Positions 1-46,664 of a stretch of 46,664 nucleotides of DNA are shown here, one piece after another; position 1 is the stretch's first letter; each line of letters begins with the position of its first letter. Under the pieces are notes generated by a model. It was given only the letters and a program-made list of their open reading frames with translations. It had not been told where the DNA came from and did no database searches. The position numbers and the translations under genes are program-made. This DNA comes from Rhodanobacteraceae bacterium (GTDB lineage Bacteria; Acidobacteriota; Terriglobia; Terriglobales; Acidobacteriaceae): positions 1 to 46,664 of the forward strand of contig JANXWZ010000014.1 in assembly GCA_025350865.1 (NCBI GenBank), written 5' to 3'.

Positions 1-1
1 C

Positions 2-91
2 CCCACTCTGCCCGGCGCGTACACCTGCACGATCACCGCGACTGACGGCTTCCTGGTGCATTCGACGACGTACGCGCTGACGGTGAAGTAA
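2..91 (+). CDS. C-terminal end of a secreted Ig-like/beta-sandwich protein (partial)
   Basis: The reading frame is open from the window edge to TAA at 89-91 and encodes about 29 residues. The pattern PGAYTCTITATDG...TTYALTV resembles the last strands of bacterial Ig-like or fibronectin-like repeats, which commonly end secreted acidobacterial proteins. The rest of the gene is outside the window, so function cannot be assigned. It overlaps the tail of the convergent antitoxin gene by about 59 bases, so the extreme C-terminus of one of the two may be non-native. Confidence 0.5.
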   Translation, partial: PTLPGAYTCTITATDGFLVHSTTYALTVK

Positions 92-467
92 CAGGGGAAG
101 TTCGCTCTTTCGCTGTTCGGGCGACTCTCCGTGGCAGCGTCTGAAGCCGTTCTAGCGTATCCGGGAAGCGAGCCACCAGTTCAACGAAGGTCGCGGCCAG
201 GGGGCTCGCCTGACCGCCCTGCTCCCACTTTTCGACCGTGCGCGGACTGACGCGCAGCATGTTTGCCCACACTGTGCGTGAGACGTTGAATCGCTCTCGC
301 GTAGCCACGAAGAACTCGGCACCAGGTGTCTCCTTGACCTGCGCCAACGGCAGCTTGTGGGTCCGTAACGTGGTCTTTCCTTCGCGATGCGATTTCATCG
401 CGGCGACGGATTCCATCAATTCCGCGCCTATGTCTCTTCGGGCTGTGTTCGATTCCCTCATCTTCAT
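33..467 (-). CDS. HigA2-like antitoxin, XRE-type helix-turn-helix
   Basis: The 144-residue protein has the layout of HigA antitoxins of the Vibrio HigA2 type. An N-terminal segment (EGKTTLRTHKL, around residue 30) would bind the toxin. It is followed by a helix-turn-helix (FNVSRTVWANMLRVSPRTVEKWEQG, roughly residues 60-85). The tail from about residue 110 is basic, Ser/Thr-rich and poorly conserved. Its ATG overlaps the toxin stop as ATGA at 464-467, the toxin-first coupling typical of higBA. It would neutralise the toxin and repress the operon through the palindrome at 858-874. The toxin partner is frameshifted, so this may now be a solitary repressor. Family assignment is firm; activity is inferred. 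Confidence 0.85.
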   Translation of the reverse strand: MKMRESNTARRDIGAELMESVAAMKSHREGKTTLRTHKLPLAQVKETPGAEFFVATRERFNVSRTVWANMLRVSPRTVEKWEQGGQASPLAATFVELVARFPDTLERLQTLPRRVARTAKERTSPVTSPSARTSSNAPGSRQSR

Positions 468-837
468 GTGCCGCCTCCAGTTTTCCTCGCCGCCCGTTCC
501 GCCTCGAGTGCGCGGCGCAACGAATCCTTCACATCTTTGCTGAGATCGTCCGCTTCGTTCTTGTCATAAAGAGTCAGGAGCCAGATCTCCTCGTCGGTCA
601 GGAAGCAGTAGTAGACAATCCTCAGACCGCCGCGTCGTCCCTTGCGCCCCTCCGTGGGTCCTTCCAACGCAGTTTCCGAATGCCGCCCGCTCCGGGAATC
701 ATGTCGCCAGCTTCGGGATTCGCCGCGAGGCTTCGCTGGAGCTGATAGAAGGCCTCGTCATCGAGATAGGTCTCGCGGTGGCGGCTGAAGGCCGGAGATT
801 CGACAAACTGAAAGAACTTCAAAGGGCTTTGACTCAT
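464..837 (-). pseudogene. HigB2/RelE-family toxin, disrupted by a one-base frameshift
   Basis: Two overlapping frames together make one HigB toxin of about 120 residues. The first (from ATG at 837) gives MSQSPLKFFQFVESPAFSRH through AGGIRKLRWKDPRRG, then leaves the family pattern and stops at TGA near 622. The next frame continues with GRKGRRGGLRIVYYC and LLTLYDKNEADDLS, the conserved second half of RelE/HigB ribosome-dependent mRNA endonucleases. Adding one G to the GGGG run (CCCC at 647-650 on the plus strand) would restore a continuous protein. No convincing slippery heptamer is present, so I read it as a decayed toxin or a homopolymer sequencing error. Confidence 0.8.
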
Positions 838-854
838 GGGGGGAAGCCATCACG

Positions 855-884
855 ACTATACCCAAAATGGGTATGGGGCGGCAA
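855..884 (-). promoter_or_regulatory. Probable higBA promoter with HigA operator palindrome
   Basis: On the minus strand TTGCCG (884-879) and TATAGT (860-855) are separated by 18 bases, a plausible sigma-70 promoter reading into the toxin start at 837. Between them and overlapping the -10 is a perfect palindrome, ATACCC-AAAAT-GGGTAT, at 858-874. Such palindromes overlapping the promoter are the usual binding sites of HigA-type antitoxins. Binding is inferred, not shown. Confidence 0.55.
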
Positions 885-933
885 CTGACATTCCGCTGCT
901 TGTTACAATCTCAGTTTGGGCTGAGAGATAAGA

Positions 934-2130
934 ATGCTTCGATTTTCGACGGCTGGAGAGAGTCACGGGGAGGCGCTGGTCGCCCTCGTAAGCGGTTTGC
1001 CGGCCGGAATTCCGGTAGATCAGGTGCGTCTGGACCGCGAACTGTGGCGTCGGCAACAGGGCTATGGACGCGGCGGGCGCATGCGCATCGAGCGCGACAC
1101 GGCCCATATCCTCAGCGGTGTCCGGCACGGCAAGACCATCGGTTCGCCCGTCGCGATGACCCTCGCCAACAACGACTGGAAAAACTGGGAAGAGATTCTG
1201 CCGGTCGAGGCGGGGGACGCCGAAAAGCATAAGGCGGTCAAAAGCCCGCGTCCCGGACACGCAGACCTCGCCGGTTCTTTGAAGTACGATTTCCCCGACG
1301 CCCGTTATGTGCTCGAACGCGCCAGCGCCCGCGAGAGCGCCGCCCGTGTCGCCTGCGGTGCCCTCGCCAAAATGCTGCTTACAGAGTTTGGCGTCGGAGT
1401 AGGGAGCCACGTCATTCGCGTCGGCTCGTCCGAGCTTGGCCGCGACGCTGCCTGGGCTGAGATCGCCGCCTCCAACGCACGGGAAGAGATTCTGCTGAAC
1501 TGCGTTGACCCTGAAGCCGAGGCGCGCATGAAGGCCGAGGTCGACAAGGCCCTGCGAACCGGCGATACCATCGGCGGAGTCTTCGAGGTAGTCGTCCATG
1601 GCCTCCCCCCCGGCGTCGGAACCCACGTCAATTGGGACGAGCGCATGGATGGCCTGCTCGCACAAGCCGTCATGAGCCTGCAGGCCGTAAAGGCTGTTGA
1701 ACTAGGTCGCGGAGTCACTGCGGCTGCCGCGATGGGATCGACTGTCCATGACGCAATCAGCTATGAGCAGGGCGACGCGGAGCCCGAGGATGGCGGCCCC
1801 AAATTCACCAAATTCACCCGCGAAACCAACAACGCCGGCGGCATTGAAGGCGGCATCTCAAACGGCGAGGACGTTGTCGTCCGCGGGTACCTGAAGCCTA
1901 TTTCAACCTTGCGCAGGCCTCTGGCCAGCGTAAGCTTCGAAGGCCGCGAAGTAGTCAAGGCAGCCTACGAACGCAGTGACGTCTGCGTCGTTCCCGCCGC
2001 CGGTGTAGCGGCCGAAGCGATGGTAGCGCTGACGATCGCACGCCTGATGATCGACAAGTTCGGCGGCGATTCGCTGGGGGAGATGAAACGCAATTTTGAA
2101 GCATATCGCGAGCAGATTCGCAGGTTCTAA
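934..2130 (+). CDS. aroC: Chorismate synthase
   Basis: Chorismate synthase converts 5-enolpyruvylshikimate-3-phosphate to chorismate, the last shikimate-pathway step, using reduced FMN. The 398-residue protein is of normal length. It shows the family's N-terminal GESHG, RRQQGYGRGGRM, the SPRPGHADLAG segment, the RASARESAARVACGA segment and the EGGISNGEDV segment. The ATG start is directly followed by the expected LRFSTAGESHG. It is first in a same-strand run with def, fmt and rsmB. aroB lies elsewhere in the window on the other strand, so the aromatic genes are not in one operon. Nothing odd is visible. Confidence 0.97.
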   Translation: MLRFSTAGESHGEALVALVSGLPAGIPVDQVRLDRELWRRQQGYGRGGRMRIERDTAHILSGVRHGKTIGSPVAMTLANNDWKNWEEILPVEAGDAEKHKAVKSPRPGHADLAGSLKYDFPDARYVLERASARESAARVACGALAKMLLTEFGVGVGSHVIRVGSSELGRDAAWAEIAASNAREEILLNCVDPEAEARMKAEVDKALRTGDTIGGVFEVVVHGLPPGVGTHVNWDERMDGLLAQAVMSLQAVKAVELGRGVTAAAAMGSTVHDAISYEQGDAEPEDGGPKFTKFTRETNNAGGIEGGISNGEDVVVRGYLKPISTLRRPLASVSFEGREVVKAAYERSDVCVVPAAGVAAEAMVALTIARLMIDKFGGDSLGEMKRNFEAYREQIRRF

Positions 2131-2154
2131 GCTTTCAGAAAGAGGACGAGAGAT

Positions 2155-2697
2155 TTGGCAAAGAAGGCAGATAAGCCGTACACGGGACAAATCCACCAGG
2201 TGGTAAAGTGGCCCGAACCCGTGCTCGCCCAACGCGGCGACGAGGTCACCGTCTTCGACGACGCGCTGAAACAGCTCGTCGAGGAGATGTTCGAAAGCAT
2301 GTACATTGCGCAGGGAATTGGACTCGCCGCTCCACAGATCGCCATGTCGAAACGCATCACCGTAATCGACGTGAGCTTCAAGAAGAATCCGTCGGACAAG
2401 CTCGCGCTGATCAACCCGGAGATCATCCATGCCGAGGGCAGGCAGGTAGAGGAAGAGGGCTGCCTCAGCCTGCCTGAGATTCGCGAGAAGGTCGTTCGCG
2501 CCGCGAAAGTACGGGTAAAGGCGCAGGACGTGACCGGCAAATGGTTCGAGGTGGAAGGTGAGGAACTGCTGTCGAGAGCGTTGCAGCACGAAATCGACCA
2601 CCTCGACGGCGTACTCTTCATCGACCGCATCAGCCGCCTCAAGCGCGAGCTTGTGCTACGCAAGATTCGCAAGATGCAAAAGAACGGCGAATGGTAG
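2155..2697 (+). CDS. def: Peptide deformylase
   Basis: Peptide deformylase removes the formyl group from the N-terminal methionine of nascent proteins. All three signatures are present in the 180-residue protein: GIGLAAPQ near residue 54, EEGCLSLP near 99 (metal-binding Cys), and QHEIDHLDG near 143 (two metal-binding His and the catalytic Glu). The start is TTG, preceded by AGAGGA at 2141-2146. It lies 24 bases after aroC and upstream of fmt, the enzyme that adds the formyl group, so a functional pairing is clear. Length and motifs indicate an active enzyme. Confidence 0.97.
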   Translation: MAKKADKPYTGQIHQVVKWPEPVLAQRGDEVTVFDDALKQLVEEMFESMYIAQGIGLAAPQIAMSKRITVIDVSFKKNPSDKLALINPEIIHAEGRQVEEEGCLSLPEIREKVVRAAKVRVKAQDVTGKWFEVEGEELLSRALQHEIDHLDGVLFIDRISRLKRELVLRKIRKMQKNGEW

Positions 2698-2753
2698 GCA
2701 CTTCGTGCCATTCTGGACCGCTTCGCGGTGGCTTCGCTCCGCTTGTCCAACGG
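2697..2753 (+). repeat. Cluster of small TTC-loop hairpins between def and fmt
   Basis: The 88-base def-fmt gap holds GGCAC-ttc-GTGCC (2697-2709) and ACCGC-ttc-GCGGT (2717-2729), followed by the similar GGCTTCGCTCCGC. The first stem overlaps the last base of the def stop codon. There is no U-tract, so it is not a standard terminator. It may be an mRNA-processing or repetitive element like others in the window. Confidence 0.5.
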
Positions 2754-2785
2754 GATTGGGTTACGTTGAGAGTGTGGGGTAGGGA

Positions 2786-3712
2786 ATGAAGCTCGTATTT
2801 TGCGGAACGCCGGAATTTGCCGTCGGTACTTTGGAGGCTGTGATCGCCGCCGGGCATGATGTGCGCCTCGTGGTCTGCCAACCGGATCGCGCCGCCGGAC
2901 GAGGCATGGAGCTTCAGCTCGGCGCTGTCAAAGCGGCGGCGCTGCGCCATGGATTGCCGGTGGTCCAACCCGAAAAGATCAAGAAGAATGTCGAGTTTCG
3001 TGAGCAACTTGAGGCGATCGCCCCGGATGCGATTCTCGTCGTCGCCTATGGCCGCATCATCCCCGACTGGATGCTCGCGCTCCCTCGCCATGGCTGCATC
3101 AATCTCCACGGCTCGCTGCTGCCCAAATATCGAGGTGCCGCGCCCATCCAGTGGGCGGTCGCGAATGGCGAGACGAAGACTGGCGTAACGACGATGCTGC
3201 TTGACGCCGGCCTTGATACCGGCCCGATGCTGCTGGCGGAAGTTGTACACATTGCACCGGAAGAGACAGCCGCGGACCTGTTCGAGAGCCTCGCCGACGT
3301 CGGCTCCAGGCTGATGGTGAAAACGCTGAACCACCTGGAATGCGGAACCATTTCGCCGATCGAACAGGATCACACTGCGGCAACCCTAGGTCCGATCCTG
3401 ACTCGGGACGACGCCCGCATGGACTTTTCGCGGACAGCCACCGAGCTGCTGAATCGGTGGCGTGGTTTTCAGCCCTGGCCGGGTGCGTTCACATCGTTAC
3501 GCGGCAAAAAGTTGATTGTGCATCGTATGAAAGTGGTGGCTGGGCACGGTCCCCAGGGCGAGTTGCAGGTTGAAGGTGATCGCCTGCTGGTTGGCTGCCG
3601 CGAATCACTCCTGGAACTGGTTGAGATTCAGATGGAAGGGAAGAAACGGATGGCTGCGGGAGAATTTTTGCGAGGATTTCAAGTGAAGAGCGGCGAACGG
3701 GTGGGGCAGTGA
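2786..3712 (+). CDS. fmt: Methionyl-tRNA formyltransferase
   Basis: This enzyme transfers formyl from 10-formyltetrahydrofolate to initiator Met-tRNA. The 308-residue protein starts MKLVFCGTPEFAV, the typical Rossmann N-terminus. It carries the HGSLLPKYRGAAPIQWA segment near residues 107-122 with the catalytic region, and TGVTTMLLDAGLDTGP near 131-146. The C-terminal tRNA-binding domain follows (NRWRGFQPWPGAF around residue 227). Length is normal. Its stop overlaps the GTG start of rsmB (GTGA at 3709-3712), suggesting translational coupling. The order def-fmt-rsmB is found in many bacteria. Confidence 0.97.
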   Translation: MKLVFCGTPEFAVGTLEAVIAAGHDVRLVVCQPDRAAGRGMELQLGAVKAAALRHGLPVVQPEKIKKNVEFREQLEAIAPDAILVVAYGRIIPDWMLALPRHGCINLHGSLLPKYRGAAPIQWAVANGETKTGVTTMLLDAGLDTGPMLLAEVVHIAPEETAADLFESLADVGSRLMVKTLNHLECGTISPIEQDHTAATLGPILTRDDARMDFSRTATELLNRWRGFQPWPGAFTSLRGKKLIVHRMKVVAGHGPQGELQVEGDRLLVGCRESLLELVEIQMEGKKRMAAGEFLRGFQVKSGERVGQ

Positions 3713-5082
3713 AGAAACGAGTTGATGATCAGGGCCTGGAAGCCGCAGCGCGCGTTCTCGCTGCTGGTGGCCGGGTTCCCAAGAAGTTCGCCAAGGCTCG
3801 TCCGGTGAGTGCCGGGCCGACGATGGCGGCGGCGACCGCAACCGCCAAGATCACGGCAGCACGACGCGTTGCATTTGAGGTGCTGACCTTGGTCGCCGAT
3901 GGTAAGGGCCACAGCGACGAGCTGCTCCACGGCCCTCGCATCGATGACCTCTCCGAGGCCGACAAGCATCTCGCCACCGCGCTCGTCATGGGCGTCCTGC
4001 GTTGGGAAATCGCCCTAGACGCCGCCTGGAGAAAGTTTCTGCAGCGTCCGGACCAGCGTGTAGCCGCGCCAATTGCCCTCGTGCTGCGGCTCGGGGCATT
4101 CCAACTCCTGCACATGGATCGAATTCCCGCCCATGCCGCGATCAGCGAGAGCGTCGAGATGTGCCGCGCTGCCGGTGAGCCTCACGCCTCCGGAATGGTG
4201 AACGCGATCCTGCGCAAGGTCGCGACGGCTCCGAAACCCAAAGAGCCAATCTTCGAAACGACGGCAACCTTTGCTACTCGACTGGGGCATCCGTTATGGA
4301 TGGTCGAGCGCTGGGTCGCCAACTATGGCCGAGAGGCCGCCCTGAAGATTTGCGAAGCGGGGCAGCAGGAGCCGGCGGCTGGAGCACTGTTCGTGGCTGA
4401 TCCCGCCCTGCCCCAAATCGACGATGGCTCGCGGCTGGTCGCGGAGATTGCCGCAGCGGCGTTACCAGTGGTTCAAGGACGGGCGCCGAAGGTCTGGGAC
4501 TGCTGTGCGGCGCCAGGCGGCAAGACATTGGTCCTTGCCGCGCGGACTGCCGGGGCGGAGGTCCTTGCTACCGACGTCAGCGCGAAGCGGATGGCGCAGA
4601 TGCAGGCTCGGCTCCGTCGGTTCAAGTTTGCGGGCGGCGTCAAGACTGAGGTCGCCGACGCGGGCAAGCTGCCGGCTGAGGTTGGGGAGTTCGACCTCAT
4701 CCTGTGCGATGTGCCGTGCAGTGGAACGGGAACGCTCGGGCGGAATCCAGAGATTCGGGCGCGGCTCCGGCCCGAGGAATTGACTCGGCAGGCGGCGCGA
4801 CAGAGGGAGATTCTAACGGCCGCACTAGGCCGGCTGTCTCCCGGCGGGCGGCTCGTCTATTCCACCTGCTCGCTGGAGCCCGAGGAGAATGAGCTGGTCG
4901 TTGCGGCCGTGGCAGACGGATTTACCCGCGTAAGCGTGGCGGGCCTGCTGGGTGAGCTGCCGGGGCTGTCGGTTGACGGCACCGGAATGGTTCGCGATGG
5001 TGCTCTGCGGACGCTGCCCGGTGTGGATGGATGCGATGGATTCTTTGCTGTCGTGCTTGAGCGAACGAAAACCGCACCCTAG
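3709..5082 (+). CDS. rsmB: 16S rRNA (cytosine-967-C5)-methyltransferase RsmB
   Basis: RsmB methylates C967 of 16S rRNA using S-adenosylmethionine. The 457-residue protein has an N-terminal NusB-like RNA-binding domain (about residues 45-180). A Rossmann methyltransferase domain follows: DCCAAPGGKT near 264, DVPCSGTGTLGRNPEIR near 333 and YSTCSLEPEEN near 384. The cysteines in PCSG and STCS are the two conserved cysteines of m5C methyltransferases. The first 40 residues are an Ala/Lys-rich extension, so a later start is possible, but the GTG overlapping the fmt stop fits coupling. Its 3' end overlaps the convergent PASTA gene by four bases. Confidence 0.94.
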   Translation: MKKRVDDQGLEAAARVLAAGGRVPKKFAKARPVSAGPTMAAATATAKITAARRVAFEVLTLVADGKGHSDELLHGPRIDDLSEADKHLATALVMGVLRWEIALDAAWRKFLQRPDQRVAAPIALVLRLGAFQLLHMDRIPAHAAISESVEMCRAAGEPHASGMVNAILRKVATAPKPKEPIFETTATFATRLGHPLWMVERWVANYGREAALKICEAGQQEPAAGALFVADPALPQIDDGSRLVAEIAAAALPVVQGRAPKVWDCCAAPGGKTLVLAARTAGAEVLATDVSAKRMAQMQARLRRFKFAGGVKTEVADAGKLPAEVGEFDLILCDVPCSGTGTLGRNPEIRARLRPEELTRQAARQREILTAALGRLSPGGRLVYSTCSLEPEENELVVAAVADGFTRVSVAGLLGELPGLSVDGTGMVRDGALRTLPGVDGCDGFFAVVLERTKTAP

Positions 5083-5867
5083 TGCGAAAGGGTGATGCGG
5101 ATCGTGTCGGCGCGGGTGACACGGTGGCCGGCGGGCGGGGTCTGGCTGATGATGGTTGCGGCGCTGGCCAGTACGGGTGCCACCGGCATCGCTGCCGGAT
5201 CGGGAGTTGATGCGACCTCGGACTGATCGGGCGATTGCGCGGTAGCAATGTGGAGGCCACCCCCGGCCAGCTTCAGCGATGCTGATCCAATCGTCATCCC
5301 GATAAGGGATGGCATCACGTAGACAGCGAGGTTTGACGCAGTTTCATCATCCGATACTAGAAGAGCCACGCGTGGGCCGTTCAATCCTTTGGAGTTAGGT
5401 GGCGGCGACTGGGCCAGGACTACGCCAGCGGGGGACGGTGCGGGAAGGTGAGCCACCGACGCGAGATCAAGTTGGAGACGTCGCAGAATGAGCGATGCCG
5501 GACGTTCGGTCTGCCCGGTGACGTCTGGAACGGAGACGCTTTGGGGGCCGAGCGACTCGGTGATGCGGACCTGCCAACCTCTCCTCACTCGTGAACCGGC
5601 GGTCGGGGCCTGCGATAAGACGTAGTTCTGGGGCACTGACGGAGCGTAAAAGCGGTTCTCGACAGAGAGGTTCAGTCCCAGGTCACGTGCCGCTGCGGCG
5701 GCGTCCGCGTCGGATAGTCCGGCCAGGTTGGGAACGGAAACTTCCCGGCCATGGATGGCGATGCGCAGCGCGAGAAACGCAAACAGCACGACCACCGCCA
5801 AAACTGTGACGGTGCCAAGGACGGTGGTGACGACACGCCGGATGGTGCGGAGCAGGCCGAACTTCAT
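5079..5867 (-). CDS. Membrane-anchored protein with three PASTA domains
   Basis: The 262-residue protein has a short basic N-terminus, one membrane helix (about residues 16-38) and then three PASTA-like repeats outside the membrane (VSVPNLAGLSDADAAA, VSVPDVTGQTERPAS, VMPSLIGMTIGSASL). Each ends in a QSP or QTPPAG stretch typical of the fold. PASTA domains bind muropeptides or beta-lactams in Stk1 kinases and PBP2x, but there is no kinase or transpeptidase domain here. The likely role is cell-wall binding or sensing; this is inferred. A low-complexity Asp/Ala/Pro stretch sits before the last segment. It converges with rsmB with a four-base overlap. Confidence 0.85.
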   Translation of the reverse strand: MKFGLLRTIRRVVTTVLGTVTVLAVVVLFAFLALRIAIHGREVSVPNLAGLSDADAAAAARDLGLNLSVENRFYAPSVPQNYVLSQAPTAGSRVRRGWQVRITESLGPQSVSVPDVTGQTERPASLILRRLQLDLASVAHLPAPSPAGVVLAQSPPPNSKGLNGPRVALLVSDDETASNLAVYVMPSLIGMTIGSASLKLAGGGLHIATAQSPDQSEVASTPDPAAMPVAPVLASAATIISQTPPAGHRVTRADTIRITLSH

Positions 5868-5883
5868 GGGTATCAGAATACAG

Positions 5884-7332
5884 CTACCGACGATTATCAG
5901 TTGCAGGTTCGGGGTGGATGAGAAGCCGGGAGACGTCGGGAGCAGCTAACTTGTAGGCATTTTCGAGCGACGTAATCACCTGGTGGACCTCCGCCATAGG
6001 GAGTTCGTCGGGCAGCGTACAGTGGCAGTTTACCTGGATGCGATCATGGTGGTTGGCGACCTGAATATCGTGAATATCTAGGATCTGCGGAAACTGGCTC
6101 GCGACATTGCGGAGCGTGTGCGACAGGTGGCGTGCCTGTGCGCGGTCCCGCTCCATCTGTTCCGGCTGCTCAATCGTGGCGGGTTCTGACTCGATGTGAG
6201 TGAGGATTGAGGCGATCGAGGGAACCTCAGCACGAATGTCGGCTTCCAGGCGCGTTACGATCTCGTGGGCTTCACGAAGTGGTAATTTTTCATCAAGTTC
6301 AAGATGAAGTTCCAGATGTAACGCATTGTCATATTGTTGGATAGCGACATCATGGATAGAGAGATTGGCGCGTGAAGCGACGGCCCGAACCCGGTCGTGG
6401 ACCGACTCAGCCAGGGTGGCGGTAGGGACCGAGTGAACCACAACATCGGCGTCCGGCAGCACGCGCTGGATAGCTTCTTTGGCCTCGAAGGTGATCTGCT
6501 CGGCGCGCTGGAAGGTCAAGTTGCGGGGCATGGCCAGCGTCAAATCCGCAAAATACCCCGGCCCCGAGCGGCGGGTGCGGAGGCGGTCGACCGACAGCAC
6601 ACCGGGAATTTCGCCAAGCTCGTGGATAAGTTTCCGGCGAGTCTGGGCAGCGGTCTTCCCCTGTTCGGCAGGGGTTGCATCCAGCAGTGTATCGACAGTG
6701 CGACGGGCCAGCGACCACGAGACGCGCAATATGATCCCGGCCACGACCAATGCGGCGAGGGGGTCGGCGACTTCGAGGGCTGGGCGGTGCAGGAGTTCAC
6801 CCAGTTTCGTGATGCAGAGGCCGAAAAGCACGGCTCCGGAGGCCCACAGGTCGGTGCTGAAGTGGGCGGCGTCAGCGGCCAGGGCATCGGAGTTATGCTC
6901 GGCGGCAACCTTGCGCAGGCTGCGGGCGCGGTTGTAGTCGACGACGATGGACAGGATGAGGACGGCGAAGGGCCAGATCGTGAGCGGAATCTCAAGCTGA
7001 TGTCCGCGGCGAACCAGGCGTTCAGCTGCCTCGAAGATGATCCAGAACGACGAAGCCAGCATCAGGCCCGTTTCGACGAAGGCCGACAGTGACTCGATCT
7101 TGCCATGGCCGTAGGGGTGGTCTTCGTCGGCAGGCCGGTCCGAAACCTGAACGGAGTAGAGGGTGAGGCCGGAGGCGATGAGGTCTATGCCGGAGTGGGC
7201 GGACTCGGACAGGATGCCCAGCGACCCGGTGAGAATGCCGGTGAGCAGCTTGAGCATTGTGACGACAGCGGCAGCCAGCAGGGAGAAGAGTGCGGCGGTG
7301 CGCTTGCTGGAGTGATCGGCCGCAGAGCTCAT
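5884..7332 (-). CDS. Cation diffusion facilitator family transporter with extended C-terminus
   Basis: This is a CDF-type inner-membrane antiporter, probably exporting Zn2+, Co2+, Fe2+ or Mn2+ in exchange for protons. Its 482 residues are long compared with the usual roughly 300. The membrane part covers about residues 12-205, with the metal-site pattern SESAHSGIDL in TM2 and HFSTDLWAS in TM5, and HPYGHGKIESL between TM2 and TM3. The cytoplasmic part contains two consecutive ferredoxin-like dimerisation modules (about 215-300 and 305-375) and then a third similar stretch (about 395-475), rather than the usual one. Substrate cannot be told from sequence. It lies just upstream of the PASTA gene on the same strand. 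Confidence 0.92.
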   Translation of the reverse strand: MSSAADHSSKRTAALFSLLAAAVVTMLKLLTGILTGSLGILSESAHSGIDLIASGLTLYSVQVSDRPADEDHPYGHGKIESLSAFVETGLMLASSFWIIFEAAERLVRRGHQLEIPLTIWPFAVLILSIVVDYNRARSLRKVAAEHNSDALAADAAHFSTDLWASGAVLFGLCITKLGELLHRPALEVADPLAALVVAGIILRVSWSLARRTVDTLLDATPAEQGKTAAQTRRKLIHELGEIPGVLSVDRLRTRRSGPGYFADLTLAMPRNLTFQRAEQITFEAKEAIQRVLPDADVVVHSVPTATLAESVHDRVRAVASRANLSIHDVAIQQYDNALHLELHLELDEKLPLREAHEIVTRLEADIRAEVPSIASILTHIESEPATIEQPEQMERDRAQARHLSHTLRNVASQFPQILDIHDIQVANHHDRIQVNCHCTLPDELPMAEVHQVITSLENAYKLAAPDVSRLLIHPEPATDNRR

Positions 7333-7532
7333 CTGGAGATGGTACAGGGTTTGGGGTTACGGGTCAGCACGCGGCTATCGGGCGGGCTGCGCGGCTGAGG
7401 TAGAGCCATGTAAACCGCGCTTTGGCCCGACGCGATGAGCGGGATCAGGCGCATGGAGGCCACGCAATATAGCGCTGCTCGACGTTAGGGAGTGGCAAAG
7501 ATCAAAGGCAGTCACGTACTCTGGATTTCGTG

Positions 7533-8699
7533 ATGCGACTTCTGAACACAGTCATGGTGGTTCTGGCGGTGGTGCTTCCGGTAGAGCTGACGGGGCAGAG
7601 TTGGTCCCGGATTGCAGTTCCGGAACTGATCAGCCAGCATGAGGCGACGTACAAGGTAGAGCCTGACGGTTATCTGTATTCGATCGTACGATCGGGCACG
7701 AGGCCGAATCTGGTGAACTCGGTGCTGCGGACCCCGGCGAGCCAACCCGGCGAGTGGACAGATATCAGCGGGCGTGGACTTCCAACCGCTCCTTTGTTCT
7801 TAGGGGCCATGGGGATGATGCCCAACGGGACGCTGCTCGTTGTTGTTGCGAAGGGCGAGGGAGGGCTGGCGGATGTGATGTGGTGGAACGGATCGACCAA
7901 GAGTCCGGTGTGGGAGAAGGTGAAGGGTTGGGACGGCATTTCGTCGTCGTATATCTATAACTTCACCAACGATTCCGCTGGGTACACCTATTTCTCGCCG
8001 GCGTGGAGCGGCGATATCTGGAGAAACAATAGGCCGAACTCCATTCATTTCAGCAAGATTGCCAGTAACCTTTACAGTGTTACACGCGGAGGAGCGTCGG
8101 GCCATCCGACGACCGGTGGCATCTATGCGCTCAAAGTGTTCAACATTGGCGACGGCAAAGGCGACATGATGTGGGCATGTGGCGAGGGCGAGTTGGACAA
8201 TATCTCGCTGAAGTTTACCCCGGCGAGCAACACAGCTTTCCTGACGACTGCGGATGGGTACAGCGGGAACTGCACGGCGATCGACCGCAGTCCGGCGACG
8301 ATTCTGGCGCTGCGGACGTCGAAGTCCTTTTGGGATCGGACGCCGACGACGCTGAACAGTATCGATATTGCGACGCGAAAGGTGAAGACCCATCCGAGCC
8401 CATATCCGCAGACGGCAACGTCGTTTCCACCGAACATCCATATGGATGCGGTGGACACGCTGCACTGGATTACCGGCAAGACCTGGATGATTTCGACGCG
8501 GGACAGCAACGATTACAAGAAGATCGATCTCCTGATCTCGCGGGACGACGGCGAGACCTGGACCGATCTGACGGCCGAAGGCGGTTTGGACGAAAGCTGC
8601 AAGGGCAGCAACCTGGCGTTTGGCGCGGTGTCGAACGACAAGTATGTGTTTGCGCGGTGCCAGTCGGGACGGGTGTTGTGGCGGTACGGGCCGTTTTAG
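7533..8699 (+). CDS. Secreted BNR/Asp-box beta-propeller-like protein
   Basis: The protein of about 388 residues has a signal peptide (MRLLNTVMVVLAVVLPVELTGQS) and an Asp-box SRDDGETWTDLT near residue 338, typical of sialidase-like propellers. Two shorter similar strands (PGEWTDISGRGL, SPVWEKVKGW) occur earlier. No catalytic sialidase residues can be recognised, so it may be a non-enzymatic sugar-binding or structural propeller. Two start codons are adjacent (GTG 7530, ATG 7533); I chose the ATG. It converges with ubiE with a four-base overlap. Function is not assigned. Confidence 0.75.
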   Translation: MRLLNTVMVVLAVVLPVELTGQSWSRIAVPELISQHEATYKVEPDGYLYSIVRSGTRPNLVNSVLRTPASQPGEWTDISGRGLPTAPLFLGAMGMMPNGTLLVVVAKGEGGLADVMWWNGSTKSPVWEKVKGWDGISSSYIYNFTNDSAGYTYFSPAWSGDIWRNNRPNSIHFSKIASNLYSVTRGGASGHPTTGGIYALKVFNIGDGKGDMMWACGEGELDNISLKFTPASNTAFLTTADGYSGNCTAIDRSPATILALRTSKSFWDRTPTTLNSIDIATRKVKTHPSPYPQTATSFPPNIHMDAVDTLHWITGKTWMISTRDSNDYKKIDLLISRDDGETWTDLTAEGGLDESCKGSNLAFGAVSNDKYVFARCQSGRVLWRYGPF

Positions 8700-9436
8700 G
8701 GCTTGGTGGCCAGGTACAGCCCGGCAACGCCGAAGGTGTAGCTGGTCCACTGCGCATCGACGAAGCCGGCGTTGTGAATGAGTTCGAGCATACGGGGCGG
8801 ACGCGGAAAGCGCGCGACAGACTCTGGCAGGTAGGTGTATGCTGACGCATCCGAAACGAGGGCCCCGATGCGGGGCAGAATCTGTTTGAAGTAGAGGTTA
8901 TAGAGGGCACCGACCACGCCGTCGGGCTGGTTGCAGTCTAGAATTGCGATCTGTCCGCCGGGGCGAAGAACCCGAAAGAGTTCTGCCAGCCCGGCTTCGT
9001 AGCTGGAGAGATTCCGGAAGCCGAAAGCCGAGGATATCAAGTCCATCGAACTGGGGGGCAGGGGAAGATGTAATGCATCAGCTTCCAGCGGTAAGACATT
9101 CTTTCCTATGAACTTTACGTTTCCGAGCGAGAGCATGTTGTGGGAGAAATCCACAGCTACGATGGGTGCTGTGGACGATGTGGAAGGACGATGCTTGAGC
9201 AGAGCCAGCGTCATGTCACCGGTACCGCAGCACAGGTCGAGGACGTGGGCTTCCGGGCGGATGAGCGTGTCGCGAACGGCCATGGCGGTACGACGCCACC
9301 ATAGGTGATCAATGCCCGCGGAGAGGACGTGATTCAAGAGGTCGTAGCGTCCTGCGATGGAGTCGAACATGGTGCGGACGTCATCAGCAGGCTGAATCGA
9401 CCCTGTGGAAATTGTGGGTGGTTGTGTGGGAATCAT
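8696..9436 (-). CDS. ubiE: Demethylmenaquinone/ubiquinone C-methyltransferase
   Basis: UbiE/MenG methylates demethylmenaquinol (or the ubiquinone precursor) with S-adenosylmethionine. The 246-residue protein has motif I VLDLCCGTGDMTLALLKH (about residue 65), IVAVDFSHNML, the family signature SAFGFRNLSSYEAGLAE and LRPGGQIAILDCNQPDG. Acidobacteria normally use menaquinone, so MenG activity is the likelier role; this is an inference. Its ATG overlaps the aroB stop as ATGA, indicating a two-gene operon that links a chorismate-pathway enzyme to quinone synthesis. Confidence 0.95.
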   Translation of the reverse strand: MIPTQPPTISTGSIQPADDVRTMFDSIAGRYDLLNHVLSAGIDHLWWRRTAMAVRDTLIRPEAHVLDLCCGTGDMTLALLKHRPSTSSTAPIVAVDFSHNMLSLGNVKFIGKNVLPLEADALHLPLPPSSMDLISSAFGFRNLSSYEAGLAELFRVLRPGGQIAILDCNQPDGVVGALYNLYFKQILPRIGALVSDASAYTYLPESVARFPRPPRMLELIHNAGFVDAQWTSYTFGVAGLYLATKP

Positions 9437-10569
9437 GGTTGATTTGTTGACGCAACAGTTGAGGTTCGCATGTCGGCCAGCATGGCAGACGCGGCGGCGT
9501 GGAGCTCCTCGTCGCTGACGTCGAAGACGACCTGGGTCGAACCGACGCCGGTGGCGATGATGTAGGCGCGGCGCCCGGAGCGCGTCTTCTTGTCGGAGGC
9601 GGTGAGCTTGACGAGCTGGTCGGCGGTCGCCTTGAAGCAGGGCAGCGGGCCGTAGGCGAGGATGAGGTTCGCCATGCGGGCGAACTCTTCGGCCGTGATG
9701 GTTTTGCGGGCAAGCGAGATGTGGAGGGCGCAGATGGAGCCCCAGCCGACGGCCTCGCCGTGGAGCAGCTTCTTGTAGCCGGTGGCGGCCTCGATGGCGT
9801 GGCCGATCGTGTGGCCGAAGTTGAGGGTCATGCGCGGGCCGCCGGGCCGTTCCTTTTCGTCGACGGAGACGACGTCGGCTTTGACCCGGATGCTGGCGGC
9901 GATGACCTTCTGCAATGTCGCCGGGTCGCCAGCCTGAATCTTGTCGACGCCTTTTTCCAGCGAGCGGAAGAGTTCAGGCGACGCGATGATTCCGGCCTTC
10001 ACCGATTCCTGAAGCCCGGCCCGTAGCTCGGTGGGCGGGAGGGTTGAGAGCAGATCGATATCGACCAGGACGGCGCGCGGGTGGTTGAAGCTGCCGACGA
10101 GGTTCTTGCCTGCGGCGAGGTTGACACCGGTCTTGCCGCCGACAGAGGAATCGACCTGTGCGAGGAGTGTGGTGGGGATCTGGACGAAGGGGATGCCACG
10201 CATGTAGATGGCGGCGAGGAAGCCGGTGATGTCGCCGATGACGCCACCGCCGAACGCGATGAGGAGCGAGTCGCGGTCGGCGCCGTGCTGGGCGAGCTGC
10301 TCGCAGAGGGTTTCAACGGCGGCGAAGCGTTTGTGCTTTTCGCCTGCCGGGTGGAAGATGACCGTCGGCGATTGGGCTTCGGGGAAGCTGGCACGGACCT
10401 TTTCGCTCCAGAGCTTCCATATGTGGGGGCTGGTGATGAGGAAAGGGCGAAAAGGTTTTCCGTCCGTCAGCTTGACGAGGCGCGGATGGAGGGTGCGGAG
10501 GAGGTCTCGGCCGATGGTGATGTCGTAGGAGGCGGAAGGGAGGGCGAGATGGATCGTTTTCGTGGACAC
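9433..10569 (-). CDS. aroB: 3-dehydroquinate synthase
   Basis: AroB cyclises DAHP to 3-dehydroquinate, using NAD+ and a divalent metal, in the second shikimate step. The 378-residue protein has the NAD-binding GGGVIGDITGFLAAIYMRG near residue 107, QIPTTLLAQVDSSVGGKTGVN near 131, FNHP, and the metal-ligand segment NFGHTIGHAIE near 253. Length is normal, plus a short Thr/Ser-rich C-terminal tail. It is followed by ubiE with an ATGA overlap. aroC is about 8 kb away on the other strand. Confidence 0.97.
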   Translation of the reverse strand: MSTKTIHLALPSASYDITIGRDLLRTLHPRLVKLTDGKPFRPFLITSPHIWKLWSEKVRASFPEAQSPTVIFHPAGEKHKRFAAVETLCEQLAQHGADRDSLLIAFGGGVIGDITGFLAAIYMRGIPFVQIPTTLLAQVDSSVGGKTGVNLAAGKNLVGSFNHPRAVLVDIDLLSTLPPTELRAGLQESVKAGIIASPELFRSLEKGVDKIQAGDPATLQKVIAASIRVKADVVSVDEKERPGGPRMTLNFGHTIGHAIEAATGYKKLLHGEAVGWGSICALHISLARKTITAEEFARMANLILAYGPLPCFKATADQLVKLTASDKKTRSGRRAYIIATGVGSTQVVFDVSDEELHAAASAMLADMRTSTVASTNQP

Positions 10570-10632
10570 GCTAGGTCTATGGTAGCGCAGCGAGTGTCAG
10601 GTGTAAGACGGTCGTTTGCTTCCGCAAACGAT

Positions 10633-10678
10633 ACCCCACCCTGATCGACGATGGGACTGTCGATAAGGATGGGGCACC
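10633..10678 (+). repeat. Family A dispersed palindromic repeat, copy A1
   Basis: The block starts ACCCCACCCT, continues through the imperfect inverted repeat ATCGACGATGGGACTGTCGAT and ends GGATGGGGCACC. A hairpin CGTTTG-cttccg-CAAACG precedes it at 10611-10628. The same arrangement, and especially the GGGGCACC end, recurs at 13013, 15292, 16271, 17300, 25133, 25457, 35289 and 35371. Confidence 0.7.
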
Positions 10679-10683
10679 GGGGT

Positions 10684-11016
10684 TTAGGCGGCTTCGGGGA
10701 CTTCGGCCATTTCTATGATTGCAATGGGCTGGGAGAGGCACTGCTCGAGGAGGCCGAGGCCAGCGGGATGGTTCTTCCAGCCGCCGGTGCTGAGCCAGTT
10801 TTGATGCGTGCTCCAAACCGCGTGAACGGAGAAGACATCTGGATCGACCGAGAGACGGTACAAATCGCAGAACAGGCAGTCGGGGTCGCGGCGGGTGTCG
10901 CGGACCAATCTTTGCAGCTCATTTAGCAAGATCCGCTTATAGCCCGTTTTGGCGCGGAAGGTGGATACGAATAGAGCTGTCTCGGTTTCGCTTATCTTGA
11001 TTGCCTGCTTGCGCAT
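10684..11016 (-). CDS. Antibiotic-biosynthesis-monooxygenase (ABM) domain protein
   Basis: The protein of about 110 residues matches the ABM/quinol-monooxygenase ferredoxin-like fold. Recognisable parts are LFVSTFRAKTGYKRILLNEL, the middle stretch PDCLFCDLYRLSVDPDVFSVHAVW and the final HPAGLGLLEQCLSQPI. Such small dimeric proteins oxidise quinols or act on reactive small molecules; the substrate is unknown. I chose the ATG at 11016 because GGAGAG precedes it with good spacing; an ATG at 11043 would add nine residues. It stands alone between divergent and repeat-rich DNA. Confidence 0.7.
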   Translation of the reverse strand: MRKQAIKISETETALFVSTFRAKTGYKRILLNELQRLVRDTRRDPDCLFCDLYRLSVDPDVFSVHAVWSTHQNWLSTGGWKNHPAGLGLLEQCLSQPIAIIEMAEVPEAA

Positions 11017-11309
11017 GGTAGCTCTCCAAAGGTTGGTCGTCATCGGTAAAGTCAGAGCCTTTTCTCACGCCATTCCCGTCGTTTGTACAAGGGGCCTGAA
11101 CTGCAAGGGGCTTGGTTTGAGACACAATACTAATGACGCTATGTATAAGCCGTCCGTTGGCTCGGTTGAAAGGTCCTTGCGGTATTCCGTACCTTCTTAT
11201 CAGGTAAAGAATGGCGCAAGTTGTTGATAGGAAGGGAGAATGTAGCGGGTGAAACGGGACTTCCTTTACGTGGTCCATGGCGGGGTATAATTCCCACCGG
11301 GAATGAACA

Positions 11310-12554
11310 ATGCTGTCGGGAGATTCAAATGGGAATTCGACGGCGATCTCCGAGCCTGACAAGGCGGCGGTCGAGCAGCAACTCGAACGCATTTTGGAGA
11401 ACCGCCACTTCAATCACAGTCGCCGGTTTCCGGCCTTCCTTCGGTTCGTGGTGCATAAGACTCTTTCGGGCAGTACGGACCTGCTGAAAGAGCGGACGCT
11501 GGGCGTTGAGATCTTTGGCCGGGCGGCAGACTACGACACATCGTCCGATCCGATTGTGCGGGTCACAGCAGCCGAGATTCGGAAGCGGATTGCCCTGTAT
11601 TACCAGGAGCCGGGACACGAGACGGAGCTGCGCATCTCGGTCGATAGCGGTTCGTATGTGCCCCAATTCCACTGGCCCCATCTTCCCGCAGTAGCGGTGA
11701 TCGAGCCGCAGCCTGAAGCAGACAGACGCCCAAGCGGCGAGATAGCCGTGATCACTGCGGGGGAAAGTTCCCCTCCGCGCCGGAGGTTCCGTGTGGCGCT
11801 TGCAATTTCACTGGCGGTGGCGGTGCTGACCGGTGTTTCATTGTCCGCCTGGCGTTGGACCCATGTGTCGCCGATTGATTTCTTCTGGGGTCCAGTGATT
11901 AGCTCGAGCGATTCGGTCGTATTCTGCATCGTGGAACAGCATGCTTTCTCTGGGTTGGCGGTGGACGCGGACGATCCATCACACCAGATCATCAATAAGA
12001 CCGACATGTTTTCAGTGAATCTGGACGATGCGGTGGCGGTGGCGGAGATTGGCGGTGTGCTGCATGGCGGGGGCAAGAAATACACCTATCAGTCTGCTTC
12101 CACGACGACACTGTCGGACCTGCGTAACGGGCCGACCATCTTTGTGGGGGCGTTCGACAATCCCTGGACGATGCGGCTGACCAGGCCGCTTCGCTTCCGC
12201 TTTGGTAACGATGCGGCATTCACCCACGAGTGGATCTACGACAGTACGTCGTCGGAGCCGCCGCAGTGGTTCACGGAACGGCCGGCGCTGGAATCGAGCA
12301 ATAACTATCGGGAGTATGCGCTAATTGCGCGGTATAAGGATCCGGACACAGGGCAGCTTTGCATCATTGTTGCGGGAATTGGGCAGGCAAGTACGCGCGC
12401 AGCCGGCGAGTTCCTGTCCGACTCCGGAAAGCTGGCGGCGTTGCAGCAACTTGCTCCACGGGACGGCAGAACGAACCTGGAGGCGGTGATCAGCACGCAG
12501 ATTATCGACGGTCAGGCGGGCAGCCCGAAGATCGAAGCGACTTACTTCTGGTAG
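11310..12554 (+). CDS. Membrane-anchored acidobacterial protein: N-terminal cytoplasmic domain plus unknown extracytoplasmic domain
   Basis: The 414-residue protein has a cytoplasmic N-terminal domain (about 20-122) with the pattern FLRFVVHKTLSG, LKERTLGVEIFGR, DYDTSSDPIVRVTAAEIRKR, LYYQEPG and SGSYVPQF. I know this pattern from acidobacterial proteins where it precedes CadC/TolB-like or TPR regions. A single membrane helix lies at about 161-181. A 230-residue outer domain follows with DLRNGPTIFVGAFDNPWTMRLT, AGEFL and a C-terminal Trp. No enzymatic motif is evident. The one-pass layout suggests transmembrane signalling, but that is inference. The next gene, a TPR lipoprotein, starts 40 bases downstream and may be cotranscribed. 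Confidence 0.7.
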   Translation: MLSGDSNGNSTAISEPDKAAVEQQLERILENRHFNHSRRFPAFLRFVVHKTLSGSTDLLKERTLGVEIFGRAADYDTSSDPIVRVTAAEIRKRIALYYQEPGHETELRISVDSGSYVPQFHWPHLPAVAVIEPQPEADRRPSGEIAVITAGESSPPRRRFRVALAISLAVAVLTGVSLSAWRWTHVSPIDFFWGPVISSSDSVVFCIVEQHAFSGLAVDADDPSHQIINKTDMFSVNLDDAVAVAEIGGVLHGGGKKYTYQSASTTTLSDLRNGPTIFVGAFDNPWTMRLTRPLRFRFGNDAAFTHEWIYDSTSSEPPQWFTERPALESSNNYREYALIARYKDPDTGQLCIIVAGIGQASTRAAGEFLSDSGKLAALQQLAPRDGRTNLEAVISTQIIDGQAGSPKIEATYFW

Positions 12555-12594
12555 GGGATTGGAATCGCAGGGTCGCCGTGGTAGCGTTGCATCC

Positions 12595-13002
12595 ATGAAG
12601 TTACGTGCGGGGATGATGGGTGTTGCGATTTGCTGCGCCCTGGTGAGCGGATGCAAGGAAAAGACGCCGGCTCAGAAGGCTACTGCGGTGGATGCGAAGG
12701 GCCGGGAACTGGTTCTGAAGGGTGAATACGGTCCGGCGATCACGCTGTATTCGCAAGCGATCCAAGACGACGGATCGAATGGTGCTGTGTATTTCCATCG
12801 CGGCACGGCTCGGATGCTGGATGCGTCGACTGGAGGTGCCAGCATTCTGGAGGACGCCATCACTGATTTCAACATGGCCATCCGGCTGGACCCGAATGTT
12901 CGACGGTCGGCGTATCGGGCGCGGGGCGATGTCAAGCATCTGAAGGGCGATGATGTGGGTGCGAAGGAAGACTGGGATATTGGGGAAAAGCTGAAGCAGT
13001 AG
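12595..13002 (+). CDS. Small TPR-repeat lipoprotein
   Basis: The 135-residue protein starts with a lipoprotein signal peptide (MKLRAGMMGVAICC then the lipobox LVSGC). Two tetratricopeptide-like repeats follow: GRELVLKGEYGPAITLYSQA around residue 36 and AITDFNMAIRLDPNVRRSAY around 84. TPR repeats mediate protein contacts, so this is probably an envelope scaffold; the partner is unknown. The ATG at 12595 was chosen over one 12 codons earlier because the signal peptide begins there. It follows the membrane-anchored protein by 40 bases. Confidence 0.8.
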   Translation: MKLRAGMMGVAICCALVSGCKEKTPAQKATAVDAKGRELVLKGEYGPAITLYSQAIQDDGSNGAVYFHRGTARMLDASTGGASILEDAITDFNMAIRLDPNVRRSAYRARGDVKHLKGDDVGAKEDWDIGEKLKQ

Positions 13003-13012
13003 GGCATACAGA

Positions 13013-13053
13013 CCCACTCATCGCGAGAAGCAAAAACGAGATGAATGGGGCAC
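13013..13053 (+). repeat. Family A dispersed palindromic repeat, copy A2
   Basis: The copy reads CCCACTCATCGCGAGAAGCA... and ends ATGAATGGGGCAC. It shares its ten-base beginning (CCCACTCATC) and its GAATGGGGCAC-type end with the copies at 25133 and 35289. It begins 10 bases after the TPR lipoprotein stop, between convergent genes. Confidence 0.7.
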
Positions 13054-13074
13054 GGATTCTTTGGAGCCCAGCTC

Positions 13075-13539
13075 TTAGAAGGGCAGCAACACCAGCGGCA
13101 GGACGGTGCCGGCGATCAGGAGCGCGACGATCACAATCTTGCGGCGGGTGTACTTCCAGGCCATGAAGAGGCCGGTAAGCGTCGAGGTGAAGAGCCCTAT
13201 GGCGACGATGCCGAAGAAGATCTTCTCCGGCCAGTGGAACGAGGTCGGCGGCGGCGTGGCTTTCGGAGCGGCTGGTGGACCACCGGGCTTTGGCCCTTCA
13301 GCCTTGGGCGGTGGCGGACCTTGCGGCCTCGGGGGGCCGGGCAGGGTGGCCTTTTTGTGAATGTTGCCGAGCTTTTCGAAGATGGCGGGTGGCTTGTAGT
13401 CACGGCCGCGAAGCGTCTCGTGCAGCGAGAAAGTCTGCAGGAATCCTGTGAAGGAGAAGAACAGGATTGCGGGTGCGATGAACACGCCGAGGTAGTGGTG
13501 CGTCAGGCGGACGGCCTTGAGAATCGATGCAGTTGACAT
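13075..13539 (-). CDS. PepSY-associated-type membrane protein
   Basis: The 154-residue protein has two or three membrane helices: about 15-37 (HHYLGVFIAPAILFFSFTGF), 109-127 and 133-152. A Pro-rich outer loop at about 65-100 is dominated by PPPP, GPP and PKA repeats. The HHYLGVFIAP...TGFLQTF opening is typical of PepSY-associated TM (reductase/iron-uptake accessory) proteins. No catalytic motif is present. It follows the convergent TPR gene and lies downstream of terC on the same strand with a 33-base gap, so the two may be cotranscribed. Confidence 0.65.
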   Translation of the reverse strand: MSTASILKAVRLTHHYLGVFIAPAILFFSFTGFLQTFSLHETLRGRDYKPPAIFEKLGNIHKKATLPGPPRPQGPPPPKAEGPKPGGPPAAPKATPPPTSFHWPEKIFFGIVAIGLFTSTLTGLFMAWKYTRRKIVIVALLIAGTVLPLVLLPF

Positions 13540-13572
13540 GGGTGCAATAAGTGTCGCACACGATGTGTGAAG

Positions 13573-14544
13573 TTATGAGGTATCACGGCTCAAGTGTGCG
13601 ATTTTCGAACGTCGCGTTATGGAAAGAACAATGGTGATGGCGAGGATGCCGATGATCACAGTCAGCGAGGTGAGCGGGCCGATGTCGATCCAACGGGCAA
13701 AGAGCATGCGCAGGGAGGCGAAGGCAAGGATGGCCGCCAGCCCGAAGTGCAGCAGGTGGAGCTTACGCAGCATCTGGGCGAGCAGGAAGAAGAGCGAACG
13801 CAGACCCATCACGGCCAGGATGTTCGAGGTATAGGCGAGGAAGGGATCGCGTGTGATGGATAAGACCGCGGGGATCGAGTCGAGGGCGAAGACGATGTCG
13901 GCGGCTTCGATGGCCAGCAGCGCAAGGAAGAGCATGGTGACCATCGGCGTGCCGTTTTCGCGGGTGAAGAAGACGTCGTGGCGCTGGCTGACGGGGTGGA
14001 TGCGGGAGATCCAGCGGACCCAGAACGGTGGTGTGGCGCCGAGGTTTCCGGGCGACTCCTTTTTTTCTCCGGGAACGACCAGGCGGATGGAAGCGACCAG
14101 CAGGATGACGGCGAAGAGGTAGCTGACCCACTCAAAGCGGCTGAGGAGTTCGACCCCGGCGGCGATGAAAGTGCCGCGCAGCAGGATGGCGCCGAGGACT
14201 CCCCAGAAGAGGACGCGGGGCTGGGACGGGGGCTGGATGCTGAAGACGCGGAACAGCAGAAGGAAGACAAAGAGGTTGTCGATCGAGAGGGATTCCTCAA
14301 TAGCGTAACCGGCGAGGAATTGGGTGGCGGGGGTGCTGCCCTGCATGATAAAGACGTAGACGGCGAAGGCCAGGGCGGCGGCAACCCACATGACCGTCGC
14401 GATGATGGCGGTGCGGTGCTGGCGGGCCGCGCGGGCCTCGGGAGCCAGCTTCGATAAACCCCAGCGGGCGAAGACCAACTCGGCGACGAGGAGGACCAGA
14501 AGGGCGAGATGGAAGGCGATCCAGTGGCTGGTCGGAGTGGGCAT
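13573..14544 (-). CDS. TerC family integral membrane protein
   Basis: This 323-residue protein has eight or nine predicted helices. It carries the TerC signature YAIEESLSIDNLFVFLLLFRVF near residues 79-100 and the second conserved acidic membrane segment ALLAIEAADIVFALDSIPAVLSIT near 210-233. Conserved Glu and Asp residues in these helices are thought to handle metal ions. TerC/Alx proteins are linked to tellurite resistance and to manganese export during alkaline stress. Which applies here cannot be told. There are no other ter genes nearby. Confidence 0.9.
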   Translation of the reverse strand: MPTPTSHWIAFHLALLVLLVAELVFARWGLSKLAPEARAARQHRTAIIATVMWVAAALAFAVYVFIMQGSTPATQFLAGYAIEESLSIDNLFVFLLLFRVFSIQPPSQPRVLFWGVLGAILLRGTFIAAGVELLSRFEWVSYLFAVILLVASIRLVVPGEKKESPGNLGATPPFWVRWISRIHPVSQRHDVFFTRENGTPMVTMLFLALLAIEAADIVFALDSIPAVLSITRDPFLAYTSNILAVMGLRSLFFLLAQMLRKLHLLHFGLAAILAFASLRMLFARWIDIGPLTSLTVIIGILAITIVLSITRRSKIAHLSRDTS

Positions 14545-14576
14545 CTGGCTTTGATGCTAAACGGTTAGAAAAGCGA

Positions 14577-14612
14577 AATACTGAGATTCTTCGCTTTGCT
14601 CAGAATGACCTC
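14577..14612 (+). repeat. Family B hairpin repeat, copy B1
   Basis: The segment reads AATACTGAGATTCTTCGCTT then TGCTCAGAATGACCTC. It shares the AATAC-GAGATTCT start and CAGAATGAC end with copies at 21281, 21435, 28014, 33791 and 45013. It lies in the gap between divergent terC and the DUF3761-like gene. Confidence 0.7.
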
Positions 14613-14672
14613 GGTCGATTTTGGAGTTAGGATGGCGTGGTTCTTGTTATTACGAATCGAGGAGGATAAACC

Positions 14673-15227
14673 ATGAAGACGACGAATTTTATTTTTGCTG
14701 GATTGCTGATGGTCGGCGCCGCGAGTGCCGTGGCACAGGCACCGGCAGGGGCGCCCGCTGGGGCGACTGGGATTTGCAAGGATGGTACGTACTCGATGGC
14801 TCCGAGCAAATCTGGCGCGTGCTCGGGGCATAAGGGCGTTCAGACGTGGTATGCGGCTGCTGTGGCTAAACCCGCTGCTCCGGCTGCTGCGGTTGCGGCT
14901 AAACCTGCGGCTGCACCGACGCCGGCACCGGCACCTAAGTCGGCGGCTGCTCCGGCTCCGGCTCCTGCCCCCAAGCCTGCTCCGGCACCAGCTCCGGCCA
15001 CAGCTGTAGCGCCGGCTGGGAAGGCTGGTCCGGCTGCGGCTGTGGCTGCGAAGCCGATGGCTCCGGGTGGCGGACCGGGGATGGTCTGGGTGAATACGGA
15101 CAGCAAGGTGTACCACTGCGTCGGGACCGCGTTTTACGGCAAGACGAAGGAAGGAAAGTACATGTCGGAGGCCGATGCTAAGGCCTCAGGCGCTCGTGCG
15201 TCGAATAACAAGCCCTGCTCGAAATAG
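14673..15227 (+). CDS. Secreted DUF3761-like protein with Ala/Pro linker
   Basis: The 184-residue protein has a signal peptide (MKTTNFIFAGLLMVGAASAVAQA). A short Cys domain follows (CKDGTYSMAPSKSGACSGHKGVQTWY, residues 36-61) that fits the DUF3761 pattern. A low-complexity Ala/Pro/Lys linker (about 64-130) separates it from a C-terminal module (MVWVNTDSKVYHCVGTAFYG...KYMSEADAKASG...KPC) common at the end of small secreted acidobacterial proteins. Cys pairs suggest disulfides outside the cell. A GAGGA ribosome-binding site precedes the ATG and a terminator hairpin follows. Molecular role is unknown. Confidence 0.75.
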   Translation: MKTTNFIFAGLLMVGAASAVAQAPAGAPAGATGICKDGTYSMAPSKSGACSGHKGVQTWYAAAVAKPAAPAAAVAAKPAAAPTPAPAPKSAAAPAPAPAPKPAPAPAPATAVAPAGKAGPAAAVAAKPMAPGGGPGMVWVNTDSKVYHCVGTAFYGKTKEGKYMSEADAKASGARASNNKPCSK

Positions 15228-15244
15228 GGTAGCGGTGTGCGGGA

Positions 15245-15275
15245 AGAGCCTCCGGAGACGGGGGCTCTTTTTGTT
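15245..15275 (+). terminator. Intrinsic terminator after the DUF3761-like gene
   Basis: The stem AGAGCCTCC pairs with GGGGGCTCT around a GGAGAC loop (one G-T pair) and is followed directly by TTTTTGTT. It lies 18 bases after the stop codon on the same strand. Confidence 0.8.
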
Positions 15276-15291
15276 GGGTTTGAGCCTGGTC

Positions 15292-15333
15292 GATCCCAAC
15301 TCAAACGATAGGACTGTTTGAGATGGGGCACCC
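15292..15333 (+). repeat. Family A dispersed palindromic repeat, copy A3
   Basis: The copy reads GATCCCAACTCAAACGATAG, then GACTGTTTGAGATGGGGCACCC. The imperfect arms CTCAAAC and GTTTGAG form a hairpin. It closely matches the coding copy in tatA (17300-17341), including GATCCCA at the left and TTTGAGAT-GGCACCC at the right. It sits between convergent genes. Confidence 0.75.
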
Positions 15334-15348
15334 GGCGGTGTGTGCGGG

Positions 15349-16338
15349 TTAGTGCAGGTTGACAAGATTGATGAGTTCGAGGAAGAGGTCGGCGGCGGTT
15401 TGCAGGGATTGCGCGCTGATCTTGTCGATCGTGTCCTCGGCGGTGTGGTGGTAGCCGTCAGAGTGTTTCGCGTCGTGGGGGCCGTAGTTGTAGTCGATGA
15501 TGTCGAGGACCGGGACGCCGCGCTTGTGGAAGGGGACGGTGTCGTCCTCGATGGGGGTGGTGTCCTTGGAGAGGGCAGCCATGTGGTTGGTGTTGCGGGC
15601 GGCTTCCTTCAGGAGGTCGACCATGTGGGGGTCGGAGTTGCCGTCGAGGTCGATGTCGAGGTTTTTGTCGCCGATCATGTCGGCAAGCAGAAAGGCCTTG
15701 ATCTTACCGATGGTGCCGTCCTGCGACCATTTGGCGGCGAGGTGGCGGGAGCCGTATAGCGAGTCTGATGGGCCCCATTCCTTGACGGCCTCTTCGCCAT
15801 CGAAGAAGACGAGGACCACGCTGTAACCCTGCGGGGGATGGGCGCGGAAGTACTCGCCGAACGCGATCAGCAGGGCGGAAGTGCAGGCTCCGTCGTTGGC
15901 TCCGACGAAGGGAATGTCTCTGAGCGGGTAGTTGGTCTCGTAGTGGGAGCCGAGGACGATGATGCCGTCTTTCTTGCCGGGCCCAACACTGGGAAAGCGG
16001 ACGACGATATTGCGCAGCGACTGGAGGCCGGCCGGCGTGGTGGCGGTGAAGCTGTCGATCTCGACGCGATGGTCTTTCTGCTCAGGGGCGAAGCGGGAGA
16101 GGATGTATTTCTCGGCGGCGGCGTGGCCAGGGGAGCCGTAAAAGCGCTTGGGTGCGGCGGCTAGGAGCTCTTTGGTGATGGTGTAGGTGGTGGCGCCAGG
16201 GATTTTGCCGTTGGATTTCTGGGCGTGGAGTGGAGTGAGCGAGAACAGGGCCAGGATGAGTCCGAGGATTCCCACCTTAGCGACAATGGAGCCGTCGCGA
16301 AGATGGGGCACCCGATTGATTGCCAGGTTGAGACTCAT
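15349..16338 (-). CDS. M28-family zinc peptidase, glutaminyl-cyclase-like, exported
   Basis: The 329-residue protein belongs to the M28 family and is closest in pattern to glutaminyl-peptide cyclotransferases. It shows VLGSHYET, FVGANDGACTSALL, VVLVFFDGEEAVKEWGPSDSLYGSRHLA, LLADMIGDKNLDID, PIEDDTVPFHKRGVPVLDIIDYNYG and YHHTAEDTIDKIS. These hold the expected zinc ligands and the catalytic Glu. It would form pyroglutamate at peptide N-termini or act as an aminopeptidase outside the cytoplasm. Its ATG overlaps the tatC stop (ATGA), fixing the start. Residues 9-23, between start and the hydrophobic signal core (GILGLILALFSLTPLHAQ), are encoded by a family A repeat. Confidence 0.85.
   Translation of the reverse strand: MSLNLAINRVPHLRDGSIVAKVGILGLILALFSLTPLHAQKSNGKIPGATTYTITKELLAAAPKRFYGSPGHAAAEKYILSRFAPEQKDHRVEIDSFTATTPAGLQSLRNIVVRFPSVGPGKKDGIIVLGSHYETNYPLRDIPFVGANDGACTSALLIAFGEYFRAHPPQGYSVVLVFFDGEEAVKEWGPSDSLYGSRHLAAKWSQDGTIGKIKAFLLADMIGDKNLDIDLDGNSDPHMVDLLKEAARNTNHMAALSKDTTPIEDDTVPFHKRGVPVLDIIDYNYGPHDAKHSDGYHHTAEDTIDKISAQSLQTAADLFLELINLVNLH
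16271..16313 (-). repeat. Family A repeat copy A4, inside the M28 peptidase signal region
   Basis: On the plus strand the copy begins CCCACCTTAGCGACAATGGA and ends GCGAAGATGGGGCACCC, with GCGAC-aatggagcc-GTCGC as its hairpin. Read on the minus strand in the gene's frame it encodes RVPHLRDGSIVAK. The frame stays open and the element supplies the basic n-region before the signal-peptide core. Confidence 0.7.
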
Positions 16339-17123
16339 GCGGGGGTCGGCTCCTTATTGGCTTTGCGTGCGGGGTTAACGAGGTAAGCAGCAAGGACTCC
16401 GACGAAGTAGAGCAGCAACATGGGGCTGGCGAAGAGGGTCATGCCGACCGGGTCAGGCAGCGGGCAGATGACGGCTGCGATAAGGAAGATGATGAGGATG
16501 GCGTAGCGCCACTGCTTGAGGAAGAACTTGTGATCGACCAGGCCGAAGAGGGCCAGGAAGAACATCAGCACAGGCAATTCAAAACAGATCCCGAGGCCGA
16601 GAATGACGGCCAGGAAAAAGCCCGTGTAGTCGTCGATAGTGATCATGTGGTTGAAGTCTTTGCCAAAGCCGAGGACGAGGACGCGGATAGCGTCGGGCAG
16701 AACCCAGCGGTAGCCGAACCACGCTCCGCCGAGGAAGAGGGCGACGGTGCTTCCCATGAAAGGGAAAACGTACTTGCGCTCGTGCGCGTACATACCGGGC
16801 GAGATGAAGAGCCAAAGCTGGTAGAGAATGAACGGGCTGGCGATGATCGCGCCGGCGACCAGCGAGGTCTTGATGATGAACTCAATGGCGTCGGTGGGGT
16901 GCGTCTGCGTCATTTTGAGGCCGGAGTCGAACAACGGCTTCTGGATGTAGTTGAGCAGGCGATCGTGGAAGATGGACGCGATGCCGACGCCGCCGAGCAG
17001 CCACAAGATCGCGCCGATGACGCGCTTGCGCAGTTCGTCGAGGTGCTCCATCAGCGTCATGCCGGGAAGTTCGGCGCGGTCGGTGACGGCGGCTCGGACG
17101 CGGTCTATGGGGTCGTCAACCAT
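16335..17123 (-). CDS. tatC: Twin-arginine translocase subunit TatC
   Basis: TatC is the multi-spanning receptor for twin-arginine signal peptides. The 262-residue product from ATG 17123 has MTLMEHLDELRKRVI near its N-terminus, the conserved cytoplasmic motif. FELPVLMFFLALFGLVDHKFF lies near the middle and six hydrophobic helices are seen. A start at 17195 would add 24 low-complexity residues; 17123 is preferred because it overlaps the tatA stop by a few bases, as expected for coupling. The order tatA-tatC-M28 peptidase suggests one operon, but the peptidase itself has no obvious RR motif in its native part. Confidence 0.95.
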   Translation of the reverse strand: MVDDPIDRVRAAVTDRAELPGMTLMEHLDELRKRVIGAILWLLGGVGIASIFHDRLLNYIQKPLFDSGLKMTQTHPTDAIEFIIKTSLVAGAIIASPFILYQLWLFISPGMYAHERKYVFPFMGSTVALFLGGAWFGYRWVLPDAIRVLVLGFGKDFNHMITIDDYTGFFLAVILGLGICFELPVLMFFLALFGLVDHKFFLKQWRYAILIIFLIAAVICPLPDPVGMTLFASPMLLLYFVGVLAAYLVNPARKANKEPTPA

Positions 17124-17694
17124 GGGCGGAGGTCTCAGTTTTGTGGTGCGTGGTTGCGGGGTCCGGGGTCTGCGGGATGGAGTCGAACATAGCATCGAGG
17201 CTACGGTTGCGGGGAATCGGCAGGCCGGTAGATGGTGGCATCATGGAGAGGTCGCCGTTGGTGGCAATGGGAAGTGGTTCTACGGAACTCACTTCAGTGG
17301 ATCCCATCTCAAACGATGAATTCGTTTGAGATGTGGCACCCGGTTCTGACTTGGCGGCCTCAGCGGCTATGTCTTCGGGCGCGGTCGGCGCGATGTAGGG
17401 CTGGTCGGGGTCGTACTCGACATGCGGCGTGATCGGCTGGTCGAGGGGCGCTTCACTCGATTCGATGACGGGCGCGACCGGCGCAGCGGCTTCCATGGCT
17501 TCGATCTTCTTGCGGTGTTCGGTCTGTTCGATCTGGCGGAATTCGTCGTCCATCTGCATCCGGAATTCGGAGGAGGCGCGACGGAATTCGTTCATCAGCT
17601 TGCCGACGTAGCGGGCGAGCTCGGGTAGCTTCTTCGGACCGAAGAGGAGCAGGGCGATGAAGAAGATGACGGCGCTGTCTTGAAAGCTGGGCAT
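17116..17694 (-). CDS. tatA: TatA/TatB-family translocase subunit with long tail
   Basis: The first 45 residues are a classic TatA/B module: a short N-terminus, a membrane helix (about 7-19), the FGPKKLPELAR hinge and an amphipathic helix. At 192 residues it is longer than a normal TatA (about 60-90). The extra tail is acidic and Pro/Ser-rich. Residues 118-132 (GATSQTNSSFEMGS) are encoded by a family A repeat that keeps the frame open. FGP-KLPELAR suggests TatA-type, but the long tail and single copy beside tatC would also suit TatB. No other tat gene is in the window. Confidence 0.85.
   Translation of the reverse strand: MPSFQDSAVIFFIALLLFGPKKLPELARYVGKLMNEFRRASSEFRMQMDDEFRQIEQTEHRKKIEAMEAAAPVAPVIESSEAPLDQPITPHVEYDPDQPYIAPTAPEDIAAEAAKSEPGATSQTNSSFEMGSTEVSSVEPLPIATNGDLSMMPPSTGLPIPRNRSLDAMFDSIPQTPDPATTHHKTETSAHG
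17300..17341 (-). repeat. Family A repeat copy A5, inside tatA
   Basis: On the plus strand the copy carries a perfect inverted repeat ATCTCAAAC (17306-17314) and GTTTGAGAT (17324-17332), flanked by GATCCC and GTGGCACCC. It is nearly the same as intergenic copy A3. Within tatA it is read in a different frame from the copies in the peptidase and the aminotransferase. Confidence 0.75.
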
Positions 17695-17793
17695 GTGCTT
17701 CGATCATGATACGGCAAAGTGGAGCGGTTAGTGGTGAGTGCTCAGTGGTCAGGGAGGCGACCACAGATGTAACGTTGAGATGGGGGTTACGGA

Positions 17794-18225
17794 TTGGCTA
17801 AGACGTTTACGCTGGAGGAGGCTCGGACGCTGTTGCCGGTGCTGGGTGCGCTGGTGCGGCGGGCTCGCGAGGCCGGGCTGCGGGCCGGGCGCTTCGAAAG
17901 TGAGATGCAGGAGCTCAGCCAACGGATCTTTCTGTCGGGCGGGATGCATGTGGACGTGCCGGCAGCGGCACGACGGCGGGCGGAGCGCGACAAGGCAATC
18001 CAGGAGGCGCGGTCGTCGATCGAAGAGATTGAAGAGATTGGGGCGCGGGTGGGGGATATGGAGGAGGGACGTCTGGAGTTTCCGTACTTGCTCGATGGCC
18101 GGGAAGTGTTGCTGTGCTGGTCGCTGGGTGAGGAAGATGAAATTCGGCAGTGGCGGGAGGATGAAGACGATTCGCCCCTGAAGAGCGTGAACGACGGGGT
18201 GTTCCGGCAGGATCGGCTGAACTAG
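17794..18225 (+). CDS. DUF2203 family protein
   Basis: The 143-residue protein matches DUF2203: KTFTLEEARTLLPVLGALVRRA at the start, a helical middle (about 45-90) and the signature LEFPYLLDGREVLLCWSLGEEDEIRQW near residues 93-118. The family has no established function. It is predicted cytoplasmic, strongly helical and acidic. The start is TTG; GGATT precedes it only weakly, so the exact start is less certain. It is divergent from tatA with about 100 bases between them. Confidence 0.8.
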   Translation: MAKTFTLEEARTLLPVLGALVRRAREAGLRAGRFESEMQELSQRIFLSGGMHVDVPAAARRRAERDKAIQEARSSIEEIEEIGARVGDMEEGRLEFPYLLDGREVLLCWSLGEEDEIRQWREDEDDSPLKSVNDGVFRQDRLN

Positions 18226-18245
18226 GCGTCGGAAGGTAAGAACAA

Positions 18246-18284
18246 AGGCAGAAGCAGATCCCTTCGGGACGACAAACAAAAGGG
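18246..18284 (+). repeat. Family D repeat (GACAAACAAAAGG), copy D1
   Basis: The segment reads AGGCAGAAGCAGATCCCTTC followed by GGGACGACAAACAAAAGGG. A related copy at 33741-33789 shares AGGCA, GCAGAT and GGGA-GACAAACAAAAGG. It lies in the gap after DUF2203, with a small CCCTTCGGG hairpin. Confidence 0.55.
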
Positions 18285-18371
18285 CGAAGGATGACAAAGT
18301 CTTTTGGTAGGGGTGGGGATCGGTTATAGTTCAGACTTCAAGCGAAAAATTTCAGGTGGTCGGGAGCTTCT

Positions 18372-19463
18372 ATGCAGTGGGTGGCAGCATTCAGCAGGAA
18401 GAACTGTTCTTTTTTTGTGGGCACCATTGCAGTTGGGGCGTTGCTGTTGGCTGGTTCGATGGCACAGGCCCAGGCTCCGGCGGCTGCGGGACGTGCGACG
18501 CCCGCAGCAGAGCCGGCAGCGGCGGCGGGTGGCGGGCCGAATTTCGAGACACAACTGCTGGAGAAGAGGATCGACGACCTGCTGTGGTATCAGAAGCTGG
18601 GCGACGTTGCGGACATCGACAAGAATGAGTACACGGGACCGCCGCAGGCTCATCCGCGCAAGCCGAAGGAGCCCGGCGCGACCAACCCGATCCTGCTGCA
18701 TCTGTACACGTTTATTCCGAAGAAGCTGGACAAATCCAAGCCGCAGCCGCTGGTCGTGTTCGTCCACCAGGGCGTTCATGCGAGCCTGGACACTTCGATC
18801 GATGCGCATCTTGTGCGGGACCTTGTGGAACAGGGATATACGGTGGTCGCGACCGATTACCGCGGCAGCACAGGCTATGGCCGCGGGCTCTACGAGCAGT
18901 TCGATTACGGCGGGCTGGAGACGGACGACGTCTATCTCGGCATGAAGTGGGCGCTGGATCGCTACAAGTGGCTGGATGCGAAGCGCGTGGGGATCATCGG
19001 CTGGAGCCACGGCGGCATGATCACGCTGATGAACATCTTTGCGCATCCGCACGACTACGCGGTGGCTTACGCGGGCGTGCCGGTGAGCGATTTGATCCTG
19101 CGGCTGGGGTACCAGACCGAGGGCTATCGGACGCTGTATTCGGCACCTTATGCGATTGGCGAGGCGGTGCATGACGACATCGCCGAGTACAAAAAGCGGT
19201 CGCCGGTGAACCATGTGAAGGAACTGGATACGCCGTTGCTGATCCACACCAATACGAACGACGAAGACGTGAATTACATGGAGGTCGAACACCTGATCCA
19301 GGCGCTGAAGGCCGAGGGCAAGAAGTTCGACTACAAAGTGTATGAAAACGCGCCGGGGGGGCACTACTTCAATCGGATGGATACTCCGATGGCGATCGAA
19401 TCGCGGCACGATATTTACGTGCATCTGGCGAAGTATCTGCATCCGGATGGAGCGGTGAAGTAA
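18372..19463 (+). CDS. Exported S9-like (prolyl oligopeptidase fold) serine hydrolase
   Basis: The 363-residue protein has a signal peptide (hydrophobic core about 16-33, ending AQAQA), an Ala-rich spacer, then an alpha/beta-hydrolase domain of the S9 peptidase type. The nucleophile Ser212 lies in GWSHGG. Upstream are DYRGSTGYGRGLYEQFDYGG and DDVYLGMKWALDRY. The acid is probably in HTNTNDEDVNY and the His in PGGHYFNR. There is no N-terminal beta-propeller, so it is a compact catalytic domain. A peptidase or esterase acting outside the cytoplasm is likely; the substrate is unknown. Confidence 0.85.
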   Translation: MQWVAAFSRKNCSFFVGTIAVGALLLAGSMAQAQAPAAAGRATPAAEPAAAAGGGPNFETQLLEKRIDDLLWYQKLGDVADIDKNEYTGPPQAHPRKPKEPGATNPILLHLYTFIPKKLDKSKPQPLVVFVHQGVHASLDTSIDAHLVRDLVEQGYTVVATDYRGSTGYGRGLYEQFDYGGLETDDVYLGMKWALDRYKWLDAKRVGIIGWSHGGMITLMNIFAHPHDYAVAYAGVPVSDLILRLGYQTEGYRTLYSAPYAIGEAVHDDIAEYKKRSPVNHVKELDTPLLIHTNTNDEDVNYMEVEHLIQALKAEGKKFDYKVYENAPGGHYFNRMDTPMAIESRHDIYVHLAKYLHPDGAVK

Positions 19464-19490
19464 GAGGAAACAAACCGACCTGGGCGCGAG

Positions 19491-19952
19491 TTACTCTTCG
19501 TGCATCAGCGTTTCTCCGTTGGGGCCGACCTGGACTTCGCCCTTTTTTGCTCCTTTGAGGGTGGCGGCTTCGTAGACTACGAGTTTGCCTTTTTTGGTGA
19601 GGGACTCAACCTTGGTGATTTTGGCGGTGCCGGCCTTGGCGGCGAGGGCCTTTTGCACGGGGGCCGGGAGCGAGTCGAGGGCGACTTCTTCTTCGATCTC
19701 ATTGAGCGTGCCGTCGGCGGCGATCTGGATGTCGCGCGTGTGGCCGTTGACGACGGTCTCTGCCTCAAACACCTTCTTGCCGCCTTCCATTTCGGTGGCG
19801 AAGCCCTTGATGGTTGCGCCCTGCGTATTGGCCTGGACGGTTTTCTCGACCGCAGCCGGCAGCGCGGTGCGCGCGATTTTGTGCTCCTGCGCATGGAGCG
19901 CGATGGGTGCGATGGCGAAGAGCGAGAGTGCGATGTGCTGGGACAACTTCAT
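19491..19952 (-). CDS. Exported PepSY-like domain protein
   Basis: From ATG 19952, preceded by GGAGGATCAA, the 153-residue protein has a signal peptide (MKLSQHIALSLFAIAPIALHA) and two PepSY-like repeats. Each has a LPAAVEKTVQ or LPAPVQKALAA helix followed by strands (KKVFEAETVVNGHTRDIQI and KLVVYEAATLKGAKKGEVQV). PepSY-like domains are thought to inhibit peptidases. The gene faces the S9-like peptidase across 27 bases, an appealing but unproven link. An in-frame upstream ATG would add 89 unlikely residues. Confidence 0.75.
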   Translation of the reverse strand: MKLSQHIALSLFAIAPIALHAQEHKIARTALPAAVEKTVQANTQGATIKGFATEMEGGKKVFEAETVVNGHTRDIQIAADGTLNEIEEEVALDSLPAPVQKALAAKAGTAKITKVESLTKKGKLVVYEAATLKGAKKGEVQVGPNGETLMHEE

Positions 19953-20106
19953 TTGATCCTCCGACCCGTTACTGCGGGGTACGAGGCAAAGTGTACGAAG
20001 CGAAACTGTGTTGATTCTTAAGACAGGCGGTAGGATTGGATGAAGTGCCGTTTTGTGCGGGGCGGCGTCGAACGGTAAGGTTCCGGCCAGCAGGTTGAGA
20101 TGAGGG

Positions 20107-21264
20107 ATGATGAGAGCGAAGGGACTTCGGGGGGCGTTGGCGCTGGGTTTGGCAGGAGCGGCGGTTGGCTGCGCGGGATTCTTTCCCGATAAGACCACGA
20201 CCACCGGAACTCCCGGCACATCGAGTGGTAACTACGTATATGTCGTGAACCAGACGACCAATACGCTGAGCCAGTTTTCGCTCGCGTCGTCGGCCTTGAC
20301 CGCGATTGCGGGTTCGCCGCTGTCGCTCTCGTCGGTGCTTGCTTCGTCGAGCGCCAGTTCGGTTGTCGTGACTCGTGCGAACTCGTATTTGTATGTGGGT
20401 GGACAGGGCGGGATCGCCTGTTTCGCAATCGGCTCGACCGGCGCGTTGACGGCGACGACGGCCTGCACCCTGACCAGCACGGGCGACTTCGTTTCGCTGG
20501 ATACGTCTCCGGACGGCAAATGGCTGGTGGGGCTGGATTCGGTGAACCACTCGATCAATATCTATGGGATCGCCGCGTCGACGGGCGTGTTGTCGCTGAA
20601 CGGGACGGCGGTCGCTTACCCGCTGGCGATGGGCGGCAACAGCAGCGTGGCGCAGACGATTCGCGTGGCTCCGACAGGCAACTATGTTGGGGTGGCGCTG
20701 GGGACGGCGGGCGACGTGGTCTATCCGTTTGCGACCGGTACGGGAGTTTTGAGCAATGGGCAGCAGATTCAGTTCACGGCGACCGGTACCAACACCAGCG
20801 ACAATGCCCTGACGTTTGATTCGACCGGGGCGTACCTGTATATCGCGCGAGTGATCTCCGGCGCGGGAAACAGTAAAGTAGCCAGCTACAGCATCGGGGC
20901 AACGGGTGCGCTGACTGCGGTTCAGACGGCTGCCGCAGGCGATGCGCCGGTGGCGGTGATGATCGATAGCACAGGCAAGTACCTGTACACGGCGAATCAT
21001 GGCAGCGGGAATGTGTCGGGGTATTCGATTTCGAGCGGCGTAATGACCGCGTTGTCGGGCTCGCCGTATTCGAGCGGGTTGGGGGCTGCGGCGCTGGTCG
21101 AGGATAACTCCAATAAGTACGTGATTGCTGCAGCGTCAAACGGCTCGTACGACTACACGCTGTACAGCTTCGACGCGCTGACGGCAGGCAAGCTCGATGC
21201 AGTTTCGGTGGGGGCGAGCGGGAGTGATCCGGCGGGTTCCATTGCGGTTGCGGCAACCCATTAG
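20107..21264 (+). CDS. Lactonase/YncE-like beta-propeller lipoprotein
   Basis: The 385-residue protein has a lipoprotein-type signal peptide (GALALGLAGAAVGC; lipobox AVGC). About seven repeats follow of the pattern YVYVVNQTTNTLSQFSLA, YLYVGGQGGIACFAIGSTGALT, KYLYTANHGSGNVSGYSI, typical of 6-phosphogluconolactonase (Lgl/YncE) propellers. Such acidobacterial proteins are numerous and usually lack evidence for lactonase activity. The most cautious call is an envelope-anchored propeller. Two ATGs occur in tandem (20107, 20110) after GAGATGAGGG. Confidence 0.8.
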   Translation: MMRAKGLRGALALGLAGAAVGCAGFFPDKTTTTGTPGTSSGNYVYVVNQTTNTLSQFSLASSALTAIAGSPLSLSSVLASSSASSVVVTRANSYLYVGGQGGIACFAIGSTGALTATTACTLTSTGDFVSLDTSPDGKWLVGLDSVNHSINIYGIAASTGVLSLNGTAVAYPLAMGGNSSVAQTIRVAPTGNYVGVALGTAGDVVYPFATGTGVLSNGQQIQFTATGTNTSDNALTFDSTGAYLYIARVISGAGNSKVASYSIGATGALTAVQTAAAGDAPVAVMIDSTGKYLYTANHGSGNVSGYSISSGVMTALSGSPYSSGLGAAALVEDNSNKYVIAAASNGSYDYTLYSFDALTAGKLDAVSVGASGSDPAGSIAVAATH

Positions 21265-21280
21265 TGCCACAACCATTGAC

Positions 21281-21318
21281 GAGGTCATTCTGAGCGCAGC
21301 GAAGAATTTCCGTATTTC
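21281..21318 (-). repeat. Family B hairpin repeat, copy B2
   Basis: The plus strand reads GAGGTCATTCTGAGCGCAGC then GAAGAATTTCCGTATTT. This is the reverse complement of the AATAC-GAGATTCTTCGC-CAGAATGAC type seen at 14577 and 45013. It lies just after the propeller gene. Confidence 0.7.
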
Positions 21319-21340
21319 GCTCGTCCAACCCCGATCGTCC

Positions 21341-21380
21341 GGGTGACTCATCTCAAACGGTTTCATCGTTCGGACTGGGT
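21341..21380 (-). repeat. Family A dispersed repeat, divergent copy A6
   Basis: On the minus strand this reads CGTTTGAGATGAGTCACCC, related to the TTTGAGATGGGGCACCC end of A3 and A5 with small changes. It is preceded by an imperfect CGAACGATGAAACCG stretch. It is sandwiched between two family B copies in the 287-base gap between the propeller and SH3 genes. Confidence 0.5.
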
Positions 21381-21434
21381 CGAGCAAAAGCTAGAGCAAT
21401 TTGCCCTTAGGACTTCACTCAACCCACCACTCGC

Positions 21435-21466
21435 GTCATTCTGGCGTAGCCAGAATCTCCGTATTT
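21435..21466 (-). repeat. Family B hairpin repeat, copy B3
   Basis: The perfect hairpin TTCTGGC-gta-GCCAGAA is flanked by GTCA and TCTCCGTATTT. The same stem with other loop bases occurs at 28014 (ttc) and 33791 (tgc). Confidence 0.8.
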
Positions 21467-21551
21467 GCATTGTGCCAAACGCCGCGAACCATTCTAAGCA
21501 AGCGCGATTCCGAAAGCCCGATGGTAACCTTCGGTTAGGGATGGGGAAACA

Positions 21552-22790
21552 TTGAAAACGCGGATTCTCAGCTGTTTTTTGACGGGTTTGTTGTTGTTTG
21601 CGGCTGGATGCAGCCGCTTCAAGCCGGCACCGGTGGACCACTATGTCTATGTGACATCGAAGAGCCAGAAGCTGCGGGACCGGGTAGCGGCTGTGTCGAA
21701 TCCGGCCGGAGTTGTGGCCAACGGCGACAAGCTGAAGGTGCTGGAGCGAGTGAAGCACTGGGTGAAGGTGCAGACCCCTAAGGCCGAAATCGGGTGGATT
21801 GAAGAGAAGGCCGTTGTCACGGAGGAGCAGGCGGGAGATTTCTCGAAGCTGAAAGCCGATCACGAGAGCGACCCGACGGTGGCCGGGGGCGTAATTCGTG
21901 ACGAGGTCTACATGCACCTCAAGCCAGGGCGGGACGCGCCCCACTTCTTCCTGCTCCAGGAGGGCGCGAAGCTCCAGTTGCTGCGGAGGGCAACGCTGGA
22001 GAAGGCGGCTCCGGGGACCAGCGGCGCGAGAGCCCAGAAGGCGATTCCGCAGGCGGCTGGGACGAATGCAGCGAAGAAGCCTGCGGCGGGTGGCGTGAAA
22101 GCTCCTGAAGCGACGGTCGAATCGGCAATTGCGAAAGGCAAAGCAGCGGCGACTCCTGCGGTCGAACTTGCGCCGCCGGTGATGGAGGACTGGTGGCTGG
22201 CGCGGGACCCAGCCGGGCACACGGGCTGGTTGTATGCGCGAATGGTCGACGTGGACGCTCCAGATGCACTGACGCGGTACGCGGAGAATCAGAAGTTTAT
22301 TGGGGCGTATGTGTTGACGACGGTCCACGACGAGGGCGCGCCGGGCGACCTGAAGGACATTCCGGTGTACGTGACTGTGCTGGCCCCATACAAGGCGGGC
22401 TTGCCTTACGACTTCGATCAGGTACGGGTCTTTACCTGGAGCGTGAAGATGCACCGGTACGAGACCGGTTTCCGCGAAAAGAATATCGAGGGCTATCTGC
22501 CGGTGACTGTGCAGAAGATGAAAGACCCGGGCGGCAAATCGGCGGTGGCGCAGGAGGAGTTGCCGGCCTTTACCTACAAGGTGCTGGCGGCGGATGCGGG
22601 GCCGGTCGCGCCCGATCCGGAGACCGGCGAGATCAAGCCGGGGAGGCTGATCGCGAAGACGTACCGGCTGGAAGGGAACTCGCTGCGTCGGATTGGGAGC
22701 GGGGTTGGTGCGCTGACTACGGACGCGGTGGCGCACCCGGTGGTTGAGGTGAAGAAGGATAAGAAGGGTGGTAAGGGGAAGAAGAAGTAA
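21552..22790 (+). CDS. SH3-domain lipoprotein
   Basis: The 412-residue protein has a lipoprotein signal peptide (LTGLLLFAAGCSR, lipobox FAAGC) and a bacterial SH3-like domain at about 30-95 (YVTSKSQKLRDRVAAV, VKHWVKVQTPKAEIGWIEE). A second partial SH3-like segment follows (WWLARDPAGHTGWLYARMV near residue 213) after an Ala/Lys-rich linker. The C-terminus ends in a Lys/Gly-rich tail (KKDKKGGKGKKK). SH3b domains often bind cell-wall peptides, so envelope binding is probable. The start is TTG after GGGGAAAC. No enzymatic domain is visible. Confidence 0.8.
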   Translation: MKTRILSCFLTGLLLFAAGCSRFKPAPVDHYVYVTSKSQKLRDRVAAVSNPAGVVANGDKLKVLERVKHWVKVQTPKAEIGWIEEKAVVTEEQAGDFSKLKADHESDPTVAGGVIRDEVYMHLKPGRDAPHFFLLQEGAKLQLLRRATLEKAAPGTSGARAQKAIPQAAGTNAAKKPAAGGVKAPEATVESAIAKGKAAATPAVELAPPVMEDWWLARDPAGHTGWLYARMVDVDAPDALTRYAENQKFIGAYVLTTVHDEGAPGDLKDIPVYVTVLAPYKAGLPYDFDQVRVFTWSVKMHRYETGFREKNIEGYLPVTVQKMKDPGGKSAVAQEELPAFTYKVLAADAGPVAPDPETGEIKPGRLIAKTYRLEGNSLRRIGSGVGALTTDAVAHPVVEVKKDKKGGKGKKK

Positions 22791-22810
22791 AGGGTTTCCG
22801 AAGTGTCAGA

Positions 22811-23314
22811 TTAGGGAGTCGCGCGTTTAGTTGAGGCTTCAACACGTTCCTTGAGACCGGCGGCCAGTCGATCTGCGGAGTTTACGCTCTCCTTTTCACG
22901 ATTCCTTTCGAGTCGCGCTAGCCTTTTATGATCGGTCACGGACCACAACAGATCCTTAGTCTTTGCATCATAGATATTCAGCTGCAACTGAGGGTCTATC
23001 ATCTCGCGGCTGTAGACTTGCGTCTTTCCCGTATAGGTATTTGCCGAAGTTGAAATTCTTGTGCCCTCGTCCACGACGAAGTGCTTCACTTCAAGTATTA
23101 CTTGGGCCTCGGAGGGTGACCCGACGAGTTGGTATCTGCCCCAAATTTTGGGTTGCGAGTAAAACTCATCGAATGCAAGGGGATTGCCGCCTCCATTCGT
23201 AACAAACACCTTTTGAGCATTCACAATGAAATCGGGGATCAGTGCCTGAGGTACTACCTTTTTCTTGCTCGCTCCAGCGGTGAGACAAGCTAGGCAGACC
23301 AAAGCTATCGACAT
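22811..23314 (-). CDS. Small secreted protein of unknown function
   Basis: The 167-residue protein has a short signal-like N-terminus (MSIALVCLACLTAGASKKK). It then shows a mixed alpha/beta domain with VFVTNGGGNPLAFDEFYSQ, RYQLVGSPSEAQVILEVKHF and LQLNIYDAKTKDLLWSVTD. The pattern resembles small acidobacterial secreted proteins containing a conserved LLW motif, but I cannot name a family with confidence. An in-frame stop directly precedes the ATG, so the start is fixed. It is somewhat AT-richer than its neighbours. It converges with the SH3 gene. Confidence 0.6.
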   Translation of the reverse strand: MSIALVCLACLTAGASKKKVVPQALIPDFIVNAQKVFVTNGGGNPLAFDEFYSQPKIWGRYQLVGSPSEAQVILEVKHFVVDEGTRISTSANTYTGKTQVYSREMIDPQLQLNIYDAKTKDLLWSVTDHKRLARLERNREKESVNSADRLAAGLKERVEASTKRATP

Positions 23315-23460
23315 TTATCTCTTCATGGACTTACTCCTGTTCGGTCCAGTTGTATCACGGAGACTGAGATTGAATACGGCCGCAGTCCTCACGGGCAGGT
23401 TGTTAGACGATAAACGATATGCTCTTTACAGCATTATGGGTTGTAGCGCATGATTGAGAC

Positions 23461-23824
23461 ATGAGCTGGAACGCCTACTTCCACCCGAAGTTCAAGGCTA
23501 AGCTTGACGAACTTTCGGCTGAGGTGCAGGACGAACTTCTGTCTATGCTGACTCCTTTGCGTCGGCATGGTCCGGTATTAGGGCGTCCTGACGTCTTTCA
23601 CCTTGAAAGATTCGAAGTACGCGAATATGAAAGAACTTCGGTTCAACGCGGATGGCGGCGTATGGCGGGTTGCGTTTGCGTTTGATCCGAAACGTGACGC
23701 CATTATCTTGATTGCTGGAGACAAGTCGGGAGGCAGTGAGAAATCGTTCTATCGCCGCCTCATCGAAAAAGCAGACAAGCGCTTCAAGGAACATCTGGAA
23801 TTGATCTTAGGAGGACGGGAATGA
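23461..23824 (+). pseudogene. RelE/Gp49-family toxin, disrupted by a one-base frameshift
   Basis: The first frame (ATG 23461) encodes MSWNAYFHPKFKAKLDELSA through LGRPDVF and then goes off pattern. The next frame begins TLKDSKYANMKELRF and continues WRVAFAFDPKRDAIILIAGD and FYRRLIEKADKRFKEHL, the conserved body of phage-Gp49/HigB-like toxins. Removing one base near 23599 (GTCTTT-C-ACC) gives a continuous VFTLKDSKYANMKELRF of about 120 residues. The second part ends at 23824, overlapping the antitoxin ATG as ATGA. Either the toxin has decayed or there is a sequencing error; a functional +1 shift is possible but unsupported. Confidence 0.8.
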
Positions 23825-24198
23825 AAGGGATGGTATCGGTTGATGAGGTGATCGCTGCGCTGCCTAAGGCCCGGCAACTGGCTATTGAAAAGCGGGGCGC
23901 GGAGCTGCTGGCAAAGGTAGAGCGCCGGATGACGCTCGCCGAGCTGCGCAAACAACGTCACCTAAGCCAGACGAAAATGGCAGAAGTTCTAGGCATCGGC
24001 CAGATGCAGATTTCCCGGCTCGAGAAGAGGAAGGATCCAAGACTGTCGACGATCGAACGCACGGTTGCGGCCATGGGTGGGAGCTTGACTGTGATCGTGA
24101 CGTTCCCGGATCAAGAGCCGGTAATCCTGACGGCCCATCGCTCGCCAGAAACTAAGATTGCCCCCGCAAGAAGTCCAAAGCGGAAGCGTCAAGCGTAG
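23821..24198 (+). CDS. XRE-family antitoxin
   Basis: The 125-residue protein has a helical N-terminus (VSVDEVIAALPKARQLAIEK), a helix-turn-helix (MTLAELRKQRHLSQTKMAEVLGIGQMQISRLEKR, about 38-71) and a following helix (LSTIERTVAAMGGSLTVIVTF). This is typical of antitoxins paired with Gp49-like RelE toxins. The basic tail (SPKRKRQA) overlaps the convergent aminotransferase by ten bases. It would neutralise the toxin and repress its own promoter. Its toxin is frameshifted, as in the first toxin-antitoxin locus of this window. Confidence 0.85.
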   Translation: MKGMVSVDEVIAALPKARQLAIEKRGAELLAKVERRMTLAELRKQRHLSQTKMAEVLGIGQMQISRLEKRKDPRLSTIERTVAAMGGSLTVIVTFPDQEPVILTAHRSPETKIAPARSPKRKRQA

Positions 24199-25442
24199 AA
24201 GTTGCGGATGGCTTCGACCACCGTCTGCTGCTCGTCATCCCGCATCTCGGGATAGATGGGCAGCGCAAGGACCTCGGCGGCGGCGCGCTCGGCATGCGGA
24301 AAGTCGCCGGTCCGGTAGCCAAGTGGGAGCAGCGCTTTCTGCTGGTGGAGGCAGAGCGGGTAGTAGATCTCGCTGCCGATGCCCCGTGCGGTGAGGTGGG
24401 CGCGGAGGTCGTCGCGGCGTGGCACTCGGATGACGTACTGGTGGAAGATGTGCTGGGCGCGGGGGTGCGTGTAGGGCAGGACGATGCCGTCGGCGACGGT
24501 TTTGGGTGAGTCGGGTGACGTAAGGACGCCGATGCCGGAGGCCAGGAAGAGCTCGTTGTAGCGTGCGGCCAGCTCGCGGCGGCGTTGGTTCCAGCTCGCT
24601 ATATAGCGGAGTTTGACTTCGAGAACAGCGGCCTGGATCGAGTCCAGCCGCGAGTTCCAGCCAACCTCGTCGTGGTAATAGCGGACGGTCATGCCGTGCG
24701 CTCGGAGCGAGTTGGCGTGGGAGGCTAACTCCGACGAGCGCGTGGTCAGGAGGCCGGCGTCGCCGAATGCAGAGAGATTTTTTGTGGGGTAGAAGCTGAA
24801 CGCGGCGGCGTCGCCGAGCGATCCGGCAGGGCGGCCGTCCCATGTAGCGCCGAAGGCCTGGGCAGCGTCTTCGATGAGCAGCAGGCCGGGGTTTTCCTGC
24901 TGGATCGCCGTGAAGGCGTCCCAGTCGGCGCACTGGCCGTAGAGGTGGACGGGCAGGATCGCTTTCACGTTCCGGTGTTGGCTCAAGGTCTCGCGGATGG
25001 ATTCCGCGGAGAGGTTGAAGGTGATGGGGTCGATGTCGGCAAAGACGGGGCGAGCCCCCGCGCGGAGGATCGAAGAGGCGGAGGCGAAGAAGCTGAACGG
25101 GGTGGTGATGACCTTGTGGGATTCGTGGCTGTCCCACTCATCCCGGTAAGACTGTGAGGAATGGGGCACGGAGTTGTCGAGCGGGCAGAGGTGAGAGGTG
25201 CCGATGTTGGCGGCGGCGAGGGCCAGCCAGAGGGCGTCGGTTCCGCTGGCGCAGCCGACGGCGTAGGGTGTGGCGCATGCCTGGGCGGCGGCTTTCTCGA
25301 AAGAGGCGACTTGCGGGCCGAGAATAAAGCGTTGCGACGTGCAAGCGTCTTCAATGGCCTGCATCACCTCCTCGCGCAAAATTGCGAACTGGCGGGCGAA
25401 GTCGAGCATGGGAACGGGTTGGGCGGGGCGGATTTCGGTCAC
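24189..25442 (-). CDS. DegT/DnrJ/EryC1/StrS-family aminotransferase carrying an in-frame repeat insertion
   Basis: This PLP-dependent sugar aminotransferase family makes amino sugars for surface polysaccharides. Family motifs are complete: FILGPQVASFEK, GCASGTDALWLALAA, PVHLYGQCADWD, LLIEDAAQAFGA, SFYPTKNLSAFGDAG (Schiff-base Lys near residue 221), GWNSRLDSIQAAVL and YYPLCLHQQ. The protein is 417 residues, longer than usual (about 370-390). The excess lies between ANIG (residue 81) and KVITTPF (110), where relatives have only about three residues (PGD-like). Those 28 residues are encoded by a family A repeat with flanks. The fold may tolerate the insertion because it falls in a turn. The exact sugar substrate is unknown. 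Confidence 0.9.
   Translation of the reverse strand: MTEIRPAQPVPMLDFARQFAILREEVMQAIEDACTSQRFILGPQVASFEKAAAQACATPYAVGCASGTDALWLALAAANIGTSHLCPLDNSVPHSSQSYRDEWDSHESHKVITTPFSFFASASSILRAGARPVFADIDPITFNLSAESIRETLSQHRNVKAILPVHLYGQCADWDAFTAIQQENPGLLLIEDAAQAFGATWDGRPAGSLGDAAAFSFYPTKNLSAFGDAGLLTTRSSELASHANSLRAHGMTVRYYHDEVGWNSRLDSIQAAVLEVKLRYIASWNQRRRELAARYNELFLASGIGVLTSPDSPKTVADGIVLPYTHPRAQHIFHQYVIRVPRRDDLRAHLTARGIGSEIYYPLCLHQQKALLPLGYRTGDFPHAERAAAEVLALPIYPEMRDDEQQTVVEAIRNFYA
25116..25199 (-). repeat. In-frame insertion containing family A repeat copy A7 within the DegT gene
   Basis: The core at 25133-25169 matches the intergenic copy at 35289-35325 at 33 of 37 positions, both starting CCCACTCATC and ending GAGGAATGGGGCAC. 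The extra residues (SVPHSSQSYRDEWDSHESH and preceding) exactly span the place where the protein departs from family length. No stop is introduced and the frame is kept. Confidence 0.8.
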
Positions 25443-25456
25443 TTGGACATCCTACA

Positions 25457-25501
25457 ACCCCACCCCGTGGACGACGGCGCCGTTGCTGAGATCGGGCACC
25501 C
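25457..25501 (+). repeat. Family A dispersed repeat, copy A9
   Basis: The copy begins ACCCCACCCCGTGG, has the inner hairpin GACGGCGCCGTT and ends CTGAGATCGGGCACCC. It lies 15 bases beyond the start of the divergent DegT gene, upstream of hfq, and differs from the consensus by C in place of G in GGGGCACCC. Confidence 0.6.
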
Positions 25502-25514
25502 ATGCAGGAAAAAC

Positions 25515-25543
25515 TTGATAATGATGGGCGTTCCTCGTATTGT
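25515..25543 (+). promoter_or_regulatory. Possible hfq promoter
   Basis: TTGATA (25515-25520) and TATTGT (25538-25543) are spaced by 17 bases and read towards hfq, giving a leader of roughly 115 bases. The match to sigma-70 consensus is fair, with five and four of six positions. Confidence 0.4.
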
Positions 25544-25667
25544 GGTGGGGTTTGGTTTGAATTGTTTCCCACGCACCGTTTCTGATGCACTCGCGGTGTA
25601 GTCTGAAGTGAAAGCTCAGTTCCCGGCGGGTTGACCCACCGGCGAACGCAATAAGGAGATCGGCACT

Positions 25668-25970
25668 ATGGAATCGAAGCCGGCGCAGAACATTCAGGAC
25701 ACCTTCCTGAACACAGTCCGCAAGGACAAGAGCCCCATCACCATTTACCTGGTAAGCGGCGTCAAGCTGACGGGCAAGATTCGCTCATTCGACAAATACT
25801 CGGTGCTGCTGGAGAACAATAGCCAGGAGCAGTTGATCTTCAAGCACGCCATCTCGACCGTTGTCAGCGGCCGACCGGGTGGGCACAGCGATGGGCGCAT
25901 GGATAGCAAGTCGCACTCGATTGCGGGGTCGCACCTGCAGAATGATTCGGGCGCGAACTCGGGCGAGTAG
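25668..25970 (+). CDS. hfq: RNA chaperone Hfq
   Basis: Hfq forms a hexameric Sm-like ring that pairs small RNAs with mRNAs. The 100-residue protein has the Sm1 motif ([40 protein letters not shown]) and the Sm2-like [18 protein letters not shown] replaces the enterobacterial YKHAIS; the ring-forming residues remain. The C-terminal tail from about residue 68 is Gly/Ser/His-rich and probably disordered. AAGGAG-type ribosome-binding sequence (AATAAGGAGAT) precedes the ATG. It is a single gene upstream of the ATP synthase operon, with its own likely promoter. Confidence 0.96.
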
Positions 25971-26121
25971 GTAATACGGGACAATCTGGCGGGAAACCGC
26001 AGCGACGGCATCGAAGCGGGCCGCGCACTGCTCTTGCGTTTGTGCGCGGGCAGGGACTGTTTCGGGGTTGCGGCTCGGTGATCGATTATCGTTTACTGCG
26101 TTCGGTAATCGCCAGCACGGT

Positions 26122-26151
26122 TTGACACTCAACTGCCCGCTTTGCTAAAAC
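26122..26151 (+). promoter_or_regulatory. Possible ATP synthase operon promoter
   Basis: TTGACA (26122-26127), a full -35 consensus, is followed after 18 bases by TAAAAC. It lies 110 bases before the first ATP synthase gene in the only sizeable gap upstream. The -10 match is weak. Confidence 0.4.
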
Positions 26152-26261
26152 TTAGAGGTATCCGAACGAGTTAAGGATCGAAATCCAGCAGCCGGTTTTT
26201 GTGTGCCCGGCAGATGAGTCAAGAGGTTTAGAGACTGCTGATTCCAAGCGGTCTCCAATTC

Positions 26262-26729
26262 ATGGACGCGATACTGAATCAATTAGGTGGACTGTTCCTC
26301 GGCTCGGTGCCGACAATCGTCTTATTTCTGCTGCTGTTGGCGGCTTATGGCGTTCTGGTGCGGCGTCCTCTGGATGCGGTCCTAACTGAGCGGCGCAAGC
26401 GGACTTCGGGTGCGGTGGAACAGGCGAAGGCCGCAATCGGTCAGGCGGAGAACGAGACCGCAGTGTTTGAAGAGAAGCTGCGCGCGGCGCGGACGGAGTT
26501 GTTCAACGCCCGGGCGGAGCGCTCGAAGGCGCTGGCTGCGGAGCGCGATGCAGCGCTGAATGAGGCGCGTTCGGCGACCCAGGCGAAGGTCTTGGAGGCT
26601 CGGTTGGTTCTGGAGCAGAGTGCGGCCACTGGACGGCAGCAGATTGAAAGCATGAGTGGTGAGTTGAGCGCGCAGATTTTGAAGGCGGTGCTTCCCGCAG
26701 GCGCGGCTGGAACAGGAGCTGCGCAATGA
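26262..26729 (+). CDS. F-type ATP synthase subunit b'
   Basis: This is the first of two b-type stator subunits. The 155-residue protein has one N-terminal membrane helix (about 15-32, VPTIVLFLLLLAAYGVLVRR). A long charged coiled coil follows (about 40-150, with KRTSGAVEQAKAAIGQAENE and heptad-like Ala/Glu/Arg spacing). In bacteria with two b subunits, b and b' form a heterodimeric peripheral stalk linking the membrane part to F1. It overlaps the next gene by four bases (ATGA), indicating coupling. Confidence 0.88.
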   Translation: MDAILNQLGGLFLGSVPTIVLFLLLLAAYGVLVRRPLDAVLTERRKRTSGAVEQAKAAIGQAENETAVFEEKLRAARTELFNARAERSKALAAERDAALNEARSATQAKVLEARLVLEQSAATGRQQIESMSGELSAQILKAVLPAGAAGTGAAQ

Positions 26730-27433
26730 AGATTGTCGCGAATATGAAAAAGTTGATGCCACTGATGCTATTGGCGATGCTTCTGACCGGCGCAGGGCGG
26801 ACGATGCTGGCACAGGAGAGCGGAGCAGCGGCGACGCACGAGCCGGCTTCGGCGGCCGAGCCCAAAAGTGAAGATGAACAGAATGAGGCGCTGAAGCACT
26901 CGCCCATGGTGACCAAGCTTGGTTCCATGATGGGCATGAGCACCGAGGCTGCGGCAACTACTTTCGAGGTTCTGAATTTTGCTGTGCTGGCTTTAGCGCT
27001 TGGCTTCTTCGCGCTGAAGGCGCTGCCGAAGATCTTCCGGGACCGGACTTCGTCCATCCAGAAGGAACTTGTGGATGCTCGCACAGCTACCGAAGAGGCG
27101 AGTCTGCGGCTGAGCAGCGTTGAAGAACGGCTGTCGAACCTTGACGGCCAGATCGCAGAGATGCGCGCCCAGGCGGAGAAGGATGCAGTCGCCGAAGAGC
27201 GTCGCATGCGGGCGGCGGTTGAAGATGAAAAGGTCAAGATTCTTGCGGCTGCTGATCAGGAGATTGCTTCGGCGTCTCTGACGGCGCAACGCAGCCTGCA
27301 GAAGTATGCGGCTGAGTTGGCGATCGAGCAGGCGGCACGTAAGTTGGTGGTGTCGGCTGAGACTGACCGTTTGCTGGTGCAGGGCTTTGCGCGGCGGCTT
27401 GCGGGCGACGATACGACGGGCGGGCAAAACTGA
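26726..27433 (+). CDS. atpF: F-type ATP synthase subunit b
   Basis: The 235-residue b subunit is longer than usual (about 160). It begins with a signal-peptide-like segment (LMPLMLLAMLLTGAGRTMLA), then an acidic stretch (about 33-60) and the real membrane anchor near 84-101 (FEVLNFAVLALALGFFALKALP). A coiled coil runs to about 225 (SLRLSSVEERLSNLDGQIAE). An exported N-terminal extension before the anchor suggests processing, as suspected for other acidobacterial b subunits; this is inferred. It overlaps atpH by one base (TGATG). Confidence 0.9.
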   Translation: MKIVANMKKLMPLMLLAMLLTGAGRTMLAQESGAAATHEPASAAEPKSEDEQNEALKHSPMVTKLGSMMGMSTEAAATTFEVLNFAVLALALGFFALKALPKIFRDRTSSIQKELVDARTATEEASLRLSSVEERLSNLDGQIAEMRAQAEKDAVAEERRMRAAVEDEKVKILAAADQEIASASLTAQRSLQKYAAELAIEQAARKLVVSAETDRLLVQGFARRLAGDDTTGGQN

Positions 27434-27981
27434 TGGCGGCCACCGGAGTAGTAGTGCTGCGTTACGCTCACGCCTTTGCGTCGGCGGCGGGCAAGTCAGG
27501 ATTGGATGTTGCTGCGGCTCAGCAGCAGATGGGCGATTTCGCGACGACGTTGAATGGCAGCCGCGAACTGCGGGAGATTCTGGAGAACCCCTCGATTCCT
27601 GCCGATCAGAAGCTCGCCGTACTGGACGGACTAGCGGCAAAGCTTGGCCTGATGCGCGAGGTGCGGAACTTTATCGCGGTCATGATGGATCATCAGCGGC
27701 TGTGTGACCTGAATGAAATCATCGCCGCATATGATGCGATAGCGGAGGCCGGACAGGGTCTGGCCGAGGCGGAGATCACGACGGCTTTCGACCTGAATGA
27801 GGATGATCGCAAGGAGCTTGAGGCCCAGGTGGCTAAGCTTGCGGGCGGTAAGGTCCGAGTTTCGTATAAGTTGGACAATGCGCTGCTCGGCGGCGCGGTG
27901 GTAAGGATTGGTTCGACGATTTACGACGGCTCCGTGCGCGGTTCGCTGGAGCAGTTGAGGCAGACGTTGGTAAGCGCCTAG
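27433..27981 (+). CDS. atpH: F-type ATP synthase subunit delta
   Basis: Delta joins the peripheral stalk to the top of F1. The 182-residue protein has the expected helical N-terminal domain (RYAHAFASAAGKSGLDVAAA, ELREILENPSIPADQKLAVL, LMREVRNFIAVMMDHQRL). The C-terminal signature is GKVRVSYKLDNALLGGAVVRIGSTIYDGSVRGSLEQL. Length is normal. It is followed by a 91-base gap with a hairpin repeat before atpA, the only real gap inside the operon. Confidence 0.95.
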   Translation: MAATGVVVLRYAHAFASAAGKSGLDVAAAQQQMGDFATTLNGSRELREILENPSIPADQKLAVLDGLAAKLGLMREVRNFIAVMMDHQRLCDLNEIIAAYDAIAEAGQGLAEAEITTAFDLNEDDRKELEAQVAKLAGGKVRVSYKLDNALLGGAVVRIGSTIYDGSVRGSLEQLRQTLVSA

Positions 27982-28013
27982 GATTTCGCATGCTGTGTAG
28001 TAGAACGAAAGAC

Positions 28014-28049
28014 AAATACTGAGTTTCTGGCTTCGCCAGAATGACGACG
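28014..28049 (+). repeat. Family B hairpin repeat copy B4, inside the atp operon
   Basis: AAATACTGAG precedes a perfect hairpin TTCTGGC-ttc-GCCAGAA and ATGACGACG follows. It occupies the atpH-atpA gap. There is no U-tract after the stem, so it is unlikely to be a strong terminator, but it could mark an RNA-processing or attenuation point. Confidence 0.8.
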
Positions 28050-28072
28050 AGTTCGGACGGGATTGGATAGAT

Positions 28073-29602
<1,530 letters not shown>

Positions 29603-29606
29603 ACCT

Positions 29607-32160
<2,554 letters not shown>

Positions 32161-32162
32161 CG

Positions 32163-32591
32163 ATGGCTGAAGGTATACAGAACGGATTGTTGGCGGTACG
32201 GCTGGTGACGCCGGATCGCGTGTTGCTGGACGCGACGGCGGAGGCGGTAGAGTTACCGTCGGCCGCCGGCTATCTGGAGGCGCTGTATGGTGCGGCTCCG
32301 CTGCTCGCCGAACTGGGCGCGGGTGAGGTTCGTCTGCATGGCGGAACCTCGGGCGACCAGAAGTTCTTTGTGGCGTGGGGCTTCGTCGAGGTGCTGCCGG
32401 AACGGGTGACCATTCTGGCGGAGACAGCGATGCATCCGGACGAGATCGACCGCGCGGGAGCTGTCGCTGATCTGGCTCTCGGACACAAGATGTGGGCTGA
32501 GGCCGGGGACGATGGAGCGAAGTACGACGAGGCCAACGAGATCACTCGGAAGGCCGAGGAAGAGATCGCCAGCGCGGACGGCAAGAGCTAA
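32163..32591 (+). CDS. atpC: F-type ATP synthase subunit epsilon
   Basis: Epsilon forms the foot of the rotor and can inhibit hydrolysis. The 142-residue protein has the N-terminal beta-sandwich (LLAVRLVTPDRVLLDATAEAVELPSAAGYLEAL, APLLAELGAGEVRLHGG, FFVAWGFVEVLPERVTILAETA). A helical C-terminus with ITRKAEEEIASAD follows. The usual GMLPGHAPLL pattern appears here as GYLEALYGAAPLL, a modest variation. It ends the operon and is followed by a strong intrinsic terminator. Confidence 0.94.
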   Translation: MAEGIQNGLLAVRLVTPDRVLLDATAEAVELPSAAGYLEALYGAAPLLAELGAGEVRLHGGTSGDQKFFVAWGFVEVLPERVTILAETAMHPDEIDRAGAVADLALGHKMWAEAGDDGAKYDEANEITRKAEEEIASADGKS

Positions 32592-32604
32592 GAAGAGGGA
32601 AGAG

Positions 32605-32640
32605 GGAAGGGTGCTTCGGCACTCTTCCGTCTTTTGTTTT
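32605..32640 (+). terminator. Intrinsic terminator of the ATP synthase operon
   Basis: The ten-pair stem GGAAGGGTGC / GCACTCTTCC (one G-T pair) has a stable TTCG tetraloop and is followed by GTCTTTTGTTTT. It begins 14 bases after the atpC stop. Confidence 0.9.
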
Positions 32641-32684
32641 GAGTGGTGACAATCGTGTGACGATAGCCTTTGGGTCGCGCCTTG

Positions 32685-33587
32685 TTAGGCGCAAAGGTCA
32701 ACGTCCAGGTTTTCCGGCCACTTATTTCGAATCTTTTCTAGCTTGTCCCAATGGTCCTGCATTCTAGAAGTAGAGACCACCATTTTGTCTCCGTCCCATA
32801 CTCTTCCGAAATATCCGAGCGGAACAAGCGGCACGACGGGACTATGGACACCGCTAATCAATATTATGTCGAATATGGCTCGGCATGTTCGGATGATTGC
32901 CATCTGAATCGATTCGACTTCTGAGAATGCCAGTCCCGTCAATTTGATATTCTTGCGCGAACTCGGATCTGCAGCGTGGGCCAAGTATTTGTGGCTCAGT
33001 TTGATTAGGCGTTGCGCGCCGCTATTGTCGAGCCAGGCGTCCAGCTTAGAAAATATGTCGAGGTGAACACGATCAAATCGAGATCGCGTGGCTGACGAAA
33101 CTTTGGCAAGCAAGTCGAATCTCTCGTGTCTTTGCTTTGAACGCCGATGGAGCGAAAATGGCGAACCCACAGGTTGAAGCTCGCGGATGATGGCGGCAGG
33201 CCGGGGCTGTTCGTATGGCGTTCCGTCGAATGAGACGAATATTTCACGAGTGAGCAAATGGCGGTGAGCCTTCACGTCATTCAGAACACGTCGAAGCGAA
33301 ATGACGTCGTCTGCGTGGTCAAATAAGCGCCGAATTGCCAAGATTTGAGATGAGAAATAACCGCTGACGACAAGGTGTGCAAGAAGCGGGATTGCAGTCG
33401 AGTCCTTGTCCGTGGCATGCTTTTGCTCTTCAAGCATTACGCGATAGGACATCTCTGACAAAACCATGAGGTGAATCTGGTTCAATATCGAGTTGGGTTC
33501 ATCGGGGTGAACGTCATACCAAGAGAACCATGCGGTTCGCTTCTGTAGGAAGCTCTTCAGAGCGCCGGTGTCTTGTACTTGATTCAT
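32685..33587 (-). CDS. Uncharacterised HEPN/AbiU2-like protein
   Basis: The 300-residue protein is all-helical in appearance. The stretch RLIKLSHKYLAHAAD near residue 197 fits the RNA-binding R-x(4-6)-H/KxxAH pattern of HEPN-type proteins such as AbiU2. These act in abortive infection or toxin-antitoxin systems as RNases. The match is limited to this motif and the helical layout, so the call is tentative. It is clearly AT-richer than its neighbours and stands alone between the atp terminator and repeats, suggesting horizontal acquisition. No partner antitoxin gene is seen. Confidence 0.5.
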   Translation of the reverse strand: MNQVQDTGALKSFLQKRTAWFSWYDVHPDEPNSILNQIHLMVLSEMSYRVMLEEQKHATDKDSTAIPLLAHLVVSGYFSSQILAIRRLFDHADDVISLRRVLNDVKAHRHLLTREIFVSFDGTPYEQPRPAAIIRELQPVGSPFSLHRRSKQRHERFDLLAKVSSATRSRFDRVHLDIFSKLDAWLDNSGAQRLIKLSHKYLAHAADPSSRKNIKLTGLAFSEVESIQMAIIRTCRAIFDIILISGVHSPVVPLVPLGYFGRVWDGDKMVVSTSRMQDHWDKLEKIRNKWPENLDVDLCA

Positions 33588-33740
33588 TCGCTTGGACCAT
33601 TCTTCACTGAGACAGCTTCAGATAGATGTCCTTCGAATTCTAATTAATCGTAGCCAAAGGAAGGCGTCCCGCCAGGGTTGAAGCCCGGATTCTCTCGCCC
33701 TCGGAGTTGCCAAGCCCGAAGGCTGGCCTATCTAGGAGCG

Positions 33741-33789
33741 AGGCAACCGCAGATTCCTCCCCATTGCGGCGGGATGACAAACAAAAGGC
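33741..33789 (+). repeat. Family D repeat (GACAAACAAAAGG), copy D2
   Basis: The segment starts AGGCAACCGCAGATTCC and ends GCGGGATGACAAACAAAAGG. It shares these parts with copy D1 and joins directly to a family B copy at 33791, showing the repeats can be stacked as mosaics. Confidence 0.6.
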
Positions 33790-33790
33790 T

Positions 33791-33825
33791 AATACGGAGA
33801 TTCTGGCTGCGCCAGAATGACGGCG
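33791..33825 (+). repeat. Family B hairpin repeat, copy B5
   Basis: AATACGGAGA precedes the perfect hairpin TTCTGGC-tgc-GCCAGAA, followed by TGACGGCG. Stem identical to B3 and B4, loop different. Confidence 0.8.
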
Positions 33826-33855
33826 TTCTGTTGGTGGAAGCGTTAGTCTGGTTGC

Positions 33856-35241
33856 ATGGCGACTGCGGCGGTAATTGGGTCGGGACCGAATGGGCTGGCG
33901 GCGGCGATTACGGTTGCCGGCGCTGGCGTTGAGACGACCGTCTTTGAGCGGAATCGTTGGATTGGCGGGGCCTGCTCGACGGCGGAGGTCACGCTGCCGG
34001 GGTTCCGGCATGATCTGGGTGCGTCGGTGTTTCCGATGGGGGTGGTTAGCCCGTTTCTGCGGTCGCTTGAGTTGGATCTGCCCTGGATTCAGCCGGATGC
34101 GCCTTGCGCACACCCGTTGGCTGACGGAACTGCGGTGATGTTGGAGCGCGGGGTCGCGGCTACGGCCGACGGCTTGGATGCGGCGGATCGCGAGCGGTAC
34201 AAACGGACGTTTGGGTATTTGGCGGAGGGCTTTGCGGAACTGGCGGAGGAGATACTTGGGCCGGTCCTTCATTTTCCGCGGCATCCCTGGCTGATGGCTC
34301 GGTTTGGAGTTGGGGCGATGCTGCCTGCGGCGACCGAGGCTCGTCGGTACGAGGGGCCGAGGGCGCGGGCTTTGTTTGCGGGGATGGCGGCGCACTCGGT
34401 GCTGTCGCTGGAGGCACCGGCGTCGGCGGCGGTGGGGCTGGTGCTGGCGGCGGCTGGACACGGCGTTGGGTGGCCGATCCTGCGGGGTGGTGGGCAGACG
34501 CTCAGCGATGCGTTGGCGGAGCATCTGATGGCGATTGGTGGGCGGATTGAGGCTGGGGTCGAGGTGCAGGGGCTTGATGCCGCGGATATCACGCTGGCCG
34601 ATGTGACGCCGCGTCAGTTGTTGCGGATTGCGGGTGGGGCGTTGCCGGAGGGGTATCGGCGGCAGCTTGAGGGGTTTCAGTATGGGGCGGGGGCCTTCAA
34701 GGTGGACTATGCGCTGAGCGAGCCGATTCCTTGGACGGCGAAGGAGTGCCTGCGGACCGCGACGGTGCATGTGTGCGGGTCGTTTGAAGAGGTGGTGGCT
34801 TCGGAGCGGAGTTTTGATAGTGCCAAGCCGTTTGTACTCCTGGTGCAGCCTTCGCTGTTCGATGACACGCGGGCTCCGGCGGGGAAGCATACGGCGTGGG
34901 CTTACTGCCATGTCCCGAACGGCAGCGCAGCGGATCGACTAGGGGATATCGAGCGGCAGATCGAGCGGTTTGCACCGGGCTTCGCGGAGTGTGTGCTGGC
35001 CCGGACTGTTCGCACACCAGCGGGATTGGAGGCCTGGAATCCGAACTTGGTGGGGGGAGATTTTTCGGGGGGCGGGATGCAGTTGAAGCAGCTAGTGTTC
35101 AGGCCGACGCCGTCGCTGTATCGGACGCCGGTGAAGGGGCTTTATCTCTGTGGGGCGAGTACTCCGCCGGGGGGCGGGGTGCATGGGATGGCTGGGTTTC
35201 ATGCGGGGCGGATGGCTTTGCGGGATTTGGGGCTTGGGTAG
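33856..35241 (+). CDS. FAD-dependent oxidoreductase, phytoene-desaturase/PYROXD2-like
   Basis: The 461-residue protein has the dinucleotide motif AAVIGSGPNGLAAAITVAGAG at its N-terminus (residues 4-24), followed by VFERNRWIGGACSTAEVTLPGFRHDLGASVFP. The C-terminal FAD signature GLYLCGASTPPGGGVHGMAGFHAGRMAL matches the phytoene desaturase/amine oxidoreductase family. WPILRGGGQTLSDALAEHL is the conserved middle segment. No carotenoid genes are adjacent, so a PYROXD2-like oxidoreductase of unknown substrate is the safer call. Between the GGRIEAGVEVQGL and DAADITLADVTPRQLL segments it seems to lack part of the usual substrate loop. Confidence 0.88.
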   Translation: MATAAVIGSGPNGLAAAITVAGAGVETTVFERNRWIGGACSTAEVTLPGFRHDLGASVFPMGVVSPFLRSLELDLPWIQPDAPCAHPLADGTAVMLERGVAATADGLDAADRERYKRTFGYLAEGFAELAEEILGPVLHFPRHPWLMARFGVGAMLPAATEARRYEGPRARALFAGMAAHSVLSLEAPASAAVGLVLAAAGHGVGWPILRGGGQTLSDALAEHLMAIGGRIEAGVEVQGLDAADITLADVTPRQLLRIAGGALPEGYRRQLEGFQYGAGAFKVDYALSEPIPWTAKECLRTATVHVCGSFEEVVASERSFDSAKPFVLLVQPSLFDDTRAPAGKHTAWAYCHVPNGSAADRLGDIERQIERFAPGFAECVLARTVRTPAGLEAWNPNLVGGDFSGGGMQLKQLVFRPTPSLYRTPVKGLYLCGASTPPGGGVHGMAGFHAGRMALRDLGLG

Positions 35242-35288
35242 GGCAGAGGGAGAACGCAAAGCTCGCAGGTAGGACGTGAGGGTGAGTT

Positions 35289-35325
35289 CCCACTCATCGC
35301 GGTACGGCTGCGAGGAATGGGGCAC
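35289..35325 (+). repeat. Family A dispersed repeat, copy A8
   Basis: CCCACTCATCGCGGTACGGC followed by TGCGAGGAATGGGGCAC. It is the intergenic relative of the copy inserted in the DegT gene, matching at 33 of 37 positions. Confidence 0.75.
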
Positions 35326-35370
35326 ATAGGAATTTGGGGTGGGCGTAAGAGTGCGGTCGGCTCCGCCGAT

Positions 35371-35413
35371 ACCCCACCCTTTGACGGTGAGACTGACAAA
35401 GAATGGGGCACCC
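35371..35413 (+). repeat. Family A dispersed repeat, copy A10
   Basis: The copy starts ACCCCACCCTTTGACGGTGA and ends AAAGAATGGGGCACCC, like A1. It abuts, within two bases, the stop codon of the decayed DUF418 gene. Confidence 0.75.
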
Positions 35414-35415
35414 AG

Positions 35416-35960
35416 TTAGGTGGCGATGCGTATGGGTTGGCGCTTCCAGTAGGTGAGCGAGCGCCAGACCCATTCGGCGGGGCCGAACTGAAAGTGGGAT
35501 GTCGCGGTTTCAGATGAGGTAGCAGTGCAGGATCCCGAAGGCCATGAGTCACATGTTGCGGCGGGTGAAGATATCGGCGGTGCGGTCAGCGGCTCCGCGC
35601 TCCTCGGCGCGGGCGGTCAGCAGGATGACACCGGCGCCGAAGAGCATGGAGAAGAGCGCGCGCATCTTGACTTGGGCGAGGATCCAGCGGAGGAACCAGG
35701 CGATGGTCTTCGCCTTCCAGTGCGGGCCGGAGAAGACCGGATGCACGGTGGTGAGCGGGATGGAATAGTCCCACGCAGGGAGCCCGAAGTCGGTGATGTT
35801 CATGGCGAGGATGCCGAGCAGGGTCATGCCGCGGAGAGTGTCAACGGAGCTCAGACGCTCCTGACGAGAGCTACGGGAGCGGACGTGTGGGCGGGACCGG
35901 CTCTTCCGGCTGGCCGGACGGCACGGGGGCCTGATCGAGCGCGATAGTTGCGGTGCTCAT
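35416..35960 (-). pseudogene. DUF418-family membrane protein, decayed with internal deletion
   Basis: The N-terminal start is probably ATG 35960 (MSTATIALDQAPVPS), but this frame stops about 30 codons later. The next frame carries RLSSVDTLRGMTLLGILAMN, DFGLPAWDYSIPL, KMRALFSMLFGAGVILLTAR and DIFTRRNM, the conserved first third of DUF418. TGA then replaces the expected Trp codon after RRNM, and again after YLI (expected IW). Only about 70 bases further a C-terminal DUF418 end appears (FQFGPAEWVWRSLTYWKRQP, stop at 35416-35418). The middle, some 200 residues, is missing. A nonfunctional relic is the simplest reading. Confidence 0.8.
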
Positions 35961-36080
35961 GGTGGGAACTCCAGACATGGGTTAGGCCAGCTACAGGGGT
36001 TGGGTAAGTGTAGCGGAGGGGATAGGGGTGGGGGAGACTTATTTTCAGCAGCGCAAGTCGGATAGAATCGGGGGACTGCA

Positions 36081-36968
36081 ATGATGGAATCTCTTCGATT
36101 GAAACTGCCGGCCACGTCGGCGAACCTTGGGCCGGGCTTCGATGCCCTGGGCCTTGCGATGCGGCTGTATCTGGAGATTGAGGCGGTGGCAGCGGCCGAG
36201 ATGCACATCGTAGCTGCGGGACGGGATGCGGCACTCGTGGGTTCGCTCGAGCGCAACCTGATGCTGGAGACTTACCGCGATCTGGCACCGCATGCACCGG
36301 CGCTGCACCTTTCCATACGCAACGGAATTCCTCTCGGGATGGGTTGTGGGTCAAGCGCGGCGGCCCTGCTGGCTGGGGTAACGCTGGCCAATCATTTCGG
36401 CGAACTTGGGATGTCGTCGACAGAAGTGTTGGCAGAGGCCTGCCGCCGGGAAGGGCATCCGGATAATGTGGCGGCGTGCTTCTACGGAGGGCTGACAGCG
36501 TCGGCGATGGAAGACGGGAAGGTGACTGCGGCGAGCTTCGGCGCGGAGCTTGACTGGCGGCTGCTGCTGGTGCTGCCGGGCGAGGGGCTTGCGACCTCAA
36601 AAGCTCGTGCGCTGCTGCCCGAGAGCTACTCCCGGGCCGACGCTGTGGCGAATATCCAGGCGACGGCGCTGCTGGTGTCTGCGTTCGCGCTGGATCGTCC
36701 GGAGTTGCTGGCGGCCGGGACGCAGGACCGCATTCATCAGCCGTATCGGAGCGGCGCGTGTCCTCTGTTGCCGCTTCTGCTGCCGCTGACGGGGCAGGAG
36801 GGTATCTTTTCCGTGACCTTGAGCGGTGCAGGGCCTTCGGTTTTGCTGATTGTGGAAAACGGAACTTGCGTTGATCTAATGACGGTGAAAATCCGAAAAG
36901 CGGCTGTTGGCGCAGAGATTTCAATCGTTGAGACAGGAATCTCTCCTGGCGCAACCAGCGTTTATTGA
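36081..36968 (+). CDS. thrB: Homoserine kinase
   Basis: ThrB phosphorylates homoserine in threonine synthesis. The 295-residue GHMP-family protein has LKLPATSANLGPGFDALGLA near the N-terminus and the ATP-binding loop IPLGMGCGSSAAALLAGV near residues 83-100. HPDNVAACFYGGL follows near 131, and the C-terminal motif is SVTLSGAGPSVLLIV. The final residues (GISPGATSVY) are typical. ATG codons occur at 36081 and 36084. The usual partners thrC and hom are not adjacent. Confidence 0.95.
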   Translation: MMESLRLKLPATSANLGPGFDALGLAMRLYLEIEAVAAAEMHIVAAGRDAALVGSLERNLMLETYRDLAPHAPALHLSIRNGIPLGMGCGSSAAALLAGVTLANHFGELGMSSTEVLAEACRREGHPDNVAACFYGGLTASAMEDGKVTAASFGAELDWRLLLVLPGEGLATSKARALLPESYSRADAVANIQATALLVSAFALDRPELLAAGTQDRIHQPYRSGACPLLPLLLPLTGQEGIFSVTLSGAGPSVLLIVENGTCVDLMTVKIRKAAVGAEISIVETGISPGATSVY

Positions 36969-37085
36969 CTTCGGTAACTTCGAACTTATTACTAATGAAT
37001 TCAAAAGATACCCTTTACAGAGTTGGTTCGCACTCATAAATTTATTGGGTGGGCAGTTCTGGGGAGGGCTGCATCACCGCCCGTT

Positions 37086-37108
37086 GACCTCGCTGTATGC
37101 GCGAGGTC
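37086..37108 (+). terminator. Perfect hairpin downstream of thrB
   Basis: GACCTCGC (37086-37093) and GCGAGGTC (37101-37108) form an eight-pair stem with a seven-base loop. The downstream tract (CGGGCGTTTACCTTTTG) is only moderately T-rich, so termination is possible but not certain. Confidence 0.4.
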
Positions 37109-37129
37109 CGGGCGTTTACCTTTTGATGA

Positions 37130-37161
37130 CAGTTGATAGTGAGTAGTTGGTAGTTGGTAGC
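37130..37161 (+). repeat. TTGGTAG/TTGATAG simple repeat upstream of trxA
   Basis: The segment reads ACAGTTGATAGTGAGTAGTT followed by GGTAGTTGGTAG. The same seven-base units build the large hairpin at 41311-41376. Confidence 0.55.
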
Positions 37162-37231
37162 GTGAATCGCGCAGAGCGCGGTTGCATCTATTATGGGTAT
37201 GGCCGTGATGAAACCGGCGGGAGGAAGCTAC

Positions 37232-37585
37232 ATGGCAGGACAGTTTGTGACTGAGGTCAACGATTCCAATTTCGAGCAGGATGTGCTGAAGTCCAGCGAG
37301 CCAGTGCTGGTGGATTTTTGGGCGGCCTGGTGTGGCCCGTGCCGTGCGTTGGCCCCGGTGGTCGATGAAGTTGCGACCCAGTATCAGGGCCAGATCAAGG
37401 TGATGAAGATGGACGTCGACAAGAACTCGGCGACGCCTTCGCGCTACGGGATCCGCGGCATTCCCGCGCTGCTGCTGTTCAAGGACGGCAAGGTAGCGGA
37501 CCAGATCGTGGGCTTCGTGCCGAAGGATACGATAGACAAGTCGGTGGCCAAGGTGTTGGCTGCGGCTCCAATCGCTGTCGCATAG
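37232..37585 (+). CDS. trxA: Thioredoxin
   Basis: Thioredoxin reduces protein disulfides through its WCGPC active site, here at residues 33-37 of a 117-residue protein. VLVDFWAAWCGPCRALAPVV and RGIPALLLFKDGKVAD (cis-Pro) are typical of cytoplasmic TrxA. The start at 37232 is chosen because GGAGGA lies seven bases upstream and MAGQFVTEV is a normal opening; an ATG at 37193 would add 13 residues. It stands as a single gene. Confidence 0.96.
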   Translation: MAGQFVTEVNDSNFEQDVLKSSEPVLVDFWAAWCGPCRALAPVVDEVATQYQGQIKVMKMDVDKNSATPSRYGIRGIPALLLFKDGKVADQIVGFVPKDTIDKSVAKVLAAAPIAVA

Positions 37586-37604
37586 GCTGCTGAAGAGAAA
37601 AGAC

Positions 37605-37712
37605 AAGGCGTTGCGCGGATAAGACGGAAAGATCGGAGAAGTACGGATAAGCCATAGATGCACGCTTGATCCGCTCTTATCCCCTTTTTCTGTCTTCTCC
37701 GCGCAACGCCTT
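37605..37712. repeat. Large inverted repeat between trxA and the CNNM gene
   Basis: The perfect arms AAGGCGTTGCGCGGA (37605-37619) and TCCGCGCAACGCCTT (37698-37712) enclose 78 bases. Inner partial arms (AGACGGAAAG with a CTTTTTCTGTCT partner, and GGATAAG with CTTATCC) extend the pairing imperfectly. It fills most of the gap. Confidence 0.75.
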
Positions 37713-37748
37713 TGTGTTTGCGAGGCTGGAATCGGCTAGCATCGTTGA

Positions 37749-39149
37749 ATGATGGAGTGGATGCTTATTCGGGGAATCATGGTGGCCTTTTTCATTCTGG
37801 CCAACAGCTTCTTCGTGGCGGCTGAGTTTGCGCTGGTGAGCATTCGCGAGACGCGGGTGCAGCAGTTGATTGCGCTGGGCAGGCCGGGGGCGCGGACGGT
37901 GTTGCAGTTGAAGCGCTCCATGGATGACTTTTTGCCGGCTGTGCAGCTGGGGGTGACGCTGGCTGCGCTGGCACTGGGCTGGATCGGCGAGCCTGCGGTG
38001 GCAGAGGTGCTGGAGCGGTTTGCGGATCATGTGCTGCCCGCCACGCCCCACGTAGTGCTGTACTCGAACGCGGCCGCAGTCGCGATTGCCTTTGGGTTGA
38101 TTACGTATTTCGAAGTCCTGCTGGGTGAACTGGTGCCGAAGTCGCTCGCACTGCAGCGGGCAGAGCGGATTGCGCTGGCGGTGGCGGGGCCGATGGATGT
38201 GTTTATCCGCATGACGCGACCCGGGGTGAAGCTGATGAACGCGTCGGCGACCGTTGTGTTGCGGCTGTTTCGGGCTCCGCTGCAGGGCGAGGGCGCGGTG
38301 CACTCGCCGGAAGAGCTGAAGCTGATTGCGACGGCGACGCGGCGCATGGGGTTGCTGCCGGCATTTCAGGAAGACATTATCCACAGGGCGATCGAGCTAA
38401 GCCACGTCGTGGTGCGGGAGATTATGACGCCGCGGGGGAATATCTTCGCGCTGGCGGCGAACCTGCCGCTGGAGCAGGGCAGCGGGCGCATTGTCGACGA
38501 GCAGCATACGCGCGTGCCGGTGTACGACCCGGACAGGGGGCCGGAGCACATTATCGGGATCGTCCACTCGAAGGATATTTCACGGCTGATGCACTTCAGG
38601 GCGACGGCTCTGGGTCTTGGAGCGCGCGGCGGAAGCGGGATGACGCTGAAGGATGTCATGCGCGAGGTGATGTTCGTTCCCGAGACCAAACTTGCGGTGG
38701 ATCTGCTGCAGGAGTTCCAGGCGCGGCGGCGGCATATCGCAATTGTGGTGGATGAGTTTGGGACGACGGTGGGCCTAGTGACGGCGGAGGATGCGCTGGA
38801 GCAGGTGGTTGGGGAGCTGGACGACGAGTTCGATGTGAGTCCGCGGCAGTCGATGCTGAGTGCCACTGGCGGCGTCGTGGTGCTGGAAGGGAGCACAACG
38901 CTGCGGGATCTGACTACGCAGCTGGACTGGCCGTTCCCGCGGCAGGCGGGTGTGGAGACGCTCGCTGGATTTTTGCTGGGGGAGTTGGGGCATCTGCCGC
39001 ATGTTGGGGAGAGCGTTGTCCACGGGGGGCGTGTGTTTCGAGTGGCCGAGATGGCCGGGCGACGGATCGCGAAGGTGAAGGTCGCGGATCGGGTGGCGAA
39101 CGTGGGGGATTTGGCGACCGAGGATGATGGGTTGGAGGGTGCGGGGTGA
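37749..39149 (+). CDS. CNNM/CorC-type membrane transporter (hemolysin family)
   Basis: The 466-residue protein has an N-terminal DUF21/CNNM membrane domain (about 1-190; four hydrophobic segments). Two CBS domains follow (about 220-345; REIMTPRGNIFALAANLPLE, RVPVYDPDRGPEHIIGIVHS, AIVVDEFGTTVGLVTAEDAL). The C-terminal CorC_HlyC domain (about 370-450) includes GGRVFRVAEMAGRRIAKVKV. Relatives are implicated in Mg2+ or Co2+ export; the hemolysin label is historical. Its stop overlaps the GTG start of the permease gene. Confidence 0.92.
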   Translation: MMEWMLIRGIMVAFFILANSFFVAAEFALVSIRETRVQQLIALGRPGARTVLQLKRSMDDFLPAVQLGVTLAALALGWIGEPAVAEVLERFADHVLPATPHVVLYSNAAAVAIAFGLITYFEVLLGELVPKSLALQRAERIALAVAGPMDVFIRMTRPGVKLMNASATVVLRLFRAPLQGEGAVHSPEELKLIATATRRMGLLPAFQEDIIHRAIELSHVVVREIMTPRGNIFALAANLPLEQGSGRIVDEQHTRVPVYDPDRGPEHIIGIVHSKDISRLMHFRATALGLGARGGSGMTLKDVMREVMFVPETKLAVDLLQEFQARRRHIAIVVDEFGTTVGLVTAEDALEQVVGELDDEFDVSPRQSMLSATGGVVVLEGSTTLRDLTTQLDWPFPRQAGVETLAGFLLGELGHLPHVGESVVHGGRVFRVAEMAGRRIAKVKVADRVANVGDLATEDDGLEGAG

Positions 39150-40117
39150 GAACCGCAGGGGAGAGGGAAAAGGGAAGAGCAAAGAGAGTTTGGCTTTCCG
39201 CAGGGCGGAGGTTGGCGGTTACGCTGCCGGTGCTTTGGCTGGTGGTGACGGTGGTCTTTTTGCTGATTCACCTGGTGCCGGGCGATCCGATTGTGCAGAT
39301 GCTTGGGGAAGGGGCTACGGCGGCGGATGTGTCGACGCTGCGCCACGCGTACGGTCTGGATTTGCCCCTGCATGTGCAGTATGGGCACTACCTTGCGGGC
39401 GTGGTGCACGGGGATTTTGGGCAGTCTTTGCGGCTGCGGGATTCGGTCTGGCATCTGGTGGCACAGCGATATCCGTTTACGCTGTCGTTGTCGTTTGCGG
39501 CTCTGGGTTTGGGGATTTTGCTGGCGGTACCGGCGGGCGTCTGGGCAGCGACGCATCGGGATCAGTGGCAGGATCGGGCGGTGGGTGTGGTGTCGCTGGT
39601 GGGGCTTTCGTTTCCGAACTTTGCGCTAGGGCCGCTGCTGATTCTGGGGTTTTCGATTGGGTTGGGCTGGTTGCCGGTGTCGGGCTCGGGGACGGGCTGG
39701 AGCTTCGTGACGCACCTGATTCTGCCGGCGTTGACGCTGGGTCTGGGGATGGCGGCGATCCTGACCCGCATGGTGCGCACCGCGATGCTGGAGGAGTTGG
39801 GGCAGGACTACATTCGGACGGCTCGGGCGAAGGGTTTGAGCGAGCGTGTAGTGGTGTATCGTCATGCGCTGCGGAATGCGCTGATCCCGGTGTTGACGGT
39901 GGTTGGTTTGCAGTTTGGGAGCTTGCTGGCGGGGGCGATTGTTACTGAGACGATCTTCAGCCTGCCGGGCATTGGGAGGCTGACATTGTCGGCGATTTCG
40001 AACCGGGACTATGCGCTGGTGCAGGGGTGTATTTTGGCGATTGGATTGACGTACGTCGCGGTGAATTTGCTGACGGATTTGGCGTATGTGGCAGTGAACC
40101 CTCGGATGAGGGCGTAG
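39146..40117 (+). CDS. ABC transporter permease, DppB/OppB type
   Basis: The 323-residue integral membrane protein begins after a short basic N-terminus. It has the N-terminal DppB pattern LVVTVVFLLIHLVPGDPIVQMLGEGAT. The cytoplasmic EAA loop near residues 225-250 is EELGQDYIRTARAKGLSERVVVYRHALRNALIPVL. SLPGIGRLTLSAISNRDYALVQG lies near the end. It would form one half of a peptide- or nickel-type importer channel. The start is GTG overlapping the CNNM stop. The matching DppC-like permease lies on the opposite strand 1.2 kb away, and no ATPase or binding protein is in the window. Confidence 0.93.
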   Translation: MRTAGEREKGRAKRVWLSAGRRLAVTLPVLWLVVTVVFLLIHLVPGDPIVQMLGEGATAADVSTLRHAYGLDLPLHVQYGHYLAGVVHGDFGQSLRLRDSVWHLVAQRYPFTLSLSFAALGLGILLAVPAGVWAATHRDQWQDRAVGVVSLVGLSFPNFALGPLLILGFSIGLGWLPVSGSGTGWSFVTHLILPALTLGLGMAAILTRMVRTAMLEELGQDYIRTARAKGLSERVVVYRHALRNALIPVLTVVGLQFGSLLAGAIVTETIFSLPGIGRLTLSAISNRDYALVQGCILAIGLTYVAVNLLTDLAYVAVNPRMRA

Positions 40118-40155
40118 GACGAAACACGACCACAGAGGGACACGGAGGAGCGCGG

Positions 40156-40818
40156 GTGAAGTGGATTGGGTGGGTATTGTTGATGGCTGGGCTGGCCGGG
40201 GCGCAGGAGAAGAAGGTGCCGAAGGTGGTGCCGGTTCCTCCGCTGCCGCCGATTTCGCGGGAAGCTCCAAAGCCACCGCCGGAGCCTACGAGTCCTCCGG
40301 CGCAGACGGTGCAGGATGAGCGGACGCATGTCCTGTTTCATCTGCCGACCGGGTGGAATGTCTCGCGCAGGGATGGGGAACTGAGTACGTTTCGGCTGGA
40401 TGCGCGGTCGGCTCCGGCAAGGTCGGATTTGCGGGTTGCCGCCAGCTTGAACTTCAATCCGTTTCCGAGGTCGACGTTCAGTGGGGCGATGCTGTATCTG
40501 AGCGTGGTGTCGAAGAGTTCGGCTGCTGCTTGTACCGCAGAGACTACCGCCAAACCGGAGAAGCCGCTGCCGGCGGCCGTTGTGGGGGACGTGAAGTTCT
40601 CCCGCGGTAAGGACGAGCATGGGCACATCTGCACCGTGTCGCGCGATGTGGCTTACACGGCGATGCGGGGTGGGAGTTGCGTACGGTTCGACATGGCAGT
40701 GAACTCGTTTTGCGGTGCCGAGGTGAGCGGGGCGGAAGATCTGACCGAAGCCCAGCTTGGAAGCCTGTTCAAGCGGATGGAAGGGATTCTGGGAACGGTG
40801 GAGTTTCGGGGGAAGTAA
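40156..40818 (+). CDS. Secreted protein of unknown function
   Basis: From GTG 40156, preceded by GGAGGAG, the 220-residue protein has a signal peptide (WIGWVLLMAGLAGAQ). A Pro-rich stretch (about 18-55) is followed by a domain with HVLFHLPTGWNVSRRDGELS, MLYLSVVSKSSAAAC and ICTVSRDVAYTAMRGGSCVRFDM. Cys residues suggest disulfide formation. I cannot name a family. It lies 38 bases after the permease and may be cotranscribed. Confidence 0.6.
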   Translation: MKWIGWVLLMAGLAGAQEKKVPKVVPVPPLPPISREAPKPPPEPTSPPAQTVQDERTHVLFHLPTGWNVSRRDGELSTFRLDARSAPARSDLRVAASLNFNPFPRSTFSGAMLYLSVVSKSSAAACTAETTAKPEKPLPAAVVGDVKFSRGKDEHGHICTVSRDVAYTAMRGGSCVRFDMAVNSFCGAEVSGAEDLTEAQLGSLFKRMEGILGTVEFRGK

Positions 40819-40821
40819 GGG

Positions 40822-40853
40822 CTAGTTACTGGTTGCTGGTTTCTAGTTGCTAG
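40822..40853 (+). repeat. CTAGTTGCTGGTT-type simple repeat
   Basis: The segment CTAGTTACTGGTTGCTGG then TTTCTAGTTGCTAG consists of degenerate CTAGTTGCTGGTT units between convergent genes. It resembles the TTGGTAG repeats in style but not in exact sequence. Confidence 0.4.
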
Positions 40854-41305
40854 AGCAGCGCGATGATCCGGGGAATCAGACCGCTTTCTTTGATTTCAAC
40901 GGTCGCCAATGTGACGGGAAGATTGAAGCGGCGGGGGCCGGCGCTGCCGGGGTTGAGATAGATCACTCCATTGCGAGTTTCTATGCCGGGCTGGTGGGAG
41001 TGGCCGCTGATAACCATTGCGATGCCAGCAGCTTCGGGGTTGATGTCGAGCCAGTCGACGGAGTGGACGAGGTAGAAGAGGCGCCCGGCGAGTTCGACGA
41101 CTTCGATTTCGGGGAGTTGGGCGCAGTCGCCGTTGATGTCCGTGTTCCCGCGAATGGCGGCGACGGGGGCGATCTTTCGAAGGGCATCGAGAATGTCGGG
41201 GTTACCGACGTCGCCTGCGTGAAGGATGTGGTCGGCACCAGCAAGGGCGGCTAGGGCTTCGGGGCGGAGGAGGCCGTGGGTGTCGGAGATTATGCCGATG
41301 AGCAT
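40850..41305 (-). CDS. YfcE/MJ0936-family metallophosphoesterase
   Basis: The protein of about 151 residues has the calcineurin-like metal-binding pattern: IGIISDTHG near the N-terminus, HAGDVG, RGNTD near residue 56 and GHSHQPG near 101. The strand NPGSAGPRRF is characteristic of YfcE/MJ0936 phosphodiesterases. They hydrolyse phosphodiesters such as bis-pNPP with Mn2+; the physiological substrate is unknown. The start at 41305 (MLIGIISDTHG) is preferred over an ATG at 41359 whose residues derive from a simple repeat. Confidence 0.9.
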   Translation of the reverse strand: MLIGIISDTHGLLRPEALAALAGADHILHAGDVGNPDILDALRKIAPVAAIRGNTDINGDCAQLPEIEVVELAGRLFYLVHSVDWLDINPEAAGIAMVISGHSHQPGIETRNGVIYLNPGSAGPRRFNLPVTLATVEIKESGLIPRIIALL

Positions 41306-41310
41306 GAGGG

Positions 41311-41376
41311 CAGTTGGTGGTTGATAGTTGGTAGTAGATGCAAGACTACCAACTACCAACTATCAACTACCAACTG
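41311..41376. repeat. TTGGTAG/TTGATAG inverted repeat
   Basis: The left arm CAGTTGGTGGTTGATAGTTG continues GTAGT (to 41335). After nine loop bases the right arm (41345-41376) is its reverse complement with one extra seven-base unit. The last three codons and stop of the DppC-like gene (GVS-type end, TGA at 41365-41363) are made from this repeat. Confidence 0.75.
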
Positions 41377-42202
41377 TAATTCTCGGGTCGAGGTAGTCGC
41401 GCAGGGCGTCGCCGATGAAGTTGAAGGAGAGCACGGCGAGCATGACGGCGAGGGCGGGGAAGACGACCATGTGGGGGGAGTCGAACAGGTGGCCGCGCGC
41501 GTCGTTGAGCATCGACCCCCAGGATGCGGCGGGAGCTGGGATGCCGAGGCCGAGGAAGCTGAGGGTGGCCTCGGCCAGGACGGCTCCGGCCATGCCGATG
41601 GCGGCCTGTACGATGAGCGGCTGGACGATATTCGGGAGGATGTGACGCGACAGGATTCGCAGGTCGGAGGCTCCCAGGGCACGGGCGGCTTCGACGAACT
41701 CGCGCTCCCGGACGGCCATCACCTGGGCTCGGACCAGGCGGGCGTAGCCGACCCATCCTGAGAGCGAGAGGGCGAGGATGAGGTTGACCAGACCGGGTCC
41801 GAGGAAGGCTACGAAGGCGATGGCGACCAGAATTCCGGGCAGCGCGAGGAAGGCGTTGGAGACGTAGACATTGAGGATGATGTCGGCGACGCCGCCATAA
41901 AAGCCTGCCAGGCATCCCGCGATTAGACCTGCCGCGAGGGAAATTCCGACAACCGACACGGCAACGATGAGCGAGATGCGCGCGCCGTAGAGCGTGCGGG
42001 AAAGGATGTCGCGGCCAAGCTCGTCGGTGCCGAATAGGTGAATTGGGGCCGGCGAAGCCATGCGGTCGTTCAGGTTGAGGGCGGCTGGGTCCTGCGGGGC
42101 AAGGAGAGGCGCAAAGATTGCGCAGAAGATGAACCCGAGCAACAGGACGACGCCCGCAGCGGCGAGGGGTTGGCGTCTGGCGAGATGGGAAATCCGGGTC
42201 AT
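41363..42202 (-). CDS. ABC transporter permease, DppC/OppC type
   Basis: The 279-residue membrane protein has the DppC features LFGTDELGRDILSRTLYGAR near residue 56 and the EAA loop VREREFVEAARALGASDLRILSRHILPNIVQPLIV near 162-196. LSFLGLGIPAPAASWGSML lies near 213. It should pair with the DppB-like permease at 39146 to form a peptide-type importer channel. The two are on opposite strands, which is unusual for partner permeases. Its final residues come from the simple repeat at 41311-41376. Confidence 0.93.
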   Translation of the reverse strand: MTRISHLARRQPLAAAGVVLLLGFIFCAIFAPLLAPQDPAALNLNDRMASPAPIHLFGTDELGRDILSRTLYGARISLIVAVSVVGISLAAGLIAGCLAGFYGGVADIILNVYVSNAFLALPGILVAIAFVAFLGPGLVNLILALSLSGWVGYARLVRAQVMAVREREFVEAARALGASDLRILSRHILPNIVQPLIVQAAIGMAGAVLAEATLSFLGLGIPAPAASWGSMLNDARGHLFDSPHMVVFPALAVMLAVLSFNFIGDALRDYLDPRITVGS

Positions 42203-42424
42203 AGTGAAAAGGTTTCAGCCGATGATACAGCGTATGGAGCGGCGACCGCATCTTTTATAGAACACGTGCTTTAGCTGTGACTACCTTGACAACAGTGAGG
42301 TCCGGACTGGAAACTAGGGATGGTGACCTTGACGACAAACAGAGTCTCACTCACCTTCTAATCCTTCCCACCCACCCTTTACTGTTCGACTAACCGGATC
42401 GCGTTAGCCAGGAGTTATCTCAAC

Positions 42425-43420
42425 ATGAGTTTCAAAGGTCAAAAAGCTGTTGTTTGCGGTGCCGGCGGGTTTATCGGTGGACACCTCGTCAAGAACCTCA
42501 TCGCTAATGGGGTCGAAGTGATCCGCGCCGTAGACATCAAGCCGCTGGACCACTGGTACCAGGAGACGGACGGCGTCGACAACCTGTCGCTGGATCTGAA
42601 GGACAAGAGCAACTGCATGATCGCGGCCACCGGCGCGGATGTGGTTTTCCAGCTTGCCGCCGATATGGGCGGTATGGGCTTTATCGAGAATAACAAGGCT
42701 CTGTGCATGCTATCTGTGCTGACCAACACGCACATGTTGATGGCGGCGCAGGAGAAGGGTGTAGGTCGGTTCTTCTACTCTTCCTCCGCGTGCGTTTACA
42801 ACGCCGAGAAGCAGACCAACCCCGACGTGGTTGCGTTGAAGGAAGAAGATGCTTACCCCGCCCTGCCGGAAGATGGCTACGGTTGGGAGAAACTGTTTTC
42901 GGAGCGGATGTGCCGCCATTTCCGTGAGGATTACGGCCTTGAAACTCGCGTGGCGCGCTACCACAACGTTTATGGCCCGCTGGGAACCTGGACCGGGGGT
43001 CGCGAGAAGGCTCCTGCAGCAGTGTGCCGCAAGGTGATCCAGGCCAAGATGGCCGGGACGAACGAGATCGAAATCTGGGGCGATGGCAAGCAGACGCGTT
43101 CCTTCATGTATGTCGACGACTGCACGAAGGGTTCGCAGATGATCGCCGAGAGCGACATTTTGGATCCGCTGAATCTGGGTTCGGACGAGCTGGTGACGAT
43201 CAACCAGCTGGTCGACATTGCAGAAGAAATTGCCGGTGTGCAGTTGAAGCGGAACTACAAGCTGGATGCTCCGAAGGGCGTGAACGGTCGTAACAGCGAC
43301 AACACGATGATTTTGGAGAAGCTGAAGTGGGAGCCGTCGATCCGACTGCGCGACGGGCTTGAAAAGACGTACCACTGGATCGAAGAAGAGATGCGCTCGG
43401 GGACGAAATCATACGCATGA
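42425..43420 (+). CDS. NAD-dependent epimerase, GDP-mannose 3,5-epimerase-like
   Basis: The 331-residue short-chain dehydrogenase-fold protein has the NAD motif GAGGFIGGHL (about 11-20) and AADMGGMGFIENNKALCML near 78-97. YSSSACVYN near 119-127, the catalytic YGWEK near 153-157, and RVARYHNVYGPLGTWTGGREKAPAA near 178-202 follow. These match plant-like GDP-mannose 3,5-epimerases rather than GalE. In bacteria such enzymes make GDP-galactose or related sugars for surface polysaccharides. AGGAG precedes the ATG. It is coupled to the next gene by an ATGA overlap. Confidence 0.88.
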   Translation: MSFKGQKAVVCGAGGFIGGHLVKNLIANGVEVIRAVDIKPLDHWYQETDGVDNLSLDLKDKSNCMIAATGADVVFQLAADMGGMGFIENNKALCMLSVLTNTHMLMAAQEKGVGRFFYSSSACVYNAEKQTNPDVVALKEEDAYPALPEDGYGWEKLFSERMCRHFREDYGLETRVARYHNVYGPLGTWTGGREKAPAAVCRKVIQAKMAGTNEIEIWGDGKQTRSFMYVDDCTKGSQMIAESDILDPLNLGSDELVTINQLVDIAEEIAGVQLKRNYKLDAPKGVNGRNSDNTMILEKLKWEPSIRLRDGLEKTYHWIEEEMRSGTKSYA

Positions 43421-44193
43421 GCACACTGACCGCAGAGACGACTACCAACGTGCCGGAGTTTCGGCGGATTCTGGGCGTAGAGTTTTTTGGCGGCTCCGCT
43501 CAGGAAGCGATTGCCCGGATGCGCCATGGCGGACTGCTGGTGGTACCGGCGGCACCTGCCCTGAAGGATCTGGCGACCAACGCAGACTACCGCGAGTCGC
43601 TGCTAAATGCCGATCTCGCCATCACGGATTCAGCCTATATGGTCCTGATCTGGAACTTGATCGCCGGGGACCGCCTGCGGCGCTTATCGGGGCTTGAATA
43701 TCTACGTGAGCTTTTGCTGGAACGCGACATCCGGACGCCGGGGAATACGCTTTGGATTATGGCGAGTCCGAAGAGCGCGAAGCTGAATCTGGCGTGGCTG
43801 GCGTCGCAGGGAATCGAAGTTCCGGAAGAGAACATCTACATGGCGCCGATGTACGGCAAACAGATCGACGACCCGGTGCTGATTGGGAAGCTGACCAGGC
43901 TGAGACCGCACCATGTGGTGGTGACGGTCGGCGGCGGAACGCAGGAACGGCTGGGGCTATACATGAAGCGAAACCTGGATTATCTTCCGGCGATCCACTG
44001 CATTGGGGCGGCGATTGCATTTTTGAGCGGGGACCAGGTTCATATTCCGGTGTTCGCGGATAAGTTCTACCTGGGCTGGCTCTACCGGTGTATTTCGGAG
44101 CCGAAGCGCTATGCGCCGCGGTACTGGGAGGCTCGCAAGCTGTTTGGTTTGATGATCAAATATCGCAGTGAGCTGCCGCCGTTGAAGGCGTAG
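43417..44193 (+). CDS. WecG/TagA/CpsF-family glycosyltransferase
   Basis: The 258-residue protein matches the WecG/TagA/CpsF family: LLNADLAITDSAYMVLIWNLIAGDRLRRLSGLEYLRELL and the MASPKSAKLNLAWLASQGIEVPEENIY region. HHVVVTVGGGTQERLGLYMKRNLDYLPAIHCIGAAIAFLSGD lies near 168-209. These enzymes transfer ManNAc-type or other sugars to lipid-linked intermediates. Coupling to the epimerase gene (ATGA) points to a surface-polysaccharide pathway. No membrane anchor is obvious; the amphipathic C-terminus may associate with the membrane. Confidence 0.9.
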   Translation: MSTLTAETTTNVPEFRRILGVEFFGGSAQEAIARMRHGGLLVVPAAPALKDLATNADYRESLLNADLAITDSAYMVLIWNLIAGDRLRRLSGLEYLRELLLERDIRTPGNTLWIMASPKSAKLNLAWLASQGIEVPEENIYMAPMYGKQIDDPVLIGKLTRLRPHHVVVTVGGGTQERLGLYMKRNLDYLPAIHCIGAAIAFLSGDQVHIPVFADKFYLGWLYRCISEPKRYAPRYWEARKLFGLMIKYRSELPPLKA

Positions 44194-44248
44194 CACTGGG
44201 ATTCGGCAACCTTCATAATCGGCCGGGGTTTCAACCGGTTGAGGTGCT

Positions 44249-44998
44249 GTGGTGATCCGGCGAAAGCTAGCGATTTCAATCCTGATGAGCGTGTGCAGTG
44301 TGGGGATGTCGGCGCAAAATGTGTCGGAGCAGTACCTGCTGGCGGCGGCGAATCAGGAGCGGGCCGCACATGGACTGCGGCCAGTGAGGCTGGATGAACA
44401 CTTGTCGCTTGCAGCTCGGCTGCACGCATACCAGATGGCTGATCGAGGGACGATCTCGCATCAATTCGATGGTGAACATGACCTGGCGGCGAGGGCGAGC
44501 GACGCGGGGGCGAAGTTCTCGTTGATCACGGAGAATGTCGCGGAAGCTTCCAATTCAGCGCGGATTCACGATATGTGGATGGCGTCGGAAGGGCATCGCG
44601 CGAACCTGCTGGATGCAGGCGTGGACTCAGTGGGGATTGCGGTGGTGCAGAAGGGGCGGCAATTGTATGCGGTGGAGGATTTTTCCCACGCAGTGACTCA
44701 GCTATCGGTTACGCAGCAGGAAGGGCAGGTTGGGCGCCTGCTTACTGCAACGGGCGTGCAGCTAGTTGGCGAGACGGCGGACGCAAGGCAGACCTGCAGC
44801 ATGTCGAGCGGTTTTGTTGGGAGTCGGACGCCGATGTTCGTGATGCGGTATTCGTCGAGCAGTCTGGATCGACTGCCGGACCAACTGACGTTGAAGTTGA
44901 AGTCAGGCAAGTATCGCGAGGCTGCTGTGGGAGCGTGCATTACAGGCAAGCAGACGTCGTTCATGGTGTATAACGTGGCGGTGTTGCTGTATCCGTAG
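44249..44998 (+). CDS. Secreted CAP (SCP/PR1)-domain protein
   Basis: The 249-residue protein has a signal peptide (KLAISILMSVCSVGMSAQ) and a CAP domain. Key parts are LLAAANQERAAHGLRPVRLDEHLSLAARLHAYQMADRGTISHQFDG, ENVAEASNSARIHDMWMASEGHRANLLDAGVDSVGIAV and VEDFSH. His and Glu residues in SHQFDG, ENVAEA and EGHR form the conserved cavity. The C-terminal 90 residues are an extra beta-rich domain with two Cys. Bacterial CAP proteins have unclear functions outside the cell. The start is GTG (44249 or 44252) after GAGG. Confidence 0.88.
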   Translation: MVIRRKLAISILMSVCSVGMSAQNVSEQYLLAAANQERAAHGLRPVRLDEHLSLAARLHAYQMADRGTISHQFDGEHDLAARASDAGAKFSLITENVAEASNSARIHDMWMASEGHRANLLDAGVDSVGIAVVQKGRQLYAVEDFSHAVTQLSVTQQEGQVGRLLTATGVQLVGETADARQTCSMSSGFVGSRTPMFVMRYSSSSLDRLPDQLTLKLKSGKYREAAVGACITGKQTSFMVYNVAVLLYP

Positions 44999-45012
44999 CC
45001 GGTTCAAACGAC

Positions 45013-45048
45013 AATGCCGAGATTCTTCGCTTCGCTCAGAATGACCTC
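45013..45048 (+). repeat. Family B hairpin repeat, copy B6
   Basis: AATGCCGAGATTCTTCGCTT then CGCTCAGAATGACCTC matches B1 and reverse-complemented B2. It lies between convergent genes, preceded by TTCAAACGA, a family A fragment. Confidence 0.7.
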
Positions 45049-45056
45049 ACGGAGGC

Positions 45057-45638
45057 CTAGGCCGGGACGGCGTGGGCTTCGGCTACCTGGGCGAGCTCCT
45101 CGGCGCTTGCGGGCTTAGTGGGCTCCATCTGGAGAAGATCGTTGAAGCGGTTGAAGTAGTTGAAGAGGCCGATGGCGCCCATCAGTTCCACGACCTCGCC
45201 CTCCGTGTAGAAGCTGCGCAGGCGGGCGAAGTCTTCGTCGGAATAGCGGTGCGCATCTTTGGTCATCACCTCGGCGAGATGGATCGCCGCCTTCTCGGCT
45301 TCGGAGAAGAGGTCGCTGGAGGCGGCGGTGGGGAGTGCGGCGATCTGGTCGTCAGTCCAGCCCAGGCGTTTTGCCAACATTGTGTGCGAGGCGAGACAGT
45401 ACTCGGTGCAGTTGATTTGGGAGGTGCGGACGATGCAGAGTTCCTTGAGCGCGGTGGATATGGTTCCTGTCTTGAGCACGGCATCCATGTGGGCGATGAT
45501 GGTCTGGAAAAGCTCGGGTCGGTGGGCCATAGTCCGGAACATGTTGGGGACGTTACCGCGGTCGCGGAGAACGCGGTCGTAGATGGCGAGAGACTTACCG
45601 GACACTTCGTTACGGTTCAATCTTGAGATGCGCGGCAT
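45057..45638 (-). CDS. Carboxymuconolactone decarboxylase/AhpD-like protein
   Basis: From ATG 45638 the 193-residue helical protein contains ELCIVRTSQINCTEYCLASHTMLAKRLG near residues 74-101. The Cys-x3-Cys-x3-His arrangement there is close to the AhpD peroxidase-like active site. Other CMD-family parts are VPNMFRTMAHRPELF and LMGAIGLFNYFNRFND. An oxidative-stress or general redox role is plausible; true decarboxylase activity is unlikely. An ATG at 45812 would add 58 residues of poor quality. Confidence 0.85.
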   Translation of the reverse strand: MPRISRLNRNEVSGKSLAIYDRVLRDRGNVPNMFRTMAHRPELFQTIIAHMDAVLKTGTISTALKELCIVRTSQINCTEYCLASHTMLAKRLGWTDDQIAALPTAASSDLFSEAEKAAIHLAEVMTKDAHRYSDEDFARLRSFYTEGEVVELMGAIGLFNYFNRFNDLLQMEPTKPASAEELAQVAEAHAVPA

Positions 45639-45797
45639 GGCGAATTCCTTGGCGTGGAGTGATGGGGCTGACCTCAGATGATAGATCGAAGCGCCTGATT
45701 CTGCACAGGGGATGCGGTTCGAACTTTGACCCAAGGGCTGCAATTTGTTATAACTACATTGGCACATCGCGCTGGCGACAGTGCCTTCATGAAACAC

Positions 45798-45872
<75 letters not shown>

Positions 45873-45901
45873 TAAACATAACAAAATGAGTGAGTTACAG
45901 A

Positions 45902-45930
45902 GGCCACCCGAGAGGTGGCCATCTTAGTTT
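45902..45930 (+). terminator. Intrinsic terminator after tRNA-Asn
   Basis: GGCCACC-cgaga-GGTGGCC, a perfect seven-pair stem, is followed by ATCTTAGTTTT. It starts 30 bases after the tRNA. Beyond it to 46111 I see no gene, only a GTGGCTGTT direct repeat (45939-45947, 45950-45958). Confidence 0.65.
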
Positions 45931-46111
45931 TGTGCCAGTGGCTGTTTTGGTGGCTGTTGTGTTTACGAACGCCTGTTTTCCATTGCAAGATAACTTCACC
46001 TACGCCACGCGAAATCGCCGCCCGGTATTGGCGGCGGCGAGGAAAGTCTAGCGGACGGGGAAGACTTGACGCGGGGTGGCTGGAACTCAACTGGTCGCCT
46101 TCTCAGGCATC

Positions 46112-46366
46112 TTATCCGGCGAGGCGTTCGGGGTGATCTGCGCGAGCAAACCGTCGCAGGTCTGATACTGCAATCAGGACGCGCGTTCCTATACGCCTGG
46201 CAGCCAACTCCTTATTCGCGACAAGATAGTCCAAAGCCCGACAGCTGATCGACAGCATACCCGCTGCCTCCTCACGACCAACGAGCAGCTTCTCTTCGGG
46301 GGCAAGCCTAACTTTGGCTGGCGGCTTTCGTGCGCTTGGGTTTACGAGGTCCATGTCGCCTCCCAT
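46112..46366 (-). CDS. Excisionase-like helix-turn-helix protein
   Basis: The 84-residue protein carries the HTH_17/Xis-type pattern KLLVGREEAAGMLSISCRALDYLVANKELAARRIGTRVLIAVSDLRRFA (about residues 26-74). Such small DNA-binding proteins belong to integrative elements or phages and direct excision. A start at 46354 (MDLVNPS) is possible. It lies about 240 bases from the tRNA-Asn 3' end, a common integration site. No integrase is visible, though more sequence lies beyond the window. Confidence 0.75.
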   Translation of the reverse strand: MGGDMDLVNPSARKPPAKVRLAPEEKLLVGREEAAGMLSISCRALDYLVANKELAARRIGTRVLIAVSDLRRFARADHPERLAG

Positions 46367-46572
46367 TGTTCAGCCATCTTCGGGTAAGGTCTGCCAGAAG
46401 CGCGAAAACTGACTTGCATGTGCTTTCCGGTTCGGTCATTCCTGATGGGCATGTGCCAGACCCCTGATCGATAAATCTTTCCACTTTCGACATTGAAGCC
46501 GTGAAACCGCATATTGCTTCCCCCGAAGATAAAGGGCAAGTCAAAATCTCTGACGAATAAAGAAATGCCCAC
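46342..46572 (-). CDS. Small uncharacterised protein, probable mobile-element gene
   Basis: The 76-residue protein (MGISLFVRDFDLPFIFGG... ending EQWEATWTS) has no family I recognise. It overlaps the excisionase-like start by about 25 bases on the same strand, as in compact phage-like operons. It contains a basic, aromatic-rich middle (YRSGVWHMPIRNDRTGKHM). A competing longer frame (46308-46628) exists, but overlap with the excisionase gene makes this one the better choice. It is probably part of the element at the right edge. Confidence 0.45.
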   Translation of the reverse strand: MGISLFVRDFDLPFIFGGSNMRFHGFNVESGKIYRSGVWHMPIRNDRTGKHMQVSFRASGRPYPKMAEQWEATWTS

Positions 46573-46664
46573 GAACAGCGGTCCGGCTCATGCGCATCAT
46601 CAATGACCGGACCGGAAAGCACATGCAAGTCAGTGTTCGAACTCCTGGAACACCTTACCCAAAG

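Follow-up and report, generated by a model that had tools for sequence, protein, structure and literature searches.

In-frame REPs have already been published for several species, and the kind of event described here is a known one. Passages of PMC2229807 and PMC10969869 describe the Rickettsia palindromic elements, which occur in intergenic DNA and, in frame, within conserved genes; a guanylate kinase that carries one of them is made as protein and is active. The preliminary description of the locus discussed below named these elements as the only well-known parallel, a view that has to be widened, since passages of PMC3733652 place GTAG and CGTC REPs, palindromes of 20-40 bp, inside genes of several species. 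Many of those intragenic REPs lie in repair genes, others in genes for RNA helicases, tRNA synthetases and tRNA pseudouridine synthases, and in one case, Xanthomonas recB, different REPs occupy about the same site.

Acidobacteria appear in this literature as well. PMC3733652, in its passages on Y1 transposases flanked by inverted repeats (TIRYT), groups enzymes of Acidobacteria that include Granulicella mallensis; those of PMC6006769 assign class 3 TnpA-Y1 to Acidobacteria, with about 600 associated structures in Solibacter. Granulicella aggregans is found in a table of predicted REPs in PMC12306157. The passages on TIRYT and class 3 TnpA make no mention of in-frame copies in Acidobacteria (PMC3733652, PMC6006769), and the titles and passages of open-licence PubMed Central papers yielded no report of in-frame palindromes in this group.

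A repeat copy within a DegT aminotransferase gene

The locus lies in the window, by which is meant the whole 46,664-nucleotide stretch of DNA that was analysed. The features that concern us are as follows.

24189-25442, minus strand: DegT/DnrJ/EryC1/StrS aminotransferase gene (P0001, 417 aa, PF01041 match), carrying the repeat in frame
25116-25199, minus strand: divergent 28-codon loop, residues 82-109, made up of repeat and non-repeat sequence (from alignments)
25132-25169, plus strand: 38-nt imperfect palindromic repeat, TCCCA...TGGGGCAC, antisense to the DegT gene (from self-comparison and pattern)
25170-25179, plus strand: 3' tail, approximately RGAKTTGTGG, common to other CTCATCGC-type copies (flanks read by eye)
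35288-35325, plus strand: closest copy in the window; the longest open frame through it is 128 aa
15294-15331, plus strand: copy with a different stem (CTCAAACGA...TTTGAGA)
17302-17339, plus strand: copy with stem CTCAAACGA/TCGTTTGAG
16270-16311, plus strand: 42-nt copy within an M28 peptidase ORF (15349-16338, minus strand), at residues 10-23

In a profile search P0001 matches PF01041 at full length (E 3.5e-98, residues 22-413, profile positions 3-360 of 360), and the reading frame does stay open through the repeat, as had been claimed. The DegT gene reads the repeat as VPHSSQSYRDEWD, residues 92-104, and the tail as DNS, directly before the repeat-encoded residues. Window self-comparison gives 34/38 identity between this copy and 35288-35325, in keeping with the 33/37 first noted for 35289-35325. 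The same description assigned a repeat copy to the 84 nt of the loop, and this stands for about 48 of them (38 for the repeat alone, the rest for the conserved tail); the remainder is non-repeat sequence without known origin.

The DegT copy is a weaker hairpin than others in the window, and perhaps a decayed one, because its RNA folding is unexceptional on both strands (z -0.31 and +0.29) and that of three other copies is exceptional: z -2.38 at 35281-35331, -2.77 at 15288-15336 and -5.09 at 17297-17343. A search of the whole window against Rfam at gathering score returned nothing at the repeat; a tRNA at 45798-45869 was the sole match. The coding status of the copy at 16270-16311 depends on the choice of start codon: it is either an N-terminal insert in the M28 peptidase or lies upstream of its true start. 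This copy directly precedes a hydrophobic stretch of the ORF.

Self-comparison also brought out other repeated sequence in the window. A degenerate inverted relative of the copies at 15294 and 17302 lies at 21339-21379. A second dispersed repeat (AATACTGAGATTCTTCGCTT...CTCAGAATGACCTC) occurs at 14577-14612, 21281-21316 and 45013-45048, and a third, palindromic one (GAGATTCTGGCTNCGCCAGAATGACG) at 21434-21474, 28004-28049 and 33780-33825. Runs of a dispersed AGTTGGTAGTTGATAGT-like unit, direct and inverted, are found at 37126-37160 and 41309-41380, and the very end of the window is an inverted repeat (46378-46664) with 93-nt arms, 84% complementary, and 101 nt between them.

The DegT loop in related proteins

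Where P0001 has about 27 residues (query 82 to 109), PDB relatives have 1-2, and a short turn, usually IG-PG-D/A-VITT, is present in 72 of 93 aligned rows. The alignment consists of P0001 and 92 loci, one of which is the window gene itself, and some genomes are present twice. The preliminary description was thus right that the protein departs from its family at about 28 residues, where relatives have a short turn, and most rows show that turn rather than an unrelated sequence of the same length. None of the other rows examined has the window repeat in its DegT loop. The closest named relatives are mostly Granulicella and Edaphobacter; the closest of all (L099) has an unrelated 13-residue loop, and some lineages have longer loops that are likewise unrelated to the window repeat. 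Such long-loop rows, which hold no copy, show that the DegT loop lengthens without the window repeat as well.

In two metagenome-assembled genomes (L049 and L052) the loop that is filled in the window gene holds another palindromic element, of about 77 nt and with the same ends. Among the 40 first-look candidates scored in each, this element has at least 36 matches in the L052 genome and at least 26 in the L049 genome. Many of the matches cover the inner 38 nt alone, and the element therefore looks like a repeat nested within another. A second DegT loop holds a 38-nt element in L052, and the matching peptides in L054 and L089 suggest an insert inherited through divergence.

A tree of 77 DegT rows was built by a quick method, with loop columns excluded and identical rows merged; L098, the window gene's own copy, was left out, as were rows that are partial or distant. 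The loop exceeds the short length in 16 of the 77 rows, which requires at least four changes on a tree whose support is moderate in places, with 19 of 74 inner branches open. L049 and L052 share a clade (SH-aLRT 98) that lies away from the window protein, the sister of which is G006 (84), and for this reason the insertions in the window gene and in L049/L052 look independent.

The repeat family in the genome and the genus

The window belongs to a draft assembly of 4.78 Mb in 246 contigs (G000). The family pattern TCCCAN18-40TGKGGCAC has 66 matches in it, at 65 distinct sites, against 3 for a control with the pattern reversed. What had been described as a repeat family of the window does have copies there, and it is a family of the whole genome. 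Match lengths run from 31 to 49 nt, within bounds set by the pattern itself, and are mostly 31, 35, 38 or 42 nt. The stems vary (CTCATCGC, CTCAATCG, TGTCTCA and others), while the copies share their ends (outer signature TCCCA...TGGGGCAC). Being short, imperfect and present in many copies per genome, these palindromes are REP-like in a wide sense of the term.

A search for longer elements in the same genome gave six matches, none of which reads as a longer element: two are unrelated stretches (L158, L159), and four contain a shorter stretch starting with CCCCA, at least three of these being clear family copies. The count of 66 is an undercount, because the TCCCA pattern misses both CCCCA copies and the palindromes beside transposases that are discussed below.

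With the stricter end TGGGGCAC, a survey of 41 genomes of the genus found at least one match in 40 and at least six in 35, with a range of 0-204 and reversed-pattern controls never above 3; the six genomes with five matches or fewer are barely above the controls. Expansion of the repeat is unequal among lineages. The window genome has 60 stricter-end copies, and close relatives, as judged by the compared proteins, have 5 (G020), 6 (G006) and 32 (G031); given the 32 copies in G031, the copies are not evidence of a burst confined to the window lineage.

Coding copies in the window genome

At least 11 of the 66 matches lie in open frames of genes with Pfam support. Besides DegT, the genes or products concerned are Mfd, MnmG, ThiE, an Lhr-type helicase, an NRPS A domain, an acyltransferase-carrier/aminotransferase linker, ScpB, an M14 peptidase, PMT_2 and an allantoinase-like protein. 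Domain support extends to both sides of the repeat, or through it, in DegT, Mfd, the acyltransferase protein, NRPS, MnmG, Lhr, ThiE and the allantoinase-like protein, and to one side only in ScpB, M14 and PMT_2; the N-terminal part of ScpB is recognisable as such. The search considered open frames only, and the Pfam scan covered 30 of 54 distinct frames (56 rows) together with the DegT frame as P0001; two matches in long ORFs (L157, L030) fell outside it. Five Pfam-positive frames (L007, L008, L023, L154, L156) are left uncounted, as the repeat is N-terminal of the domain and possibly upstream of the start; by eye, the likely start of L154 and L156 follows the repeat. A 31-nt match in a PDDEXK protein (L024), possibly degenerate, is likewise uncounted.

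In 8 of the 11 cases the coding sequence follows the GTGCC...TGGGA strand, and in three (MnmG, Lhr and ThiE) the opposite one. One strand of the repeat has fewer stop-free frames, as read by eye, which may explain this 8:3 bias. Several reading frames are used among the 11 copies, so no particular peptide is preserved.

Comparison with orthologues was made on partial sets of 30 loci per gene; for MnmG, ThiE, Mfd, Lhr and ArgS the numbers of genomes matched, of 41, were 34, 39, 40, 34 and 41, respectively. Mfd is the cleanest further case of repeat-derived residues. Its stretch has 61 residues in the window genome and 43-49 at the 29 other loci, a gain of 18 over the nearest three, and the 18 extra residues are absent at all 29. 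In ThiE the stretch has 55 residues as against 46 in 26 of the 29 others (+9 aa). The MnmG stretch has 86 residues, 14 aa more than that of G020 (72), which is the closest by identity; since this variable loop spans 72-103 residues in other genomes, the gain is defined against G020 alone. Lhr would be a weak case of gained residues: the linker that holds the repeat varies in length and, at 65 aa, is shorter here than in every relative shown (68-85). The allantoinase-like copy spans an 8-residue gap of its PDB relative, and the NRPS copy brings no net gain over its own. At the thresholds used, MnmG, ThiE and Mfd have one match each in the window genome, and ArgS one in G034; because these matches are single, no insert-free copy of MnmG, ThiE or Mfd was found in the window genome.

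The in-frame palindromes would add some 10-26 aa to enzymes, a number of them DNA-repair and tRNA enzymes. That protein sequence has been gained from a dispersed repeat, as first proposed for DegT, is strongly supported: the repeat is multicopy, is absent from other DegT rows and recurs in other genes.

Loops used in more than one genome

Palindromes occur in more than one genome in loops of five genes: DegT, MnmG, ThiE, Mfd (a second loop) and ArgS. The MnmG loop contains CCCA...TGGGGCAC palindromes with other stems in G015, G030 and G029, and in G016 a palindrome lies just before the matched part, at a contig edge. Other repeated sequence fills the MnmG loop in G031, G014 and G064. That of G031 (L187) is a long palindrome of GGGAACAGGGATCAG-type units that is read through, with a predicted -54.5 kcal/mol for the loop. 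The same ThiE loop holds a degenerate 31-nt element in G016. The ArgS loop is occupied at 4 of 30 loci, by 31-nt palindromes in G034, G032 and G014 and by a different repeat in G024. In the second Mfd loop G011 carries an element of 38 nt, and G006 one of 31 nt. The ArgS, second Mfd and second DegT loops are without these palindromes in the window genome. Two loops, that of ArgS in G024 and that of MnmG in G064, contain sequences resembling the window's second dispersed repeat, AATACTGAGATTCTTCGCTT...CTCAGAATGACCTC, with the reading frame running through them.

Three further genomes were searched for coding copies, using 53 matches (21 in G026, 26 in G034 and 6 of the 15 in G011), with 20 of 29 distinct candidate frames scanned against Pfam. 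Five of the 53 lie in Pfam-supported genes: Mfd and MutS in G011, MutS2 and an acetolactate synthase-like gene in G026, and ArgS in G034. MutS2 has domain support on one side. The MutS and acetolactate synthase-like inserts were compared with PDB relatives only, and the intervals there are about 48 and 35 residues longer, respectively, which is more than the repeat alone. An LptE protein whose repeat is N-terminal of the domain (L310) is uncounted, as are two frames that look like chance matches (L339, with a weak TLC match, and L346). Repair and helicase genes make up 5 of the 16 Pfam-supported cases (11 + 5), namely Mfd twice, MutS, MutS2 and the Lhr-type helicase, a raw count that was noticed post hoc and concerns long genes.

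Origin and persistence of the in-frame copies

It is quite probable that these are REP-like mobile palindromes, kept within genes where they meet a permissive loop and a stop-free frame, and perhaps mobilised by Y1 transposases. The sequence at 25132-25169 would then be a copy of dispersed REP-like palindromes with variable stems, mostly 31-42 nt long and common in these Acidobacteriaceae, which entered the DegT gene at a loop whose length varies among related lineages. Insertion was probably indiscriminate across the genome, and Y1-type (RAYT/TIRYT) transposases may drive it in trans. Copies that break genes would be lost, with survivors between genes or at permissive loops, and selection would retain intragenic copies whose frame is free of stops and whose total length keeps the frame. 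Because the frame stayed open, the DegT copy would be expected to contribute about 13 translated residues to the protein (16 with the tail) and to be tolerated, presumably with a near-neutral effect.

The length of most elements is not divisible by three, and the net gains (Mfd +54 nt, MnmG +42, ThiE +27, Mfd of G011 +39) follow no fixed unit. Since these gains differ from the element lengths, each retained insertion would seem to bring along the tail and some slight gain or loss at its flanks, as far as orthologue comparison can tell.

There are six matches to PF01797 (Y1 transposase) in the window genome, one with an internal stop. Palindromes of this signature, with a first base other than T, lie beside two of them, 52 nt from the frame in one case and on both sides, in inverted orientation, in the other; none was found beside the remaining four. 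The match flanked on both sides (L167) is the one with the internal stop, a single TGA. No clear target duplication was seen, and 53 of the 66 family matches are not flanked by any abutting direct repeat of at least 2 nt.

The same repeats might have spread into loops by recombination or replication slippage, through template switching at hairpins or gene conversion, and not by a transposase. The lack of clear target duplications fits this route, and the variable net lengths, which match no fixed unit, could be explained by it too. Many matches to the L052 element cover the inner 38 nt alone, a repeat within a repeat; other repeated sequence occupies the same MnmG loop in G014 and G031; and four of the six Y1 matches lack such a palindrome. 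Even so, both the shared outer signature with its many stems and the two Y1 transposase genes with adjoining palindromes of this signature speak more for a recognised mobile unit. Spread by recombination or slippage is accordingly an unlikely account, if one to be taken seriously.

Selection for the inserts themselves, with the hairpin or the peptide functional in the host gene (as mRNA structure, an interaction surface or a means of modulating repair), seems improbable. The repair and helicase genes among the Pfam-supported cases (5 of 16, noticed afterwards) would suit it, and the passages of PMC3733652 include a repair-gene class for unrelated palindromes too. Against this, frames, orientations and stems differ, so that the copies hold no peptide in common, the DegT hairpin is weak, and repair genes are long and their count here small.

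Repeats are a known cause of assembly misjoins, and the window comes from a draft of 246 contigs. An assembly artefact or a pseudogene is nonetheless very improbable, as frames are open through whole genes, and like inserts recur in other assemblies, some of few contigs (G011 9, G014 4, G029 50), and in genes matched once per genome. The DegT loop does vary in length and sequence in related lineages, but chance resemblance is negligible as an explanation given 34/38 identity to the other window copy, 66 matches against 3, and like inserts in Mfd, MnmG, ThiE and ArgS.

Loops as possible sites of repeated entry

A wider proposal may be put forward tentatively: that, genus-wide and in free-living bacteria, certain protein loops are standing docking sites, repeatedly entered, replaced and nested in by several palindrome families, in frame. 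It is possible rather than probable. Were it true, mobile DNA would steadily supply core enzymes with new loop sequence, and the preference for repair, helicase and tRNA genes, apparent here and described elsewhere for unrelated palindromes, would be a property of the insertion process or of the genes and not chance.

A phenomenon best known from Rickettsia is now met in a group of soil bacteria. The order of events, from empty loop through insertion and decay to replacement, can be read there because many genomes at different distances have been sequenced. The MnmG, ArgS, ThiE, DegT and second Mfd loops, often with different stems, are natural replicates for the tolerance of proteins to insertion, and they let one ask whether mobile repeats feed protein evolution. 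For annotators, loop insertions in these proteins can be repeat-derived.

Comparison with known systems

As with the Rickettsia palindromic elements, the palindromes lie in frame in conserved genes and are absent in orthologues. The Rickettsia elements measure 105-146 bp or about 150 bp in the passages of PMC2229807 and PMC10969869, whereas those described here are mostly 31-42 nt, and the Rickettsia host is obligately intracellular whereas this one is a soil bacterium. RPE-4/6 end in CGTC according to a passage of PMC3733652; here 4 of 66 matches have CGTC close to the 5' end and none has it close to the 3' end (its complement GACG in 1 and 0, respectively). The Enterobacterial RU (ERIC) repeats are likewise small mobile repeats fused in frame to genes, but at 103-168 bp they are longer than the repeats considered here (passages of PMC2229807), and the Wolbachia palindromic elements, mentioned in PMC3733652, are a further small-repeat parallel.

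Like the GTAG and CGTC REPs, the present palindromes lie within repair, helicase, tRNA-synthetase and tRNA-modification genes. Unlike GTAG REPs, they have GTAG at neither end in any of the 66 matches, the complement CTAC being near the 5' end in one. Reuse of a loop concerns one site, that of Xanthomonas recB, in the passages of PMC3733652, and five genes here. Within the literature searched, what is new is the type of repeat, its host among the Acidobacteria and how extensively loops are reused.
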